The notes under the pieces: model-generated
The model's input: the letters and a program-made list of their open reading frames with translations, nothing else
Databases searched by the model: none
Told to the model about the DNA's origin: nothing
Assembly: GCF_003852425.1 (NCBI RefSeq)
Contig: NZ_QAJN01000008.1
Span: forward strand, 248,001 to 312,000
Reading direction: 5' to 3'
DNA from: Paucibacter sp. KBW04
Lineage (GTDB): Bacteria; Pseudomonadota; Gammaproteobacteria; Burkholderiales; Burkholderiaceae_C
Length of the DNA stretch: 64,000 nucleotides
Program-made: the position numbers and the translations under genes
In this document: in pieces, positions 1 to 64,000 of the stretch
How the letters are laid out: each line of letters opens with the position of its first letter
Numbering within the stretch: the first letter of the stretch is position 1

Positions 1-177
1 CGCAAACCAGTGAGCAAGCATGTTTTGACCATAACATGAGCTTATACCCAGGCCGCCTGCAGCGTCCCTGTGTCAAGGTAATCCTGACTTCTGGCGCCGC
101 CGGGATTTGACCTTACAGTTCGCCAGCCTCCGCAGAGAGGCGACTCGGTATTCGAAGGAAAAAGGGGGAAACACATC

Positions 178-993
178 ATGTTCAAGACTCAAGCCGCGCC
201 CATGCGCCGTCGGTTTTTTCGGCAAGGCGCCACCTGCTTGACCGGCCTGGCCTTGGCGCTGACAGGGCTAACAAGCGCTGCGCAGACACAAGACAGTAGC
301 GCTGCGGCCAACCGCACCTTTGTGGCCGTGTCATTGCTGGGTGACAAGGTTCATATGATCACCCGCCAGGACAAAACTGGCAGTCTGTTGGACGCCAATC
401 TGCGCGAATCCTTCGACTTGAAGGGGGGCATTTTTGACCAGGCTGCCCTGCTTGCCCTGGAGCAAAGCGTGCGCAAGACGGATGCCAAGGCCACGGTGTT
501 CGGTCTCAAGCTGGCCTCTGCCAAGGTGCTGGGTGAGCCCGACGCCTTGTTGGACGGCAAGCGCTTTGTCGCGCCCGCCGCGCTTTTGCCCTTGTTCCAA
601 CAAACCAAGGCCAGCCATCTGCTGCTGATCACGCCGCATCGCGGCGAAGCCAATGTCAAAACCGTGCGCGACGGGCTTGGCATGGGGCGCTTGGAAGGGC
701 TGGGTTTCTATATCGACCGTGACACGGTCATGCAATTTGAGCAATCCAGCGAACTCTCCAAGGGCTATCTGGCGCCCTTTAGCTATTTCAAGATCTCCGT
801 CATCGATTTGGCGAGCATGCAGTTGATTTCGCAAAAGCTGGTGACCAGGGCCGAGGCCTTGCTCAGCCGACGCAAGGAGGCCGTCGCCGACCCTTGGGCG
901 GCCTTGAGCGATATGGAAAAGGTGGAGGCCTTGCGCAAGCAAATCATGGAGGAAATCTCCAGTGCCTTGCCCGATTTGATTGCCAAATCCTGA
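178..993 (+). CDS. Secreted protein of unknown function, Tat-like signal
   Basis: This 271-residue protein opens with a basic stretch (RRRFFRQG at residues 10-17) and a hydrophobic segment ending near TSAAQ at about residue 35. That is a twin-arginine-like or Sec signal peptide, so export is likely. The mature part has no motif I recognise; it is a mixed alpha/beta sequence with a charged C-terminal helix (EKVEALRKQIMEE). The ATG is preceded by an A/G-rich stretch (ggaaaaagggggaaa) that can act as ribosome binding site. It converges on the agmatinase-family gene with only an 11-bp gap. The coding call rests on the signal peptide, the RBS and codon bias; the function is unknown. Confidence 0.75.
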   Translation: MFKTQAAPMRRRFFRQGATCLTGLALALTGLTSAAQTQDSSAAANRTFVAVSLLGDKVHMITRQDKTGSLLDANLRESFDLKGGIFDQAALLALEQSVRKTDAKATVFGLKLASAKVLGEPDALLDGKRFVAPAALLPLFQQTKASHLLLITPHRGEANVKTVRDGLGMGRLEGLGFYIDRDTVMQFEQSSELSKGYLAPFSYFKISVIDLASMQLISQKLVTRAEALLSRRKEAVADPWAALSDMEKVEALRKQIMEEISSALPDLIAKS

Positions 994-1004
994 GTCGCTT
1001 GACC

Positions 1005-1937
1005 CTACTTCCGCCCCGCAATCCGCCCGCATAAATAAGTCCAGACGAACTGGGCAGCGGCATAACTGGTGAGCTCGGCGTGGTCGTAGGCCGGCGCCAC
1101 TTCCACGCAGTCCATGCCCACAAAATTGAGCCCGGCCAGCTCTTCCAGCAGACTGAAGACCTGGTTGGTGCTCATGCCGCCGGGCTCGGGCGTGCCGGTA
1201 CCGGGGGCGAAGGCGGGGTCCAGGCAGTCGATGTCCAGGCTGAGGTAAACGGGCGGATGGCCCAAGCTGGCCATGCGTTCGCGCACCGCCTGCAAGACGC
1301 CGCTGAGTTGGCTCGGGCTTTCCAGGCCTCGCAGGCCGCGGGCGTCAAAGATCAGGCCCCCCTGTTCGCGCACATAGTCGCGCGCCTCTTGCAGGCCGGC
1401 CGAGCGTATGCCGAATTGCACAAAGCCCTCTTTGATGACCAGACCTTCCTGGATGGCCTCGTAGACCCAGGTGCCGTGGCCGCTGGGCTCGCCGAAGTGG
1501 TCTTCCCAGGTATCGCAATGGGCATCGAAATGCAGCACGGCCAGGGGCTGGCCGTAGTGCGCCTTGTAGGCGCGCAGCAGGGGCAGGGTGATGGAGTGAT
1601 CGCCACCCAGCCAGCACATATGGTGGCTGGCGATCAAGGGCGCGATCAGCGGCTGCATGGCCGCGCGCATGGCCTCCAGGTTCGTATTAGGCAGGGGCAG
1701 GTCGCCGAAATCGGCCAGCAAGCCCTCGGGCGTGGTGTTGAAAAAGGGGTGGACGCCGTCGCACAGCATCTGGCTGGACTGGCGGATGGCGCGCGGGCCG
1801 AAGCGGGCACCGGGGCGGTTCGTCACGCAGCCGTCCCAGGCGATGCCGGCCAGGCCGTAGGGGCGCGGTTCCGCGCCAGGGACTGCGGCCTGCTTCATGA
1901 AACGGTTGTCGCTGAGAAAGGCAAAGTCGGCGCTCAT
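1005..1937 (-). CDS. speB: Agmatinase-family ureohydrolase
   Basis: A 310-residue protein of the arginase/agmatinase fold, which hydrolyses a guanidino group to urea using a binuclear Mn centre. The metal-binding signatures are all present: GGDHSIT, DAHCDTWED and SLDIDCLDPAFAPGTGTPE. The length fits agmatinases (about 300-320 residues). The substrate cannot be fixed from sequence: agmatine is the default, but guanidinobutyrate or other guanidino acids are possible in this family. It stands alone, convergent with the upstream secreted protein and divergent from the DHH gene. The start ATG has a purine-rich GAAAGAGAG stretch in front. Confidence 0.88.
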   Translation of the reverse strand: MSADFAFLSDNRFMKQAAVPGAEPRPYGLAGIAWDGCVTNRPGARFGPRAIRQSSQMLCDGVHPFFNTTPEGLLADFGDLPLPNTNLEAMRAAMQPLIAPLIASHHMCWLGGDHSITLPLLRAYKAHYGQPLAVLHFDAHCDTWEDHFGEPSGHGTWVYEAIQEGLVIKEGFVQFGIRSAGLQEARDYVREQGGLIFDARGLRGLESPSQLSGVLQAVRERMASLGHPPVYLSLDIDCLDPAFAPGTGTPEPGGMSTNQVFSLLEELAGLNFVGMDCVEVAPAYDHAELTSYAAAQFVWTYLCGRIAGRK

Positions 1938-2136
1938 GGGGCTCTCTTTCGCGGGCTGGCTGGCTGGTGAGGGGAGCAGCCATCATGCCCCAGCCTAGCC
2001 CCTGCCCGCCGCCCCAGAAAACCCTCAAGAATTCTGCGCCGGCGTCGAAGCTCAAGGCTGCGGGCAGTCCTTCGCGAGTGGCCGCCGCATGGCTGTATCC
2101 CCTGCATCAGTGACGAACTCTCAAGGAGTGAAGAAG

Positions 2137-3105
2137 ATGACGCCCTCCCACCCGCCCGGAACCCCCTCTGAAGCACCGGCACGCAAGTTCCGGCTGGTCA
2201 CCCGCAGCGACTTTGACGGCCTGGTTTGCGCCGTGCTGCTGAATGAGTTGCAGCTGATCGACGACATCAGCTTTGTCCACCCCAAGGATATGCAGGACGG
2301 CAAGATCGCCATCACCGATCGCGACATCACCACCAATCTGCCCTACGTCGCCGCCGCGCATCTGGTGTTTGACCACCACGAGTCCGAGACCATGCGCAAC
2401 CAGGGTGAGCGCCCCAATCACATCATCCTGCCGCATGCGCCCTCGGCGGCGCGGGTGGTCTACGACCATTACGGCGGCAAGGCCGCCTTCCCACGCATCA
2501 GCGAGGCCATGATGGAGGCGGTGGACAAGGCCGACTCGGCCCAATTCAGCCGGGAAGAAATTTTGGACCCCGCCGGCTGGCCGCTGCTGAACTACCTGAT
2601 GGACTCGCGCACCGGCCTGGGCCGCTTCCGCGACTTCCGCATCAGCAACTACCAGCTGATGATGGATTTGATCAAGTACTGCGCCGATCACAATATCGAC
2701 GAAATCCTGGAACTGCCCGATGTGCAGGAGCGGGTGGACCTCTACTGCGACCATGCACGCCGCGCCAAGGAGCAGATCCTGCGTTGCGCCAAGGTCTACG
2801 GCAATCTGGTGGTGCTGGACCTGCGCGGCGAAGAGACCATCTGGGCCGCCAACCGATTCATGATTTACGCCCTGTTTCCGCGCTGCAATATCTCCATCCA
2901 CATGATGTGGGGCTTGCAAAAGCAGAACACCGTGCTGGCCACCGGCAAGTCGATTCTGGATCGCAGCAGCAAGACCCATGTGGGTGAGCTGATGCTTAGC
3001 TATGGTGGTGGCGGCCACCAGGCGGCAGGAACCTGCCAGGTGGCGAATGAGGAGGCCGACGCGGTGCTGAAGGCCTTGATCGCCAAGATCAACGCGGACG
3101 GCTGA
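2137..3105 (+). CDS. DHH-family phosphoesterase (exopolyphosphatase/nanoRNase-like)
   Basis: A 322-residue protein with the DHH phosphoesterase layout. An N-terminal metal-binding Asp motif (SDFDGLVCAVLL) is followed by the DHH triplet in FDHHESE, and the C-terminal DHHA1-type glycine-rich motif is GGGGHQAAGTC near the end. Such enzymes cleave phosphodiester or phosphoanhydride bonds (nanoRNA, pAp, cyclic dinucleotides or polyphosphate); the actual substrate is not decidable here. The start is placed at 2137 because AAGGAGTG at 2123-2130 is an ideal Shine-Dalgarno for it; an in-frame ATG at 2089 has no such site. Its 3' end overlaps the convergent lipoprotein gene by 17 bp. Confidence 0.85.
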   Translation: MTPSHPPGTPSEAPARKFRLVTRSDFDGLVCAVLLNELQLIDDISFVHPKDMQDGKIAITDRDITTNLPYVAAAHLVFDHHESETMRNQGERPNHIILPHAPSAARVVYDHYGGKAAFPRISEAMMEAVDKADSAQFSREEILDPAGWPLLNYLMDSRTGLGRFRDFRISNYQLMMDLIKYCADHNIDEILELPDVQERVDLYCDHARRAKEQILRCAKVYGNLVVLDLRGEETIWAANRFMIYALFPRCNISIHMMWGLQKQNTVLATGKSILDRSSKTHVGELMLSYGGGGHQAAGTCQVANEEADAVLKALIAKINADG

Positions 3106-4474
3106 GCCAGAGCTGTTCGGCCTCGCGAACCGCGGCTTCCAGCTCGCTGTCGCGCACCGGGCCGCTGCCGCCTGGCAACTCAAGCATCAAGAGATAGCCC
3201 TTGACCATGGGGTCCTGGCCACCGGGACCCTGGCTGAAGCTGCGGGCAAAGGCCTGCGCCAGCCTGAGCTGGCCGCTGGCCAGCAGGCGGCCGCTGCTGG
3301 GGTCCCATTGCTCGGGCGCCGTCAAGCAGCCGGCCGTGGGCGTGGCGGGGAAGTAGGGCGCATCGAGGTAGTAGGCCGGGTTGACCACGCTGCCATGCAT
3401 CAGGATCTCGTCGCGGCCGGCGCGGCCGGCCAGCCAGGCCTCTTTGAGCGGGGCCCATTGCCGCCAGCTGGAGGGCAACAAGGCCTCGTAGAGCGATTCG
3501 CTCCAGTCCAGATCGCTGCCATCCACCTGAAAGAACTCCGCCACCGGCGCCTCGATGGGCAGCTTGGTTTCCAGAAAGGGCGTGGGCCCAATGCTGGGGT
3601 TGCTGGCCGTGCTGGAGCCGCGCACCGCGAACAGGCCTTGCGGCGTATTGCCCAGGGTGATGGTGCCGGGCAAATCGGCCAGGGCGCGGGCCAGCTGCGG
3701 CACCTGGAACAGGCGGCCATCGGGCTCGCGCACAAAGCGGCCATCGGGGCCGCGCAGAATCGCCAGGCCCAGCACCTCGCGGCCCGGCCGCTGCAGGCTG
3801 AACACCACCGGCAGGCCCGGCCGCAGCGGCGCGGCCAAAAGTTCGGCCAAGGGCGGCTGCACTTGCGGTGTGGCCGCGCCGGCGCCGCCTTGCAAGGCCA
3901 GACCAAGCGCGCGCAAGCGCGGTTCATCGCGCCAGGCGGGGAACTGCAGCTGCATGCGGGCCTGGATTTGTGTGCGGGCGGCGTCACGCGTCGCGCCTTG
4001 CAGGGGGCGCAGCAAGGCGTAGGCGGCGATGGCGAACTCGCGCGGCGTGCTCAGTTGCGCCAGCAAGGGCCAGAGTTGGGCGGCGGCCTCGGCCGCGTAA
4101 AAGCGGTGCACGGCGGACAGCACATTGCGCTGGTAGTCCACCGGTTTGGCGGCCAGGCCAGGCAAGGCCGCCAGGGCCGGGCCACGGGCTGCCTCGATCT
4201 CGCGGTTGTAGAGCAGCACCGCCGACAGGATCTCGGGCAGGGCGGCATCGGCCGCCTCACCCGGCGGCAGGGCCAGGCGCTCGCGCAAAAGCTGCAAGTC
4301 CTTTTCGCGCTGGGCCTGTTCCTGATCGGCACGGGTGGCCTGCCAGTGGAAGTCTTTGACGCTGTAACCGAGCAGCTCCTGGGTGCTGTGGCGCTTGCCG
4401 GGCACGGCCTCGGGCGGCTGGCTGGCGCAGCCCCAGAGCGTGGCCAGCAAGCAGACCAGCAGGGGCTTCAGCAT
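3089..4474 (-). CDS. Lipoprotein with L,D-transpeptidase-like His/Cys motif
   Basis: A 461-residue protein starting MLKPLLVCLLATLWGCAS: a lipoprotein signal with Cys16 as the predicted lipidated residue. The first 250 residues are helical and unlike anything I recognise. Near the C terminus, MHGS (His360) and TPTAGCLT (Cys383) are spaced like the catalytic His and SHGC of YkuD L,D-transpeptidases, with a preceding small-residue segment (RGSSTASNPS) also reminiscent of them. If so, it would act on peptidoglycan in the periplasm, but the usual HGT and SHGCIR context is degenerate. A Met 18 codons upstream is possible, but the lipobox fits the start chosen. It is transcribed towards the DHH gene and overlaps it by 17 bp. 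Confidence 0.7.
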   Translation of the reverse strand: MLKPLLVCLLATLWGCASQPPEAVPGKRHSTQELLGYSVKDFHWQATRADQEQAQREKDLQLLRERLALPPGEAADAALPEILSAVLLYNREIEAARGPALAALPGLAAKPVDYQRNVLSAVHRFYAAEAAAQLWPLLAQLSTPREFAIAAYALLRPLQGATRDAARTQIQARMQLQFPAWRDEPRLRALGLALQGGAGAATPQVQPPLAELLAAPLRPGLPVVFSLQRPGREVLGLAILRGPDGRFVREPDGRLFQVPQLARALADLPGTITLGNTPQGLFAVRGSSTASNPSIGPTPFLETKLPIEAPVAEFFQVDGSDLDWSESLYEALLPSSWRQWAPLKEAWLAGRAGRDEILMHGSVVNPAYYLDAPYFPATPTAGCLTAPEQWDPSSGRLLASGQLRLAQAFARSFSQGPGGQDPMVKGYLLMLELPGGSGPVRDSELEAAVREAEQLWLSRPR

Positions 4475-4570
4475 GGGCTTGTGCAGCTGCTGAAGATTTG
4501 GAAAAGGGGGCAGGGGCGCGCGCATCAAAAGATCCTCACAGGGCTCGGGGCTCAGCGTGGACCATACAAG

Positions 4571-4597
4571 AAAAAAGCGCCCCGGGCTGGGGCGCTT
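4571..4597 (-). terminator. Rho-independent terminator after the cohesin gene
   Basis: A perfect 9-bp stem, AAGCGCCCC (4575-4583) with GGGGCGCTT (4589-4597) and a 5-nt loop, is followed on the minus strand by a run of T from the six A's at 4571-4576. It lies 18 bp after the stop of the cohesin/PEP-CTERM gene. Confidence 0.85.
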
Positions 4598-4614
4598 GGT
4601 CTTGGCGCGCGAAC

Positions 4615-5223
4615 TCAGACGGACGTGGCTTCCGCTTGGCTCTTGCCGCCGGCGCGAGCGCGCACAAAGCCCAGACCCGCCAGGCCCGCGCCCAGCATCA
4701 GCCAGGTGGAGGGCTCGGGCACGGCGTTGACGGTGCTCAAGCTACCGTTGGTGATCTGCACCGGCAGCTCGGCCAGCTGGGAGTTGAGCAGCAAGACATC
4801 GGAGAAGTTCAGCGCGCTCGTGCCCACGCCGGTCACCTGGAAGTTGAAGCGGGCTAACACGCCGTCTCCGCTGACGCCAGGGATGGCGCCGATCAGGGAG
4901 TTGAAGGTGAAAGAGATCTGGCCCAGGCTGTTGTCCACGCCACCGCCGTCCCAGTAGGTCGTGCCGCCGCTGGACAGAAAGGTGCCTTCGCTGGCGCTGC
5001 TGAAATGCAGCAGGGCGGGGTCGAAGGAGAGGCTGAACTGATAGCCGTAGAGATCGCTGATGCCGGAGATCAGCACATCCACGCTGACGTTGGAGCCCAG
5101 CACGCCGGGTGTGGGGCTGCTTTGCACCGACAACACCGAGCCGGCTGCGAAGGCCTGGCCGGCGAAGGCGCCCAGAAGCAGGGCGGCGCCCAGGGTTTTC
5201 TTCCAATACTGCGGTCTCAGCAT
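4615..5223 (-). CDS. Cohesin-domain protein with PEP-CTERM sorting signal
   Basis: A 202-residue exported protein. The signal peptide ends near GQAFA (about residue 26). The middle, from VLSVQSSPTPGVLGSNVSV to about residue 165, has the beta-sandwich pattern of cohesin domains, including YGYQFSLSFDPALLHF. The C terminus is a PEP-CTERM signal: VPEPSTW, a hydrophobic helix, then a basic tail (RARAGGK). PEP-CTERM proteins are cut by exosortase and delivered to the surface or matrix; no exosortase gene lies in this window. It is divergent from a protease that ends in a dockerin, the natural partner of cohesins. A terminator follows directly. Confidence 0.85.
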   Translation of the reverse strand: MLRPQYWKKTLGAALLLGAFAGQAFAAGSVLSVQSSPTPGVLGSNVSVDVLISGISDLYGYQFSLSFDPALLHFSSASEGTFLSSGGTTYWDGGGVDNSLGQISFTFNSLIGAIPGVSGDGVLARFNFQVTGVGTSALNFSDVLLLNSQLAELPVQITNGSLSTVNAVPEPSTWLMLGAGLAGLGFVRARAGGKSQAEATSV

Positions 5224-5479
5224 GATTTTCTCCTCTGCCTTGAAGACCAGATCTGGCGCGGCGGCTGACGGGGCCGATGAACAGCTTTGTCAAGCATGAG
5301 CAAGGGTCTGGCTTGGTATGGATTGCGCTTTTCTTCACGGGATGCGCAGATGATTGAGGCCTCGACCCGCTTCGAGCTCCCCGGCGGCGAGTCTTTCATC
5401 TGGGCTGGAAGGCCAACAAGAGGGGAATCCCGCCCTTCAAACAAGGGAAGGTGAATCCTGCCGCTGCGACTCGTCGCTT

Positions 5480-5968
5480 TCAGCGGGAGGGTGGCTGCAG
5501 TGCTAGCTCAGCCTTCAAGGCGTCCAACGCGGCTTCTATTTCTTGCAGCGCGGCCGGTACCTTCTCGCTGCGGCGCCAGACCTGTTTGTCCAGGGAAGGG
5601 CCGCTCACGCTGATCAGGGTCCAGGCGCCGTCTTGCGTGTCACCGTCCTCGATGCGCTCGGGCAGTTCAAAAAAGCCTTGCGCCTGCAGCAGCCGGCATA
5701 GGCGCTCGAAATCGCCTGCGGCCAGCCGACCCTGGCTGATCTGGTCCACCGTGCCATGCCTGGCCTTGCCAGTCAGAGTGAAGCTCACCTGGCCGTCGCT
5801 TTGCAGCTGCAGGCGGCTGCCGGCGCTGCAACCGAAACAGTCTCTCTCGAGCGTGATGGTCTGAATTTGAGGCAGTGCCGCCGCCGCGCTTGGCGCTTGG
5901 GCGCAGGCCAGCAGACTGCAGCTGTAGCACAGGGCCAAGGCCCATATGAGCAAGAGCGGACGGCGCAT
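5480..5968 (-). CDS. DUF6438-like exported protein
   Basis: A 162-residue protein from MRRPLLLIWALALCY, with a signal sequence and a Cys (LLACAQ) that may be a lipobox. The mature part has the pattern of DUF6438 proteins: an early ITLERDCFGCSAGSRLQL segment (a Cys-rich loop followed by a beta strand), then SDGQVSFTLTGKA, then a helix FERLCRLLQAQGFFELP. The biochemical role of that family is unknown. The start at 5968 is chosen because the hydrophobic signal begins there. An in-frame Met 29 codons upstream would place a non-hydrophobic extension in front. It is divergent from the protease gene. Confidence 0.7.
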   Translation of the reverse strand: MRRPLLLIWALALCYSCSLLACAQAPSAAAALPQIQTITLERDCFGCSAGSRLQLQSDGQVSFTLTGKARHGTVDQISQGRLAAGDFERLCRLLQAQGFFELPERIEDGDTQDGAWTLISVSGPSLDKQVWRRSEKVPAALQEIEAALDALKAELALQPPSR

Positions 5969-6236
5969 GGGCGAGGGGGCAGGGCCTGCTAAGTTAGGGG
6001 GGTAAATCGGCGCCCGCATGAGGATTGACCCTGTGCAGGCGCGCGGGCTTCGCACTTATTCTTGCAGCCGCATTCGAGGGTGTGTGAGAAATTTGTAGAT
6101 TCAAGGACTAAGTGTTTGATTTGGTTCTTTGCGGGGAGGGTGTGCATCGGGCAAGAGGAGCCTGATAACGCCAAGTTTCCACGGCAAATGCTCATGGACC
6201 CACTTCTAAACAGTGTGCTCAGGAAAAGGACAACAA

Positions 6237-9200
6237 ATGGACCACAAGCCTTCGTCTTCCGGCCTCTCGTCTACAGACGCTTCCCAGGCCCCTAAGCGCC
6301 AGCGCGCTCGCCCCAACGCCATCGCCCTGGCCGTGCTTTGCCTGGGCTTGGGAAGCGCCCTGGCCTTGCCCGGCGCGCAGGCGCAAGGCCTGAGCGCGTC
6401 GCAAGCTGCAGCGCAGAACCAAAGCTCCGGCGCCTTCTGGCAAGAGCAGCGTCTGACGCCGGCCAAGACCTCGGCCCGTGGTGCAGGCTTGTCGGTGCAG
6501 CCGCGCGCCTTCCGTGCCGCCACCCTGGACAAGACCGGTCTGATCAGCCACGCCGCAGGCGCACCGATGGAACGCACGGCTGCTGCGGCCCTGAGCCCGC
6601 TGGAAATCTCCCTGCCGCATCCGAATGGTGGCTTCCAGCGCTTCGCCCTGGTCGAGTCCCCGGTGATGGAAGAAGGCCTGGCCGCCAAGCACCCCGAGAT
6701 CAAGACCTACGCGGGCAAGGGGATCGACGACCCCAAGGCCTCGCTTCGCATGGACATCACGCCGCTAGGCCTGCATGCCTCGGTGCGTTCGCCCAAGGGG
6801 GCCTGGTATGTGGAGCCCTACTACCACCTGGATGACAGCGTTTACGCCAGCTACCACGGTCGCGACCTGCCCAATGTGCATGGCTCATTGCGTGAGCCTG
6901 CCTTCACCGAGGCCAATCTCTCGGTGGCGCGTGGCTTCTATCACGCGGGCGAAACGGTGGAGCTGCGCGGCTTCGGCTTTGTGCCTGGGGCCACGGTGAA
7001 TGTCACCGTCCGCATGCCCGAGACCGACACCTTGGCTCGCCAAACCTTGAGCGCCGTGGCCGATCGTGATGGCACGCTCAGCCTGTCCTTGCCGGCCGAT
7101 CCCTCGCGCAATCTCGGTGCTTACGAGATCAGCGCCAGTGATGGCCGTAGCAGCAGCACGGCTGCCTACCACGTGGTCAGCGAGGACATCAGCCCCACGG
7201 CCGCCGTCGGTGACCAGCTGCGCACCTATCGCCTGGCCCTGGTGACCGACCCCAACTACGCCACCTACTTCGGTGGCTCGGCCAATGTGACGGCGGCCAA
7301 GGTGACCTTGGTCAACCGCATCACCCAGGTTTACGAGGACGAGACCTCGATCCGCCTGGTGTTGATCAATGACAACGACAAACTCAATCTCGACACCGCG
7401 GCCCAGATGACGGGTGCCAACGGACCTTGCGGCGCTACGGCCTGCTACACCGCCACGCAGGCAGCGGGCTGTGCCAGCAGCACCCTGACCCGCAATCGCG
7501 TGGTGATCGGCCTGCTGGTGGGCGCCAGCAATTACGACGTCGGCCATATCGGCTTCGGCCTCAACGGCGGCGGCCTGGCCAGCCTGGGTGTGGTGGGTGG
7601 CAATAACAAGGCGCAAGGTTGCACCGGTGTGCCTACGCCGGTGGGCGATCTGTTCGCGGTGGACTATGTGGCCCATGAGCTGGGCCATCAGTTCGCCGGC
7701 AATCACACCTTCAACGGCACGGTGGGCAGCTGCTCCGGTGGCAACCGCAATGCCGGCACCTCGGTGGAGCCCGGTAGCGGCTCCTCCATCATGGCCTATG
7801 CCGGCATCTGCAGCACCGACGACCTGCAGCCGCACAGCGATGCCTACTGGTCGCAGCGCAGCTTTGATGAGATCGTCGCCTACACCTCGGGCGCCGAGAC
7901 CACGCTCAACGAGTCCCAAATGGCGGCCCTGACCGGCTTCAGCAGCAACGGTCAGCAGTTCCAGCTCAGCTTCAACGGTCAGCCCTCGGCCGCCATCGTG
8001 CGCGGTACTAACTTCACGACCGCAGGCATCAAGGCCGCTGTGGAAGCCATTTCCGGCTGGCCAGCCGGCGGCACTGTGACGGTCAGCGGCTTGACCGACG
8101 CCGGCTTCACCCTCGCCTTTGGCGGCAGCTTGGCCGGCGTCAATGTGGCCCAGTTGCAGCTGAGTGGCTGTAGCGGTGGCTGCAGCGGCTTTGTGGGCGA
8201 GATCGCGGCCGGTGGGCCGACCAAGAAGCGCGGCACTGTCACGGCCAAGGCCAATAGCGCGCCGGTGGTCAGCACCACGGCCAGCTACACCATCCCGCTG
8301 CGCACACCGTTTGCATTGACGGGGACCGCGACGGACGCCGATGGCGACACCCTCAGCTATCTGTGGGAGCAAAACGACCGCGGCGGTTCAACAGGCACCG
8401 CCCTGACCAGCAATGGCAAGACCAACGGCCCGCTGTTCCGTCAGTTCGGCATTGCCGCCCAGGTCAGCGCGGCGGATACCAAGCTCTACAACTCGCCGGG
8501 CGAAAACCATGTGGGCAACGATCCCACCCGCGTCTTCCCCGATCTGCTGCAGGTCTTGGCCAATAACACCAATGCCGAAACCGGCAACTGCCCGACGGCC
8601 TCCAGCCCACCGAGCTCGGCCCAAGTGGATTGCTACTCGGAGTACCTGCCCACCTCGTCTTATGTCGGCACGGCAGGCGTCAATGCCAGCCCGGCTTCGC
8701 TGAACTTCAAGCTGACCGCGCGTGACGGCAAGGGGGGTGTCGGCAGCGCCACCACTCAGCTGATCCTCGCGACAGGGGCCGGTCCTTTCCTGGTGACCTC
8801 GCCCAACACGGCGGTGACGCTCAATTCCGGCAGCAACCTGACGGTGACCTGGAGTGTGGCCAACACCGATGTGGCGCCGGTCAACACGGCCAATGTGAAG
8901 ATCAGCTTGTCGCTGGATGGTGGCCTGAGCTACCCCCATGTCCTGGCCGCCAGCACCCCGAACGATGGCACCCAGGTGGTGACCTTGCCGGCCTCTATCG
9001 CCTCGACCCAAGCTCGCATCAAGGTGGAGGCTGTGGACAATGTGTTCTTTGACGTGTCCAACAGCGACTTCACCATCAAGCTCTACGGCGACTTGAACAA
9101 CGACGGCTCGGTGAACTGCGCCGATCTTTCCATCGTCAAGGCTTCGATGGGCAAGCGAGTTGGCCAGTCAGGCTTCGACCCACGCGCCGACATCAATGGT

Positions 9201-9272
9201 GACGGTGTGGTCAATGTGCTGGACCTGACTATCATCAGCCGCCTGCTGGAGACCGGCGCCCGTTGCAACTGA
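6237..9272 (+). CDS. Reprolysin-like metalloprotease with C-terminal dockerin
   Basis: A 1011-residue exported protein. A signal peptide (hydrophobic stretch ending near LPGAQAQ) is followed by a propeptide-like region to about residue 330. The metalloprotease domain carries the zinc motif HELGHQFAGNH at residues 480-490 (HExxHxxGxxH), as in M12B-type reprolysin-like peptidases. A Ser/Gly-rich region and beta domains follow (TDADGDTLSYLWEQ). The end, from about residue 950, is a type I dockerin with two calcium loops, DLNNDGSVNCADL and DINGDGVVNVLDL. The start is set by AAAAGGA six bases before the ATG. The divergent neighbourhood holds a cohesin protein, so the protease may be docked on the cell surface. 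A terminator follows at 9332. Confidence 0.88.
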   Translation: MDHKPSSSGLSSTDASQAPKRQRARPNAIALAVLCLGLGSALALPGAQAQGLSASQAAAQNQSSGAFWQEQRLTPAKTSARGAGLSVQPRAFRAATLDKTGLISHAAGAPMERTAAAALSPLEISLPHPNGGFQRFALVESPVMEEGLAAKHPEIKTYAGKGIDDPKASLRMDITPLGLHASVRSPKGAWYVEPYYHLDDSVYASYHGRDLPNVHGSLREPAFTEANLSVARGFYHAGETVELRGFGFVPGATVNVTVRMPETDTLARQTLSAVADRDGTLSLSLPADPSRNLGAYEISASDGRSSSTAAYHVVSEDISPTAAVGDQLRTYRLALVTDPNYATYFGGSANVTAAKVTLVNRITQVYEDETSIRLVLINDNDKLNLDTAAQMTGANGPCGATACYTATQAAGCASSTLTRNRVVIGLLVGASNYDVGHIGFGLNGGGLASLGVVGGNNKAQGCTGVPTPVGDLFAVDYVAHELGHQFAGNHTFNGTVGSCSGGNRNAGTSVEPGSGSSIMAYAGICSTDDLQPHSDAYWSQRSFDEIVAYTSGAETTLNESQMAALTGFSSNGQQFQLSFNGQPSAAIVRGTNFTTAGIKAAVEAISGWPAGGTVTVSGLTDAGFTLAFGGSLAGVNVAQLQLSGCSGGCSGFVGEIAAGGPTKKRGTVTAKANSAPVVSTTASYTIPLRTPFALTGTATDADGDTLSYLWEQNDRGGSTGTALTSNGKTNGPLFRQFGIAAQVSAADTKLYNSPGENHVGNDPTRVFPDLLQVLANNTNAETGNCPTASSPPSSAQVDCYSEYLPTSSYVGTAGVNASPASLNFKLTARDGKGGVGSATTQLILATGAGPFLVTSPNTAVTLNSGSNLTVTWSVANTDVAPVNTANVKISLSLDGGLSYPHVLAASTPNDGTQVVTLPASIASTQARIKVEAVDNVFFDVSNSDFTIKLYGDLNNDGSVNCADLSIVKASMGKRVGQSGFDPRADINGDGVVNVLDLTIISRLLETGARCN

Positions 9273-9331
9273 GTTCCTGAAAACTCTGCGCGCGCCAGCG
9301 CCGCCCTGAGACCAGGGCTGGCGCAGAAGAT

Positions 9332-9364
9332 GGCCTCTTTCCTCGCCGGGGAAGAGGCCTTTTT
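9332..9364 (+). terminator. Rho-independent terminator after the dockerin protease
   Basis: An 8-bp outer stem GGCCTCTT (9332-9339) with AAGAGGCC (9352-9359), an extra inner C-G pairing, and TTTTT at 9360-9364. It lies 60 bp after the protease stop codon. Confidence 0.88.
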
Positions 9365-9396
9365 AATTGAACGAATCAACAAAAAGGGACCGCACC

Positions 9397-9777
9397 ATGA
9401 ACTGGGCCGATCTTGTCTTGCTGCTGGCCTTGGGCCAGTTCTTCTTCTTTGGCGCCCTGGTGGGGCGTGCCCGCGGCTTGTACGGCGTCAGGGCGCCGGC
9501 CGTCAGCGGCCATGAAGGCTTTGAGCGCATCTACCGGGTGCAGATGAATACCTTGGAGCTGCTGATCATTTTTGCGCCCTCGCTGATGCTGGCGGCCAAA
9601 TACTTCCCCAGCAGCTGGGTGGGCGCCGTCGGCGCGGTGTATCTGCTGGGTCGCCTGATCTACTGGCGAGCCTATGTGCTCAACCCGGCCCGACGCAATG
9701 TGGGCTTTGTGCTCAGCGCCATGCCCACGATGTGCTTGCTGCTGATGGCCTTGGTGGGCGTGATTCGTCAGGCTTGA
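9397..9777 (+). CDS. MAPEG-family membrane protein
   Basis: A 126-residue integral membrane protein with about four transmembrane helices. The MAPEG pattern is clear: FERIYRVQMNTLELLIIFAP in the second helix region and YLLGRLIYWRAYVLNPARR in the third. Eukaryotic relatives are glutathione transferases or leukotriene synthases; bacterial members are mostly uncharacterised. The ATG at 9397 follows AAAAAGGGA, whereas a TTG ten codons upstream lies in the terminator T-tract and is rejected. It converges on the dpp operon with 10 bp between the stop codons. Confidence 0.85.
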   Translation: MNWADLVLLLALGQFFFFGALVGRARGLYGVRAPAVSGHEGFERIYRVQMNTLELLIIFAPSLMLAAKYFPSSWVGAVGAVYLLGRLIYWRAYVLNPARRNVGFVLSAMPTMCLLLMALVGVIRQA

Positions 9778-9787
9778 GAACTAGGGC

Positions 9788-10748
<961 letters not shown>

Positions 10749-10756
<8 letters not shown>

Positions 10757-11702
10757 GCGCTGGCTCCTGGCTAGCAATGGGGAAGAAGCAGCGCACGCCG
10801 TCTAGCAAAACGGGTAACTCGTTCTTGCAGCGGGCTTGCACATAGGCACAGCGGGGTGCGAGCAGGCAGCCGCGCGGTCTGTCCAGGGCGCCGGGCACGA
10901 TGCCGGGCAAGGCATGCAAGCGGGCGGCGCCGCGATTGTGTTCGGGGATGGCGGCCAGCAAGGCCTCGGTATAAGGGTGGCGCGGCGCCTCAAACAGCGC
11001 GGGCACGGGGCCGGTTTCCACCACCTGGCCGGCGTACATCACGGCCACGCGCTGGGCCATCTCGGCCACCACGGCCAGGTCGTGGGTGATCATGATCAGG
11101 CCCATGCCTTGCTCGCGCTGCAGGCGCAAGAGCAGGTCCATGATCTGGGCCTGGATCGTCACGTCCAGGGCGGTGGTGGGTTCGTCGGCGATCAAGAGCT
11201 TGGGCGAGCAGGCAATCGCCATGGCAATCATCACCCGCTGGTTCATGCCGCCGCTGAGCTGGTGGGGGTAGGCGTTCAGGCGGTTCTTGGCGTCGGGGAT
11301 CTCCACCAGCTCCAGCAGCTCCAGCGCCCGCTGCGTGGCGGCCGCACCGCGCAGGCCCAGATGGACTTGCAGCACTTCCTTGATCTGGAAGCCCACGGTG
11401 TAGCTGGGGTTGAGGCTGGACAAGGCGTCTTGGAACACCATGGCCATGTCCTTGCCTATCAGCTGGCGGCGTTGCTTTGGGCTCAGGCGCAGCAGATCCT
11501 GACCCTGAAACTCCAGGCAATCGGCCGTGACCTGGCCGGGTGCATCGATAAGGCCCATCAAGGCCAACATGCTGACCGATTTGCCCGAGCCCGATTCGCC
11601 CACGATGCCAAGCAGTTCACCGGCATCCAATTGCAAGTCCAGGCCCTCGACGGCGGGGAAGGCGCCGAACTTGACGCTGAGGTTTTTGATCTTGAGCAGC
11701 AT
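10749..11702 (-). CDS. dppD: Dipeptide ABC transporter ATPase DppD
   Basis: A 317-residue ABC ATPase with Walker [10 protein letters not shown], signature LSGGMNQR, Walker [13 protein letters not shown] and H-loop ITHDLAV. The C-terminal extension contains the Cys cluster [16 protein letters not shown] typical of Opp/Dpp ATPases. The start ATG shares one base with the dppC stop (TGATG), which favours this start over longer in-frame versions that would run into dppC. It pairs with DppF to energise peptide uptake. Confidence 0.92.
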
Positions 11703-12610
11703 CAGAGCTTCTTCAACTTGGGATCCAGCGCATCGCGCAGGCCATCGCCCATCAGATTGATGGACAGCACCGTGATCAGAATCGTCAGGCCCGGCAGGGT
11801 CACCACCCAGGGCGCGCGCTGGATGTAGTCGCGCGCGGCCGAGAGCATGGTGCCCCATTCGGGCGTGGGCGCCTGCACGCCCAGGCCCAGAAAGCCCAGG
11901 CCCGCCGTCTCCAGAATCGCCGAGGAGAAGCTCAGCGAGGCATTCACGATCAGCGGGGCCATGCAGTTAGGCAGCACGGCCACAAACATCAGGCGCAGAT
12001 TGCCCGCACCCGCCACGCGGCTGGCGGTGACGTAGTCCTTAGTGATCTCGGCCAGGGCGGCGGCGCGGGTCAGGCGGGTGTAGCCGGGCAGGGCGCCGAT
12101 GGCAATCGCGATCACCGTGTTGATCAGGCCAGGGCCCAGTACCGTGATCACGCAGATGGCCAAGAGCAGGCCCGGCAAGGCCAGCATGATGTCCATCACC
12201 CGCATGATCAGCGGCGAGGCCAGTTTTTGATAAAAGGCCGCCAGCAGGCCCAGCAGCACGCCGGGCAGCAGGGACATCAGCACCGAGGCCAGGCCTATGC
12301 CTAGCGAGACGCGGCCACCGTGCAGCAGGCGGGAGAGGATGTCCCGGCCCAGCTCATCTGTGCCCAGCAAAAACTGCCGTGAGCCGCCCTCGGCCCAGAC
12401 CGGGGGCTGCAGCATATGGCTGCGGAACTGCTCGATGGGGCTGTAGGGGGCGACCCAGGGCGCCAGCAGCGAGGCCAGGGCGATCAGGCTGAATACGATC
12501 AAGGCGGCCAGGGCGCCGCGATTGGCCGCGAAGCCGCGCCAGAACTCCTGCAGCGGCGTGGGGGGAGCGAGGGTCAGGTCTTGCTCGTTCGAATTGGCTG
12601 TGGCTTGCAT
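11702..12610 (-). CDS. dppC: Dipeptide ABC transporter permease DppC
   Basis: A 302-residue inner-membrane permease of the BPD_transp_1 family with the N-terminal OppC-type helix ([18 protein letters not shown]). The EAA-loop region that contacts the ATPases is at [18 protein letters not shown]. The start MQATANSN lies 4 bp after the dppB stop; an upstream in-frame Met would overlap dppB. The codons for QDLT near the N terminus contain one copy of the recurrent 14-mer listed separately. Confidence 0.9.
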
Positions 12611-12614
12611 GGCG

Positions 12615-13625
<1,011 letters not shown>

Positions 13626-13642
13626 AGCAGGGATATCAGGGA

Positions 13643-14545
13643 TTAGCGCGAGCTGGTTTTGATGGGCTTGCCGTCCCGGCCGAGCTTGCCATCTGAGCTG
13701 ATGGGCCAGGGCGAGGGCTTGAGCAGCATGCCGCCGGGGCTGGTGGCGACATCCAGCAGGGCGGCGGTCTCGGCGTCCATCTTGCCGCTGTAGTCGCTGG
13801 GGCGGTACTTCATTTGAAAGGTGGAGACGGTGTCCAGGGTGCGCTGATCGCTCTCGCCATTGCGAGGCACGCCGCTATAGCCGTAGCGGGCCAGCTTGTC
13901 CTGGAACCAGGCGGCATCGGGCGGCACGCTTTGGTAAAGCGGCAGGCGGGCCGCCACCTGGGCGGCGTCCGGCCAGGGGATCAGGCCGGCATCGGCCAGC
14001 TGCTTCCAGGGGAACATGGGGCCCGGGTCCTGCTTGCGACCGGGGGCGATGTCGGCGTGGCCGATGATGCGCTCGGGCTTGATGTTGTGGCGGGTCTGGA
14101 TGTCGCGCACCAGATTGATCACCTCGTCGATCTGCTTTTGCGGGAAGGGCGCGTAGACGCGGCCATTCGGCGTGTCGGTGAAGCCGGGGTTGACGATCTC
14201 GATGCCGATGGAGGAGGAGTTGAGGCCCTGGTTATTGCCCCAGCTGCTCAGGCCCGCATGCCAGGCGCGGCGGTTCTCGTCCACGATGTAGTAGCTGACG
14301 GGCGGCTCGTCCCGCACCAGATAGTGGCTGCTGACCTGGCCGCCGGTGGTCAGCACGCGCAGCGACTTTTCAAAGTCCAGCACCGTGTAGTGCAGCACGA
14401 TGAAGAGGGCGCGGCTGTCCTGGTTCAGCGAGGTGAAGCTCTTGTCGATCTTGGGTGCCGGGGGGCCGGGCGGGGTGCGGGGGGCACTGGCGCAGGCGCT
14501 CATCAAAAGTGCGCTGGCGGCGCAGATCAACAGATTTTTCTTCAT
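13643..14545 (-). CDS. N-acetylmuramoyl-L-alanine amidase, AmiD-like lipoprotein
   Basis: A 300-residue predicted outer-membrane lipoprotein (MKKNLLICAASALLMSACAS, lipidated Cys18). The Amidase_2 domain has the zinc ligands and fold signatures IVLHYT, RRAWHAGLSSW, SIGIEIVNPG and IIGHADIAPGRKQDPGP. A C-terminal peptidoglycan-binding helical domain follows (WFQDKLARYGYSG to MDAETAALLD). This is the AmiD layout, an enzyme that cuts the MurNAc-L-Ala bond of peptidoglycan or its fragments. Its position directly before dppBCDF suggests it releases peptides that the transporter imports. Confidence 0.9.
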   Translation of the reverse strand: MKKNLLICAASALLMSACASAPRTPPGPPAPKIDKSFTSLNQDSRALFIVLHYTVLDFEKSLRVLTTGGQVSSHYLVRDEPPVSYYIVDENRRAWHAGLSSWGNNQGLNSSSIGIEIVNPGFTDTPNGRVYAPFPQKQIDEVINLVRDIQTRHNIKPERIIGHADIAPGRKQDPGPMFPWKQLADAGLIPWPDAAQVAARLPLYQSVPPDAAWFQDKLARYGYSGVPRNGESDQRTLDTVSTFQMKYRPSDYSGKMDAETAALLDVATSPGGMLLKPSPWPISSDGKLGRDGKPIKTSSR

Positions 14546-15001
14546 ACCCGGTCGAGATTGGCGTTGGCTGAGGCTGGCCATTGTTGCAGGCTCTCAGGGG
14601 CTCGGAGGTGCTGGCTCGCAACAAGGCTGCGGCCTGCGATTTTTTAGCAGCAGAGCCTAGGGGTCAGCGCCAGCGCGCGCCAATGTCAATGCCGGGGCGG
14701 GGTATAGCTTTTGAGCATGGCCGGGGCTGCACGTCTAAGCACCGGGCAAAAAGAAGGCCGACTCTTTCCCGGGGTCGGCCCAAAGATGACAGCGTGCTTT
14801 GCTTGTCCAGGCGGGCCCCGTTCTATTTGTCGCGATGCGCGACCACCGGCCACACATCAGGGCGGGCTCGCCTGAATTTCAGTTTAGGCCTAGCCCCGCT
14901 GTTTGCGCCGCCCGGCCGGCCGGCTCTGTCCCGCCTTGCGGGCTCAAAACTTTCACTTTGATTGAAATCACGGCAGTTCTGCACGGGCCTAGGGCCAAGC
15001 C
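14546..15001. other. Intergenic region with one hairpin
   Basis: About 456 bp between the amidase start and the end of the IMPACT gene. I see no convincing gene. It contains the hairpin at 14756-14780 listed separately and, presumably, the promoter of the amidase-dpp operon near its left end. Confidence 0.5.
14750..14780 (-). terminator. Possible terminator for the IMPACT gene
   Basis: A 7-bp stem GGCCGAC (14756-14762) with GTCGGCC (14774-14780). On the minus strand it is followed by a T-rich stretch, TTCTTTTT. It lies about 220 bp after the stop of the minus-strand IMPACT gene, which is rather far. Confidence 0.5.
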
Positions 15002-16781
<1,780 letters not shown>

Positions 16782-16902
16782 CCACCACGCTTGGAGGCAA
16801 GTATTCACACTTGCCTGCTCGCCCCGCCCTGTTTGTCATAACCCCCCATTTGTGGGGATACATCCGCGGGTTTTCCCCTTCCTACACTGCCGACCGAGTT
16901 GA

Positions 16903-16929
16903 AAGGGGTCAGGTCTTGCCTGGCCCCTT
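16903..16929 (+). repeat. REP-like hairpin containing the recurrent 14-mer
   Basis: AAGGGGTCAGG (16903-16913) pairs with CCTGGCCCCTT (16919-16929) with one G-T pair and a 5-nt loop, followed by CTTTCT. It could terminate tgt, but its left arm plus loop is the 14-mer GGGTCAGGTCTTGC that recurs at four other places, so a REP-type element is also possible. Confidence 0.6.
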
Positions 16930-16959
16930 CTTTCTACACAGCAGAGGGAGAGAAAGCGG

Positions 16960-19059
16960 ATGTTGGATGTTCGAAAAGTTGGCGGCGCCCTGAGCGTCGT
17001 GGCCATGGCGGCGCTCTTGAGCGCTTGCGGTGGAGGCAGCTCGCAGCCCGAGGTGGTGGCGGGGCCCGATGCCTTGACGGTGGAGTTGGGCAAGAGCGCG
17101 CACCTGTTGGGCAATGACAGCGTGGGCGGAGCAAGTGCTCAGGCCACGGCAGGCGGCAATGTTAGCTTCGCCCTGAAGGATGGCCAGCTGCCTGCCGGCA
17201 TCAGCGTTGAAGCCGGCCAGCTCACCGTGGCGGCCAGTGCGGTGCCCGGCGTGCACAAGTTCTCTTACAAGATTTGCGAGAGCGGCAATGCCAGCAACTG
17301 CGCCAGCGCGGATGTGACCCTGACCGTGCCGCCGCCACCCATCGTGGCCACGGCCGATGCGCTGACACTTGGCGCGGGCGGCACCGCCGATGTCTTGCTC
17401 AACGACACGCTGGGCTCGGCCGCCGCTGCGGCCAGCACCGTCACCGCCAGCTTGAAGAGCGGCTTGCCCACGGGCGTTGAGTTCAATGAGGCCGGCTTGC
17501 TGACAGTGGGCACGGCCGCCATCCCTGGCGTTTATGAGCTGAGCTATGGCATCTGCCAGAAGATCGCGCCCAGCAACTGCGCCAGCAGCAGCATCAAGCT
17601 GACCGTGCAGGCCCAAGGCACTTTGAGCGGCAGCGCCATCGATGCGGCCACCGGTTTGGGTGTGCCCGGCATTACCGTGCGCGTGGCCGGCCTGAGCACC
17701 ACCACCGATGCGGCCGGCAACTTCAGCCTGGCCGGTGTGAGTGTGCAGGACCGCGTGCCGGTGATCTTCGACGGGGCCACCCATGCCGAGACCGTGCGCA
17801 TCGCCAGCGTCAAAGCCAATACCACCACCGATGTGCGTGCTCGTCTGCTGAAGGTGGGCGGCAGCTCGACGGTCGACATCACCTTGGGTGGCAGCGCCAC
17901 CCTGAGTGCTTCACCGGCGGCCGTCTTTTTGCCCCCCAACGCGGTGCAGCGTGCCGATGGCAGCGTGCCCGTGGGCAATATGACGGTGGAGTTGACGGCG
18001 ATCGACCCTGCCGTGGACTCTTCTGTGATGCCAGGTGACTTCACCACCTTGGTGGGCGATGTGCCGACGCCGATCGAGAGTTTTGGTGCCATCAACGTCC
18101 GCTTGAAGGACAGCGAAGGCAAGGACCTGAATTTGCGCGCGGGTCAAACGGCCACCATCCGCATTCCGGTGGCGACGCGCAGCCCGGTGGTTCAGCCGCA
18201 AATCCCCTTGTTCTTCTTCAACACCACGACGGGACGCTGGGTGCAAGAAGGCACGGCCAATCTGTCCTCGGATCGCCGCTATTACGAGGGCACGGTCACG
18301 CACTTCACGATCTGGAATGCGGATCAGGTCTACGACACGGTTCGCGTGCTGGGCTGCGTGGTGGACGCCTTGGGCGCGCGCGTGCCAGGGGCGCTGGTGC
18401 AAAGCGATGGTGTGGACTACTCCGGCTTCAGCAGCGCCGTGTCGGATGCCAATGGCAAGTTCAGTCTGCCGATTCGCAAGGGCTCGATGGCGACCGTGGT
18501 CGGCCTGGCCGGCGGCAAGCTGACCAACACCTTGCGCTATGGACCTTTGTCGAGCGACTACGAGCCGGCTGAATGCCTCAGCCTGGGCCAGACCGGTGCC
18601 GGCGTGACCATGAAGCTGACCTGGGGCGCACGGCCCTGGGACCTGGATTCGCATTTGTACACACCGAGCGGTGAAGAGGTCTACTTTGGCAACAAAGGTC
18701 AGCTCACCCGCGCGCCCTTTGCCAATCTCGATGTGGACGACACCAGCAGCTACGGCCCCGAGGTGGTGACCATCACCAAGCTGATGGTGGGCACCTACAA
18801 GTACTGGGTGCACAACTACTCGGGCAGCTACAGCGGCAGTTTTGCAAGCTCGAATGCACGCGTGGAGCTGAACATTCCCGGCCGCGCCGCCGAACTGTTC
18901 GTGCCGCCCACAAGCGGTGAGACCTCCAGCACGGACTGGTGGCAGCTGTTTGAGTTTGATGTCAGTGCCAACTGCACGGTGACCCTGCGCCGCCAGGGCA
19001 GCTTTGCCCTCACCGACCCGAGGCTGAGCAGCAGCACCCCGCAGTACTGCACGCCTTAA
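16960..19059 (+). CDS. Multi-domain surface lipoprotein with YfaP-type C-terminal domain
   Basis: A 699-residue lipoprotein (MLDVRKVGG to LLSAC, lipidated Cys23, then GGGSS). Two tandem Ig-like repeats at about residues 30-215 each end in a similar YxIC...NASNCAS...LTV motif. A carboxypeptidase-regulatory-like beta domain follows (TGLGVPGITVRVAGLSTTTD). A second such domain begins at VLGCVVDALGARVPGALV, and the C-terminal YfaP-like domain carries LTWGARPWDLDSHLYTPSG and a DVDDTSSYGPEVVTI stretch. It is probably an outer-membrane-anchored, calcium-binding or adhesion-type protein; no enzymatic motif is seen. AGAGGGAGAG lies about 10 bases before the ATG. A strong terminator follows. Confidence 0.82.
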   Translation: MLDVRKVGGALSVVAMAALLSACGGGSSQPEVVAGPDALTVELGKSAHLLGNDSVGGASAQATAGGNVSFALKDGQLPAGISVEAGQLTVAASAVPGVHKFSYKICESGNASNCASADVTLTVPPPPIVATADALTLGAGGTADVLLNDTLGSAAAAASTVTASLKSGLPTGVEFNEAGLLTVGTAAIPGVYELSYGICQKIAPSNCASSSIKLTVQAQGTLSGSAIDAATGLGVPGITVRVAGLSTTTDAAGNFSLAGVSVQDRVPVIFDGATHAETVRIASVKANTTTDVRARLLKVGGSSTVDITLGGSATLSASPAAVFLPPNAVQRADGSVPVGNMTVELTAIDPAVDSSVMPGDFTTLVGDVPTPIESFGAINVRLKDSEGKDLNLRAGQTATIRIPVATRSPVVQPQIPLFFFNTTTGRWVQEGTANLSSDRRYYEGTVTHFTIWNADQVYDTVRVLGCVVDALGARVPGALVQSDGVDYSGFSSAVSDANGKFSLPIRKGSMATVVGLAGGKLTNTLRYGPLSSDYEPAECLSLGQTGAGVTMKLTWGARPWDLDSHLYTPSGEEVYFGNKGQLTRAPFANLDVDDTSSYGPEVVTITKLMVGTYKYWVHNYSGSYSGSFASSNARVELNIPGRAAELFVPPTSGETSSTDWWQLFEFDVSANCTVTLRRQGSFALTDPRLSSSTPQYCTP

Positions 19060-19080
19060 GCAGGGAATTGATTGACGCTA

Positions 19081-19112
19081 GGCCGGCATGTCCTTTGGCA
19101 TGCCGGCCTTTT
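19081..19112 (+). terminator. Rho-independent terminator after the lipoprotein gene
   Basis: A perfect 10-bp stem GGCCGGCATG (19081-19090) with CATGCCGGCC (19099-19108), an 8-nt loop and TTTT at 19109-19112, located 22 bp after the stop codon. Confidence 0.9.
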
Positions 19113-19136
19113 CATTTCCTGCCGCATGATGGCGCC

Positions 19137-19634
19137 ATGCTGAAGTTGTTGATCGCGCCCTTGCGCTGGCTTGTGCGCCTCTTGCTGGCGCTGCTGATTC
19201 TGTTTGAAGAATGGGGCTGGCAGCCGCTGGCCAGGGCCCTGGCCCGTTTGGGGCGACTGCCGCTGTTCCGGCAGCTGGAGGGCTGGATTCGGGCCTTGCC
19301 GCCGTATGCGGCCTTGGGGCTGCTGATCCTGCCCAGTTTGTTGATCTTGCCCGTCAAGCTGGTGGCTGTGTGGCTGATCACCCAGGGGCGGGGCTTGCTC
19401 GGTCTGGGTCTGATCATTGCGGCTAAGCTGGTGGGCACGGCCGTGTTGGCCCGCTTGTTCCAGCTGATTCAACCGGCCTTGATGGAGCTGGCCTGGTTCG
19501 CGCGCTTGTATGCGCGCTGGACGGTGTGGAAGACCGAGCTCTCGCTGTGGCTGCGGCGCCAGCCTTTTTGGCGGCTGGCGCGAGCCTTGAAGCTGCAGCT
19601 GCGGCGCAGCTGGCGCCATCTGCGCTGGCGCTGA
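19137..19634 (+). CDS. Membrane protein of unknown function
   Basis: A 165-residue basic protein starting MLKLLIAPLRWLVRLLLALL. Hydrophobic segments at about residues 5-22, 58-78 and 83-108 suggest three membrane helices, and the C-terminal tail is Arg/Trp-rich (LRRSWRHLRWR). No family is recognised. The start at 19137 is used because upstream codons fall in the terminator of the preceding gene. It converges on the MFS-acyltransferase gene with a 9-bp gap. Confidence 0.7.
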   Translation: MLKLLIAPLRWLVRLLLALLILFEEWGWQPLARALARLGRLPLFRQLEGWIRALPPYAALGLLILPSLLILPVKLVAVWLITQGRGLLGLGLIIAAKLVGTAVLARLFQLIQPALMELAWFARLYARWTVWKTELSLWLRRQPFWRLARALKLQLRRSWRHLRWR

Positions 19635-19643
19635 AATTGTGGC

Positions 19644-21545
19644 TTAGGCGGCTTGCTGCTGCAGGCTCAGAATCTCGCCACGCAAGCGCTCCAACGTGAC
19701 CTCACCCGCCGCCAGCGGCGCACCTGCCACCAGGCCAACCCGGCTGAACAGGCCGCGCCGGAAGGGCTTGCTCATCGCCTCGCCGCGTTCGATGCGCGAG
19801 AAAAAAGAACCCCACAGATTTTGCAAAGCCAGGGGCACGACGGGCAGCTCGGGCGAACCTTCCAATAGCTTCATCACCCCGCCCTTGAAGGGCTGCAACT
19901 CGCCGTCGCGGGTGATGCCACCCTCGGGGAAGATGCAGACCAGATCGCCCTCGGCCAGCACCTGGCGGGCCTGCGCGAAGGCTCGCTCGTAGGTGGCCGG
20001 GTCGTCTTTTTGCGAGGCGATGGGGATGGCCTTGGCCAGGCGGAACAGCCATCCCAAGACCGGCATGGCGAAGATGCGGTGGTCCATCAAGAAGCAGATG
20101 GGCCGCGGGCTCGCTGCCATCAAGAGCACGGCGTCGACAAAGGACACATGGTTGCAGACCAGCACCGCCGCGCCCTGGGTGGGGATGTGCTCATCACCCT
20201 TGAGCTTGAAGCGATAAATCAGGCGCGAGGCCATGAAGGCGATGAAGCGCAAGAGGTACTCAGGCATCAGCAAGACGATGTAGAGCGCCATGGCCGCATT
20301 GGCAAGGCCGGCGGCCAGAAAGACCTCGGGCACCGTGAAGCCCGCGCCCAGCATGATGCCGGCCAACAAGGAGCTGGCCACCATAAAGATGGCGTTGAGA
20401 ATATTGTTGGCCGCGATGATGCGGGCGCGGTGCGAGGGCTGCGAGCGCAGCTGGATCAGCGCGTACATGGGCACGCTGTAAAGCCCGGTGAACAGAGCCA
20501 GCAGGCCCAGATCGATCAGCACCCGCCAATGCTTGGCATGGGCCAGGAACTCGGGCACGGTCTGCAGGCTGCTTGGCGGCAGGCCGCGTGAGGCAAAGTA
20601 GAGGTCCACCGCAAACAGCGTCATGCCGATGGCGCCCATGGGCACCAGGCCGATCTCCACATGGCGGCGCGAGAGCAGTTCGCACATCAAGGCGCCCACG
20701 CCCACGCCAACTGAGAACACCACCAGCAGCATGGACGCGACATGCTCGTTGCCGTGCAGGACCTCTTTGGCGAAGGTGGGGAAGTTGGCCAGAAACACCA
20801 CGCCGAAGAACCACATCCAGGAGATGCCCAGCAGGGAGCGGAACACCACCACGTTCTCACGCGCCAGCTTGAGATTGCGCCAGGTCTCGGTGAAGGGGTT
20901 CCAGTTGATCTGCAGCTGCGGATCGGTGGCCGGGCTATGGGGCACAAACTGGGCCGTGATGCGGCCGACCACAGCGACGGCCAAGCAGGCCAGGCCGGTG
21001 TAGAAGGCGCCTACCTCGGGCAGCGCGATCAACAGCCCGCCGATCAAATTGCCCAGGATGATGGCCACAAAAGTGCCCATCTCCACCATGCCATTGCCGC
21101 CGGTGATTTCCTTTTCGTTTAGCTGCTGGGGCAGGTAGGCGAACTTGACCGGGCCGAACAAGGTGGAGTGCATGCCCATCATGAACACGCAAGCCAACAG
21201 CACCGGCACCTGGGCATGCCAAAAGCCCCACAAGGCCACCAACATGATGACGATCTCGAAGCTCTTGACGAAGCGCATCAGGCGCGACTTTTCATACTTG
21301 TCCGCCAGCTGCCCGCTGGTGGCCGAGAACAGCACAAAGGGCAGGATGAACAAGGCCGCAATCACCAGGCCGGCCTCGGCTGGCGGCAACCAGCTTAGTT
21401 GCAGCTGGTAAGTCACCATCACGGTCAGTGCGAACTTGGAGATATTGTCATTGGCCGCACCCAGGAACTGGGTCCAGAAGAAGGGCGCAAAGCGGCGCTG
21501 CTTGAGCAGGCCGAATTGGCTGGTGTGGCTGTCGTGGGTGTTCAC
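19644..21545 (-). CDS. MFS transporter fused to a PlsC-type acyltransferase
   Basis: A 633-residue fusion. Residues 1-420 are a 12-helix MFS domain (AANDNISKFALTVMVTY, GQLADKYEKSRLMRFVKSFE) resembling LplT, the lysophospholipid flippase. Residues 440-633 are a glycerolipid acyltransferase: NHVSFVD is the catalytic NHxxxxD box and FPEGGITRDGE the substrate-binding block. The AMP-ligase domain found in larger LplT-Aas fusions is absent. The likely role is taking up lysophospholipid and reacylating it at the inner membrane. It starts with GTG, and GTGA overlaps the DUF2145 stop, so translation is coupled. Confidence 0.88.
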   Translation of the reverse strand: MNTHDSHTSQFGLLKQRRFAPFFWTQFLGAANDNISKFALTVMVTYQLQLSWLPPAEAGLVIAALFILPFVLFSATSGQLADKYEKSRLMRFVKSFEIVIMLVALWGFWHAQVPVLLACVFMMGMHSTLFGPVKFAYLPQQLNEKEITGGNGMVEMGTFVAIILGNLIGGLLIALPEVGAFYTGLACLAVAVVGRITAQFVPHSPATDPQLQINWNPFTETWRNLKLARENVVVFRSLLGISWMWFFGVVFLANFPTFAKEVLHGNEHVASMLLVVFSVGVGVGALMCELLSRRHVEIGLVPMGAIGMTLFAVDLYFASRGLPPSSLQTVPEFLAHAKHWRVLIDLGLLALFTGLYSVPMYALIQLRSQPSHRARIIAANNILNAIFMVASSLLAGIMLGAGFTVPEVFLAAGLANAAMALYIVLLMPEYLLRFIAFMASRLIYRFKLKGDEHIPTQGAAVLVCNHVSFVDAVLLMAASPRPICFLMDHRIFAMPVLGWLFRLAKAIPIASQKDDPATYERAFAQARQVLAEGDLVCIFPEGGITRDGELQPFKGGVMKLLEGSPELPVVPLALQNLWGSFFSRIERGEAMSKPFRRGLFSRVGLVAGAPLAAGEVTLERLRGEILSLQQQAA

Positions 21546-22387
21546 CGAGGGTCGCTTTCTGCAGTGGTGGGAATCAGGACGGCATTCTGTCCGAGTCCGG
21601 CGCGGGGCAGCCAGTCAAAAATGCCGTCCACGGTCACCGTCGCAATCTGCCCCGCCAAACGCGAGCCCAGAGGGTGATCGTCAAACGCGATATTGGCCCG
21701 GCTGATGCGGGCGCCCAGGCGCGTCAGCGTGGGGATGTGCAAGACCGTGGGCTGCAAACCCTGGGCTTGCAGCCAGGCCAGGGCCTGGGCGCGGTCCAGG
21801 GGCTGTTGTGCGGCCGGCGCCGCGACGCTGGCCAAAACTTCGGTCGCCCATTGATTGCTCTGCTGATAGTGCAGGCCCCAGGCATAGGCCACCATGTTGT
21901 AGCGGGTCTGCTGCAGGCGTGTGACAGCCCTGTTGTCTTGCAGCAGGGGCAATAGGGCAGCCTGCAAATCCTCGCGCAGCGGGGCGAAGGCGGCGCGGTA
22001 TTGATAGGGCCGATCCAGAAAAAACTCCCCCAGGCCTTGGCGAAACAGGCCGCCTTGATCGGAGCCGCAAGCGTTGAGCTTGTGTACGACCCGCCAGACG
22101 CCGATGCCTGCGGGCGACTCGGCCGCTGGAGTCTCCAGATACGCAAAGCCCAGATGCGACCAGTGCAGGCCGTACTTGCCCAGGTCTTGCCCGGCTCGTG
22201 CCAGCAGCACGACTTTGGCAGCGCTGGCATCCAGCGCTTTGGCGGTCTGAAGTGCTAGCTGCAGGCCTTGTTCCACCTCGGGCGGTGTCAGCGGCGCTTC
22301 CTCGCAGCTTTGACCCGCCCAGGCGCCAAGGGCTACGCACAGCGTCAGGGCCAGCATTAGCAGGCTGCGGATCAGCCAGGTTTTCAT
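21542..22387 (-). CDS. DUF2145 exported protein
   Basis: A 281-residue protein with a signal peptide (LLMLALTLCVALGAWAGQS). The DUF2145 pattern is recognisable: AGQDLGKYGLHWSHLGFAY, WRVVHKLNACGSDQGGLF, then YNMVAYAWGLHYQQSNQW. The conserved Cys, Ser-His and Tyr positions hint at a hydrolase-like or papain-like fold, but no activity is established. Its ATG overlaps the stop of the gene before it (ATGA), and its stop overlaps the MFS-acyltransferase GTG, so the three genes form a translationally coupled operon. Confidence 0.82.
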   Translation of the reverse strand: MKTWLIRSLLMLALTLCVALGAWAGQSCEEAPLTPPEVEQGLQLALQTAKALDASAAKVVLLARAGQDLGKYGLHWSHLGFAYLETPAAESPAGIGVWRVVHKLNACGSDQGGLFRQGLGEFFLDRPYQYRAAFAPLREDLQAALLPLLQDNRAVTRLQQTRYNMVAYAWGLHYQQSNQWATEVLASVAAPAAQQPLDRAQALAWLQAQGLQPTVLHIPTLTRLGARISRANIAFDDHPLGSRLAGQIATVTVDGIFDWLPRAGLGQNAVLIPTTAESDPR

Positions 22388-22827
22388 AAGGCCTCGTGAT
22401 GCATCAAGGCGCGGCCAAATTCATTGGGTACAAAGGCCAGCACCTGGCCCGAGTGGGTCAGCAAAAAGCCTGAGGCGGTGCTCAGCACCGTGATGCTGCT
22501 GCCTACCGCCAGGGCCGAGGCCCCCAGCGCCTGTTTGCCGAAGCGCAGGCTGGCGCGGGCGCCATCGCTGGCCCGCTCCAGCACCCAGACCGTGCCCTCG
22601 GCGCTGCTCTCCACGGCCACCACCAAGAGCTTGGCCGTGCTGGACAGAAGCAAGGCCGGCGCCGCCATGGACAAGGCCACGGGCAGGGCCGAGGCCTCGC
22701 TGAGCCGGGTGGAGGCTTGCGGCGTGCCGCCGGCTGCTGTTGTTGCTGCAGCTTCGCTGCTCAAGGGCAGGGCGCCCATCAAGCTGAGGCTCAGGGCCAG
22801 GCGGTGGAAGCTGGTGTAGCTGCTCAT
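22384..22827 (-). CDS. Small exported protein, operon with DUF2145
   Basis: A 147-residue protein with a signal peptide (RLALSLSLMGALPLSSEAAA) and a Ser/Ala-rich mature region dominated by predicted beta strands. No domain is recognised. It is supported as a gene by the ATGA overlap with the DUF2145 gene and by its signal sequence. It probably works with DUF2145 in the periplasm. Confidence 0.65.
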   Translation of the reverse strand: MSSYTSFHRLALSLSLMGALPLSSEAAATTAAGGTPQASTRLSEASALPVALSMAAPALLLSSTAKLLVVAVESSAEGTVWVLERASDGARASLRFGKQALGASALAVGSSITVLSTASGFLLTHSGQVLAFVPNEFGRALMHHEAL

Positions 22828-22873
22828 GGGCTGCTCCAGAAGGGCTGATCAAGCGATGCTAGGTGGGCGGGAC

Positions 22874-24202
22874 TCATGCCGGGGTTTGCTGCGCCGAGTG
22901 GCGTGTAGCGCTCCCTGAAGGGGCAAGACTTGCGACCTTGGGCTTCTTTTCGAAGTGCTGCCGGGTAGCAAACACCTCGGACCGCAAGACCTGACCCCGC
23001 CAGCTCACCAGGCGTTTGAGGTGGAAGTCGAACAGCAAGGGGTTGTGCTCGCGAAGGGCTTCCAGCACCCGCATATGGGCCGCGTCCAGCAGGCCGGCCC
23101 TGACCAGGCCCTTCAGCCGATACAGCGGCCCCACGCCGGGCAGGGGGTAGTCGGAGCCATGCAGCAGGCGCGCATGCCAGTCCTGGCGGCTCAGCACTTG
23201 TTGCCAGACCTCGGGGCGGCGGTTGAACTGGAACAGAGCAGACACATCACCCAGTAGCAGCTCGCGGTGCGCAGGCTCGTCCATCAGACGGGTAAAGAGA
23301 TCAAAGGCCGGCACTAGGCGCGGGCGCTTCATGTCCAAGTCCAGTGCCTCACCCAGGGAGGCGCAATGGGCCATGATTACCCTAACGCCAGCCGCCAACG
23401 GAGCGCGGGCCAGCAAGGGGTTGCCCAAGTCATCGCGCCCGGCGCCGGGCACGGCTTTTTCTTCACCGCAGTGGATGATCAAGGGCAGTTTGGCCTCAGC
23501 GAGGCGGGCGTAGAAGGGCCGCAGATGCGGGGCGCGCAGATCGATATTCATCGCGCTGGGCAGCCATTTGAGGGCCAGGGCGCCGCCAGCAATCGCCGCA
23601 TCCAAGCGCGCCAGCGCGTCCTCCCGGTAGGGGTGGATGGAGGCCACCCACGCAAAGCGATGGCTGTGCAGGCGGCTGGTCTCGGCGGCATAGGCATCGG
23701 GCACATGGAAGGTGGTCCACTCCGGGCGTGCCTGGCCTTGGGCATCGCGGGCCTCGTCAAATGCGTAGAGCAGCCAGCGTGCGCCGATGGGGAAGTCTTG
23801 GCTCAGCTGCAAGAGGCGCTGCACATAGGCGATGTCCACGCTGGGGGCGCTGGCGGGCACGCAAGCGCCCTTCAGAATCACCTGGCGCCGCAGGCTCTCC
23901 ACCGGATGCCACCACTGCGTCATCTGGGCGTTGATGCGGCAACCCGTGCCCGCGTCGCCGGTGCCCAGCAAATGGGTGTGCACGTCCCAAAGATCGGCGG
24001 GGGTCAGGTCTTGCCAGTTGCGGGCCAGCATCGGGTGCTCATGCAGGGCGGCAGGCAGCTGGCCGCGGCAGGGGTTGATCAGGCTGCCGGCTTGGGCCTC
24101 TTGCGTCGCTTGCGGCAGCAAGCCGCTGAACAGGCCCGCCGCGATGGCGCCGCCGCAGCATTGCAGATGTTGTCTTCGGGTTTGGAGCTGTGGGTGTCGC
24201 AT
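22874..24202 (-). CDS. Exported amidohydrolase-2-type TIM-barrel hydrolase
   Basis: A 442-residue protein with a Tat-like N terminus (TRRQHLQCCGGAIAAGL). Metal-binding motifs of the amidohydrolase superfamily are in place: DVHTHLLG near residue 73, a Lys in ALKWLPSAMNI, IIHCGEE, IMAHCASLG and LLHGSDYPLPG. The specific substrate is unknown. Export of an amidohydrolase-2 protein is unusual. It precedes the three-gene run ending in the MFS-acyltransferase with a 46-bp gap and may be its first gene. Two copies of the recurrent 14-mer lie within it, at 22984 and 24001. Confidence 0.82.
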   Translation of the reverse strand: MRHPQLQTRRQHLQCCGGAIAAGLFSGLLPQATQEAQAGSLINPCRGQLPAALHEHPMLARNWQDLTPADLWDVHTHLLGTGDAGTGCRINAQMTQWWHPVESLRRQVILKGACVPASAPSVDIAYVQRLLQLSQDFPIGARWLLYAFDEARDAQGQARPEWTTFHVPDAYAAETSRLHSHRFAWVASIHPYREDALARLDAAIAGGALALKWLPSAMNIDLRAPHLRPFYARLAEAKLPLIIHCGEEKAVPGAGRDDLGNPLLARAPLAAGVRVIMAHCASLGEALDLDMKRPRLVPAFDLFTRLMDEPAHRELLLGDVSALFQFNRRPEVWQQVLSRQDWHARLLHGSDYPLPGVGPLYRLKGLVRAGLLDAAHMRVLEALREHNPLLFDFHLKRLVSWRGQVLRSEVFATRQHFEKKPKVASLAPSGSATRHSAQQTPA

Positions 24203-24308
24203 GCCTGCACTGTGGCGAGGCGCGGCGGCGCTGTCCGTGGATTTCTGGGCCGGTGGCGGCTGGCGCTGCTGCGGGTAGCATGCGGCGCTACCTCAATCCT
24301 GCGCAGCC

Positions 24309-25058
24309 ATGTCCAGTACCCAATCCCTGATCGCTCTCATCAAGGCAGAGATGAAGACCGCCGGCCTCAGCTATGCGGCCTTGGCCGAGGCGCTGGGGCT
24401 GTCGGAGTCCAGCGTCAAGCGCATGTTTGCGGCCGGTGGCGAGATGCCACTCTCGCGGGTGGATGAGATCTGCCGCGTGCTGAACACCGACTTCGCCGAA
24501 CTCTCGCAAAAGCTGCTGGCCCAGGCTCCGCTGCGTCGCGAGCTAAGCCTGGCGCAGGAGCGTGCCGTGGTGGCCGACCCCAAGCTGCTCTTGATGGCGA
24601 TTTGCTGCTTGAGCCAATGGAGTGCCGAGCAGATCCTCGCCAGCTACCGCCTCAGCGAGGCCGAGGTGACGCGCTACTTGGCGCAGCTCGACAGCCTTGG
24701 CATCCTGGAGCTGCGGCCGCTGAACCGCTACAAGCTGCAGGTGGCCAAAACCTTTCGCTGGCGCCCGCATGGGCCGGTGATGAACTTCTTCCGCGATGCG
24801 GTGATGGCCGACTACTTCTCCGGCGGTTTCGATGGCGATGGCGAGCTGCTGACCCTGGTCCACGGCCAGCTCTCACCCCAGGCCGCACGCGAGCTGACGG
24901 CCCGCCTGCAGCGCGTGGCCGAGGACTTTGCCCGCCAGCATTCCCTGGACCAGAAATTGGCCGAGCATGAGAAGCGGCCCTATTCCATGGTGCTGGGCAT
25001 GCGCTCTTGGTTGTTTGAGCACTTCAAGCATCTGCAGCGCGCGGCGAAAAAGACCTGA
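24309..25058 (+). CDS. XRE-family helix-turn-helix regulator
   Basis: A 249-residue protein with an N-terminal Cro/C1-type HTH (LSYAALAEALGLSESSVKRM, residues 19-38). The longer C-terminal part contains a winged-helix-like segment (AEVTRYLAQLDSLGILELRP). The remainder is helical and without a known ligand motif. It is divergent from the amidohydrolase gene (106 bp apart) and ends only 24 bp before the retron ncRNA. It could be an independent regulator or linked to the retron; sequence alone does not decide. Confidence 0.82.
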   Translation: MSSTQSLIALIKAEMKTAGLSYAALAEALGLSESSVKRMFAAGGEMPLSRVDEICRVLNTDFAELSQKLLAQAPLRRELSLAQERAVVADPKLLLMAICCLSQWSAEQILASYRLSEAEVTRYLAQLDSLGILELRPLNRYKLQVAKTFRWRPHGPVMNFFRDAVMADYFSGGFDGDGELLTLVHGQLSPQAARELTARLQRVAEDFARQHSLDQKLAEHEKRPYSMVLGMRSWLFEHFKHLQRAAKKT

Positions 25059-25069
25059 AATCTGCGGGC

Positions 25070-25075
25070 TATCAT
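25070..25075 (+). promoter_or_regulatory. Possible -10 element for the retron ncRNA
   Basis: TATCAT at 25070-25075 ends seven bases before the first base of the a1 repeat at 25082, the distance expected from a -10 box to a start site. No convincing -35 is visible, so this is tentative. Confidence 0.35.
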
Positions 25076-25081
25076 GGCCGC

Positions 25082-25252
25082 GCGGCCCATTGCCCAAGTT
25101 CTCCGTGAAGTGCATGCACGGCTGTGTTTGCGCCTCACACCCAGGGGCACCCCCTGGGTCATGTTTTTGTTGAAGTCAATCGGGGCCTGATCGGCGTGGC
25201 GCTGTGCGCCAGTCGGATCAGGCAGGACCCGCAGGTTGGGCAGCTGGGCCGC
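25082..25252 (+). ncRNA. Predicted retron msr-msd RNA
   Basis: The segment before the RT gene folds like a retron template. Repeat a1 is GCGGCCCA (25082-25089) plus TGCCCAA (25091-25097). Repeat a2 is TTGGGCA (25236-25242) plus TGGGCCGC (25245-25252). Together they pair over 15 bp with a small internal loop. G25098 directly follows a1, the usual place of the branching guanosine. msr-like hairpins are CCGTG/CACGG (25103-25121) and a 9-bp stem ACCCAGGGG/CCCCTGGGT with a 3-nt loop (25139-25159). The msd-like hairpin spans 25181-25231: CGGG, GCCTGATC and GGCG pair with CGCC, GATCAGGC and CCCG. Predicted msDNA is roughly 55-75 nt. This is an inference from base pairing and position. Confidence 0.8.
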
Positions 25253-25280
25253 ACCTTTTATTAACTCCCAAGCTCGGCCC

Positions 25281-26624
25281 ATGGCCCGACTCTCACGCTT
25301 GACGGCGCTGGCCCTGGCCCGCGCCCTGCTGGCCGGCCCGCATCAGGCCCAGGGTCTGGCCGCGCGCATGACCAATTGCTTGGGCCTGGGCCTGGAGCCA
25401 AGGCCATGGCTTGAGACCCTGGCCCTGCGCTTGGCCCGCATGCCCGGCGAGCGCTGGGCGCGGCTGGAGCCTCGTAGTCTGGCCACGCTGATCGAGAAAG
25501 AGCAGGCCTTTCGGGATGCTTGCGCCTCCGCGGCGCCACCCCGGCCGCAGCGCTATCTGCTGCGGCCGCGCGAGCACAAAGCGGGCGCGCCCCTGGGCCT
25601 GGAGGCCTGTGACTTGCCCGATCTGCCCCATGTCGGCGCGCTGGCCGATTGGCTAGGCCTGCCCCTGGGTGGCTTGTGGCGCCTGAGTAAACCGCGCGAT
25701 TGGCAGCGCCGCGAGCCGCTCTCGGCCCAGCACTATCGCTTCCAGCTGATGGCCAAACGCAGCGGCGGCTGGCGCTTGCTGGAGGTGCCCGAGCCGCATC
25801 TGATGGGCGTGCAGCGCAAGATTCTGCGTGGGCTCTTGCAGCAGCTGCCCTTGCACGAGGCCGCGATGGCTTATGCGCCCGGCCGTGGCGTGCGCGAGCA
25901 TGCGGCCCTGCATGCAGGGCAGGCCGTGCTCTTGCGCTACGACCTGTGCGACTTCTTCGCGGCCGTGCAAGCCGCCCGCTTGCGGGCCTTGTTCCTCACC
26001 TTGGGCTATCCGCATGAAGTGGCAGTTAGCCTCGCGGCGCTGTGCAGCGTGGCCACGCCCGAGCCGGTGCTGCGCCGCATGCACGAGGCCGGCCAGCTGA
26101 CTTGGACCCAGCTGCAAAAGCTGCGCGGCGCCCATCTGCCCCAAGGCGCGCCCAGCTCGGCCACCCTGGCCAATCTCTGTGCCTTTCGCCTGGACCTGCG
26201 CCTGGATGGCCTGGCCCAGGCCCTGGGCGCGCGCTACAGCCGCTATGCCGATGACCTGGTGTTCTCGGGCCCGCAGCATCTGCGGCAGGCGCAGGCGCGC
26301 ATCTCGGCCTGGGTGGGGCGCATCGCTCTGGAGGAAGGTTTTGCCCTCAATCACCGCAAGAGCCGCTGCCTGAGTGCCGGCGGCCGGCAGATGGTGTGCG
26401 GTGTGGTCGTCAATGCCCTGCCCAATCTGCCGCGCGCCGAGTTCGACCGCCTCAAGGCCTTGCTGCATCAATGCGTGCTGCATGGCCCGGCCAGCCAGAA
26501 CCGCCAGCAACACGCCGACTGGCCGGCCCATCTCCGCGGCCGCGTGGCCTGGGCCGCACAACTCAACCCCGCCAAGGCCCAGCGCCTGCAAGCCCTGCTT
26601 GCGCGGGTGGACTGGACGCGCTGA
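25281..26624 (+). CDS. Retron-type reverse transcriptase with N-terminal extension
   Basis: A 447-residue reverse transcriptase. The RT core occupies about residues 150-400: RT3 DLCDFFAAV (Asp221), RT4 LPQGAPSSATLAN (286-298), RT5 RYADDLVFSG with catalytic Asp324-Asp325, and a VCGVVVN motif (372-378) where retron RTs usually have VTGxxVN. The retron NAxxH motif appears as HAALH (207-211). About 145 residues precede the core with no domain I recognise; long N-terminal extensions are known from myxobacterial-type retron RTs. The ATG lies 28 bp after a2. A TTG at 25236 lies inside a2 and is rejected. No separate effector gene follows; the next gene is a porin. Confidence 0.88.
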   Translation: MARLSRLTALALARALLAGPHQAQGLAARMTNCLGLGLEPRPWLETLALRLARMPGERWARLEPRSLATLIEKEQAFRDACASAAPPRPQRYLLRPREHKAGAPLGLEACDLPDLPHVGALADWLGLPLGGLWRLSKPRDWQRREPLSAQHYRFQLMAKRSGGWRLLEVPEPHLMGVQRKILRGLLQQLPLHEAAMAYAPGRGVREHAALHAGQAVLLRYDLCDFFAAVQAARLRALFLTLGYPHEVAVSLAALCSVATPEPVLRRMHEAGQLTWTQLQKLRGAHLPQGAPSSATLANLCAFRLDLRLDGLAQALGARYSRYADDLVFSGPQHLRQAQARISAWVGRIALEEGFALNHRKSRCLSAGGRQMVCGVVVNALPNLPRAEFDRLKALLHQCVLHGPASQNRQQHADWPAHLRGRVAWAAQLNPAKAQRLQALLARVDWTR

Positions 26625-26808
26625 GCGCTTGAACCTGCCCGCCTCGGTGTAGGGCCTAGCGAAGCTCTGCGCGAATTCACTGCGCCCCTGCGCGGCAGGC
26701 CCGCGCCGGCTCTGTGGCCGCCGCGACCCTCCCCAGCCCCGCTATTTCCTGGGCCCAAGGACCGCCCGAGTCCGCCTCTGCCCGCAATCCGGGTAAACAT
26801 AGGTGTGA

Positions 26809-26830
26809 AAGTAAATTGTTTACTTAACAA
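26809..26830. promoter_or_regulatory. Operator-like dyad before the porin operon
   Basis: AAGTAAATTGTTTACTT (26809-26825) is a perfect 7-bp inverted repeat around a 3-nt centre, in an AT-rich island within GC-rich DNA. Overlapping it is TTGTT/AACAA (26816-26830, 5-nt centre). It lies 75 bp before the porin start. Such short dyads are typical MarR-family operators, and a MarR gene ends this gene run, so autoregulated control of the operon is a reasonable inference. Confidence 0.6.
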
Positions 26831-26899
26831 TCTTGTTGTCGGCCTTGCTGTGCTTGCCAAGGCTTCTCGCGGTCCCCTTTTGTTCAAGGAATTCGATCT

Positions 26900-27979
26900 G
26901 TGAAATCTATAGCTTCGTCACTCCTGATAGTGACAGCCATGAGTAGCCCCGCCTTTGCCGGCAGCCAGGTTCAGGTCTACGGCCTGCTCGATGTGGGCGT
27001 CAGCCGGCTCAGCAATATGGGCGGCCAGGCCATTTGGTTGGTGGACACCGGCGTGCAGCAGGCCAACCGCCTGGGATTCCGTAGCGAAGAAGATTTGGGC
27101 GGCGGCCAGCGCGCCCTGTTTGTGCTGGAAAGCGGGTTTGCCCTGGATACCGGCATGCTGGGGCAGGGGGGGTTGATCTTTGGCCGCCAGGCCTGGCTGG
27201 GTTTGCAGTCGTCCTATGGCGTGATCAGCCTGGGGCGGCAATATGACTTCATGGTCGAAGAATTGGCCAATGCTGCGACGGCCGCCAATATCGGCGGCCT
27301 GTATGCCTGGCATTTGGGCGATGTGGATCGCATCGCTGGAGAGCGTTTGAACAACGCCCTCAAATACCAATTCAAGAGCTCGGGCGGTTTCAATATCGGC
27401 GTTCTTTACTCCCTGGGCGAGGTGGCGGGTGCCAGCCAAGCCAAGAGCGGCTGGAGTGCCGGCCTGGGGTATAGCGGCGATGGTTTCAGCCTGGGCCTGG
27501 CCTATACCCAGGCACGCGACACCAGTTTCCTGCCCTTTAATTTCATGGGGCTGAGCCAGTTTGGCGGGCAGAGCACGCCCAGCGGCACGGCCATCGCTCT
27601 CGATAAAACCAGCAATCTCGGCCTGGCGGCGACTTATCGCCTGGGGGCTTTCAATCTGCGCTCGGTCTTGACCTGGACACGGTTTGAGACCGCCAACGAG
27701 AAACTGGATTTAAAAATCTACGAAGCCGGGCTGGACTATTGGCTGGGCCCGAATCTGCTGGCTGGCTTTGGCTATGCCTATTCCCAGATGGCCGCCAATC
27801 ATTGGCACCAATTCAATATGGGGCTGGACTACAACCTGTCCAAACGCAGCGATGTCTATATGACTTATGGCCGGATTGATGCGGCGGGTGGCAATGTGTT
27901 TGGTGCCTTGCCTGCGCAAATTCCATCCAGTACTGCGCAGCAAGCGGCCCTGCGCGTGGGTTTACGAACAAAATTTTGA
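26900..27979 (+). CDS. Gram-negative trimeric porin
   Basis: A 359-residue outer-membrane porin of the OmpC-like betaproteobacterial type. A signal peptide (SLLIVTAMSSPAFAG) is followed by the conserved mature start VQVYGLLDVGVSRLSNMGG, then RLGFRSEEDLGGGQRALFVLESGF, a loop-3-like segment, and a terminal beta strand ending in Phe (LRVGLRTKF). It starts with GTG, with AAGGA at 26886-26890. It opens a likely operon with an M20 hydrolase and an MHS transporter, so it probably lets their substrate through the outer membrane. Confidence 0.92.
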   Translation: MKSIASSLLIVTAMSSPAFAGSQVQVYGLLDVGVSRLSNMGGQAIWLVDTGVQQANRLGFRSEEDLGGGQRALFVLESGFALDTGMLGQGGLIFGRQAWLGLQSSYGVISLGRQYDFMVEELANAATAANIGGLYAWHLGDVDRIAGERLNNALKYQFKSSGGFNIGVLYSLGEVAGASQAKSGWSAGLGYSGDGFSLGLAYTQARDTSFLPFNFMGLSQFGGQSTPSGTAIALDKTSNLGLAATYRLGAFNLRSVLTWTRFETANEKLDLKIYEAGLDYWLGPNLLAGFGYAYSQMAANHWHQFNMGLDYNLSKRSDVYMTYGRIDAAGGNVFGALPAQIPSSTAQQAALRVGLRTKF

Positions 27980-27993
27980 ACGAGCCATTCACC

Positions 27994-29166
27994 ATGACCC
28001 TATTTTCTCAATTAGGCAATGGCTTGGCGGCCCTGCGCGCCCTGCGCCAGGATATCCATGCCCATCCCGAGGCCGCTTTTCGGGAAACTCGCACCGCCCG
28101 TGTGGTAGCCCTGCGTTTGCGGGCGGCAGGGATTGAAACTCATGAAGCTGTGGGCGGCACCGGCGTGGTCGGAGTTCTGCGCGGTGATTTGCCGGATACC
28201 GGCCAAAGCATCGCACTGCGGGCCGATATGGACGCTTTACGCATGGACGAGGCCACCGGCCTGCCCTATGCCTCCTGCCAGGCGGGGGTATTTCATGGCT
28301 GTGGCCATGATGGCCATACCACCATGCTGATCGGTGCGGCCGAGTATCTGGCGGTGCATAGAAATTTCGCCGGCACGGTGGTGTTTGTGTTTCAACCGGC
28401 GGAAGAAAGTATTGCCGGTGCGGCCGCCATGCTGGCCGACGGCTTGCTGAAGCGCTTTCCCTTCAGCGAAATTTATGCCCTGCATAACGCGCCCCATTTG
28501 CCCCTGGGGCAAATTGCGCTGAAACCTGGGGTGATGCTGGCCGCGGGTGATTCCTTTGAAATCAGGGTCAAGGGTAAGGGCGGCCACGGCGCCAGACCGC
28601 AGGAAACGATTGATCCCATTGTTTGCCTGGCGCAGTTGCTGGTGGCGGCCCAAAGCATTGTCAGCCGCAATATCGACCCCATGGATGTGGCGGTCCTGAG
28701 TTTCGGCAAGATCGCCGCCGGGGAGGCTGGCAACGTCATCCCGGCTTCGGCCTATGCCGCGGGCACCCTGCGATCTTACAAAGAGAGTACGCGCCAACTT
28801 CTCAAAAAACGCTTGCAGGATCTGTGCACCGGCATGGCGCTGGCCAGCCATAGCCAGATCGAGCTGGACTTCCCCATCGGCTGCCCGGCCACCGTCAACC
28901 ACCCCGAGCAAACCGCCGTGGCGCTGGCCGTGGCGCATGAATTGCTGGGCGCGGAAAAGGTCAGCAGCGACTTCCCAGCCATTATGGCTGGGGAGGATTT
29001 CGCGGTGTTTCTGCAGCAAATACCGGGTTGTTATTTATTCCTGGGCCAGGGCGGCGTGGAATGCCACAACCCCGGCTATGACTTCAATGACGATATTTTG
29101 CCAATTGGCATCGCATTCTTTGTCCGTCTGGTCGAGCGCCGTTTGTCGGCGGCGGCGCAGCAATAA
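27994..29166 (+). CDS. M20-family amidohydrolase (hippurate/N-acyl amino acid hydrolase type)
   Basis: A 390-residue metal-dependent aminoacylase-type hydrolase. Signatures: DIHAHPEAAFRETRTA, ALRADMDALRMDE, the metal-binding GCGHDGHTTML, FQPAEE, ALHNAPHLPLG and the late MAGEDFAVF. These enzymes release an amino acid from N-acyl, N-benzoyl or indole-acyl conjugates. I place the start at the ATG at 27994; a TTG at 27976 would overlap the porin stop. It lies between a porin and a transporter, so the substrate is probably a conjugate imported by the latter. Confidence 0.9.
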   Translation: MTLFSQLGNGLAALRALRQDIHAHPEAAFRETRTARVVALRLRAAGIETHEAVGGTGVVGVLRGDLPDTGQSIALRADMDALRMDEATGLPYASCQAGVFHGCGHDGHTTMLIGAAEYLAVHRNFAGTVVFVFQPAEESIAGAAAMLADGLLKRFPFSEIYALHNAPHLPLGQIALKPGVMLAAGDSFEIRVKGKGGHGARPQETIDPIVCLAQLLVAAQSIVSRNIDPMDVAVLSFGKIAAGEAGNVIPASAYAAGTLRSYKESTRQLLKKRLQDLCTGMALASHSQIELDFPIGCPATVNHPEQTAVALAVAHELLGAEKVSSDFPAIMAGEDFAVFLQQIPGCYLFLGQGGVECHNPGYDFNDDILPIGIAFFVRLVERRLSAAAQQ

Positions 29167-29178
29167 AAGGTGAACAGC

Positions 29179-30489
29179 ATGAGTGAAATCAAATTGGGCG
29201 GCCAAGATATGAAGAGGTCGCCTTTCTACAATATTTTGATGGCCTCGGTGGGCAATGCCCTGGAGTGGTATGACTTCATCATCTACGGCTTTTTGTCGGT
29301 GGTGATTGCGCGAGTGTTTTTCCCAACCGGCAATGAGTTAACCTCGCTATTGCTGGCGCTGGCGAGTTTTGGCGTGCCATTTTTGGTGCGACCGTTTGGT
29401 GCATTTTTTATCGGCCGCTATGCCGACAAGCATGGCCGTAAACCGGCGCTGACGCTGACCGTGGGTTTGATGTTGCTGGGTACTTTGATCATTGCCTTAA
29501 CGCCGTCATTTGAAAGTATTGGCGTGATGGCGCCTGTTTTGGTGGTGTCTGCCCGTTTGCTGCAGGGCTTTTCGGCCGGCGGTGAATTTGGCAGCGCCAC
29601 CACTTTTCTGGCCGAGCAAAACCCCGCGCGCCGCGGGTTTTATGGCAGCTGGCAGTTTGCCAGCCAGGGTTTGGCCTCGATGTTTGCCGCCGGTGTGGCC
29701 TGGGCTATTTTCAGCCGCTATACCCCGGCCGAGGTGGATGCCTGGGCCTGGCGCCTGCCTTTTGTGTTTGGTCTGCTGATTGGCCCGGTGGGTTTGCTGA
29801 TGCGCCGCTCCATGCTGGAAACCACCGAGTTTCAGGCCGAGCAGAAAAAGGCCGCGCGTGAGAAGCCCGCGCCGGTGCAAGGCCGCCAGATGCTGCGCAA
29901 TGTCTTGCTGTGCATGGGTTTGATTGCAGGGGGCACGGTCAGCTCCTATGTGCTGATTCTGTATTTGCCCACCTTTGCCATCAAGCAATTGGGTTTGCCG
30001 CAAACCAGTGCTTTTTTGTCGGCCATGCTGACGGGCTTGATTTCCCTGCTGGTGACGCCGCTGATGGGGGAATTGTCCGACCGGATTGGCCGTATCCGCA
30101 TGATGCAGATCAGCCTGATTTTGGTGGCCGGCGCCATCATTCCCTTGTTCCTGCTGCTGCTGGAACATAAGGATTTGCAGAGTTTGCTGTTCTTCCAGGG
30201 TTTGATGGCCTTGCTGCTGAGTTTGTATAACGGCCCGCTGGCGGCGGTACTGGCCGAGTTATTCCCGGTGCGGGAGCGCAGCCTTGGGATTTCGCTGGGT
30301 TACAACCTGTCGGTGACCTTGTTTGGCGGTTTCGCCCCCATGGTTTTGACGGCGTTGATATCCGCCACCGGCTCCAAGGCGGCGCCCAGTATTTACGCCT
30401 TGTTTGCCATCGCTATTTCTTTTGTGGCCTTGGCCGTGGTGGCCAAAACCGAGCTGCCGCGCGCCGCGAGCCAGAGGGCTGCCGTGTAG
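29179..30489 (+). CDS. MHS-family major facilitator transporter
   Basis: A 436-residue, 12-helix symporter of the metabolite:H+ symporter group. It has the diagnostic start NALEWYDFIIYGFLSVVIAR, the loop RYADKHGRKPALTLTV, LLQGFSAGGEFGSATTFLAE, and SDRIGRIRMMQISL in the second half. Relatives carry carboxylic acids or betaines (ProP, KgtP, ShiA). The ATG at 29179 has AAAAGGTG six bases upstream; a GTG at 29170 is less likely. It lies 12 bp after the M20 gene, so it likely imports the substrate of that enzyme. Confidence 0.9.
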   Translation: MSEIKLGGQDMKRSPFYNILMASVGNALEWYDFIIYGFLSVVIARVFFPTGNELTSLLLALASFGVPFLVRPFGAFFIGRYADKHGRKPALTLTVGLMLLGTLIIALTPSFESIGVMAPVLVVSARLLQGFSAGGEFGSATTFLAEQNPARRGFYGSWQFASQGLASMFAAGVAWAIFSRYTPAEVDAWAWRLPFVFGLLIGPVGLLMRRSMLETTEFQAEQKKAAREKPAPVQGRQMLRNVLLCMGLIAGGTVSSYVLILYLPTFAIKQLGLPQTSAFLSAMLTGLISLLVTPLMGELSDRIGRIRMMQISLILVAGAIIPLFLLLLEHKDLQSLLFFQGLMALLLSLYNGPLAAVLAELFPVRERSLGISLGYNLSVTLFGGFAPMVLTALISATGSKAAPSIYALFAIAISFVALAVVAKTELPRAASQRAAV

Positions 30490-30523
30490 ACTGCCAGCCT
30501 CTCTTTGACTCATGTAGGTTGCG

Positions 30524-31018
30524 ATGGCGCGGATGAAAAAGAAGGAAGTCGACTTTCTGCAGCAGATGCTGGGTCAGATGGACAGCCCCTTCTATCTGTC
30601 CTACCGCTTCATCGCGCTGAGCGAGTTGGTCACCCGCGAGAACGACGCCCTCTACAAGAATGAGGTGGGCCTGGGGATCAAGGAGTTGCGGGTGCTGCGC
30701 CTGGTGCATCTGAACCCCGGCCAGCCGGTGTTCATGATCGGGCGCTGGTCGTTTGCCGAGAAGGCCATGACCTCCAAGCTGGTGGGCAAGCTTTGCGAGC
30801 TGGGCCTGCTGGAGCGCCGCATCGACGGCAAAGACGCCCGCTCCCTGCTGCTTTACGTCACGCCCGCCGGGGCGGAGAAGGTCAAGGCCGCCGACGCGGC
30901 CGCCCACCGCCTGTTTGCGCAACATTTCCCCTCCATGTCGCCCGAGCGTGCGGCGCAGCTGATGGGGACGCTGGACGAGTTGATTCTGGAGTTTGTGTCC
31001 TCGGCCACCCAGGCCTGA
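30524..31018 (+). CDS. MarR-family regulator
   Basis: A 164-residue winged-helix regulator. The DNA-binding part runs from GIKELRVLRLVHLNPGQ through MTSKLVGKLCELGLLERR to the wing DGKDARSLLLYVTPAG. It lies 34 bp after the transporter gene on the same strand. MarR proteins are usually ligand-released repressors of adjacent catabolic or transport genes, so it is the natural candidate to bind the dyad at 26809. Its stop touches that of the convergent CPBP gene. Confidence 0.88.
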   Translation: MARMKKKEVDFLQQMLGQMDSPFYLSYRFIALSELVTRENDALYKNEVGLGIKELRVLRLVHLNPGQPVFMIGRWSFAEKAMTSKLVGKLCELGLLERRIDGKDARSLLLYVTPAGAEKVKAADAAAHRLFAQHFPSMSPERAAQLMGTLDELILEFVSSATQA

Positions 31019-31705
31019 TCACCAGAACTGCCACTGCCCGGTTATCACCACCCAGATGCCCAGCACGCCATTGGTGACGGCGTGGGCAATCACGGCGGTC
31101 CAGAGCTTGCCGGTGCGCATATACAGCCAGGCATAGGCCAGACCGGCGACGATGGCGGCTAGCCACAAGGTGTGGGCCAGCATGAAGACGAAGGTGGAGA
31201 GCACGATGGCCTTCAGGCCCACGGCGCGCGGGTCCACCGTCTGGAACTGCGGCGAGGCGATCCAGCGCATCAGGAATGAGCGCCAGAACAACTCCTCCAT
31301 CACCGGCACGATCAGGGCCGCGCCGACCCAGCGCAGGGCGATCAGGGGCCAGATCTTCTGGCCTTGCAAATCAAGCGGTAGAAAGCTGGCCGTGGGCTCG
31401 CCGATCTGCATCCAGGCCGCGTCCAGATGAATCCACAGGCCGAACACGGCCAGACCCACGGCCACGCTCAACAGCGCTTCGCGAGCGCTGGGCAGGTTTT
31501 GCCGCGCCAGCTCGCCGTACTCGCGCCAGTACCAGGCCAGCATTCCGCCCACGACGAAGACGCTGAGGCCGTAGACCCAGCGCGGGTCCAGGCTCTCGCT
31601 CACCGGCAGGGCGCCTCGCAGGCCCAGCAAAAGCATGAAAACTGCAAAAGGCAGGCAGCGGGCGAGGGCGGCGGAGCTCAGTCCAAAAGTGGGGGCGTTC
31701 GACAT
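31019..31705 (-). CDS. CPBP/CAAX protease-like membrane protein, PEP-CTERM-associated type
   Basis: A 228-residue membrane protein with about seven helices and the CPBP glutamate motif VMEELFWRSFLMRWI, followed by the His-containing FVFMLAHTLWLAAIVAGLAYAWLY and IAHAVTN. This matches the CAAX prenyl protease-related proteins that accompany exosortase/PEP-CTERM systems. Two PEP-CTERM substrates lie elsewhere in the window, but no exosortase. A role in processing or surface sorting is inferred. It is convergent with the MarR gene. Confidence 0.82.
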   Translation of the reverse strand: MSNAPTFGLSSAALARCLPFAVFMLLLGLRGALPVSESLDPRWVYGLSVFVVGGMLAWYWREYGELARQNLPSAREALLSVAVGLAVFGLWIHLDAAWMQIGEPTASFLPLDLQGQKIWPLIALRWVGAALIVPVMEELFWRSFLMRWIASPQFQTVDPRAVGLKAIVLSTFVFMLAHTLWLAAIVAGLAYAWLYMRTGKLWTAVIAHAVTNGVLGIWVVITGQWQFW

Positions 31706-31777
31706 GGCGGTGGTGTGCGCGAGGGGGCGATCCAGATGAGGTTGGCAGCGTACCGCGAAATCCCCCCAAACCCGGCC

Positions 31778-32374
31778 TCAGGCGCCCCTGAGTCCGAGGG
31801 CTTGCGCTTGCGCCAACCAGTGCTCGCGCCGGGCGGCGCTGCTCTTGAGCACCGGGGCAAATTCGCTGATGCGCACCGGCGCGATGCCGCAGAACTCCAG
31901 TACCGCGGTCTTCATCATGCGGTGCGCCGGCGCGCCTTGCAGCCAGCGGAAGTACCAGGCCGGCGTGTCCATGCAGACCAGCAGGCGGGCGCTGCGCCCC
32001 TTGAGCAAACGATCGGGCAAGACCTGACCCTTGGCATAGCGAAAGGCAAAGCCCGGCAGCAGCAAGCGGTCCAGCAGGCCTTTGAGCAGGGCCGGCATCG
32101 AGCCCCACCACACGGGGTAGACCCAGACCAGATGCTGGGCCTGCAGAATCTGCGCCTGCAATGCTTGTAGATCTGGCTCCAAGTCTTGGGCGCCGACATA
32201 GCCCTGGCTGAGATTGAGGGCGAAGTTCAGCTCGCGCAAGTCGACCTGCTCGACCCGGTGGCCGGCCTGCTCGGCCCCTTGGGCATAGCGATCGGCCAGA
32301 GCCCGGCACAGGCTGTAGGGCTTGGGGTTGGCATTGATGATGAGGATGTTTTTGGGCGTGGCTTGCGTGCTCAT
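31778..32374 (-). CDS. Flavodoxin-fold NAD(P)H quinone oxidoreductase
   Basis: A 198-residue protein of the NQO1/KefF/MdaB family: ILIINANPKPYSLCRALADRY at the N terminus binds FMN phosphate. QHLVWVYPVWWGSMPALLKG is the characteristic flavodoxin-like loop, and PGFAF follows. It probably reduces quinones or electrophiles by two electrons using NAD(P)H. The start at MSTQATPKN fits the family. A MerR-type regulator gene lies 85 bp upstream on the same strand and may sense the stress this enzyme relieves. Confidence 0.87.
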   Translation of the reverse strand: MSTQATPKNILIINANPKPYSLCRALADRYAQGAEQAGHRVEQVDLRELNFALNLSQGYVGAQDLEPDLQALQAQILQAQHLVWVYPVWWGSMPALLKGLLDRLLLPGFAFRYAKGQVLPDRLLKGRSARLLVCMDTPAWYFRWLQGAPAHRMMKTAVLEFCGIAPVRISEFAPVLKSSAARREHWLAQAQALGLRGA

Positions 32375-32459
32375 GAGGCGTTCTGGCTGCGGCTTTTGGG
32401 GCCGCCAAAGCGGAAGAGAACGCCAGCATGGGGTCTGCCCCATGGGGCAGAGTCAAGCA

Positions 32460-32897
32460 CTACTTTTTCTTGCGGGGAGTCTTGAGGGCCTTGTAGGCCT
32501 GCAACTGGGGGCAGGCACAGGCCAGCTCATGGGCTTGGGCGAGCAGGCCATCGAAGTCCTGCAAGCGGCTTTGCAAGGCCTGCAGTTGCTGAATTTGTGC
32601 GGCCAGTGCCGCCTGCTTCTTGGCCAGGCCCTCGCGGGCCAGGCCCAGACTCACAGCTTCCAGCAAGGGCGCTTGCTGGGCCAAGGCCTGCAACTCGGCC
32701 AGGCGGAAGCCCAGCGCTTGGGCCTGCCGGATCAGGCTCACGGCGTCCAGCTGTTCCTGCCGATAGAGGCGGTAGCCGGCCTCGTCCCTCGCGGGGCTGG
32801 GGATCAGCCCAAGCGCTTCGTACAGGCGCACCGCCTTGGGCGTGGCGCCGGTGAGCCGGCAGAGCGCGCCTATGCGTATCGGGTCGGGCAGGCTCAA
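32460..32897 (-). CDS. MerR-family regulator
   Basis: A 145-residue protein with the MerR HTH and wing (IRIGALCRLTGATPKAVRLY, then LGLIPSPARDEAGYRLY). A dimerisation helix and a C-terminal segment with two Cys residues (ELACACPQL) follow and might sense metal or redox state. It lies directly upstream of the quinone oxidoreductase on the same strand and probably controls it. It lies 13 bp after the rlmJ start side, so promoter sharing with rlmJ is possible. Confidence 0.88.
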   Translation of the reverse strand: MSLPDPIRIGALCRLTGATPKAVRLYEALGLIPSPARDEAGYRLYRQEQLDAVSLIRQAQALGFRLAELQALAQQAPLLEAVSLGLAREGLAKKQAALAAQIQQLQALQSRLQDFDGLLAQAHELACACPQLQAYKALKTPRKKK

Positions 32898-32910
32898 GCT
32901 TGCAATGGGC

Positions 32911-33768
32911 TCAGTTCGAGCGTTGCTCTAACAAGAAGTTAGCGCCGTCGTACTGGCCCAGCTTCTCGACCAGATAGGGCAGGCATTCCTGCAGCTGGTC
33001 GTGCAGGGTGAAGGGCGGGTTGATGACGAACATGCCGCTGCCCAGCATGCCCACGCCACGGGCGTTCTCCTGCTGTGCCACGGTCAGGCGCACATGCAGC
33101 CAGCCCTTTTTGGCGCCTGCATCGGCCGCGGCCTTGAGGCGCTGGGGCAGTTGGGCGGACTCCAGCAGCTGCAGCTGCGGGTACCAGACCAGGAACACAC
33201 CATCGGCAAAGCGCTCCAGGCCCTCGCGCACGGCGGTCACGACCTTGCCGTAGTCGCTCTTGAGCTCGTAGGACGGGTCCATCAGCACCACGCCACGGCG
33301 CGAGGGCGGTGGCAGCTCGGCGCGCAGGGCGGAGAAGCCGTCCTTGTCGCTGACCTGGGTGTTGGGGCGGGTGGAGAGGTAGGTGTCGAGGATGCGGTAG
33401 TCGGTGGGGTGCAGCTCGTGCACGCGCAGGCGGTCATCGGCGCGCATCAGCAGATTGGCGATGGCGGGCGAGCCGGGGTATTGGCGCAGCTGGCCGTCGC
33501 TATTGAAGGCGCGCACGGGCTCCAGGTATTGCTGCAGAGGCTCGGGCAGGTCTTTGGCGTCCCAGAGGCGGGAAACGCCGTGCACATACTCGCCCTTTTT
33601 CTGGGCGTACTGGCCTTCGATGGAGTAGCCGCCGGCACCCGCGTGGGTGTCGACCAAGGTGTAGGGTTTGTCTTTTTCCGCCATATAGCGGAGCACCTGG
33701 GTCAGAACCAGGTGTTTGAGAACATCGGCGTGATTGCCGGCGTGGAAGGCGTGACGATAGGCGAGCAT
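32911..33768 (-). CDS. rlmJ: 23S rRNA (adenine-2030-N6)-methyltransferase RlmJ
   Basis: A 285-residue S-adenosylmethionine-dependent methyltransferase that modifies A2030 of 23S rRNA. The N-terminal signature MLAYRHAFHAGNHADVLKH is specific to the family. The SAM site is YTLVDTHAGAGGYS, and the catalytic motif reads MDPSYELKSDY, a DPSYE in place of the DPPYE of E. coli. Length matches (E. coli 280). It is a single gene, upstream of merR on the same strand. Confidence 0.95.
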   Translation of the reverse strand: MLAYRHAFHAGNHADVLKHLVLTQVLRYMAEKDKPYTLVDTHAGAGGYSIEGQYAQKKGEYVHGVSRLWDAKDLPEPLQQYLEPVRAFNSDGQLRQYPGSPAIANLLMRADDRLRVHELHPTDYRILDTYLSTRPNTQVSDKDGFSALRAELPPPSRRGVVLMDPSYELKSDYGKVVTAVREGLERFADGVFLVWYPQLQLLESAQLPQRLKAAADAGAKKGWLHVRLTVAQQENARGVGMLGSGMFVINPPFTLHDQLQECLPYLVEKLGQYDGANFLLEQRSN

Positions 33769-33817
33769 AGGGCTGGACTTTACCTTCCCAGCCTTGCAAG
33801 CGGTGTTTCCGCTAGGT

Positions 33818-35026
33818 TTACGGGAACTGGAAAGCGCCCGGATTCATCGCCACGGCCTTCAATTTGAGCGTGCCGCGTGGGTGCAGGAACTGTTCGGTCG
33901 GCCGCAGCTTGAGGCCGTCCACCTCGCCGGGGTCCACCGCCTTGCCGCGTATCTTGGCGCCGGGCTTGAGCAGATAGTTGTCTCGCATGGGCAGCACAAA
34001 AGTGTCCAGATCGACCAGGAAGTTGCCCGCCTGCTCCCATTCCGGGTTGGCCGGAATCTGCGGGTTGCCCACCCAGAGGTTGTTGATCAGCCGCACCTTG
34101 ACCGCCCCCGGATTGACCCGCAGATAGACGCCGCCGCTGGGGCGTTGGTCCACCACCGTGTTGTTGATCAGATGCAGCTCATGGCGGCCAGGGCCATAGC
34201 CTTCGGAGCCGAAGGCGATGATGTGGGGGTTCTCGGTGCCGGCGCTTTGCTGGATCACATTGCCCACCACCAGGGCCAGGCCGCCGTTGGGGAACTCCAG
34301 CTCATAGCTGGCGCGGCCACCTAACTCGTCCGTCAGACGGTTGTAGAAGATGTGGTTGACGGCCGCCCGGCTTTTCAGCAAATGCCCGGACTGGCCGTGG
34401 TGGAAGTAGCTGCCCACCACACGCAGGTAAGCAATGGCGCCGACGTAAAGGTTGTGGTTCTTGCCATTGCGCCGAACGATGGTGCCGAACTCGCAGTCCT
34501 CGATTTCCAGCCGTACCTTCTCGTCATTGCTGGTCAGCACGCCGTTTTCGTTGTCCTTGAATGTGCAGTCACGCAGGCTGAGCGAGCCGGCCTCCAGCCG
34601 TATGCCGGCGCCGTTCTGGTCCGGCACCTGGGCGCCGATGAAGTCAAAGCCCTCGATGCTGATGCCCCGCCCGGTGGTGACAAAAATGCCCTTGCCCTGC
34701 GAGGCCGCGCCCTGGGCCAGCATGCGCACCCGGCCACCCACGGCCTTGAGGCGCAGATTGTTTTGCGGCCAGGCCGCCACATCGCCGAGGTAGTCGCCCG
34801 CATCCACTTCCAGCATATCGCCGTCCTTGGCCGCCTTGGAGGCAGCCGCCAAGCTGCGCAGCTCGCGCAGTGGGCCGACCTTCAAGACCTGGCCTTTGGG
34901 TGGCGCTGCAGGCGACTCCTGCGCCAACAGGTGGCGGGGCAGCAGCAGGGCTGAGGCGGAGGCCAAGGCCATCTGCAGGCTGCGCCGTTTGTGAAGCAAT
35001 GTCGCGTTCGCCGTTTTGTCCTTCAT
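33818..35026 (-). CDS. Exported right-handed parallel beta-helix protein
   Basis: A 402-residue protein with a Tat-like signal (HKRRSLQMALASASALLLP). The body consists of short beta repeats typical of right-handed beta-helix (PbH1) proteins: FDFIGAQVPDQNGAGIRLEAG, LRDCTFKDNENGV, EDCEFGTI, NNTVVDQRPSGGVYLRVN and LINNLWVGNP. The family includes pectate-lyase-like polysaccharide-degrading enzymes, but no catalytic site is evident. Start chosen at MKDKTAN. It is divergent from the LptA-like gene. Confidence 0.8.
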   Translation of the reverse strand: MKDKTANATLLHKRRSLQMALASASALLLPRHLLAQESPAAPPKGQVLKVGPLRELRSLAAASKAAKDGDMLEVDAGDYLGDVAAWPQNNLRLKAVGGRVRMLAQGAASQGKGIFVTTGRGISIEGFDFIGAQVPDQNGAGIRLEAGSLSLRDCTFKDNENGVLTSNDEKVRLEIEDCEFGTIVRRNGKNHNLYVGAIAYLRVVGSYFHHGQSGHLLKSRAAVNHIFYNRLTDELGGRASYELEFPNGGLALVVGNVIQQSAGTENPHIIAFGSEGYGPGRHELHLINNTVVDQRPSGGVYLRVNPGAVKVRLINNLWVGNPQIPANPEWEQAGNFLVDLDTFVLPMRDNYLLKPGAKIRGKAVDPGEVDGLKLRPTEQFLHPRGTLKLKAVAMNPGAFQFP

Positions 35027-35205
35027 GTGGGGCCCTGGTTGCTGCACCTGATGTGCGGGCTCAGTCTATCGGGCTTGCGTGTCCCCATAAAAAGTCCCTG
35101 CGTTTTGGCGGCCTGCACTTGTTCCCAAAGGGGATGGCTGGGACGATGACGAGCAAGCTTCTGCAGACGCTTGGTGTCTTGGCAACTGAACGAGGCAAGT
35201 CCCTG

Positions 35206-35736
35206 ATGAACAGAATCCTGACCCTTATCCTGGCGCTGAATTGCGCTTCCCAAGTGGCGGCGCAAGAGGGGGGTGTGCGCGAACTTTCTATTGAATCGCA
35301 AGGAGGCACTGCAAATCTTCATCAGAAGAGTGGCGTGCTAACTGGGCATGTTGTGGTTCGGCTGAAGGACGCGATGTATACGGCCGATACCGCCGTGGTC
35401 TCAACTGACAAAGATGATTACGCCACCATCCAGCTGCAGTCGTCCTCGCCCGAGCGGCGTGTCAAAGCTCAGTGGACGGCCAAGGACGGGTCCAACTACG
35501 CAAGCGAAAGCCGAATGGCGATCTACGACGAATCGACAGGCATCTTGAGGATGCAAGGCGAATGCTTGGTGACGGTGCAGTCCAAGCGTCGGCGCAGCGA
35601 GATACGCGGGGAATCGATCGTCTACGACAGAAGGACGGAAGAGGTGGAGATCAACACGAACCCGGGTGGCGAGCCGCGCGGCCGGGCAAGGATTGTGGTG
35701 TTCGACAAAGGTGGCAAGCAGGGCAAGGACGAGTGA
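35206..35736 (+). CDS. Periplasmic LptA/OstA-like protein
   Basis: A 176-residue protein with a signal peptide (MNRILTLILALNCASQVAAQ). The OstA/LptA-like beta-jellyroll pattern follows: ANLHQKSGVLTGHVVVRLKD, MYTADTAVVSTDKD, then ESRMAIYDESTGILRMQGE and RGESIVYDRRTEEVEI. LptA carries lipopolysaccharide across the periplasm, but here no lptB or lptC is adjacent, so this is a paralogue of uncertain job. The start has GAGG at 35192-35195. It is divergent from the beta-helix gene. Confidence 0.75.
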   Translation: MNRILTLILALNCASQVAAQEGGVRELSIESQGGTANLHQKSGVLTGHVVVRLKDAMYTADTAVVSTDKDDYATIQLQSSSPERRVKAQWTAKDGSNYASESRMAIYDESTGILRMQGECLVTVQSKRRRSEIRGESIVYDRRTEEVEINTNPGGEPRGRARIVVFDKGGKQGKDE

Positions 35737-35847
35737 TTGGCCGGGAGCTGGTTTGCTAACAGGGTTTGAGCTTCCCTGGGTCAAACAGGCCATGGTTTTC
35801 CCGCTACCCTTGCGGCATTCCAGCTTTTGCCCACCCGCTCTTCAGCC

Positions 35848-36924
35848 ATGCCCAATCTTTTTGATCCCCTTCAGCTCGGCGAGCTCGCCCTGGCCAACCG
35901 CATCGTGATGGCGCCGCTGACGCGCAGCCGCTCCAAGGGCTTGGTTCCCGGCGAGATGGCGGTGGACTATTACCGCCAGCGCGCCACGGCCGGCCTGATC
36001 ATCAGCGAGGGCGCGCAGGTTTGCGCCGAGGGCCAGGGTTATCTGGACACCCCGGGCATTCACACACCCGAGCAGATCAAGGCCTGGCGCCGCGTCACCG
36101 ACGCCGTCCATGCCGAGGGCGGCAAGATCGCGGTGCAGCTCTGGCATGTGGGCCGCATCTCGCACACCAGCTTCCAGCCCGGCGGCGCGGCGCCGGTCTC
36201 CTCCACCGCCATATCGGCCGGGGGCAAGACTTACACGGCCGAGGGCTTTGTGCCCGTCTCCGCGCCACGCGCCCTGAGCCTGGCCGAGATCCCCGGTGTC
36301 ATCCGTGCCTTCGTCCGCGCCGCCGAATGCGCGATGGAGGCGGGCTTTGACGCCGTCGAGGTGCACGGCGCCAACGGCTATCTGCTGGACCAGTTCATGC
36401 GCGACAGCATCAACGACCGCAGCGACGACTACGGCGGTTCCATCGCCCACCGTGCCCGCCTGACGCTGGAGGTGATGAGCGGCATCGCCACGGCGATTGG
36501 CAGCGGCCGCACAGGCCTGCGCCTGAGCCCGGTGACGCCGGTGAATGGCGCGGGCCAAGACAGCGACCCGCAAGCCCTGTTCAATCACATCGCCCAGCAG
36601 CTGGCGCCGCTGAAGCTGGCTTTTGTGCATGTGATCGAGGGCCAGACCGGCGGCGCCCGTGATATCGCACCCTTTGACTACGCCGCGATGCGACAGCACC
36701 TGGGCGGCGCCAGCGCCTGGATGGTTAACAACGGCTACACCCGAGAGATGGCGCTGAAGGCCGTGGCCGAGGGGCGGGCCGATCTGGTCGCCTTTGGCCG
36801 CGACTTCATCGCCAACCCCGACCTGGTGCGCCGTCTGCGCCTCAATGCCCAGCTCAACCCCCTGGACCGCGCCACGCTTTACGGCGGCGATGCCAAGGGC
36901 TATATCGACTACCCGACGCTCTGA
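35848..36924 (+). CDS. Old Yellow Enzyme family ene-reductase
   Basis: A 358-residue FMN-dependent oxidoreductase of the NemA/XenB group that reduces activated alkenes or nitro compounds with NAD(P)H. It has the FMN-binding start LFDPLQLGELALANRIVMAP, LWHVGRISHTSFQPGG, the active-site stretch DAVEVHGANGYLLDQFMRD, and GRDFIANPDLVRRL near the end. Length matches the family (about 360). ATG at 35848 gives the canonical N terminus. A short hairpin at 36931 follows. Confidence 0.92.
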   Translation: MPNLFDPLQLGELALANRIVMAPLTRSRSKGLVPGEMAVDYYRQRATAGLIISEGAQVCAEGQGYLDTPGIHTPEQIKAWRRVTDAVHAEGGKIAVQLWHVGRISHTSFQPGGAAPVSSTAISAGGKTYTAEGFVPVSAPRALSLAEIPGVIRAFVRAAECAMEAGFDAVEVHGANGYLLDQFMRDSINDRSDDYGGSIAHRARLTLEVMSGIATAIGSGRTGLRLSPVTPVNGAGQDSDPQALFNHIAQQLAPLKLAFVHVIEGQTGGARDIAPFDYAAMRQHLGGASAWMVNNGYTREMALKAVAEGRADLVAFGRDFIANPDLVRRLRLNAQLNPLDRATLYGGDAKGYIDYPTL

Positions 36925-36930
36925 AATCCG

Positions 36931-36946
36931 CCCTACCTCGGTAGGG
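36931..36946 (+). terminator. Weak hairpin after the ene-reductase
   Basis: CCCTAC (36931-36936) pairs with GTAGGG (36941-36946) around a CTCG tetraloop, followed by only two T's. It starts 7 bp after the stop codon, so it is a possible but weak terminator. Confidence 0.45.
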
Positions 36947-37018
36947 TTGTGAGCCCCCGTCCCTCTGCCCAGAATCAAGCGCAAGGCAATCGATTCTGAA
37001 CAGTGATTGGAGGACGCG

Positions 37019-37741
37019 ATGAGGATGAAACGGAAGCTGGGCCTGTGGGCTGCCAGTGCGATGCTGGTCTTGGCCAGCGGCGGTGCGCAGGCGGAGCTGT
37101 TTGACCGCGGCGGCGGCATGATTTACGACAGCACGCTCAATCTCACCTGGCTGGCCGACGTCAATTACGCCAAGACCTCGGGCTATGCGGCGGCCCACGC
37201 GGGCGGCTCCACCAGCAACGGCACTTACATCGAGCCCGGCGGGCAAATGGGCTGGCATGCGGCCCAGACCTGGGCAGACGGCTTGGTCTACGGGGGCTTT
37301 GATGACTGGCGCTTGCCCACCATCAATCCCACCGACAGCAGCTGCGCGGCCCTGGGCGCCTACGGCTGCAGCGGCGGCGAGATCAGCCATCTCTTTGTGG
37401 TCGATCTGGGCGAGAAGGCTTTCGAGCCCGTCTATCAGCAGACCGGCGACACGCCCCAGCAAATCGCCAACCAGGCCTTGTTTCTCAATCTGGGCAAGGA
37501 TGGCAACGGGGTGTTGACCTTTTGGACCGGCAACAACTACAACGGCAACCCCAATCTTGCCTACTACTTCAGTGCCTACCAAGCAGGGCAGAACTTTCAG
37601 TCCGCCAATTTCGGCGGGGCCTATGCGATGGCTGTGCGCGTGGGTGATGTGGCGGCGGTTCCCGAGCCCAGCGCGTTGGCTTTGATGCTGGCGGGGCTGG
37701 GTCTGCTGGGCTTGCTCAGCCGGCGCCGACTCAAGCCCTGA
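37019..37741 (+). CDS. DUF1566-type protein with PEP-CTERM sorting signal
   Basis: A 240-residue exported protein. After the signal peptide (VLASGGAQAE) comes a DUF1566-like domain: IYDSTLNLTWLADVNYAKT, then TWADGLVYGGFDDWRLPT and YAMAVRVGD. The C terminus is a PEP-CTERM signal (VPEPSALALMLAGLGLLG, then the basic SRRRLKP). Start ATG at 37019 with GGAGG at 37009-37013; an ATG two codons later is possible. It is the second exosortase substrate in the window. Its 3' end overlaps the convergent MOSC gene by 11 bp. Confidence 0.87.
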   Translation: MRMKRKLGLWAASAMLVLASGGAQAELFDRGGGMIYDSTLNLTWLADVNYAKTSGYAAAHAGGSTSNGTYIEPGGQMGWHAAQTWADGLVYGGFDDWRLPTINPTDSSCAALGAYGCSGGEISHLFVVDLGEKAFEPVYQQTGDTPQQIANQALFLNLGKDGNGVLTFWTGNNYNGNPNLAYYFSAYQAGQNFQSANFGGAYAMAVRVGDVAAVPEPSALALMLAGLGLLGLLSRRRLKP

Positions 37742-38300
37742 ACTTGACGCGGAACAGCTCCGGGATGCTCATCTCACGTGGGCCGGGGATCAGCTCAAAG
37801 GCTTCACCGGCCTGCAGCGTGCCCGGCGTCTTCACGCTCAGGTAAAAGCCGCACCAGCCGCTTTGGCCCATCATCTTGACGGCCTGCTTGAAGCCCATCA
37901 CCGCGTTGAACTTGAAGCAGGGAAAGCGCGGTTCGCTGACTGTTAACTCGCAGTCGGGGAACTTGAGCACATCGCCGATCCAGACCTGGTTTTCCAGCAG
38001 GCCGCTGAGCGTCAGGTTTTCTCCCATCGCACCATGTGGCAAGGCCTCGCTCCAGCCAGCGGCCTTGGCCTGAGCACGCACCGTCTGCCAAAAAGCGTAG
38101 TGCTCCAGCGGGTAGGCGTAGACGGCTTTGGCCGTGCCGCCATGCACGCTCAGATCGGCCTGCTCATCACCCGCGACGCCTAGGGCTTGCACGGCCAAAC
38201 GTTCGGTTTGGCTCTGCTTGCGTATGCCGCTGAGCACGGTCTTGCCGCCCGGCACCTCAAGCGGCTGAGCGGTGGCGGTGTTGAGGCTGATCAGCTGCAT
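37731..38300 (-). CDS. MOSC-domain protein (YiiM-like)
   Basis: A 189-residue MOSC-domain protein. Diagnostic parts are VLSGIRKQSQTERLAVQALG, DLSVHGGTAKAVYAYPLEHY, MGENLTLSG and the conserved Cys in SEPRFPCFKFNAVMG. MOSC proteins bind molybdenum cofactor-linked sulfur and in the YiiM group reduce N-hydroxylated compounds. The start MQLISLNT fits the family. It lies 48 bp upstream of lldD's stop on the same strand as the lactate genes but probably is separate. Confidence 0.88.
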   Translation of the reverse strand: MQLISLNTATAQPLEVPGGKTVLSGIRKQSQTERLAVQALGVAGDEQADLSVHGGTAKAVYAYPLEHYAFWQTVRAQAKAAGWSEALPHGAMGENLTLSGLLENQVWIGDVLKFPDCELTVSEPRFPCFKFNAVMGFKQAVKMMGQSGWCGFYLSVKTPGTLQAGEAFELIPGPREMSIPELFRVKFRA

Positions 38301-38348
38301 GGGGTGGGACTCGCGCAAAAAGTGAATTGCGCGCAAGTCTAAAGCGCT

Positions 38349-39494
38349 TCAGAAGGTGCCTGGCAGCAAGATGCTCTTGTCCACATTGCGGATCTGGGTG
38401 TGGCCGCAAAAAGCCATGGTCAGGTCCAGCTCCTTGTGGATGATTTGCAGCACCTTGTCCACTCCGGCCTCGCCCATGGCGCCCAGGCCGTAGAGGAAAG
38501 CGCGGCCGATGTAAGTGCCCTTGGCGCCCAGGGCCACGGCCTTGAGCACGTCCTGGCCGCTGCGTATGCCGCCGTCCATATGCACCTCGATCTGCGAACC
38601 CACCGCGTCCACTATTGGACCTAGGGCCTGGATGCTGCTCTGCGCCCCGTCCAGCTGGCGGCCGCCGTGGTTGCTGACGATCAGCGCGTCCGCGCCCGAG
38701 TCCACCGCCAGCCGCGCATCCACCACCTCCTGAATGCCTTTGACGATGATCTTGCCGCCCCAGCGCTTTTTGATCCACTCCACATCGCCCCAGTTCAGCG
38801 CCGGGTCGAACTGCTTGGCCGTCCATTCGCTGAGGCTGCCCATATTGTCGACACCCTGCACATGGCCCACGATATTGCCGAAGCCGTGCCGCTTGGTGCC
38901 CAACATTCCTAGACCCCAACGCGGCTTGCTCATCATGTTGACGATGTTCGGCAGCGTTAGCTTAGGCGGCGCGGAAAGCCCGTTCTTTAAGTCCTTGTGG
39001 CGCTGGCCCAGGATCTGCAAGTCCAGGGTGATGACCAGGGCCGAGCAGCGCGCGGCGCGGGCGCGTTCGATCAGGCGCTCGATATAGGCGCGGTCCTTCA
39101 TCATGTAGAGCTGGAACCAAAACGGCTTTGTGGTCGCCGCCGCCACATCCTCGATGGAGCAGATGCTCATGGTCGAGAGCGTGAAGGGCACGCCAAAGCG
39201 CTCGGCCGCGCGCGCCGCCTTGATCTCGCCGTCGGCGCTTTGCATGCCGCAAAAGCCGGTGGGCGCCATGGCCACGGGCATGGCCACGTCCTGGCCGATC
39301 ATCTGGGTGGCGGTGCTGCGGTTTTCCATATTCACCGCCACGCGCTGGCGCAGCTTGATGCTTTGGAAATCCGCCTCATTGGCGCGGTAGGTGGACTCCG
39401 TCCAGGAGCCCGAGTCCACATAGTCATAGAACATGCGCGGCACGCGCTTCTGGGCCAGGCGGCGCAGGTCTTCGATGTTGGTGATGACTGTCAT
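38349..39494 (-). CDS. lldD: FMN-dependent L-lactate dehydrogenase
   Basis: A 381-residue alpha-hydroxy acid oxidase-family enzyme that oxidises L-lactate to pyruvate at the membrane and feeds electrons to quinone. Motifs: PRMFYDYVDSGSWTE at the start, MAPTGFCGMQ, and the catalytic SNHGGRQLDGA containing the active-site His and substrate-binding Arg. HMDGGIRSGQDVLKA binds FMN phosphate. Length matches LldD (about 380-396). Start ATG follows AAGGAG. It lies 12 bp after lldP on the same strand. Confidence 0.93.
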   Translation of the reverse strand: MTVITNIEDLRRLAQKRVPRMFYDYVDSGSWTESTYRANEADFQSIKLRQRVAVNMENRSTATQMIGQDVAMPVAMAPTGFCGMQSADGEIKAARAAERFGVPFTLSTMSICSIEDVAAATTKPFWFQLYMMKDRAYIERLIERARAARCSALVITLDLQILGQRHKDLKNGLSAPPKLTLPNIVNMMSKPRWGLGMLGTKRHGFGNIVGHVQGVDNMGSLSEWTAKQFDPALNWGDVEWIKKRWGGKIIVKGIQEVVDARLAVDSGADALIVSNHGGRQLDGAQSSIQALGPIVDAVGSQIEVHMDGGIRSGQDVLKAVALGAKGTYIGRAFLYGLGAMGEAGVDKVLQIIHKELDLTMAFCGHTQIRNVDKSILLPGTF

Positions 39495-39506
39495 GATCGT
39501 GGCTCC

Positions 39507-41168
39507 TTAGTGGATGACCATCAAGGTAAAGGGCCAGACATAGGCCTGCATGGTCACGTACAAGCCCACCAGGCAAGCCAGGGCCACCGAGTGGAAGAAG
39601 ACATAGCGCAGGATGTCGCCCTCGTGGTTGAACCAGCGGGTGGCGGTGGAGGCCACGACGATGGACTGCGCGTCGATCATCTTGCCCATCACCCCGCCCG
39701 AGCTATTGGCCGCACCCATCAGATTGGGGCTCAGGCCCAGCTGCTCGGCCGCCACGCGTTGCATGCCGCCGAACAAGACGTTAGACGCCGTGTCCGAACC
39801 CGTCATCGCCACGCCCACCCAGCCCATCAAGGTGCCGAAGAAGGGGTAGAGAGGGCCGGTGTTGGCGAATGCCAGGCCCAGCGTCGTGTCGGTGCCGGAG
39901 TAACGCGTCAGCGTGCCCAGGCCCAGCATCAGCACAATGGTCAGCAGGGAGTAACGCACCATCCACAAGGTCTCGCCAAAGGTCTTGAGGATCTGCAGCG
40001 GCCGGTACTTCATCACCAGGGCGCTGATCACCGAGGCCAGCAAGATGCCGGTGCCGGTGGCCGAGAGCAAGTTGAGTGTGTAGACCGCGCTCTCCTTGGT
40101 GGGGTGGCTGACCACGGGGGCCATCTTTTCCACCATATTGTGCAGACCAGCCATGGGGAAGGCAGGCGCGAACAAGCTGTTCAGATAGGCCTTCACCGGC
40201 GGCAGGCCCCAGACGAAGACGAACACGGTCAAGATGGCCCAGGGTGTCCAGGCGCGGATCAAGGCGCTGGCGGAATGCTGGGGCCGCAGCACTTCCGCGC
40301 GGGCTTCGCCGCCATCGGTTTCATGGCCTTTCAGCGAGGTGGAGCGCCACACCTTTTTGGGCTGCCAGACGCGCAGGAAAGCGATCAGGCAGATCATGGA
40401 GACGATGGCCGCGATGATGTCCACCAGCTCCGGGCCGATGAAGTTGGACACCAGGAACTGCGGGATCGCGAAGCCCAGGCCCGTCACCAGAATTGCCGGC
40501 CAGATTTCCATCATGGCCTTGCGCCCCGCAAAGGCCCAGATCAGCCAGAAGGGCACCAGCAGCGAGAAGAAGGGCAGCTGGCGGCCGATCATGGCCGTCA
40601 CCTCCATCAAGTCGTAGCCATGCACCTTGGCCAGGGTGATCACCGGCGTGCCCAGGGCGCCAAAAGCCACCGGCGCGGTGTTGGCGATCAAGCTCAGGCC
40701 CGAGGCCGCAAGGGGTGAGAAACCCAGGCCGATCAAGATGCCCGCCGTCACCGCCACCGGTGTGCCAAAGCCCGCCGCACCCTCGAAGAAAGCACCGAAG
40801 CAAAACGCGATCAGCAGCAGCTGCAAGCGCCTGTCATCGGTGATGCCCGAGAGCGAATCCTGCAAGACCTTGAAGCTGCCGTTCTTCTCCGCCAGCTGTT
40901 GCAAGAAGATGATGTTGAGCACGATCCAGCCAATCGGCAGCAAGCCGGTGAAGCCGCCCAGCAGCGCCGCCTTGCCCGCCATCTCCGCCGGCATGCCATA
41001 GGCCAGGACGGCAATCGCTAGTGCACTCAGCAAGCCAAGGCCTGCCGCGATATGCGCTTTGATGTGAAGAAAGCCCAGGCAAACCAACATCACCGCCACC
41101 GGCACAGCGGCCAAGGCGGTGGAGATCACCATATTCCCGAACGGGTCGTAAATTTGCTGCCAGACCAT
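39507..41168 (-). CDS. lldP: L-lactate permease
   Basis: A 553-residue lactate:H+ symporter of the LctP family with about 12-14 membrane helices. Family blocks include GAFFEGAAGFGTPVAVTAGIL, PVAFGALGTPVITLA and GWVGVAMTGSDTASNVLFGG with NSSGGVMGKMIDAQSI. The start has AGGAG in front. It opens the lldP-lldD unit, which takes up and oxidises lactate. A LysR gene lies immediately upstream on the same strand. Confidence 0.95.
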   Translation of the reverse strand: MVWQQIYDPFGNMVISTALAAVPVAVMLVCLGFLHIKAHIAAGLGLLSALAIAVLAYGMPAEMAGKAALLGGFTGLLPIGWIVLNIIFLQQLAEKNGSFKVLQDSLSGITDDRRLQLLLIAFCFGAFFEGAAGFGTPVAVTAGILIGLGFSPLAASGLSLIANTAPVAFGALGTPVITLAKVHGYDLMEVTAMIGRQLPFFSLLVPFWLIWAFAGRKAMMEIWPAILVTGLGFAIPQFLVSNFIGPELVDIIAAIVSMICLIAFLRVWQPKKVWRSTSLKGHETDGGEARAEVLRPQHSASALIRAWTPWAILTVFVFVWGLPPVKAYLNSLFAPAFPMAGLHNMVEKMAPVVSHPTKESAVYTLNLLSATGTGILLASVISALVMKYRPLQILKTFGETLWMVRYSLLTIVLMLGLGTLTRYSGTDTTLGLAFANTGPLYPFFGTLMGWVGVAMTGSDTASNVLFGGMQRVAAEQLGLSPNLMGAANSSGGVMGKMIDAQSIVVASTATRWFNHEGDILRYVFFHSVALACLVGLYVTMQAYVWPFTLMVIH

Positions 41169-41268
41169 GTTTTGTCTCCTCAGGTGAAGCGGATGTCACT
41201 GAGGAGCGAATGTGTCAGTCTGGCGATTTGGCGGCGTGAAAGCTCTTAGCCCGCCGTTTGAAAAAAAT

Positions 41269-42189
41269 TCAAAATCCGGGTTTGCCCTTGGCTGGGTGAA
41301 CACCCGAAGGCAGCGCCTCCCGCAGCCAATCCACAAATGCCGCGCATTCCCAGCGCTGCAAGGTGCCGGGCTTCCAGCACAAGAAGTAATGGTGAGGCGA
41401 GGGCGCGTTCTTGGGGCTTAGGCGCAAGAGCTGCCCGCTGTCCAGCCAGCTGGCGCCCAGCTGCAGCCGCATCAAGGCCACGCCAAAGCCGGCCACCGCG
41501 GCGTCCAGCACCAGGCCAATGTCGTTGAACTGCGAGCCTCCCGCTGCATTGCCGCCAAGGCTGTCATTGGGCTCGGCCAGCGCGATATTGCAGGCGCTGA
41601 ACCAGCTGCGCCAGGGCTCCAGCGGGCAGCGGATCAGGCGGGCGCGCGAGATGGTCTCAATCGTGTCAAAGCCATCAAACGGCCCCATCTCCTGCAGATA
41701 GGAGGGGCTGCAGACGGGCGTCACCTCGTCCGACTGCAGATGCAGGGACTCGCGGTCAGGGAAAGGCCCGGTGCCAAAGCGCAACTCAATGTCCGCGTCC
41801 TCCGCCGTCACGTTCAAAAACGGGATGGTCACCTGCAAGACCAGATCAATCTCCGGGTAAGCCGCCCGAAAAGCCGCCAGCCTTGGCAGCAGCAACTGGC
41901 GCGAAAAGGTCGGCGTGACGGCCACCCGCAAGCGGCTGCGCCGCCCCTCGGGTACACCGGCTGGCACCTGCTGCAGGGCCGCAATCGCCTCCCGGACCCG
42001 GGCCAGATAAGAGGCGCCCTCGGTCGTCAGGCTGAAGTCCAAATTGCCACTGCTGCGCGCAAACAGCTTCACCCCCAAACGCGCCTCCAACTGCCGGATG
42101 CGATGGCTCACCGCACTCGGCGTCACGCTCAACTCCTCACTCGCCAAGGTCACGCTGCGCAAACGCGCCAAGGCCTCAAAGGCCAACAA
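41269..42189 (-). CDS. LysR-family regulator, GcvA-like
   Basis: A LysR protein of at least 306 residues with the HTH SVTLASEELSVTPSAVSHRI and a substrate-binding domain. The family usually begins with a few residues before LLAFEALARL. Here those residues (IPPIQG) are encoded upstream, but the open frame back to its stop codon near 42260 contains no ATG or GTG. The given start is a TTG; translation may begin slightly upstream at a rarer codon. It lies 100 bp before lldP on the same strand and may regulate lactate use, though GcvA-like regulators act on many targets. Confidence 0.82.
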   Translation of the reverse strand: MLAFEALARLRSVTLASEELSVTPSAVSHRIRQLEARLGVKLFARSSGNLDFSLTTEGASYLARVREAIAALQQVPAGVPEGRRSRLRVAVTPTFSRQLLLPRLAAFRAAYPEIDLVLQVTIPFLNVTAEDADIELRFGTGPFPDRESLHLQSDEVTPVCSPSYLQEMGPFDGFDTIETISRARLIRCPLEPWRSWFSACNIALAEPNDSLGGNAAGGSQFNDIGLVLDAAVAGFGVALMRLQLGASWLDSGQLLRLSPKNAPSPHHYFLCWKPGTLQRWECAAFVDWLREALPSGVHPAKGKPGF

Positions 42190-42345
42190 ACCTTGGATGG
42201 GCGGGATGTGATGGGCGGCGATGGTGGGCTCCGAGGTGTGGCGGGGGTCGGAGCGAGTTTAGGGCGAGCGCGCCGCTTGGCCACAGGGGTAAAACGCGAG
42301 CATCGAGCGAGGGCTGCACTTGTTTGCGTTGCCGCCTGACGGTGT

Positions 42346-42375
42346 CAAAAGCAGGGGCTAGATCTAACCCCTGCT
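42346..42375 (-). terminator. Terminator after the 68-residue gene
   Basis: AGCAGGGG (42350-42357) pairs with CCCCTGCT (42368-42375) around a 10-nt loop; on the minus strand the stem is followed by TTTTG. It lies 18 bp after the stop of the small minus-strand gene. Confidence 0.65.
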
Positions 42376-42393
42376 GTGAGCCAGAGCGGTCAA

Positions 42394-42600
42394 TCAATGC
42401 TGGGCTTGCTCCGGCGCCAAGCGGCTAGACCACAAGGGCTGTTGTGCCAGTTCCTTGGCGGTGGCTTCGTCGGTGGTCACCGCATATTCGTTACCGCTGC
42501 GCTCAACGAAGTAGGCCGAGCGAAAGCGCTGCAGCAGCCCCCCGAGTGCTTGGCGAGCTTGGGTTTCGGGGCCGTTGAAGGTGAGTGTCAGCGTGGTCAT
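42394..42600 (-). CDS. Small protein of unknown function (68 residues)
   Basis: A 68-residue protein, MTTLTLTFNGPETQARQAL with a predicted beta-alpha-beta pattern (LTLTFNG, helix, SAYFVERSGNEYAVTTDEA). I do not recognise it. It is supported by a plausible start context, terminators on both sides (42346 and 42619), and amino acid composition that looks protein-like. It forms its own transcription unit. Confidence 0.5.
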   Translation of the reverse strand: MTTLTLTFNGPETQARQALGGLLQRFRSAYFVERSGNEYAVTTDEATAKELAQQPLWSSRLAPEQAQH

Positions 42601-42618
42601 GGTCGAGGTTCCGTCAAG

Positions 42619-42650
42619 AAAAAGGCCGATAACTTCTTGCTACCGGCCTT
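42619..42650 (-). terminator. Terminator for the small-gene cluster upstream
   Basis: AAGGCCG (42622-42628) pairs with CGGCCTT (42644-42650); on the minus strand it is followed by TTTTTC. It would end transcription coming from the genes at 42830-43458. Confidence 0.7.
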
Positions 42651-42829
42651 GTTTGAACGCCAGGGCGCTGGCGCGGTTGACGGGGGAGGTGTTTCAGCTT
42701 GTGTCCGTCAAGGCTAGGGCTTTGATGCACTTGAACCTGCCCCAGCCGCAAGTGGTGAGGACGTAGGCACGCAGCTTGCACCCTCTCGAGTCGCGACCGG
42801 TGAGTTTTCGAAGCCTTACCTTAGGAGGC

Positions 42830-43084
42830 CTAGCTTGCGCGGTAGTCATCGACATGTTCAAGCGCCATATGAATTGCCGCTTGAACTGCCGCCCTTGCCT
42901 GTGGGCTGTTTTTCCAGCATGACGATCCCGAGAGCAAAGCGCCTTGAGTGAGGATGTCATCCGCATCTGCGTCCGCCAACTGCGCCAGCGACGAGAACCC
43001 CATCTGCTCCAGGCGGGCGATCACCGTGGGCCCGACACCTTTGACCGCCAAAAGGCTTTGTCTTTCTTCGGTTGAGAAGCGCAT
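42830..43084 (-). CDS. Helix-hairpin-helix protein
   Basis: An 84-residue protein with a clear helix-hairpin-helix motif: LLAVKGVGPTVIARLEQMGF, then SSLAQLADADADDIL. Such motifs bind DNA non-specifically or act as protein interaction modules (for example the Cdd1-type pathogenicity locus proteins). Two Cys/Ser-rich residues follow (LSGSSCWKNSP). It lies 32 bp after the 113-residue gene, so they are probably cotranscribed. Confidence 0.75.
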   Translation of the reverse strand: MRFSTEERQSLLAVKGVGPTVIARLEQMGFSSLAQLADADADDILTQGALLSGSSCWKNSPQARAAVQAAIHMALEHVDDYRAS

Positions 43085-43116
43085 TGTGCCGATCCTGTTT
43101 CACTGTCTGGGCGTGT

Positions 43117-43458
43117 TCATGCCTTCTTACCCGAGGCCAAGAAGGCAACGCTGACCTCCCCACACTCAAAATCTTCATCTTCAAAAATCACCAGATACCA
43201 AAACGACTGATCCACTGCACCGAGTTCGGGCTTGAGTTCAGCCACTGGCTTGGCGAGCTTGAGGCGCAGATCGAGTGGCAATTCATCGGCATCGGCCAAG
43301 CGCTGGCGGGGCAGGGCTTCCAGCCCGGGGACTTCTTCTCTGAAGTCCAGCAGCACGACCAGATCATTCGTACCGAAATGGCGCTGCGCGCCCTGGGCGA
43401 AGTTGAACACCCGTTCGTCAACAAACTCCAGCAGGCGAGGGGGGATGGGCGTGCTCAT
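43117..43458 (-). CDS. Acidic protein of unknown function (113 residues)
   Basis: A 113-residue acidic protein (MSTPIPPRLLEFVDERVFNF) without signal peptide or known motif. The pattern is helix, beta strand (DLVVLLDFREEVPG), helix, beta strand (WYLVIFEDEDFECGEVSV). It is supported by composition and by its close spacing to the helix-hairpin-helix gene. The function is unknown. Confidence 0.6.
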   Translation of the reverse strand: MSTPIPPRLLEFVDERVFNFAQGAQRHFGTNDLVVLLDFREEVPGLEALPRQRLADADELPLDLRLKLAKPVAELKPELGAVDQSFWYLVIFEDEDFECGEVSVAFLASGKKA

Positions 43459-43597
43459 GAGAATCCTTGGCTGCGGCCCTGAGTTGGCAGATCAGGCCGT
43501 TTGATTGAGTGATTGATGTTTTGAAATTGGCGCCAATCGTAGACGAGGCATGCCTGCCACCAAGCAGGGTAATTAGTGCCGCGAGACAATTCCCGCC

Positions 43598-43795
43598 ATG
43601 AATTCCCCCGCAACACCTGACCCCGATCCCAAGCCTCAGCCGCCTGTGCAGCCCGACCTCGATGCCTGCTGCGGCAATGGCTGCGATCCCTGCATCTTTG
43701 ATTTGTACGACTTGGAGATGGACGGCTACCGGCGAGCACTGCGGGCTTGGGCGGCAAGGCACCCTGAAGCTGAGGGGTCGGCGCCGGCCGCCTGA
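43598..43795 (+). CDS. Oxidoreductase-like domain protein
   Basis: A 65-residue protein. Its core ACCGNGCDPCIFDLYDLEMD has the Cys pattern of the oxidoreductase-like N-terminal domain family, small proteins with probable metal-binding Cys residues. Pro-rich N terminus. The function is unknown. It converges on the helicase gene with a 16-bp gap. Confidence 0.8.
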   Translation: MNSPATPDPDPKPQPPVQPDLDACCGNGCDPCIFDLYDLEMDGYRRALRAWAARHPEAEGSAPAA

Positions 43796-43811
43796 ACAAA
43801 CCGGCGGGTGC

Positions 43812-45848
43812 TCACGTGGCCTCAGCCGCTTTCTTCCTCCAAAACCCCACATCAATCGCCTGGCTCGCCCCGCTGCGTTCGTTGACGAGCCAGAGCGCTT
43901 GGCCGTCGGGGCTGAGGTGGCTGACTTCGCCGGTGTGGCGGCCGGCGCTGACGCGGCGGCCCAGGGCGTTGGCGGGGAAGTTGGGCTGGCGGGCCAACTC
44001 CAGCAAAGGCGTCACTTCGCGCGCATCGCCGGCCAGGCGCAGGCGCTGCAGGATGGCGGCGAGCCAGGGGTTGCTGGCGTCGGCCGGTGACAGATAGACG
44101 ATGACCTTGGCCTGGGCGCGGCTGAGTGCCACATTGATCAGGCGCTGCGCTTCCTCGGTCTGCAAAAAGGGCTGGCTGCCGTCCGCCGGGTCGAAGAGCA
44201 GCACCGGCGCCTCACTGCCCTGGGCGCGGTGCACGGTGCTGACCTTGACGGACTCGGGCACGCCGCGCGCCCGCAGGCGCTGGCGGATCAGGGCGCGCTG
44301 GGCGCGGAAGGGGGTGAGCACGATCAGCTCCTGGGGCTGCCAGGCGCCGGCTTCGCCGCTGGCGCCCAGGCCCAGCGCGGCGGCCACCGTCGCGGCAATC
44401 GCCTCGGCGGATTCGGCGCGCACCGGCCCGCGCTCGGCGGCGGACCAGGCGCCGTCGTTCTTCACCTGATGCACATGCACATGCGTGTCCGCAGCGATGC
44501 TGCCCAGGGCGCGGTGGCGGGCCTGGGCCCAGGCGGGCGAGGCTCGCGCATCGGCCGCCACGCGCAGGGCACCGTCGTAGAACAAATCGCTGACCAGCTC
44601 GCTGATGGGCCCGGCCATGCGGGACTGCTCGTCCAGCAAGGCGACTGAGGGGCCTCGAAGGGGCTTCTCAGAGAACGCTGATCTACCCAGCCATTTACGC
44701 GCAGCCCGGTCGGCGCTGCGCTGCACGGGCGAGAGCTGCTGGGGGTCGCCCGCAAACAGGCGGGCGCGGCCCAGCGGCATCAGGGCCAGGGCGTGGGCGA
44801 GGCTGACCTGGCTGGCCTCGTCAAACACCAGCAGGTCAAAGGGCGGCTCCTCATCGGCTGAGAGTTCGCGCAGGGTTTTGAGCGTGAAGGCGGCGCGCGT
44901 CGTCGTCATGCTGGCCAGGCGGCAGCGTTGCAGCACTTGCAGGCTGGAGGCGCGCAGCTGCTCGCGCAGATCGGCCACGCGGTCGGCCCAGGCTTTGAGG
45001 GCCGCCGCGTCGCGGGCCGTGGGGCGAGCGGCTTCGGCGCGAGCCAGGGCGGCGATCAGGCCTTGGTCCTCGGTGGGGATCAGGTGCTCGCGGCCGGCAT
45101 AAGCGGCGGCGTCGAAGCGGGTGCCCAGGCGTTGCACGGCGGCGCGGCAATGCTCGCGCCGGCCCTTTTGCAAGGCCTTGTCCACGGCCAGGGTGGCCAG
45201 ATCCACCGCCTGGTTGGTGGTGGACAGCAGCAGCACGCGGGCCTGCGGGCGCGTGTCCAGATACTCGGCCAGCAGCACGCCCAGGGTGGTGGTCTTGCCG
45301 GTGCCGGGCGGCCCCCACAAAAAGGCGCTGCTGTGCTCAACCAGGCTCAAGGCCTGGCGCTGGGCACTGCGCAGCCAGCGAAAGGGCGCGCCGCTCAGGG
45401 GCGGGGCGGCGCTGTTGAGCGCCTGCGGCTGAGCCAGATCGGGCAGGCAGGCCAGGGCGCGTTCGGCCCAGGGCGTGTCCCACCAAGCATCGGCCACGGC
45501 GTTCAGAAATCGGGTGGGGTAGAGGCGGATCAGGCAGTCTGGCCCTGGCGGCGGGCAGCTGGCGTTTTGCAGCACGAGTTGGTCGTCCTCGGGCACCAGG
45601 GCCAGCACGCTGGCGCCGCCCTTGACCGGCGCGCCCCACCAGGCGGAGGCGCCGTCCAGGCTGTCGTCGAGCAAGGTCTGGGCTGAGCTTTGGCCGGGGC
45701 GCTGGCCTTCGGCGAACACATAGCCAGGCTCCAGCGTGACGCGCCAGAGCGAGCCCTCGCGCTCGCTGCGCAGCACCTTGAAGTCGTAATACTCGGGCGT
45801 GGCCGCCAGCTCGGCGTTCAGCGCCGCCCGCAACTCGGCCAGCAGCAC
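43812..45848 (-). CDS. Superfamily 1 (UPF1/Dna2-like) helicase
   Basis: A 678-residue SF1B-type ATPase. Walker A is LWGPPGTGKTTT, followed by motif Ia LLLSTTNQAVD, Walker B LVFDEASQ, motif III LFAGDPQQLSP, motif IV/V LTPFRAQRALIRQ, VSTVHRAQGSEAP, and motif VI NVALSRAQAKVIVY. The N-terminal 160 residues are a separate domain. It starts with GTG and lies 8 bp after an HTH gene on the same strand. The role (repair, RNA processing or defence) is not determined; no nuclease domain is visible. Confidence 0.88.
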   Translation of the reverse strand: MLLAELRAALNAELAATPEYYDFKVLRSEREGSLWRVTLEPGYVFAEGQRPGQSSAQTLLDDSLDGASAWWGAPVKGGASVLALVPEDDQLVLQNASCPPPGPDCLIRLYPTRFLNAVADAWWDTPWAERALACLPDLAQPQALNSAAPPLSGAPFRWLRSAQRQALSLVEHSSAFLWGPPGTGKTTTLGVLLAEYLDTRPQARVLLLSTTNQAVDLATLAVDKALQKGRREHCRAAVQRLGTRFDAAAYAGREHLIPTEDQGLIAALARAEAARPTARDAAALKAWADRVADLREQLRASSLQVLQRCRLASMTTTRAAFTLKTLRELSADEEPPFDLLVFDEASQVSLAHALALMPLGRARLFAGDPQQLSPVQRSADRAARKWLGRSAFSEKPLRGPSVALLDEQSRMAGPISELVSDLFYDGALRVAADARASPAWAQARHRALGSIAADTHVHVHQVKNDGAWSAAERGPVRAESAEAIAATVAAALGLGASGEAGAWQPQELIVLTPFRAQRALIRQRLRARGVPESVKVSTVHRAQGSEAPVLLFDPADGSQPFLQTEEAQRLINVALSRAQAKVIVYLSPADASNPWLAAILQRLRLAGDAREVTPLLELARQPNFPANALGRRVSAGRHTGEVSHLSPDGQALWLVNERSGASQAIDVGFWRKKAAEAT

Positions 45849-45856
45849 GGGCGGGC

Positions 45857-46117
45857 TCAGGGTTTTTCGTCAGCGGCCTGCAGCTGGACCTTGACGCCGT
45901 AAAGCGCCAGCATGCCCAGCACATGGCCAATGGCCACGCCGGGCTCGCCTGATTCGATGCGGCCTATGGTTTGCACATGCACGCCCAGGAGCGCAGCGGC
46001 CGCGGCCTGGCCCTCGCCCGCACGGCCACGTGCCAGTTTGGCGGCTGCCCCCATGTCCTTGATCGCCTGGAGGGCGTCACCGTCAATGTCTACAGAAATC
46101 CGTTTACCTTGAGCCAT
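45857..46117 (-). CDS. Small XRE-type HTH protein paired with the helicase
   Basis: An 86-residue protein whose C-terminal half is an HTH: EGQAAAAALLGVHVQTIGRI, then ESGEPGVAIGHVL. The N-terminal half is short and charged (ISVDIDGDALQAIKDMG). The size and form match antitoxin-type or autoregulatory XRE proteins. It lies 8 bp before the helicase on the same strand, so it probably regulates it. Start at MAQGKRIS. Confidence 0.78.
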   Translation of the reverse strand: MAQGKRISVDIDGDALQAIKDMGAAAKLARGRAGEGQAAAAALLGVHVQTIGRIESGEPGVAIGHVLGMLALYGVKVQLQAADEKP

Positions 46118-46223
46118 GGGGCGCATTGTCGCCGCATGTGAGCGAGCGAGAAATTGCCGGTGCTCCTAACGCTTCATCTGGGCGGAGATTGGTGCTCAAA
46201 TCAGGGCGCACCAGGAGATTCAG

Positions 46224-46700
46224 ATGTATATCCACTGGACCCCCGATCTCGAAACCGGCCAGCCCTTCATCGATGCTCAGCACCGTATGCTGCTCTTCCT
46301 CTTTCGCAAGATGGATGTGGCGATCAAGACGCGGGCCACGGAGTCCACGCTGAAGAACATCATCGACGAGTTGAAGCGTTTTGTGCGCTTCCACTTTGCC
46401 AGCGAAGAGAACCTGATGCGTGAGACGGCTTACCCGCATATGGCCAATCACGAGGCGCAGCACGAGGACTTGCTGGTCAAGCTGGACCTGGTGGCCCAGC
46501 GTGTGCTGACCCGCCACGAGTTCCCCGAGGACATGCTCTACTTTCTGAATGAGTGGCTGACTAACCATATCGCCAAGCATGACCAGGACATCGCCCGCCA
46601 CATCCGCGCGGCCGCGCATCGACCCATCGGCGAATTCGCCTACTTTGAATACCTGGCCACGCCCGGCAGCAGCCACACCGACTTTGGTACGGATGTTTGA
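46224..46700 (+). CDS. Bacteriohemerythrin
   Basis: A 158-residue four-helix oxygen- or metal-binding protein. The di-iron ligands are visible in order: His in MYIHWTP, QPFIDAQHRML, HFASEENLM, HMANHEAQHEDLL and NHIAKHDQDIARHI. Probably senses or stores O2 or scavenges iron. AGGAG lies just before the ATG. Its stop overlaps the ATG of the methyltransferase gene. Confidence 0.9.
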   Translation: MYIHWTPDLETGQPFIDAQHRMLLFLFRKMDVAIKTRATESTLKNIIDELKRFVRFHFASEENLMRETAYPHMANHEAQHEDLLVKLDLVAQRVLTRHEFPEDMLYFLNEWLTNHIAKHDQDIARHIRAAAHRPIGEFAYFEYLATPGSSHTDFGTDV

Positions 46701-47457
46701 AAACAGTTCCAAGATGACGCTGACAACACAAGACGACGCCTGTTCATTGCAAGACTTCAGCAGCCTGAGCGAGGCGGAGCTACGCGCGCTGGACACATCG
46801 CTGCAAGCACAGGACAGCCCGCGTTGGGATGCCTTCTACCAAGACCGTGCCAAGCCCATACCCTTCTTCGGCGAGCAGCCGGATGAGAGCCTGGCCGCTT
46901 GGCTTGATGACGGGCACTTCCCCGTCAACCGAGGCCGGGCCCTGGACCTGGGCTGCGGCAATGCGCGCAATGCCATCCATCTGGCGCGCAGCGGCTTCCA
47001 AGTCGAGGCGCTGGATTATTCCGCCCAGGCCATCGCCTGGGCGCGGGAGCGGGTGGCGGCGTCGGGTACCGAGGTGACGTTGCGGCAGGGTGACTTCTTT
47101 GAGCTGGCGCTGCCCGAGGGTGCTTACGACCTGGTCTACGACTCGGGCTGCTTCCATCACATCGCCCCGCACCGGCGCGCTGGCTATGTGGCGCGGGTGC
47201 TGCGCGCGCTCAAGCCTGGCGGCCACTTTGGGCTTTGCAGCTTCCGCCCCGAAGGCGGCAGCGGCTTCAGCGACGCCGAGGTCTACGCCCGCCACAGCCT
47301 GGGCGGTGGCCTGGGCTATAGCGAGGCGCAACTGCGCGCCCTCTGGTCCCCGGCGCTGCAGCTACGCGAGCTGCGCCAGATGCGCAAACCCGCCGCCGAC
47401 AGCGGGCGCTTTGGTGAGACCTTTTTGTGGGTGATGTTGGGGCAGAAGCAGGCTTGA
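46693..47457 (+). CDS. Class I SAM-dependent methyltransferase
   Basis: A 254-residue protein. The SAM-binding site is ALDLGCGNARNAIHLARSG, followed by EALDYSAQAI, the motif YDLVYDSGCFHHIAPHRR, and LKPGGHFGLCSFRPEG. This is the thiopurine/tellurite-resistance-like group; the substrate is unknown. The ATG at 46693 overlaps the hemerythrin stop, so translation is likely coupled; an in-frame ATG at 46714 is the alternative. Confidence 0.85.
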   Translation: MFENSSKMTLTTQDDACSLQDFSSLSEAELRALDTSLQAQDSPRWDAFYQDRAKPIPFFGEQPDESLAAWLDDGHFPVNRGRALDLGCGNARNAIHLARSGFQVEALDYSAQAIAWARERVAASGTEVTLRQGDFFELALPEGAYDLVYDSGCFHHIAPHRRAGYVARVLRALKPGGHFGLCSFRPEGGSGFSDAEVYARHSLGGGLGYSEAQLRALWSPALQLRELRQMRKPAADSGRFGETFLWVMLGQKQA

Positions 47458-47463
47458 GCTGCG

Positions 47464-49152
47464 TCACTGCAAACGAATCGCCATATCGAAATGCCAGCTG
47501 CGGCGGATCTCGATCACGTCGTAATCGCGAGCCAGGGCGGGCGTGAAGGCCGGGTAATTGGCCTGGCTTTGAATGATGCGCTGCACCGCCTCATCAATCG
47601 CCGGCACACCGCTGGAGCGGACGAAGGTGATGGATTCAACCGAGCCGTCGGCGCGTATCGCCACCGTCACCAGTGGGTCGACATGGGGCTGTTTGGCCGC
47701 CTCGCGGACCATCTCGAAAGTCCGGTTGAGTTGAATCTTGCGCGCCCATGCCTCGGCGTAGAGCACCATCTCGGCATTCGAGTCGATGCGGCCGAATAGG
47801 CGGCCCCGGCGCAAGGGGCTGGCCGAGGGGCCGGCCAGCGGACCTTGGCGTTTGGCGGCTGCGGCGGCCTCGGCGGCGGCGCGTTTGTCGGCCTCTTCGT
47901 TCAGTTGGCGGCCTATGGCCCTGAGCTTTTCTTCGCGCAAATCGGCTTCTGCTTTGATGGCCTCCAGGCGCGCGGCCTCGGCCCTGGCGGCCTGACTGCG
48001 GGCGGCTTCTTGCTGGGCCGCTGCTGCTGCGGCGGCGGCAGCGGTTTGGCGTGCCGCCGCTTCCTGTCGTGCGGCCTCCTGCCGGGCGGCCTCTTGTTTG
48101 GCGGCATTGGCTGCTGCCGCAGCTGCCGCCGCGGCTTGTCGTGCGGTTTCTAGCCTGGCCGTCTCTAGCCGCTCGGCCTCGGCTCGCGCTGCGGCCTGTT
48201 GGCGGGCCACTTCCTGCCGGGCCGCTTCTTGGCGTGCGGCTTCAAGTCGCGTGGCTTCTGCCCGCGCAGCTTCCAGCCGGCTGGCTTCGACGCGCGCCGC
48301 TTCTTGCTGGCGAGCCGCCTCCAGCCGCTCGGCTTCCTGCCTAAGCGCTTCGGCCTTGGCGGCCAGTTGGCGGGCGGCTTCTTGCTTGGCGAGCTCCTGT
48401 TTGAGTGCCTCTTGTTTGATCGCCTCTTGCTTGGCCGCTTCCTGCCTCAGTAATTCCTGCTTGGCTGCAGCGGCCTGGCGCTCTGCTTCGAGCTTCAGCA
48501 GCAGTTGCTGTTGCTGTTGCTGTTGCTGCAATTGCAGCCTTGCTTGAGCCGCGGCTTCTTCGCTGAGATCGGGTGGGGCGGAGGCTGCGGCATGGGGGCT
48601 GGATGCGCTGGGTACCGGGCTCAAGGGCGCGGGCGGCACGACCCAGCTGGCTTGCTCGGTCTTGGCCATGGCAATGACCGGGGGCGGGACGGGCGCCGGT
48701 GGCGGGGCAGGCGCAGCGGCTGCTTCGCTGAGTTTTTCCCTTGGCAAGCCTTTGAGCGCAGGCGCTGGGGTCGGAACCGGCGCGGCTTGCTCGGGCTGGG
48801 CCTGGGCTTGCACCGTGGTGAGCGGTGCGAGGCGAGCGCTCATCTCGCCTGGGGCGGGCGCTGGCTCGGGTGCGGGGGGCGGCGGATCTGTCTGCGCTGC
48901 GGCTTCGGCGGGCAAGGGCAGGGCCGCGGTCGCGCCGGTTCTGGGCGGAACGAGGATCACCCGCAGATCTGGCACCTCGGCTCGCCGCTCTTGCCAGGGC
49001 AGGCTCAAACCCGGCAGCCCCATGTCCTGGCCGCCGAAGGAGAGGCTGAGGATCAGCCCGTGCACCGCCAGCGAGACCAGCAGAGCCAGGCCCGGGCGGC
49101 GGCGATCCGCGCGTGTGCTGCTCGCACTTGAGTCGAGGGCAAGCGTGCTCAT
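47464..49152 (-). CDS. TonB-like protein with long Ala/Glu/Gln-rich stalk
   Basis: A 562-residue protein. Near the N terminus is one membrane anchor (RPGLALLVSLAVHGLILSLS), then a Pro/Ala-rich linker. A coiled-coil-prone stalk at about residues 200-470 is made almost only of Ala, Glu, Gln, Arg and Lys (repeats such as KQEAIKQEALKQELAKQEA). The C-terminal domain has the TonB/TolA fold (PLVTVAIRADGSVESITFVR). It may transfer energy or contact the outer membrane as TonB or TolA do, but no exbB/exbD or tolQR genes are near. A hexanucleotide TTGCTG occurs four times at 48505-48528, encoding glutamines. Confidence 0.82.
   Translation of the reverse strand: MSTLALDSSASSTRADRRRPGLALLVSLAVHGLILSLSFGGQDMGLPGLSLPWQERRAEVPDLRVILVPPRTGATAALPLPAEAAAQTDPPPPAPEPAPAPGEMSARLAPLTTVQAQAQPEQAAPVPTPAPALKGLPREKLSEAAAAPAPPPAPVPPPVIAMAKTEQASWVVPPAPLSPVPSASSPHAAASAPPDLSEEAAAQARLQLQQQQQQQQLLLKLEAERQAAAAKQELLRQEAAKQEAIKQEALKQELAKQEAARQLAAKAEALRQEAERLEAARQQEAARVEASRLEAARAEATRLEAARQEAARQEVARQQAAARAEAERLETARLETARQAAAAAAAAANAAKQEAARQEAARQEAAARQTAAAAAAAAAQQEAARSQAARAEAARLEAIKAEADLREEKLRAIGRQLNEEADKRAAAEAAAAAKRQGPLAGPSASPLRRGRLFGRIDSNAEMVLYAEAWARKIQLNRTFEMVREAAKQPHVDPLVTVAIRADGSVESITFVRSSGVPAIDEAVQRIIQSQANYPAFTPALARDYDVIEIRRSWHFDMAIRLQ
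48505..48528 (+). repeat. Tandem TTGCTG x4 in the TonB-like gene
   Basis: Four exact copies of TTGCTG in tandem. On the minus strand they encode Gln-Gln pairs (CAGCAA). Because the unit is 6 nt, copy-number change would alter length without shifting frame. Confidence 0.75.
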
Positions 49153-49469
49153 CGAACGTGCAAGTCCAAGCTTGTACGGGCTCGAGGTCTGACCATGGCA
49201 AAGAGTCCTGGCAGTGAGCGGCGGGTGAATTGCATGCGCCCCATTGTCAGGTCCAAACGGCGGATTTCTGGTGACGATTCGGCCGTCTTGGCCGCTCGAA
49301 CAGGGGATGCATTGGCCTCGGCACATCGCTTCTTGTGCTGCTGCGGCGCAGCTGGCATGGCTTGGTCATAATCCGCCCGACGATCTGTGCCTCGCCGCTT
49401 GGCCGCGCAGCTCGGCATGTGTATCCAGGCTCGGCGATTGCCAGGTGATCGCCATCGCAGGAGTTCGAC
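49153..49469. other. Intergenic region between TonB-like and TIR genes
   Basis: 317 bp between divergent genes. It must hold both promoters, but I see no consensus -35/-10 pair that convinces. Just before the TIR gene's Shine-Dalgarno is a small hairpin, GGCGAT (49433-49438) with ATCGCC (49448-49453). Confidence 0.45.
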
Positions 49470-50864
49470 TTGGCCCGTGTGTTTCTCAGCTATAGCCGTG
49501 TGGACCGCAGCCGTGTGGCGCCCTTGGCGAAGTTTCTACAGGAGCAGGGCCATGTCTTGTGGTGGGACTCCGTTATCGAGCCTGGCGATGAGTTCGTGGG
49601 CAGGATTCACGAGGCGCTGGAGGCTGCGGAGTTTGTGCTGGTGGTCTGGACCCGTGCCTCCCTGGCCAGCCGCTGGGTACGCGATGAGGCCGAGGAAGGG
49701 CTCAGGCGCGGCATTCTGATTCCCTTGCTCTTGGACGAGATCGAGCCGCCGCTGGGCTTTCGTTCGGTGCAGGCGGCCCAACTGAGTCAATGGCGCCCGG
49801 GTGAGGCGCATGCGGAGATGGCGCAGGTGCTCGGGCGTTTGAGCGGTCGGCAGCTGGGCGCTCGGCCAGCGAACCTCCAGCCCAAGCGGCGGGCTTGGGC
49901 ACTGCCGTTTGCAGCGGTGTCCTTTCGAGGCCAGCGCTGGGCGTGGATAGCCGCTGGGGTGGCCGGTTTGGGTTTGTTGGGCCTTGCTTTCTGGCCCGCA
50001 GAGGGCCCCGTCGCGGGGGCGAGCGGCGACAAGGACGGGGCGGGTCAGCTCGCAGACGCAAGCCCACCCGCCAAGGCCGGGTCGGCCGTGGCCGAAACTG
50101 CGGCTTCCGCACCCGTTTTGCCCGCGCCGCCGTTGGAGGACATCAAGGTCGAGTTCACAGCTGAGCGCTTTCCCTACGCGGCTGCCGCCGGGAATATGGA
50201 GGCCGTGCAAGACCTGCTCAAACGAGGCGCCTCGGTGCAGCAAAGCAATGTGGATGGGCACACGGCCCTGCATCTGGCCGCGCGGGCTGGCAATCTGGAG
50301 ATGGTGCAGTTGCTCGTCGCCAAAAAGGCCACGATTGACGCCCGAAGCAAGGCCGATGAAACCCCGCTGTATCTGGCTGCCGAAGAGGGGCGGACGGCGG
50401 TGCTCAAGTTCTTGCTCGGCAAGAATGCCAACCCGAACGCAGCCGCCTCGCAAGGCGGCGCGCTCTTCACCAGCTACTACGAATCCCCCTTGGCTGCGGC
50501 GGTGCGCGGCGGCCATAGCGAGATCGTGCAGCTCTTGGTCGCCAGCGGCGCGGCGGTGAATGCGGAGTCAAGCAGCAATGCGGGCCTGGGTACGCGGGCC
50601 TATACCGATCCTTTGACGGCAGCTTTCCGGCGCGGGGACTTGGCCGTGGCCGAGTACCTGCTCAAGCATGGCGCGAAGGCGGAGGACAGTCACCTCATGA
50701 GCGCCGTGAATGCGGGCGCCTCCCTCGCCTTGGTTCGTGCTTTGCTGCAGGCCGGCGCAAGTGCGGATGCGCGCGACTATCAGGGCCAGTCTGCCTTGAA
50801 GCTCGCCCAGGATGGCAAGCGGGCCGATCTGGTCGCCTTGCTTCGGTCCAGCGGCGCCAAGTAA
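49470..50864 (+). CDS. TIR-transmembrane-ankyrin repeat protein
   Basis: A 464-residue protein with three parts. Residues 1-130 are a TIR domain: ARVFLSYSRVDRSRV, WWDSVIEPGDEFVGRI, and the conserved SRWVRDE with Glu73 where NAD-cleaving TIR domains have their catalytic Glu. Residues 157-175 are one membrane helix (WAWIAAGVAGLGLLGLAFW) after a basic stretch, predicting the TIR in the cytoplasm. From about residue 230 ankyrin repeats follow (DGHTALHLAARAGNLEMVQL, DETPLYLAAEEG, and others, about six). Start TTG with AGGAG six bases ahead. A MarR gene and a hydrolase follow. It may sense a periplasmic signal or cell-wall damage. Confidence 0.85.
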   Translation: MARVFLSYSRVDRSRVAPLAKFLQEQGHVLWWDSVIEPGDEFVGRIHEALEAAEFVLVVWTRASLASRWVRDEAEEGLRRGILIPLLLDEIEPPLGFRSVQAAQLSQWRPGEAHAEMAQVLGRLSGRQLGARPANLQPKRRAWALPFAAVSFRGQRWAWIAAGVAGLGLLGLAFWPAEGPVAGASGDKDGAGQLADASPPAKAGSAVAETAASAPVLPAPPLEDIKVEFTAERFPYAAAAGNMEAVQDLLKRGASVQQSNVDGHTALHLAARAGNLEMVQLLVAKKATIDARSKADETPLYLAAEEGRTAVLKFLLGKNANPNAAASQGGALFTSYYESPLAAAVRGGHSEIVQLLVASGAAVNAESSSNAGLGTRAYTDPLTAAFRRGDLAVAEYLLKHGAKAEDSHLMSAVNAGASLALVRALLQAGASADARDYQGQSALKLAQDGKRADLVALLRSSGAK

Positions 50865-50966
50865 GACACCAGGAAAGTCCCTTCGCAGCCACGCCCGAGC
50901 GCTGGGTTCTGCGCGCATCTGCAAGCCTGCATATACTTCGCATGCGAAATAAATCTGGAGAGCGCC

Positions 50967-51407
50967 TTGGCCCGACCCCGTCTTGTCTTTTTGCTGGGCA
51001 GCGCCCAGCGTCGGCTGCAGCAGTGGATGGCCGCCGAGCAGGCCCGTGCGGCGCGGCAAGGGCAAAGCCCGCCGTCGCCTGTGCAGGGCGGCCTGCTCTT
51101 CATCCTGGCCCGGCAGGACGGCGTGACCATGGGCGAGATCGCCCAGCAGCTGGATCTGGCGCCCTCGGCCGTGTCCGGCTTGGTGCAGCGCATGGAGGCG
51201 CTGGGCTGGCTGAGCCGGCGGGCCTGCGAGCTGGATGCCCGCACCCAGCGGGTCTGGCTGACCGAGGCCGGGCGCGCGCAGATGCCTGCGCTGCGCAAGG
51301 CCTTGGGCCATGTCAACGAGCGGCTGACGCAGTCCTTCAGCGAGGCCGAGCTGCAAACCGTGGCGCGCTGGCTGGAACATGTTCAAAACCTGGGAGTGGA
51401 TGAATGA
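50967..51407 (+). CDS. MarR-family regulator
   Basis: A 146-residue winged-helix regulator: GGLLFILARQDGVTMGEIAQQ, the recognition helix LAPSAVSGLVQRMEALGWLS, and a wing with RTQRVWLTEAGR. Start is TTG with GGAG six bases ahead. Its stop overlaps the ATG of the hydrolase gene (ATGA), so the two are coupled, and it likely controls the pair. Confidence 0.87.
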   Translation: MARPRLVFLLGSAQRRLQQWMAAEQARAARQGQSPPSPVQGGLLFILARQDGVTMGEIAQQLDLAPSAVSGLVQRMEALGWLSRRACELDARTQRVWLTEAGRAQMPALRKALGHVNERLTQSFSEAELQTVARWLEHVQNLGVDE

Positions 51408-52303
51408 GCACGATGAGCCAAGCAGCGAAGGCGCAGCCCAAGCCCGAGCCTGTGGATTTGCTCTGTGCCGACGGCCAGCGCCTGCAAGCCCATTTCTTCG
51501 CCGGTCGTGGCAAGCCACAGTCGCTGCCGGTGTTGATCTCGCCTGCGACCGGGGTGAAGCAGCATTTCTACTGGCGCTTTGCCGACTGGCTGGCCGGCCA
51601 CGGCTACGAGGTGATGGTGTTTGACTACCGCGGCATCGGCCTGTCACTGGAAGGCAAGCTCGCGGCCAGCTCTGCGCAGCTGGTGGACTGGGGCCGCCAG
51701 GATCAGGTCGCCGCCCTGCAATACCTGCTCCAGCGCAGCGGCGCCGAGCAGGCGGTGCTGGTGGGGCATAGCGCGGGCGGGCAGATGATTGGCCTGCTGC
51801 CCAACCACGAGTGCATCGCCCGCCTGGTGGGCGTGGCCGCTTCCACCGGCTGGTTCGGCGGCATGCGGCCCGCGTTTGCCTTGAAGGCCCGGCTGGGGCT
51901 GCGCCTGCTGGCACCCTTGGGCGCGCAAGTCTTGGGCTATGCACCGACCTCGTGGTTAGGTCTGGGCGAGAACCTGCCGGCCGGCGTCGCCCGCCAATGG
52001 GGCCAGTGGTGCGCGGCGGGTGGCTACGCCACCAATGCCGTGCGCCTGCAGGCGGCACCGGACTTCCATGCCCAGGTGCGCACGCCCATCACGGTGCTCT
52101 ATGCCTCGGATGACGATATCGCGAACACGGTGACCGTCCAAGACCTGCTGCGCACCCTGCCTGCGGCCGCCAGCGCGGCCCACAAAATCCACCCGCAAGA
52201 CCACGGCCTGCAGAGCATCGGCCACCTGGATTGGTTCCGCCAGTCTCATCAAGCGCTCTGGCCCTTGATGCTGAATGCGCTGCGGGGCGAGGCGCTGGCC
52301 TGA
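51404..52303 (+). CDS. Alpha/beta-hydrolase
   Basis: A 299-residue alpha/beta-fold hydrolase. The nucleophile elbow is VLVGHSAGGQMIG (Ser in GHSAG), the oxyanion region is LISPATGVKQHFYWRFAD and a second-strand YRGIG loop follows. An Asp (YASDDDIAN) and a late His (HPQDHGLQSIGHLDWF) complete the triad. The group contains esterases and lipases; the substrate is unknown. It is translationally coupled to the MarR gene before it. Confidence 0.88.
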   Translation: MSTMSQAAKAQPKPEPVDLLCADGQRLQAHFFAGRGKPQSLPVLISPATGVKQHFYWRFADWLAGHGYEVMVFDYRGIGLSLEGKLAASSAQLVDWGRQDQVAALQYLLQRSGAEQAVLVGHSAGGQMIGLLPNHECIARLVGVAASTGWFGGMRPAFALKARLGLRLLAPLGAQVLGYAPTSWLGLGENLPAGVARQWGQWCAAGGYATNAVRLQAAPDFHAQVRTPITVLYASDDDIANTVTVQDLLRTLPAAASAAHKIHPQDHGLQSIGHLDWFRQSHQALWPLMLNALRGEALA

Positions 52304-52335
52304 GTGGCCGTGCCCTCGATCAATCAGCTACTCAC

Positions 52336-53745
52336 TCACTCGGGAATGCCAGGGCCGCGATCCTTCAGCTCCGCGAATTTGGCCGCCATGGTCGGGTTGC
52401 CTCGGGTCAGCTTCTTGATCGTCACGTCCTGCGCCTTGTCATTCGCCAGGCGCAGATTCCGGTCGGTGCCCAGGAGCGCGTCCTTGGTCTTTTGCAGGTG
52501 GTCGATGGACTTGTCGATCTCTGCAATCGCCTTCTGAAAATGCCCCGAGGCCAGGTCGTAGTTGCGCGCGAAGGCGGCCTTGAAGGTGTCTAGCTCGGTC
52601 TCGAACTTGGTGATGTCGATGTTCTGCGCCTTGACCAGGGCCAGCTCTGATTTGTATTTGAGCGAGTTCATCGCCGCATTGCGCAGCAAGGTGATGATGG
52701 GCAAGAAGAACTGCGGCCGCACGACGTACATCTTCGGGTAGCGGTGGAACACATCGACGATGCCGGTGTTGTAGAGCTCGCTCTCCGGCTCCAGCAATGA
52801 CACCAGCACCGCGTACTCGCAGCCTTTTTCATTGCGGTCCTTGTCCAGCTCCTTGAGGAAGTCCTCGTTGCGGTTCTTGCTCGCCGTGCGGTCGCTCTCG
52901 TTCTTCATCTCGAACATGATGGAGACGATTTCGGTGCCGGCCTCATCCAGGTCGCGGAAGATGTAGTCGCCCTTGCTGCCTGTGCGTGCGTCGTTGTCTT
53001 TCTCGAAATAGGCTTTCGGAAAGGCCGTCGCGCGGATGCGGTTGAACTCGGTCTCGCAATGCTGCTCCAGCGTCTCGCCCACCATCTTGGTGGACAGGCG
53101 GGCCTTCATATCGCGCAGGCGCTCGATGGCATCGTCGCGGTCCTTGATCTGCGTCTCATACCTGTCCTTGAGGGACTTCTCCGCCAGTTGCTTCTCCAGC
53201 GCGGCACGCTCCAGCCCGTTCTTCAACTCGTCGCGCTCCTTCAGGACCGGGCTGACCGCTTCCGAAATCGCCAGCTGCTGGGTCAGCGCCACCGCATCGA
53301 GCTTGGCCTTCAAGGCCTGGATCTCGGCATCTTTGGCGGCGGCTGCTTTTTGCAGCTCGTTCATCAGCAGGGCCTCGGCCAATTTGGACGCGGCCTGTTG
53401 GTCTTGCTTGGCCTGCGCGAGCTCGTTCGCGAGGCTGTCGCGTTCCTTTTCGATGGCGCTGGTTGCCTGGGCCACGGCCAGCTTTTGCGCGACCTCCTTG
53501 GCATTGAGCGTGGCCTGCAGGCCTTGAATCTCGGCCTCTTTCGCGGCGGCGGCCATCTTCAATTCGCTGGCGAGCTTGGTCGTAGCCAGCTCGACGGCAT
53601 TGCGCTTGTCCTGCTCCGCCAGCTCCAGCCGTTCATGCAATTGCTGCTCAAACTCACCGTCTCGTACCTGCTTCAAGATGTCGGCATAGCCGGTCTCGTC
53701 GATCTTGAAGGCCTTCCCGCAGTGCGGGCACTTGATGTCTTGCAT
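52336..53745 (-). CDS. DUF2130 protein with coiled coil and nuclease-like core
   Basis: A 469-residue protein. The N terminus has a zinc-ribbon CPHCGKAF, then a long coiled coil (about residues 30-200) with repeated Ala/Lys/Glu-rich helices. The conserved DUF2130 domain follows: [29 protein letters not shown], and [11 protein letters not shown]. The GD...ExK arrangement resembles PD-(D/E)xK nucleases; that is an inference, not a family fact I can verify. Downstream on the same strand lies a zinc-ribbon protein, 213 bp away. Confidence 0.85.
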
Positions 53746-53958
53746 GGTTTGGCTACTCCCGCCCTTGTTCGATTCCGCTCATGCTACGGCCTGAGGCGTC
53801 CTTGCCTGTACCCGCCCGCATCATGGAGGCAACAAGATTCGAGCTGTGGCAGCGTCAATTTCACGGCTCAGGCCCTCGATCAACGGTGACGCAGACCGGG
53901 CATGCTGCCAGTACAGCGGCACGTCCAAAGGGCTATCGGGTAGCTGGCTGCGGACGGC

Positions 53959-54687
53959 TCAATCGTCTAGCAAGCCGGCGACGAGGCCCAGGCCTACGCG
54001 GAACAGGTCCACCGTCAGGAAGCCAACGGCCGGGGCGGGCGGGCGGCCGTCTTCGCGTTGCGCGCGGGAGCGCTCCTTGGCCAGCGCGACGAGCGCGTCG
54101 GCCACGTCGGTTGGCTGGCCCCAGCTCTGCCGCGTCGGCACCTGGGCGTAGTTCTGCAAGGCTTTCTCGACGGCCTGCGGGTCGAGCAGCGACAGCGCCG
54201 AGCGGCAGTGCGCGCACGCGTCTTCCTTGCGCAAGTCCACCGGTGCGCCGCAGTTGCTGCAGTTGATGACGCCAACCTTGGCGGCGATGTCTGCGATCTC
54301 GGGCTTGGTGAGCTGCCGCACGAAACCTTTCTCGATCATGAAGGAAGAGAAGCTGCTGAAGCGCCCATGCCGGCTCTCGCAGCGGTGCGTGATGTAGCGG
54401 CCGGTGCGCACAATGTCGAAGCCCTGCAAGAGCCTGGTCTGGCAATGCGGGCAGCCCAGGCGCTGTGCCAGCGGCTGGTGCTGAGCGTCGCGGTGTCGGT
54501 GGATTTCCTTGAACATCGTCGCGATGGCTTCGGGCGCCAGCTTGAGGTTCTCCATGTGGTCGAACCAAAGGCCCTGGCAGGCGAAGCAGAAGTCGATCTC
54601 CACCTCGCCTCTGTATTGGCCGGGAAGGACATGCACCTGCATCGCGTCACCGCAGGATGGGCAGGGTCTGGCGAAGGGAGCTGGCAT
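53959..54687 (-). CDS. Zinc-ribbon (TFIIB-type) protein
   Basis: A 242-residue protein rich in Cys pairs: CPSCGDAMQVHVLPG, FCFACQGLWFDHMEN (zf-TFIIB pattern), CPHCQTRLLQGFD, and CSNCGAPVDLRKEDACAHCRS near the end. A short hydrophobic stretch ends the protein (FRVGLGLVAGLLDD). The function is unknown. Start is the ATG MPAPFARPC; the frame is open further upstream but without family-like sequence. Confidence 0.75.
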   Translation of the reverse strand: MPAPFARPCPSCGDAMQVHVLPGQYRGEVEIDFCFACQGLWFDHMENLKLAPEAIATMFKEIHRHRDAQHQPLAQRLGCPHCQTRLLQGFDIVRTGRYITHRCESRHGRFSSFSSFMIEKGFVRQLTKPEIADIAAKVGVINCSNCGAPVDLRKEDACAHCRSALSLLDPQAVEKALQNYAQVPTRQSWGQPTDVADALVALAKERSRAQREDGRPPAPAVGFLTVDLFRVGLGLVAGLLDD

Positions 54688-55358
54688 CGTTGGAATAGAG
54701 GTGGCGTGCTGGCGCCGATTTTGGCGCCGTTTTGCAACCGAGGGATGTCGCCGCCGGTGATGTCCGGCGCGTGGTGTAAGTTCGCAGCACAGAGAGGCTG
54801 AGGTGCGCGGGAGTAGCGCCTCGCGGAGGTCAATCACGAGGGCCCGCTGACGGTCAGCCTCCGCACCAATTGCTTCCGCCAATTCTTCGGTGGATTCCTG
54901 GGGTGTGTGGCGCTTTACTTCTTCTTTCCCAGTTATCCCTCTTCTTTCGGCTCGGTTCCACCGCGAGCGAATCGAAAAGTTCAGAGAAGCACGAACAAAG
55001 TTCAGAGTTGATTGGTTTTCGACACCCGAACCAATGCCTCCCCGCCCCAAGCCGCCAACAAATGCCGCCCCGGGCATAACTTCATTCGGCAAATGCATAA
55101 ACCCGGGTTCCCCGCGAGTTACGGCATGGTTACATTGGGGTGACAATCGAAGCTGCGGTGCCTTACCTGGCGCCTAAGAGACTGTTGAAGACCGAAGTCA
55201 TCCCGCGTCGGCTTTGCCTTTTCTGTGCTTTGAGTCGCCTTTTCCTGGGCGAAGCCATGAGCTGCATTGGGTCAGGCCCGACCTGCAGCACTGACCTTTG
55301 AGGTGAGTGCCTGCTGACGAGCTTGACCCAATACGACTTAACTTTGATTGGGAAAGCT
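54688..55358. other. Intergenic region before pckG with a spaced direct repeat
   Basis: 671 bp without a convincing gene. It contains an 11-mer direct repeat, AAAGTTCAGAG, at 54976-54986 and 54997-55007, whose copies are spaced 21 bp, two helical turns, as in tandem regulator sites. ACTGACCTTTGAG at 55290-55302 recurs exactly at 59764-59776. The pckG promoter is presumably in the last 100 bp. Confidence 0.5.
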
Positions 55359-57239
55359 ATGAACCAGCCCGTGATGGAAGGCCTGCGCTTGAATGTGCCG
55401 GCATACGTGAAACACCAGCGTTTGATCGCCTGGGTGGCCGAAGTCGCCGCCCTGACGCAGGCGCGCGATGTCTACTGGTGCGACGGCAGCGAAGCCGAGT
55501 ACGACCGCCTCTGCGCCCAGTTGGTGGCCGCCGGTACCTTCAAGAAACTCAACCCCGAGCTGCGCCCCAACAGCTATCTGGCTTGCTCCGACCCCAGCGA
55601 CGTCGCTCGCGTCGAAGACCGCACCTTCATCTGCTCCGCCAAGAAGGAAGACGCCGGCCCGACGAATAACTGGATGGCGCCCGCCGAAATGCGCGAGCTG
55701 CTGCAAACCGGTGACAAGGCGCTGTTCAAGGGTGCCATGAAGGGCCGCACGCTCTACGTCGTGCCTTTCAGCATGGGTCCCATCGGTTCGCCCATCGCCC
55801 ATATCGGCGTGGAACTGTCGGACAGCCCTTACGTGGCCGTGAATATGCGCACCATGACCCGCATGGGTCGCGCGGTGTTGGATGTCTTGGGTGAGGACGG
55901 CGTCTTCGTGCCCTGCGTGCACACCGTCGCCGCGCCGCTGGAAGCCGGCCAGGCCGACGTGAAGTGGCCTTGCAACCAGACCAAATACATCGTGCATTTC
56001 CCCGAAACGCGCGAAATCTGGTCTTACGGTTCGGGCTATGGCGGCAATGCCTTGCTGGGCAAGAAGTGCTTCGCCCTGCGCATCGCCTCCACCATGGGTC
56101 GCGACCAAGGCTGGTTGGCCGAGCATATGTTGATCCTGGGCGTGACCTCGCCCGAGGGCAAGAAGTACCACTTCGCCGCCGCCTTCCCCAGCGCCTGCGG
56201 CAAGACCAATTTCTCCATGCTGATCCCGCCGGCCGCTTTTGAGGGCTGGAAGGTCACCACCATCGGTGACGACATCGCCTGGATCAAGCCAGCAGCCGAT
56301 GGTCGCCTCTACGCCATCAACCCCGAAGCGGGTTACTTCGGCGTGGCGCCGGGCACCAACACGCTGACCAACTTCAACTGCATGGCCAGCCTGAACAAAA
56401 ACGTCATCTTCACCAATGTCGCACTGACCGACGATGGCGATGTGTGGTGGGAAGGCATGACCGACACCCCGCCCGCCCACCTGATCGACTGGCAGGGCAA
56501 GGACTGGACGCCCGCCATTGCCAAGGAAACCGGCGCCAAGGCCGCGCATCCGAATGCCCGCTTCACCGTCTCGGCCATCAACAACCCGGCCCTGGATGCC
56601 GAGTGGGACAACCCCGCCGGTGTGCCCATCGACGCCTTCATCTTCGGTGGCCGCCGCTCCACCACCGTGCCCCTGGTGACCGAAGCGCGTGACTGGGTGG
56701 AAGGTGTTTACATGGCCGCGACCATGGGCTCCGAGACCACCGCCGCTGCTGCAGGCCAGCAAGGCGTGGTGCGCCGCGACCCCTTCGCCATGCTGCCCTT
56801 CATGGGCTACAACATGGCGGACTACTTCCAGCACTGGCTGGACATGGGCAAGAAGCTGCAAACCCTGTGCGCCAGCTCGGGCGCCAAGCTGCCCAAGATC
56901 TACTGCGTCAACTGGTTCCGCAAGGGGGCGGATGGCAAGTTCGTCTGGCCCGGTTACGGCGAAAACATGCGCGTGCTGAAGTGGATGCTGGACCGCGTCG
57001 AAGGCACGGGCCAGGGCGAAGAGCACGCTTTTGGCGTGACCCCGCGCTACCAGGACATCAACTGGAAGGGCCTGGACTTCAGCCAAGAGCAATTCAACAT
57101 CACCACCCACATCGACAAGGCGGCCTGGGCCACCGAGATGAAGTTGCACGAGGAGTTGTTCCAGCAACTGGCCTTCCACCTGCCGGCTGAACTGCCCGCT
57201 ACCAAGGCCAGCATCGAAGCGCGCCTGAAGGCCGAGTAA
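55359..57239 (+). CDS. pckG: Phosphoenolpyruvate carboxykinase (GTP)
   Basis: A 626-residue GTP-dependent PEPCK, which turns oxaloacetate to PEP in gluconeogenesis. The kinase P-loop is [15 protein letters not shown], the metal-binding motif [11 protein letters not shown], the GTP-type active-site stretch [14 protein letters not shown], and the C-terminal [20 protein letters not shown] is diagnostic. The length fits (about 600-620). Start ATG follows GGAAAG. A strong bidirectional terminator follows. Confidence 0.96.
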
Positions 57240-57283
57240 ACCGAGCGGATCGTTTGCACTCGGCAAGAGTGCAAGCGCCCAAG

Positions 57284-57325
57284 AAAAAGCCCGCCTATTG
57301 TTCAATCCAATCGGCGGGCTTTTTT
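57284..57325. terminator. Bidirectional terminator after pckG
   Basis: AAAAAGCCCGCC (57284-57295) and GGCGGGCTTTTTT (57313-57325) form a 12-bp stem with A's on the left and T's on the right, so it works in both directions, for pckG and for the convergent 82-residue gene. Confidence 0.9.
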
Positions 57326-57372
57326 CTGGTCTGGGCGCCGGTTAGGCGCCTTTGTCTTGTCTTAGCGGTGGT

Positions 57373-57621
57373 TTAGCGGCGGCAGTAAGCGGCGCGCAGT
57401 TCGGCAGCGAAGGAGGGCATGCTGCTTTCGTATTCCTTGGCCAGGGCCAGGATTTCGCGTTCGGCGCGGGCATCGGCGGCGGCGGCCATGCGGGCCTTGA
57501 CCGAAGCGATCAAGCGCAGCCAGACGCGGGCGCCGATGGAGGCCACGGAACCGCCGTGACGCACATTGTTGCGAACGTTATAGCTGAGGGGACGACCGAA
57601 GGTTTGGGTAGCGACGCTCAT
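57373..57621 (-). CDS. Small basic protein of unknown function (82 residues)
   Basis: An 82-residue basic protein, MSVATQTFGRPLSYNVRNN, then a helix-rich part (VWLRLIASVKARMAAAADAR, EREILALAKEYESSMP). No family recognised. It has a good ribosome binding site (AAGGAAGAG) before the ATG and ends before the bidirectional terminator. Divergent from the LysR gene. Confidence 0.65.
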   Translation of the reverse strand: MSVATQTFGRPLSYNVRNNVRHGGSVASIGARVWLRLIASVKARMAAAADARAEREILALAKEYESSMPSFAAELRAAYCRR

Positions 57622-57809
57622 GATGATTCTCTTCCTTGATTTGAGTTCGTTGATCAGAGGACGGGTCGGCGTTATCTGGGCAATCGGACTGCGGTGATGG
57701 GTGGTTTCTTGAACCGATGGACGAATTATGGGGTTTACCCTAGGAATGTCGCCAATGAATTGTTTGAATCTAAGATATAAGCAACGCGCATAGCGTCACA
57801 CAGCCAACC

Positions 57810-57979
57810 CTAGGAGTCTGTCGGACTTGGAATCCGCCGGCGGAAAATCGGCCGCAGCGTCCCATTTCTCACCGGATTTGCAGCCCCATAGCCTGGCTAT
57901 GGGGCTGCAAATCCGGCAAGAACTGGCCTCGCTGGGGCCGATTTCCGCTTTCGGCGGCCCAAGTCCGACAGACTCCTAG
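57810..57979. repeat. 170-nt nested imperfect palindrome (MITE-like)
   Basis: The outer arms are perfect 21-bp inverted repeats (57810-57830 and 57959-57979), beginning CTAGGAGTCTGTCGG, with CTAG at both tips. A middle block (57834-57853 with 57937-57958) pairs with a 3-nt and a 1-nt gap. The centre is a perfect 22-bp inverted repeat (57872-57893 and 57895-57916) with a 1-nt spacer, starting CCGGATTTGCAGCCCC. It lies 22 bp before the LysR start. It could be a MITE with terminal repeats and a 4-bp target duplication, or an RNA/DNA hairpin element. Confidence 0.85.
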
Positions 57980-58001
57980 AAAACTCAGGCGGAGCGGCAC
58001 G

Positions 58002-58970
58002 ATGAACTTCCTAAATCTGGATCTGAACCTGCTGCGGGTCTTCGACGCCGTGATGGCTGAGCGCAACCTGACCCGTGCCGCCGAACGCCTGGCCATGAGC
58101 CAGCCGGCCGTCAGCCATGCGCTCAAGCGCTTGCGCGAAGCCTTGGGCGAAGAGTTGTTCGTTCGCCAGGCCTTTGGCATGAAGCCTACTTCGAGGGCCG
58201 AGGGCTTATGGCCCGAGGTGAGGTTGATCCTGCAGCGCCTGCAAACGCTCTTGGTGCCGGGCGACTTCAGGCCCGAGATCGAGGAGTACACCTTCCGCAT
58301 CGCCATGGCCGACGCCACTGCCGCCCTGCTGCTGCCGCCTCTGGTGGCCCAGCTGGAAGAAGCGCGAGCCCTGGCCAACGTCCATGTGCTGCCGCTGACC
58401 ACCCGTGATCCGCGCACGCTGTTGGAGCAAGGCGAGGTGGACTTCGCCGTGGGCTACTTCCCCGGCGCGGTGGCGGCCCTGCAATCGCAGGGCAATCAGT
58501 CGGCCATACGCCAACACCGCCTGTACGACAGCGAGTACGTCTGCGTGATGCGCCGCGATCACCCCTTGGGCCAGCAGCCGCTGGATTTGGATGCTTACTG
58601 CTCGGCCCACCATCTCTTGGTGAGCTTTTCGGGCCGGCCCCACGGTTTTGTGGACGAGGCACTGAATGCCTTGAACCGCAGCCGTCGCATCGTGCTGACG
58701 GTGAACCAGTTCTTTACCGCCGGGCGAGTGGTGGCCCAGTCGGATCTGTTGACCGTCTTGCCCGCCACTTTTGTCGAGGCCACGGGCTACCAGTCGCAGT
58801 TGCTGGAGCGGCCCTTGCCGGTGGCTTTGTCCAAGGTGCATGTGGATATGTTGTGGCATTTGCGCAGCGAAAGCCGCAGCGCCCAGCGCTGGATGCGCGA
58901 GCGCTTGATCGAGGCGGCACGCCAAGCAGGTGCAACAAGTGCGCCATCTGCGGCGACAATTGGGTCATGA
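58002..58970 (+). CDS. LysR-family regulator
   Basis: A 322-residue LysR protein. The HTH is [20 protein letters not shown], followed by the linker [19 protein letters not shown]. The C-terminal effector-binding domain has no obvious ligand. Its stop overlaps the ATG of the SEC-C gene (ATGA). Its promoter region contains the 170-nt palindrome, which ends 22 bp before the start. Confidence 0.9.
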
Positions 58971-59752
58971 GCACCGATCTGACCGAATCCGAGTTCGCTG
59001 AACTCGACGAACTTCTTGCCACCACACCGGCACCCTTGCAGCCCCTGGATGCCTCCATGCTGGATGGCTATCTCTGCGGTGTGCTGGTGCAGCCGCGCCT
59101 GATCGACATCGATGAATGGCTGCCCAATATCTTTGACTACGACGGCGGCGTGCTGCCCGAAGAAGTCGACCAAACCTGGCTGGCCCGCATTCGCGAGCTG
59201 ACCGAGAGACGCCACACCGCGCTGAACCGCGCCATGGTGGAAGACGGCTGGTTTGACCCGGTCGTGTTGGATTTGACCGAGCCCGAGGATGCTGAAAAAT
59301 CGGGAGAAGATGCGACTGCTGTTGCTCTTGACACGGAAGAAGACCCCGACCAGATCGCCGCCCGCGCGACCTACGAGGGCATGAGCCTGATCTCGCGTAC
59401 CTTGATGCCTTGGGTGGCCGGCTTCCAGCACGCGGCGCTGTGCTTCCCCGAGTTGTCCGAGATGGACGACGATGCGGTGATGACGGCCCTGGCCCGCCTT
59501 TACCGCCATCTGCCGGCCGAGACGCCGGAAGAAAAAGAAGTGGTCGCCACCCTGGACCGCGAGCATCCGCTCAAGGATCTGGACGACGCCATCGAAGAGA
59601 TGGTGGTGACCGTGGCCGACCTCTGCGACCTGACGCAAGAGCAGCGCTACCGCGTCGAAACCCTGCGCCGTGAAGGCCCCAAGCTGGGCCGCAACGACCC
59701 TTGCCACTGCGGCTCGGGGCGCAAGTACAAGCAGTGCCACGGGGCCAACTGA
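58967..59752 (+). CDS. UPF0149/YecA-like protein with SEC-C motif
   Basis: A 261-residue protein. The UPF0149 helical domain runs from [20 protein letters not shown] through [20 protein letters not shown]. The C terminus is the zinc-binding SEC-C motif [19 protein letters not shown], also found in SecA. The middle is rich in Asp and Glu. The function is not known; SEC-C modules bind metal and mediate protein contacts. It overlaps the LysR gene by 4 nt. Confidence 0.9.
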
Positions 59753-59757
59753 TGGTT

Positions 59758-59800
59758 TTGGGGACTGACCTTTGAGCGAAGCGAAAAGCTCTGTCCCCAA
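59758..59800. repeat. REP-like hairpin after the SEC-C gene
   Basis: TTGGGGAC (59758-59765) pairs with GTCCCCAA (59793-59800). Inside the loop GAGC (59774-59777) and GCTC (59788-59791) form a second small stem. It shares the 13-mer ACTGACCTTTGAG with the region before pckG. It could be a REP-like element or a terminator without a T-tract. Confidence 0.55.
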
Positions 59801-59863
59801 CTGACTAGAGAGTGATCTCAACTTTGCCCGCCCCTCGTTCGGGTCAGTTGAGCTTCCCCCTTC

Positions 59864-60649
59864 ATGCACCTCCAACTCCTCTCCGACCTCCACCTGGAGA
59901 CCGAGGCCTTCGACCCTGAGCCGGCCGAGGGCGCGGAGCTATTGGTGCTGGCCGGCGATATCGACAGCGGCTGGCAGGCCTTGCATCGCTTCAAGGACTG
60001 GCCTGTGCCGGTCTTGTTCGTGCCGGGCAATCATGAGTACGACCAGCGTGATTTCGATGCGGCCCGGGCGGGCTTGCGCGACTTGTCCGCACAACTGGGC
60101 TTCACCCTGCTGGACAACAGCAGCTGCATCCGCAGCGACGCCCAGCGCCGGCGGGTGCGTTTTCTGGGCAGCACGCGCTGGAGCGATTTCGACACCTTTG
60201 GCGAAAGCCAGCGCGAGCGCGCCATGCGGGCCGCCGGTTACTTTCAAAAGGTGATGGGCGCCAGCCGCAATGGCTCGCCCTTCGATGCCGCCGCCGTGCG
60301 TGAGGAAGGCCTGCGTTGCCGCGACTGGCTGGCCGCCGAGCTGAGCTTGGGCGAGCAGGGCCCGGACTGGGAGGCCACCGTGGTCATCACCCATTTCGCA
60401 CCCTCGCTGCGCAGCGCCGACCCGCGCTACGGCAAGCAACCGGGCACGGCCAGCTTTTGCAACGATGACGAAGCCTTGCTGCCCGGCGCCCGCCTGTGGC
60501 TGCATGGCCATCTGCATTTCCAGAACGACTATCGTGTGCCAAACGCAGATGGCTCATCGACCCGGGTGATCTGCAATGCCCGTGGTCATGCCCGCAAGGG
60601 CGAGCCGGCGGGTTTTACGCCACGCGCACGGATCTCTGTTTTTGATTGA
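59864..60649 (+). CDS. Calcineurin-like metallophosphoesterase
   Basis: A 261-residue protein with the complete metallophosphoesterase set: LLSDLHLETE, VLAGDID, VPGNHEYDQ, VVITHFAP and LWLHGHLHFQNDY, which bind two metals. The substrate is unknown (nucleotide or protein phosphate). It stands between the SEC-C gene and the stress protein gene. Confidence 0.9.
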   Translation: MHLQLLSDLHLETEAFDPEPAEGAELLVLAGDIDSGWQALHRFKDWPVPVLFVPGNHEYDQRDFDAARAGLRDLSAQLGFTLLDNSSCIRSDAQRRRVRFLGSTRWSDFDTFGESQRERAMRAAGYFQKVMGASRNGSPFDAAAVREEGLRCRDWLAAELSLGEQGPDWEATVVITHFAPSLRSADPRYGKQPGTASFCNDDEALLPGARLWLHGHLHFQNDYRVPNADGSSTRVICNARGHARKGEPAGFTPRARISVFD

Positions 60650-60693
60650 TGCGGATCAAGCGCAGCGGCTTGAATCCTGCCAGACTGCCCACA

Positions 60694-60709
60694 CGCTAAT
60701 GGTTTAGCG
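60694..60709 (+). promoter_or_regulatory. Hairpin touching the uspA-like ribosome binding site
   Basis: CGCTAA (60694-60699) pairs with TTAGCG (60704-60709), one base before AGGAGG (60711-60716), the Shine-Dalgarno of the universal stress protein gene. It might influence translation or mRNA stability; this is inference. Confidence 0.4.
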
Positions 60710-60724
60710 AAGGAGGCAAAGTCC

Positions 60725-61147
60725 ATGAAGATTCTCGTACCCGTTGACGGCAGCAGTTACACCAAGCGCATGTTGGCCTATTTGGCCGCCCATGATGAAT
60801 GGCTGGGCGATGCCCACCAGTACACGGTATTGCATGTGGTGCCCGCCGTGCCGCCGCGCGCTGCTGCTGTGCTGGACAAGGAAGTCCTGAAGGGCTACTA
60901 CGAAGACGAAAGCGAGAAGGTCTTGAAGACCCTGCGCACCTTCTTCAAGAAGCAAAAGATTCAGGCCGAGTTTGTGACCAAGGTCGGCGCGGCCGGTGAG
61001 GTGATCGCCGCCACCGCCGAAAAAGGCGACTTTGATCTGCTGATCCTGGGCTCGCATGGCCAGAGCGCCCTGCGCAATCTGGTGCTGGGCTCGGTGGCCA
61101 CCAAGGTCATGGCCAATTGCAGCACCCCCGTGCTGCTGATCCGCTGA
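60725..61147 (+). CDS. Universal stress protein
   Basis: A 140-residue UspA-fold protein. It starts MKILVPVDGSSYTKRML and has the ATP-binding motif GSHGQSALRNLVLGSVA (G-x2-G-x9-GS), then NCSTPVLLIR. Such proteins bind ATP and act in stress survival. The gene has a perfect AGGAGG Shine-Dalgarno. Confidence 0.92.
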   Translation: MKILVPVDGSSYTKRMLAYLAAHDEWLGDAHQYTVLHVVPAVPPRAAAVLDKEVLKGYYEDESEKVLKTLRTFFKKQKIQAEFVTKVGAAGEVIAATAEKGDFDLLILGSHGQSALRNLVLGSVATKVMANCSTPVLLIR

Positions 61148-61173
61148 GCGAGTAAGTCGCGCTAGCGATCTGA

Positions 61174-61392
61174 TCAGTTATGCCGCTTGGCGCTCAGCCA
61201 GGCCAGTGGTGACTCTTGCGTGCGCGCCAGGCGTTGAGACTCCAGTTCGGGCTCGGCGCTGGCGTAGCGGTAGTCTTCGCTGCCGTCCAGGCTCGCTTCC
61301 ATGCCGAAGGCAGTGCCCATATCGGCAGGGTCGGCGTCGGGCGAGGTGGCCGGATTGCGGCGGAAAAAACGCAGTGATGGCGTGAATCGCAT
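61174..61392 (-). CDS. Small protein of unknown function (72 residues)
   Basis: A 72-residue protein, MRFTPSLRFFRRNPATSPDA, Asp/Glu-rich in the middle and ending ESPLAWLSAKRHN. No family recognised. It has a GAGG ribosome binding site before the ATG and lies alone between two convergently placed units. Confidence 0.55.
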   Translation of the reverse strand: MRFTPSLRFFRRNPATSPDADPADMGTAFGMEASLDGSEDYRYASAEPELESQRLARTQESPLAWLSAKRHN

Positions 61393-61562
61393 ATCAAACC
61401 TCGCTTGTCTCTGAACTACTCCGAGCGCCGCTTTTATTGCGATCTAGTCTTGGCGAGTTCAGTGTGCGACAGACGGCTCGATCTCGAATCCCTAAGCTGG
61501 GGGTGAATTTGAGCCTAGTTGGCAAAATGTCACGCGGCCCCCTTTTGTCGGCTGGCGCCCGC

Positions 61563-62489
61563 TCAAGCCAAGGCCGTCTTGGCCCCCGCCGCCAGGGCTT
61601 GACCGATCAAGTCCAGCAAGGCCACTCGGGCCGGCGCGGAGGAGGACTCCGACAAGAGCTTCCACTGATGCCAGAACAGGGCCACGTCCACGCCCACCTC
61701 GGGTCGTAGTTGAATCAGCTCGCCCCGGCTCACCAGTTCGCGCACCTGCAACTCGGGCACCACGCCCACCCCCCATCCCATCAGGGCGGCGCGGACAATG
61801 CCTTCGCTGGAAGGTACATAGCGCTCCTGCAAGCGCGGGCTGCGCAGGCCCAGGGCCTTGCTGACCCAGAGGGCTGGCGTGTCGTCCTTGCGGTTGTAGA
61901 CCAGGAATGGCGTGTTGGCGAAGCTGGATTCGCTCAGGCCCGCTGGCAGCCGGGCCTGCAGATAAGCCGGGCTCACCACGGCCACATAGCGCATCACGCC
62001 CAGGGCTTGCACCACACAGCCACGCAAGGCCTGGCGCACCGTGCTGACGCAGCCCAAGACCTCGCCTTGGCGCAGCCAGTCGTGGGTGAAGTCCTGGTCG
62101 TCCACCACCAACTCCAGGCCAAAGCCTTCTTTCAAACCGGTTTGCACAACGCCGTCCAGGGCAGGCAGCACCCAGGTGGCCAGGCTGTCGGCATTGACGG
62201 CGATGCCAATGCGCTCATTGGCCGAAACCCGGCTGCCCAGTTCGCGGGCCATATCGGTACGCATGGCTTGCAGCTGGCGGGCATAGCGCAAAAGCACCTT
62301 GCCCGGCTCGGTCAGGCGCAGCGGCCGCGAGCGCACCACCAGCAGCTGGCCGACTTGCGACTCCAGGCTGCGCAGGCGCTGGGAAACGGCGCTTTGGGTG
62401 ATGGCCAGGCGTTGGGCGGCCCGCTCGAAGCTGCGTTCATCGGCCAGGGCGGCCAGGCAATCGAGGGCGGACGAATCGAGGTCTTTCAT
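61563..62489 (-). CDS. argP: LysR-family regulator ArgP
   Basis: A 308-residue LysR protein matching ArgP (IciA). It has the start MKDLDSSALDCLAALADERS, the HTH SFERAAQRLAITQSAVSQRL and the linker SLESQVGQLLVVRSRPLRL. ArgP senses lysine/arginine and controls the basic amino acid exporter. Here it is divergent from the LysE gene with a 76-bp intergenic region, which is the classical arrangement. Confidence 0.93.
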   Translation of the reverse strand: MKDLDSSALDCLAALADERSFERAAQRLAITQSAVSQRLRSLESQVGQLLVVRSRPLRLTEPGKVLLRYARQLQAMRTDMARELGSRVSANERIGIAVNADSLATWVLPALDGVVQTGLKEGFGLELVVDDQDFTHDWLRQGEVLGCVSTVRQALRGCVVQALGVMRYVAVVSPAYLQARLPAGLSESSFANTPFLVYNRKDDTPALWVSKALGLRSPRLQERYVPSSEGIVRAALMGWGVGVVPELQVRELVSRGELIQLRPEVGVDVALFWHQWKLLSESSSAPARVALLDLIGQALAAGAKTALA

Positions 62490-62565
62490 AAGTCTGGCTA
62501 ATGTACGACTAGAGATATGAATCCGCCTTCTAGTTTGCCCTGATCATGGCCACAATCCGCGCCCA

Positions 62566-63198
62566 ATGACACCCGAGCAGCCCCTTCCATTCAATGCGCT
62601 GATGCAAGGCTGGCTCACCGGGGCCAGCTTGATCATGGCGATTGGCGCGCAGAACGCCTTGGTCCTGCGCCAAGGCTTGATGCGCAGCCATGTGGCGCCG
62701 GTAGTGTTCTTCTGCACCCTCTCTGATGTGCTGCTGATCTGCCTGGGCGTGTTCGGCCTGGGCGCCGTGATCGCCAGCAGCCCCCTGGTCTTGAATCTGT
62801 TTCGCTGGGGCGGCGCCGTCTTCTTGATTCTGTACGGCCTGCGCGCCGCCCAAAGAGCTTGGGTCGGCGGGGCCGCCTTGCAGGCGGGCGCGAACGCCGC
62901 CGCATTGCGCGCCACCCTGCTGACTGCCGCCGCGCTGACCTTTTTGAACCCCCATGTCTATCTAGACACGGTGGTCTTGCTGGGCACTTTGGGGGCGCAG
63001 ATCGCCGCCGAACAGCGCTGGGCCTTCGCCCTGGGCGCCAGCCTGGCCTCGCTGATGTGGTTCAGCCTGCTGGGCTTTGGCGCCGCCGCGGCCGCCGATG
63101 CCCTGCGCAAGCCCTGGGTCTGGCGCGCCATCGACGCCATGGTGGCTGTGCTGATGCTTGTCTTGGGCTTGCAACTGGCTTTAAAGCCGGTGGCCTGA
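62566..63198 (+). CDS. LysE/ArgO-type amino acid exporter
   Basis: A 210-residue membrane protein with about six helices. It has the conserved start GWLTGASLIMAIGAQNALVL and the motif TFLNPHVYLDTVVLLG. It exports lysine/arginine and is regulated by the divergent ArgP. Downstream by 43 bp lies dadA on the same strand. Confidence 0.93.
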   Translation: MTPEQPLPFNALMQGWLTGASLIMAIGAQNALVLRQGLMRSHVAPVVFFCTLSDVLLICLGVFGLGAVIASSPLVLNLFRWGGAVFLILYGLRAAQRAWVGGAALQAGANAAALRATLLTAAALTFLNPHVYLDTVVLLGTLGAQIAAEQRWAFALGASLASLMWFSLLGFGAAAAADALRKPWVWRAIDAMVAVLMLVLGLQLALKPVA

Positions 63199-63241
63199 GC
63201 CGAAAAGAATTCTTGAAATCTAAGTCTTTGGAGTTATCGCA

Positions 63242-64000
63242 ATGAAAGTCGTCGTCCTGGGAGCCGGAATCATCGGCGTGAGCACTGCCTGGTATTTGCT
63301 GGAGCAGGGCCATGAGGTGATCGTCGTGGACCGGCAGAAAGACGCCGCCCTGGAGACCAGCTTTGCCAACGGCGCGCAAATCTCCGTCAGCTTCTGCGAG
63401 CCCTGGGCCAATGCTGGTGCGCCCTTCAAGGTTGCCAAATGGCTTTTGCGCGACGATTCGCCCCTGCTGTTCCGCCCCAAGCTGGACCCCAAGCAGTGGA
63501 TCTGGGGCCTGTCCTTTCTGACCCAGTGCACCACGGCCGCCTTCGAACGCAATGTGGAGCAGCTCGTCCAGCTGGGCCGCTACAGCCACGCCAGCCACAA
63601 GGTTCTGGCGGCCAAGACCGGTATTGAATTTGAGCGCTTGGAGCGCGGCATCCTGCACTTCTTCTCCTCGCAGGCCGACTTTGAAGCGGGTGCGGCCGGT
63701 GCCGAGGTGATGCGTCGCCACGGTGTGGATCGCCGCGTCTTGAATCGCGAGGAGGTCTTGAAGGTCGAGCCGGCCTTGGCCGCGTTTGGCGCGAACATCC
63801 ACGGCGGCACCTTCACGCCCAGCGATGAGTCGGGCGATGCCAAGGTCTTCACCCAGAAGCTGGCCCAGCTCTGCCAAGCGCGCGGCGCCCAGTTCCTGTG
63901 GGAACACGATGTGCTGGCGCTTTCCCGCCAGGGCGATGCCATCGACCAAGTGCAGATCGCCTCCTTGCTGACGGGCGCCAAGCAAAACCTCAAGGCCGAC
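63242..64000 (+). CDS. dadA: D-amino acid dehydrogenase small subunit DadA (3' truncated by window)
   Basis: The first 253 codons of an FAD-dependent oxidase that deaminates D-amino acids. The Rossmann motif MKVVVLGAGIIGVSTAWYL is at the very start, followed by VDRQKDAALETSFANGAQIS, the DadA-specific GILHFFSSQADFE, and HGGTFTPSDESGDAKVFTQKL. The gene continues past the window end. It follows the amino acid exporter on the same strand, possibly in an operon related to amino acid homeostasis. Confidence 0.93.
   Translation, partial: MKVVVLGAGIIGVSTAWYLLEQGHEVIVVDRQKDAALETSFANGAQISVSFCEPWANAGAPFKVAKWLLRDDSPLLFRPKLDPKQWIWGLSFLTQCTTAAFERNVEQLVQLGRYSHASHKVLAAKTGIEFERLERGILHFFSSQADFEAGAAGAEVMRRHGVDRRVLNREEVLKVEPALAAFGANIHGGTFTPSDESGDAKVFTQKLAQLCQARGAQFLWEHDVLALSRQGDAIDQVQIASLLTGAKQNLKAD

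Follow-up and report, generated by a model that had tools for sequence, protein, structure and literature searches.

A retron of a catalogued but untyped clade in Paucibacter sp. KBW04: a conserved template RNA and a reverse transcriptase without a commonly linked effector gene

In every test run, on sequence and on structural models, the locus described here appears to be a true retron, and its clade is catalogued without having been assigned a type. We consider it probable that this retron is reduced to two parts, a template RNA and a reverse transcriptase (RT), and that it serves in phage defence. It lies in a stretch of 64,000 nt of Paucibacter sp. KBW04 (contig NZ_QAJN01000008.1, positions 248,001-312,000, forward strand), which is called the window throughout and to which all coordinates refer. 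A structured RNA (25082-25252, + strand) is located 28 nt 5' of the ATG of a retron-type RT gene (25281-26624, + strand). This ATG was the best start in comparison with homologues, while an alternative TTG (25236) is found at the start of a2. The following parts were mapped:

25082..25097, + strand: a1, 5' arm of the long-range stem; pairs with 25236-25252, with compensatory changes in 14 of 16 aligned pairs
25098, + strand: putative priming (branch) guanosine directly after a1; G invariant in 34/34 aligned RNAs, role by analogy to Retron-Eco1
25105..25138, + strand: msr hairpin 1, from the fold; its length varies among homologues
25139..25159, + strand: msr hairpin 2, GGGG-loop-CCCC; conserved above all other elements, with pairing in 100% of cells across the 34 sequences
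25181..25231, + strand: msd hairpin, the probable reverse-transcription template, from the fold; 9 of 10 modelled pairs with compensatory changes
25236..25252, + strand: a2, 3' arm of the long-range stem; pairs with a1, by covariation
25281..26624 (stop included), + strand: retron reverse transcriptase, 447 aa; PADLOC RT_other, AF2, Foldseek
25281..25616, + strand: RT residues 1-112, a helical N-terminal domain; AF2, without Pfam or PDB match
26244..26255, + strand: YADD catalytic motif (Y322), from sequence; invariant in 60/60 aligned homologues
24309..25058, + strand: XRE-type HTH gene bordering a variable slot; considered separate from the retron

Within the sources searched, four points are new: the family of conserved template RNAs, the nearly one-to-one pairing that it appears to have with the RT clade, an N-terminal domain without known relatives, and the consistent absence of a shared linked effector. 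No description of the retron RNA was found in the searched literature, while the main retron classification and census surveys lie outside that scope and might hold an earlier one.

Folding of 25060-25285 gave -112 kcal/mol compared to -92.8 +/- 4.75 kcal/mol for 200 dinucleotide shuffles (z -4.05, 0/200 as low), with a long-range a1/a2 stem that encloses two msr-like hairpins and one msd-like hairpin. An earlier reading of the sequence alone had proposed a 15-bp a1/a2 pairing; the pairing was found at the proposed place, yet comprises 16 bp with one bulged base. Because of this bulge, a simple stem finder missed the window's own a1/a2 stem, and in individual homologues the top stem often scored only slightly above shuffled sequence (3 mononucleotide shuffles each; L131 omitted). 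Since an isolated stem says little in GC-rich DNA, the RNAs were aligned across homologues. The homologous loci were the best 80 of at least 555 relatives from a genome scan. The a1/a2 arms were placed automatically in 73 loci, several of them wrongly, and the 33 clean homologues were kept together with the window (alignment A3, n=34; L131 omitted). RNAalifold delivered 34 pairs for these RNAs, 26 of them with compensatory changes. Paired cells amounted to 92.5%, compared to 69.2% in shuffled and 38.7-47.3% in slid alignments, while the covariation score was 0.626 against 0.182 (shuffled) and 0.097-0.140 (slid); none of 500 shuffles attained any of the five observed measures. Choosing the structure from this very alignment tips the comparison slightly in its favour, and kinship alone can beat shuffles. 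However, the gap to both the shuffled and the slid controls is too large for structure choice or kinship to explain the covariation. The proof of the predicted RNA structure is comparative, by covariation. The check named in the sequence-only reading, covariation upstream of homologous RTs, was thereby answered with a conserved, covarying RNA of the same architecture. The G directly after a1, likewise proposed, corresponds to the invariant G25098, and the anticipated short msr-like hairpins and long msd-like hairpin could all be mapped (25105-25138, 25139-25159 and 25181-25231). Within hairpin 2, compensatory changes occur in 3 of 8 pairs, while the other 5 never vary among the 34 RNAs.

Rfam holds no family that matches the retron RNA at gathering score. 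Elsewhere in the window, positions 20757-20878 (- strand) match the Burkholderia sRNA family Bcj11 (RF02835, 92.6 bits). This match lies within the coding sequence of an ORF of 633 aa, by eye an MFS-acyltransferase fusion, and coding conservation may be the origin of the match.

From the alignment of 34 RNAs the covariance model R1 was built, which recovers the window RNA, itself a training sequence, at 25083-25251 (95.9 bits, E 8e-17). R1 was found upstream of the RT in 78 of the 80 loci (best 80 of at least 555), of which 33 had served for training, and in 45 of the 47 held-out loci, some of which are close to training ones. Of the two loci without an R1 match among the 80, L138 is cut by a contig end, while L126 has the RT; one additional weak antisense R1 fragment was detected. 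The RNA of L132 is found about 1.3 kb upstream of the RT, that of L149 about 0.5 kb. The ORF in between at L132 resembles an insertion-sequence gene, which we take to be TnpB-type, and it is therefore no partner gene. The record labels of these best 80 of at least 555 relatives comprise Pseudomonadota, Planctomycetota, Acidobacteriota, Myxococcota, Gemmatimonadota and Verrucomicrobiota, with many of the non-proteobacterial loci being MAG contigs whose binning may be wrong. Phylum labels cluster on the RT tree (77 of the 80 RTs plus the window, after length and stop filters).

A further set of loci, L040-L072, overlaps with these 80, several loci being the same records. There, R1 was present in 28/28 of the loci L040-L067, where the RT of the same clade is complete, shortened or frameshifted, and absent from L068, which has a more distant RT, and from the RT remnants L069-L071. 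In L058/L131 and in L067 the RT is split into two frames and the RNA still matches R1, while in L072 (genome G297) the RNA scores 68 bits beside mere RT remnants. Under stricter filters, 30 of 399 family genomes possess the RNA, each beside an RT of the same clade or a remnant. They comprise 29 genomes in which the window RT has a match (at least 45% identity over at least 190 residues) and, in addition, G297 with its remnant, a tally that compares two surveys of 399 family genomes, apparently the same draw. In the window's genus, 1 of 18 genomes carries the retron. Extra RNA copies were found neither in the own genome nor in the genus at E 0.001 (150 candidates scored per genome), and the genomes of L130, L132, L137, L074, L102 and L080 contain 1-7 RT match pieces each with exactly one R1 RNA per genome. 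Taken together, the sequence comparisons indicate a near one-to-one link between R1 RNA and RT clade. The covarying upstream RNA, the R1 matches and the RT homologues thus bear out the retron proposed from the sequence alone. Many family genomes also contain a second RT group, 34-39% identical and encoded in frames of about 580-790 aa (G233:C1, G363:C27, G112:C21 and G092:C17, among others); the one member checked, L068, has no R1 RNA. Carriage by phages was considered as well and rejected, as a scan of viral contigs gave 11 distant RTs of 23-34% identity.

The RT matches PADLOC RT_other (PDLC02949) best, with an E-value of 2.5e-130 if translated from TTG 25236 and 7.8e-130 from ATG 25281. From the TTG, RT_outgroup (PDLC03740, 3e-122) and RT_XIII (2e-80) follow, and the order is unchanged from the ATG. 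Both RT_other and RT_outgroup match 60/60 aligned homologues and span nearly the full length in the four members for which ranges are known. Consequently, the label 'uncharacterised' given in the sequence-only reading holds in part: for the RNA it is right as far as Rfam is concerned, while the RT clade is listed in PADLOC, as untyped. In the AF2 model (mean pLDDT 94.9, alignment of 60) the RT resembles retron RTs, which make up the top 18 Foldseek matches against the PDB. Ec86 is first among them, and the TM-score to Retron-Eco1 (Ec86) is 0.82-0.84 by target length. The retron-type motifs noticed before were recovered: YADD is invariant in 60/60 homologues and V-C-G-V-V-V-N is present. A V-T-G motif after the catalytic core is a feature of retron RTs; the window RT has VCG, and VTG is the majority in an alignment of 20 sequences. 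Region X of the window RT reads H-A-A-L-H, with N in some homologues such as L053. Of 16 validated retron RTs, 14 carry N-A-x-x-H, while Ec48 and Mx65 likewise lack the N, according to the available text of PMC6868368.

Residues 1-111 of the RT form six main helices, predicted by AF2 with a pLDDT of 91.5 when modelled alone. Neither fold (best E 3.7) nor sequence (best E 0.41) of this domain matched the PDB, and any given Pfam family was found in at most 1 of 32 members (best E 0.0066), with none in the window's. The domain is present in most members, while the N-terminus of L151 is unlike it. Its mean majority fraction is 0.38 compared to 0.62 for the RT part, and among polar residues only R29 is conserved in at least 70% of 60 sequences. 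Given this low conservation of polar residues, no active site is visible, and sequence and model argue for a structural or binding role rather than an enzyme.

Neighbouring genes were surveyed within 2.5 kb in 79 loci plus the window (from the best 80 of at least 555 relatives; L131 omitted). The survey yielded 212 clusters of at least two loci, shadow ORFs included, of which 83 span more than one genus label, and no neighbour was common to more than 4 of the 80 loci across genera. The largest clusters comprise 11 loci, all of them from Burkholderia and at a single conserved position on the chromosome. Among the window and 28 other loci (L068-L072 omitted), no neighbour cluster exceeded six members. 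L053 and L057, from two genomes of another genus, share the same neighbours, with housekeeping genes around the retron. The sequence-only reading had assumed that the locus works like characterised defence retrons. This likeness was not borne out, because no effector gene was seen alongside. Two sets of candidate partners were rejected. Orthologues of the HTH gene (24309-25058) exist in congeners that have no retron, and L040 is the sole locus of L040-L152 in which this gene was found. The downstream porin, M20 and MarR genes were not found in the other loci, save one porin match of 31% (L102). GC content is 0.56-0.63 in most 1-kb windows of the porin-to-MarR block compared to 0.66-0.70 over the retron, which is close to the genes upstream.

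The surroundings of the locus provide the main evidence for a defence role. Up to about 31019, the slot in the window comprises the HTH gene, the retron, the lower-GC porin/M20/MFS/MarR block (26900-31018) and a CPBP gene. The block of porin, M20 peptidase, MFS and MarR-like genes is absent at the same place in the sister genome G004 and is probably a separate acquisition. Besides the window, the evidence covers six slots. In G004, an interrupted HTH gene is followed by a YhcG/DUF1016 nuclease (PDC-S02, 1.1e-128) and the CPBP gene, while in G006 the HTH gene precedes GajA (4.2e-238) and GajB (1.5e-208), i.e., Gabija. G011 (76% complete) contributes two contigs, one with an Mrr-like nuclease and the other with a P-loop protein showing weak matches. 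In G010, where the HTH gene is broken, nothing was recognised as defence beyond weak matches. In G093, a retron of the same kind and a few short ORFs, one of them ParE-like by eye, lie between the HTH gene and the CPBP gene; RNA and RT can therefore occupy the slot without a further gene of notable size. The far flank differs in G006, G010 and G011. Thus the slot between the HTH gene and the CPBP gene, or another flank, looks like a defence hotspot, and its cargo in sister genomes suggests phage defence on grounds of gene content. On the other side stand the retron's occurrence in 1 of 18 genus genomes and its positions elsewhere, often among housekeeping genes (two loci, L053 and L057, examined) and at one fixed place in 11 Burkholderia loci, both of which are atypical of defence islands. 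The replaced asparagine in region X and locus L126, with its RT yet no R1 match, likewise count against the two-part retron.

A mechanism can be envisioned as follows. The RNA (25082-25252) would be transcribed just ahead of the RT gene and bound by the RT, probably via hairpin 2, for which we infer a recognition role. The RT would then copy the msd hairpin starting from G25098, next to the a1/a2 stem, and the product, single-stranded DNA with a length of about 55-75 nt, might stay bound in a complex of RNA, DNA and protein. Within this complex, the N-terminal domain would most likely act as a docking or RNA-binding module and not as an enzyme. The complex might be a sensor in phage defence, and either the complex or a partner whose gene lies elsewhere would provide the output. 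The boldest version, a six-phylum class of retrons that consists of RT and template RNA alone and in which the complex with its N-terminal domain is both sensor and output, without a toxin, is a tentative and rather doubtful proposal.

Several other explanations have to be weighed. One might speculate that the fused N-terminal domain is itself the effector of a single-gene retron, comparable to types I-C, XI and XII. The domain occurs in most members and folds confidently, and PADLOC recognises single-gene retrons as a kind; however, only R29 is conserved among its polar residues and no active site is visible. We consider a fused effector unlikely, and a non-enzymatic one would still be compatible with these data. 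The effector of an ordinary tripartite retron might instead reside elsewhere in the genome; any effector would have to be unlinked, since no neighbouring gene is conserved widely. In favour of this explanation, defence retrons typically possess an effector (PMC12548924, as far as its accessible part goes). Against it, a fused or additional protein is described in the accessible part of PMC12262390. The retron effectors known to us are linked to the RT or fused with it, and we would expect a co-transferring pair to remain linked, which makes this explanation improbable as well.

A housekeeping or regulatory role instead of defence would fit the constant neighbours of the 11 Burkholderia loci and of L053 and L057, the clustering of phylum labels on the RT tree and a GC content near that of the upstream genes; vertical inheritance has also been described for myxobacterial retrons (PMC6868368, in part). 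Yet the patchy presence in the window's genus (1/18) and the defence genes in the slot of sister genomes speak against it, and we regard such a role as not very likely. Finally, the RNA could be a leader or attenuator of the RT gene rather than a template. Hairpin 2 and the following T-run do score as a terminator-like site, one of 3 found in the window where 1.7 were expected. However, the alignment of 34 RNAs shows conservation of the a1/a2 stem, of the G and of the msd hairpin, in the layout of a retron msr-msd RNA, but none of the T-run. An attenuator was rejected on these grounds as highly improbable. We therefore maintain the two-part retron with a probable role in phage defence as the preferred reading.

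If a clade is this widespread, strongly conserves its template RNA and yet shows no commonly linked effector, it is either an exception to the toxin-antitoxin-like rule or has a hidden partner. With the covariance model and the mapped boundaries, this question becomes testable with a construct of about 1.6 kb. In addition, the template RNA family could serve tools for DNA production.

Compared with known systems, the locus shows most of the structural hallmarks of a retron: a retron-group RT with YADD, a covarying a1/a2 RNA, a G after a1, and msr and msd hairpins; one letter differs in each of two RT motifs, N-A-x-x-H and V-T-G. As an effector of the tripartite types (I-XIII) was not seen among the neighbours within 2.5 kb or recognised in the N-terminal domain, it is filed as a retron in the original sense, outside the numbered types. 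The best and second-best models for its RT, RT_other and RT_outgroup, represent untyped retron RTs in PADLOC, and the library gives no effector or function for them. Defence retrons have been likened to toxin-antitoxin sets, with the RNA-DNA complex keeping the effector in check (PMC12262390, in part). For some retrons, though, a review remarks that no clear link to effector genes in the vicinity seems to exist (PMC8867640), and by this remark a missing linked effector is not new as such.

The closest structural relative, Retron-Eco1 (Ec86), shares the RT fold, the a1/a2 stem, the priming G after a1 and the msr and msd hairpins. To our knowledge, it has no N-terminal domain of the kind found in the window RT. 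Furthermore, Eco1 has an effector (PDB entry title), and hairpin 2 of the window differs as GGGG-loop-CCCC. For Eco1, the priming G after a1 and a mutation-sensitive P3 hairpin are described in the available portion of PMC11754653.

The Mx162-type resembles the window retron in that its RT has an extended N-terminus. We assume that the myxobacterial RT matching RT_XIII is of this type, for which we know of no effector. Myxococcus qinghaiensis has both kinds of RT in one genome, with different N-termini and RNAs. Across 305 aligned positions of the RT part, the Mx162-like RT and the window RT share 33% identity. The N-terminus of the Mx162-like RT, in an alignment with those of two planctomycetes, gave no match to the window's (hhalign probability 0.04%), and no R1 RNA was found beside this RT. 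With RT_XIII only the third PADLOC model (2e-80), a different N-terminus and no R1 RNA, an Mx162-type identity was rejected. For myxobacterial RTs, N-terminal extensions and vertical inheritance are stated in the accessible text of PMC6868368, which also mentions a conserved G after a1. The single-gene retrons of PADLOC with a fused Toprim (I-C), protease (XI) or TIR (XII) domain likewise do without a separate effector gene, whereas the additional domain of the window RT is N-terminal, small and helical, without conservation of a catalytic type.
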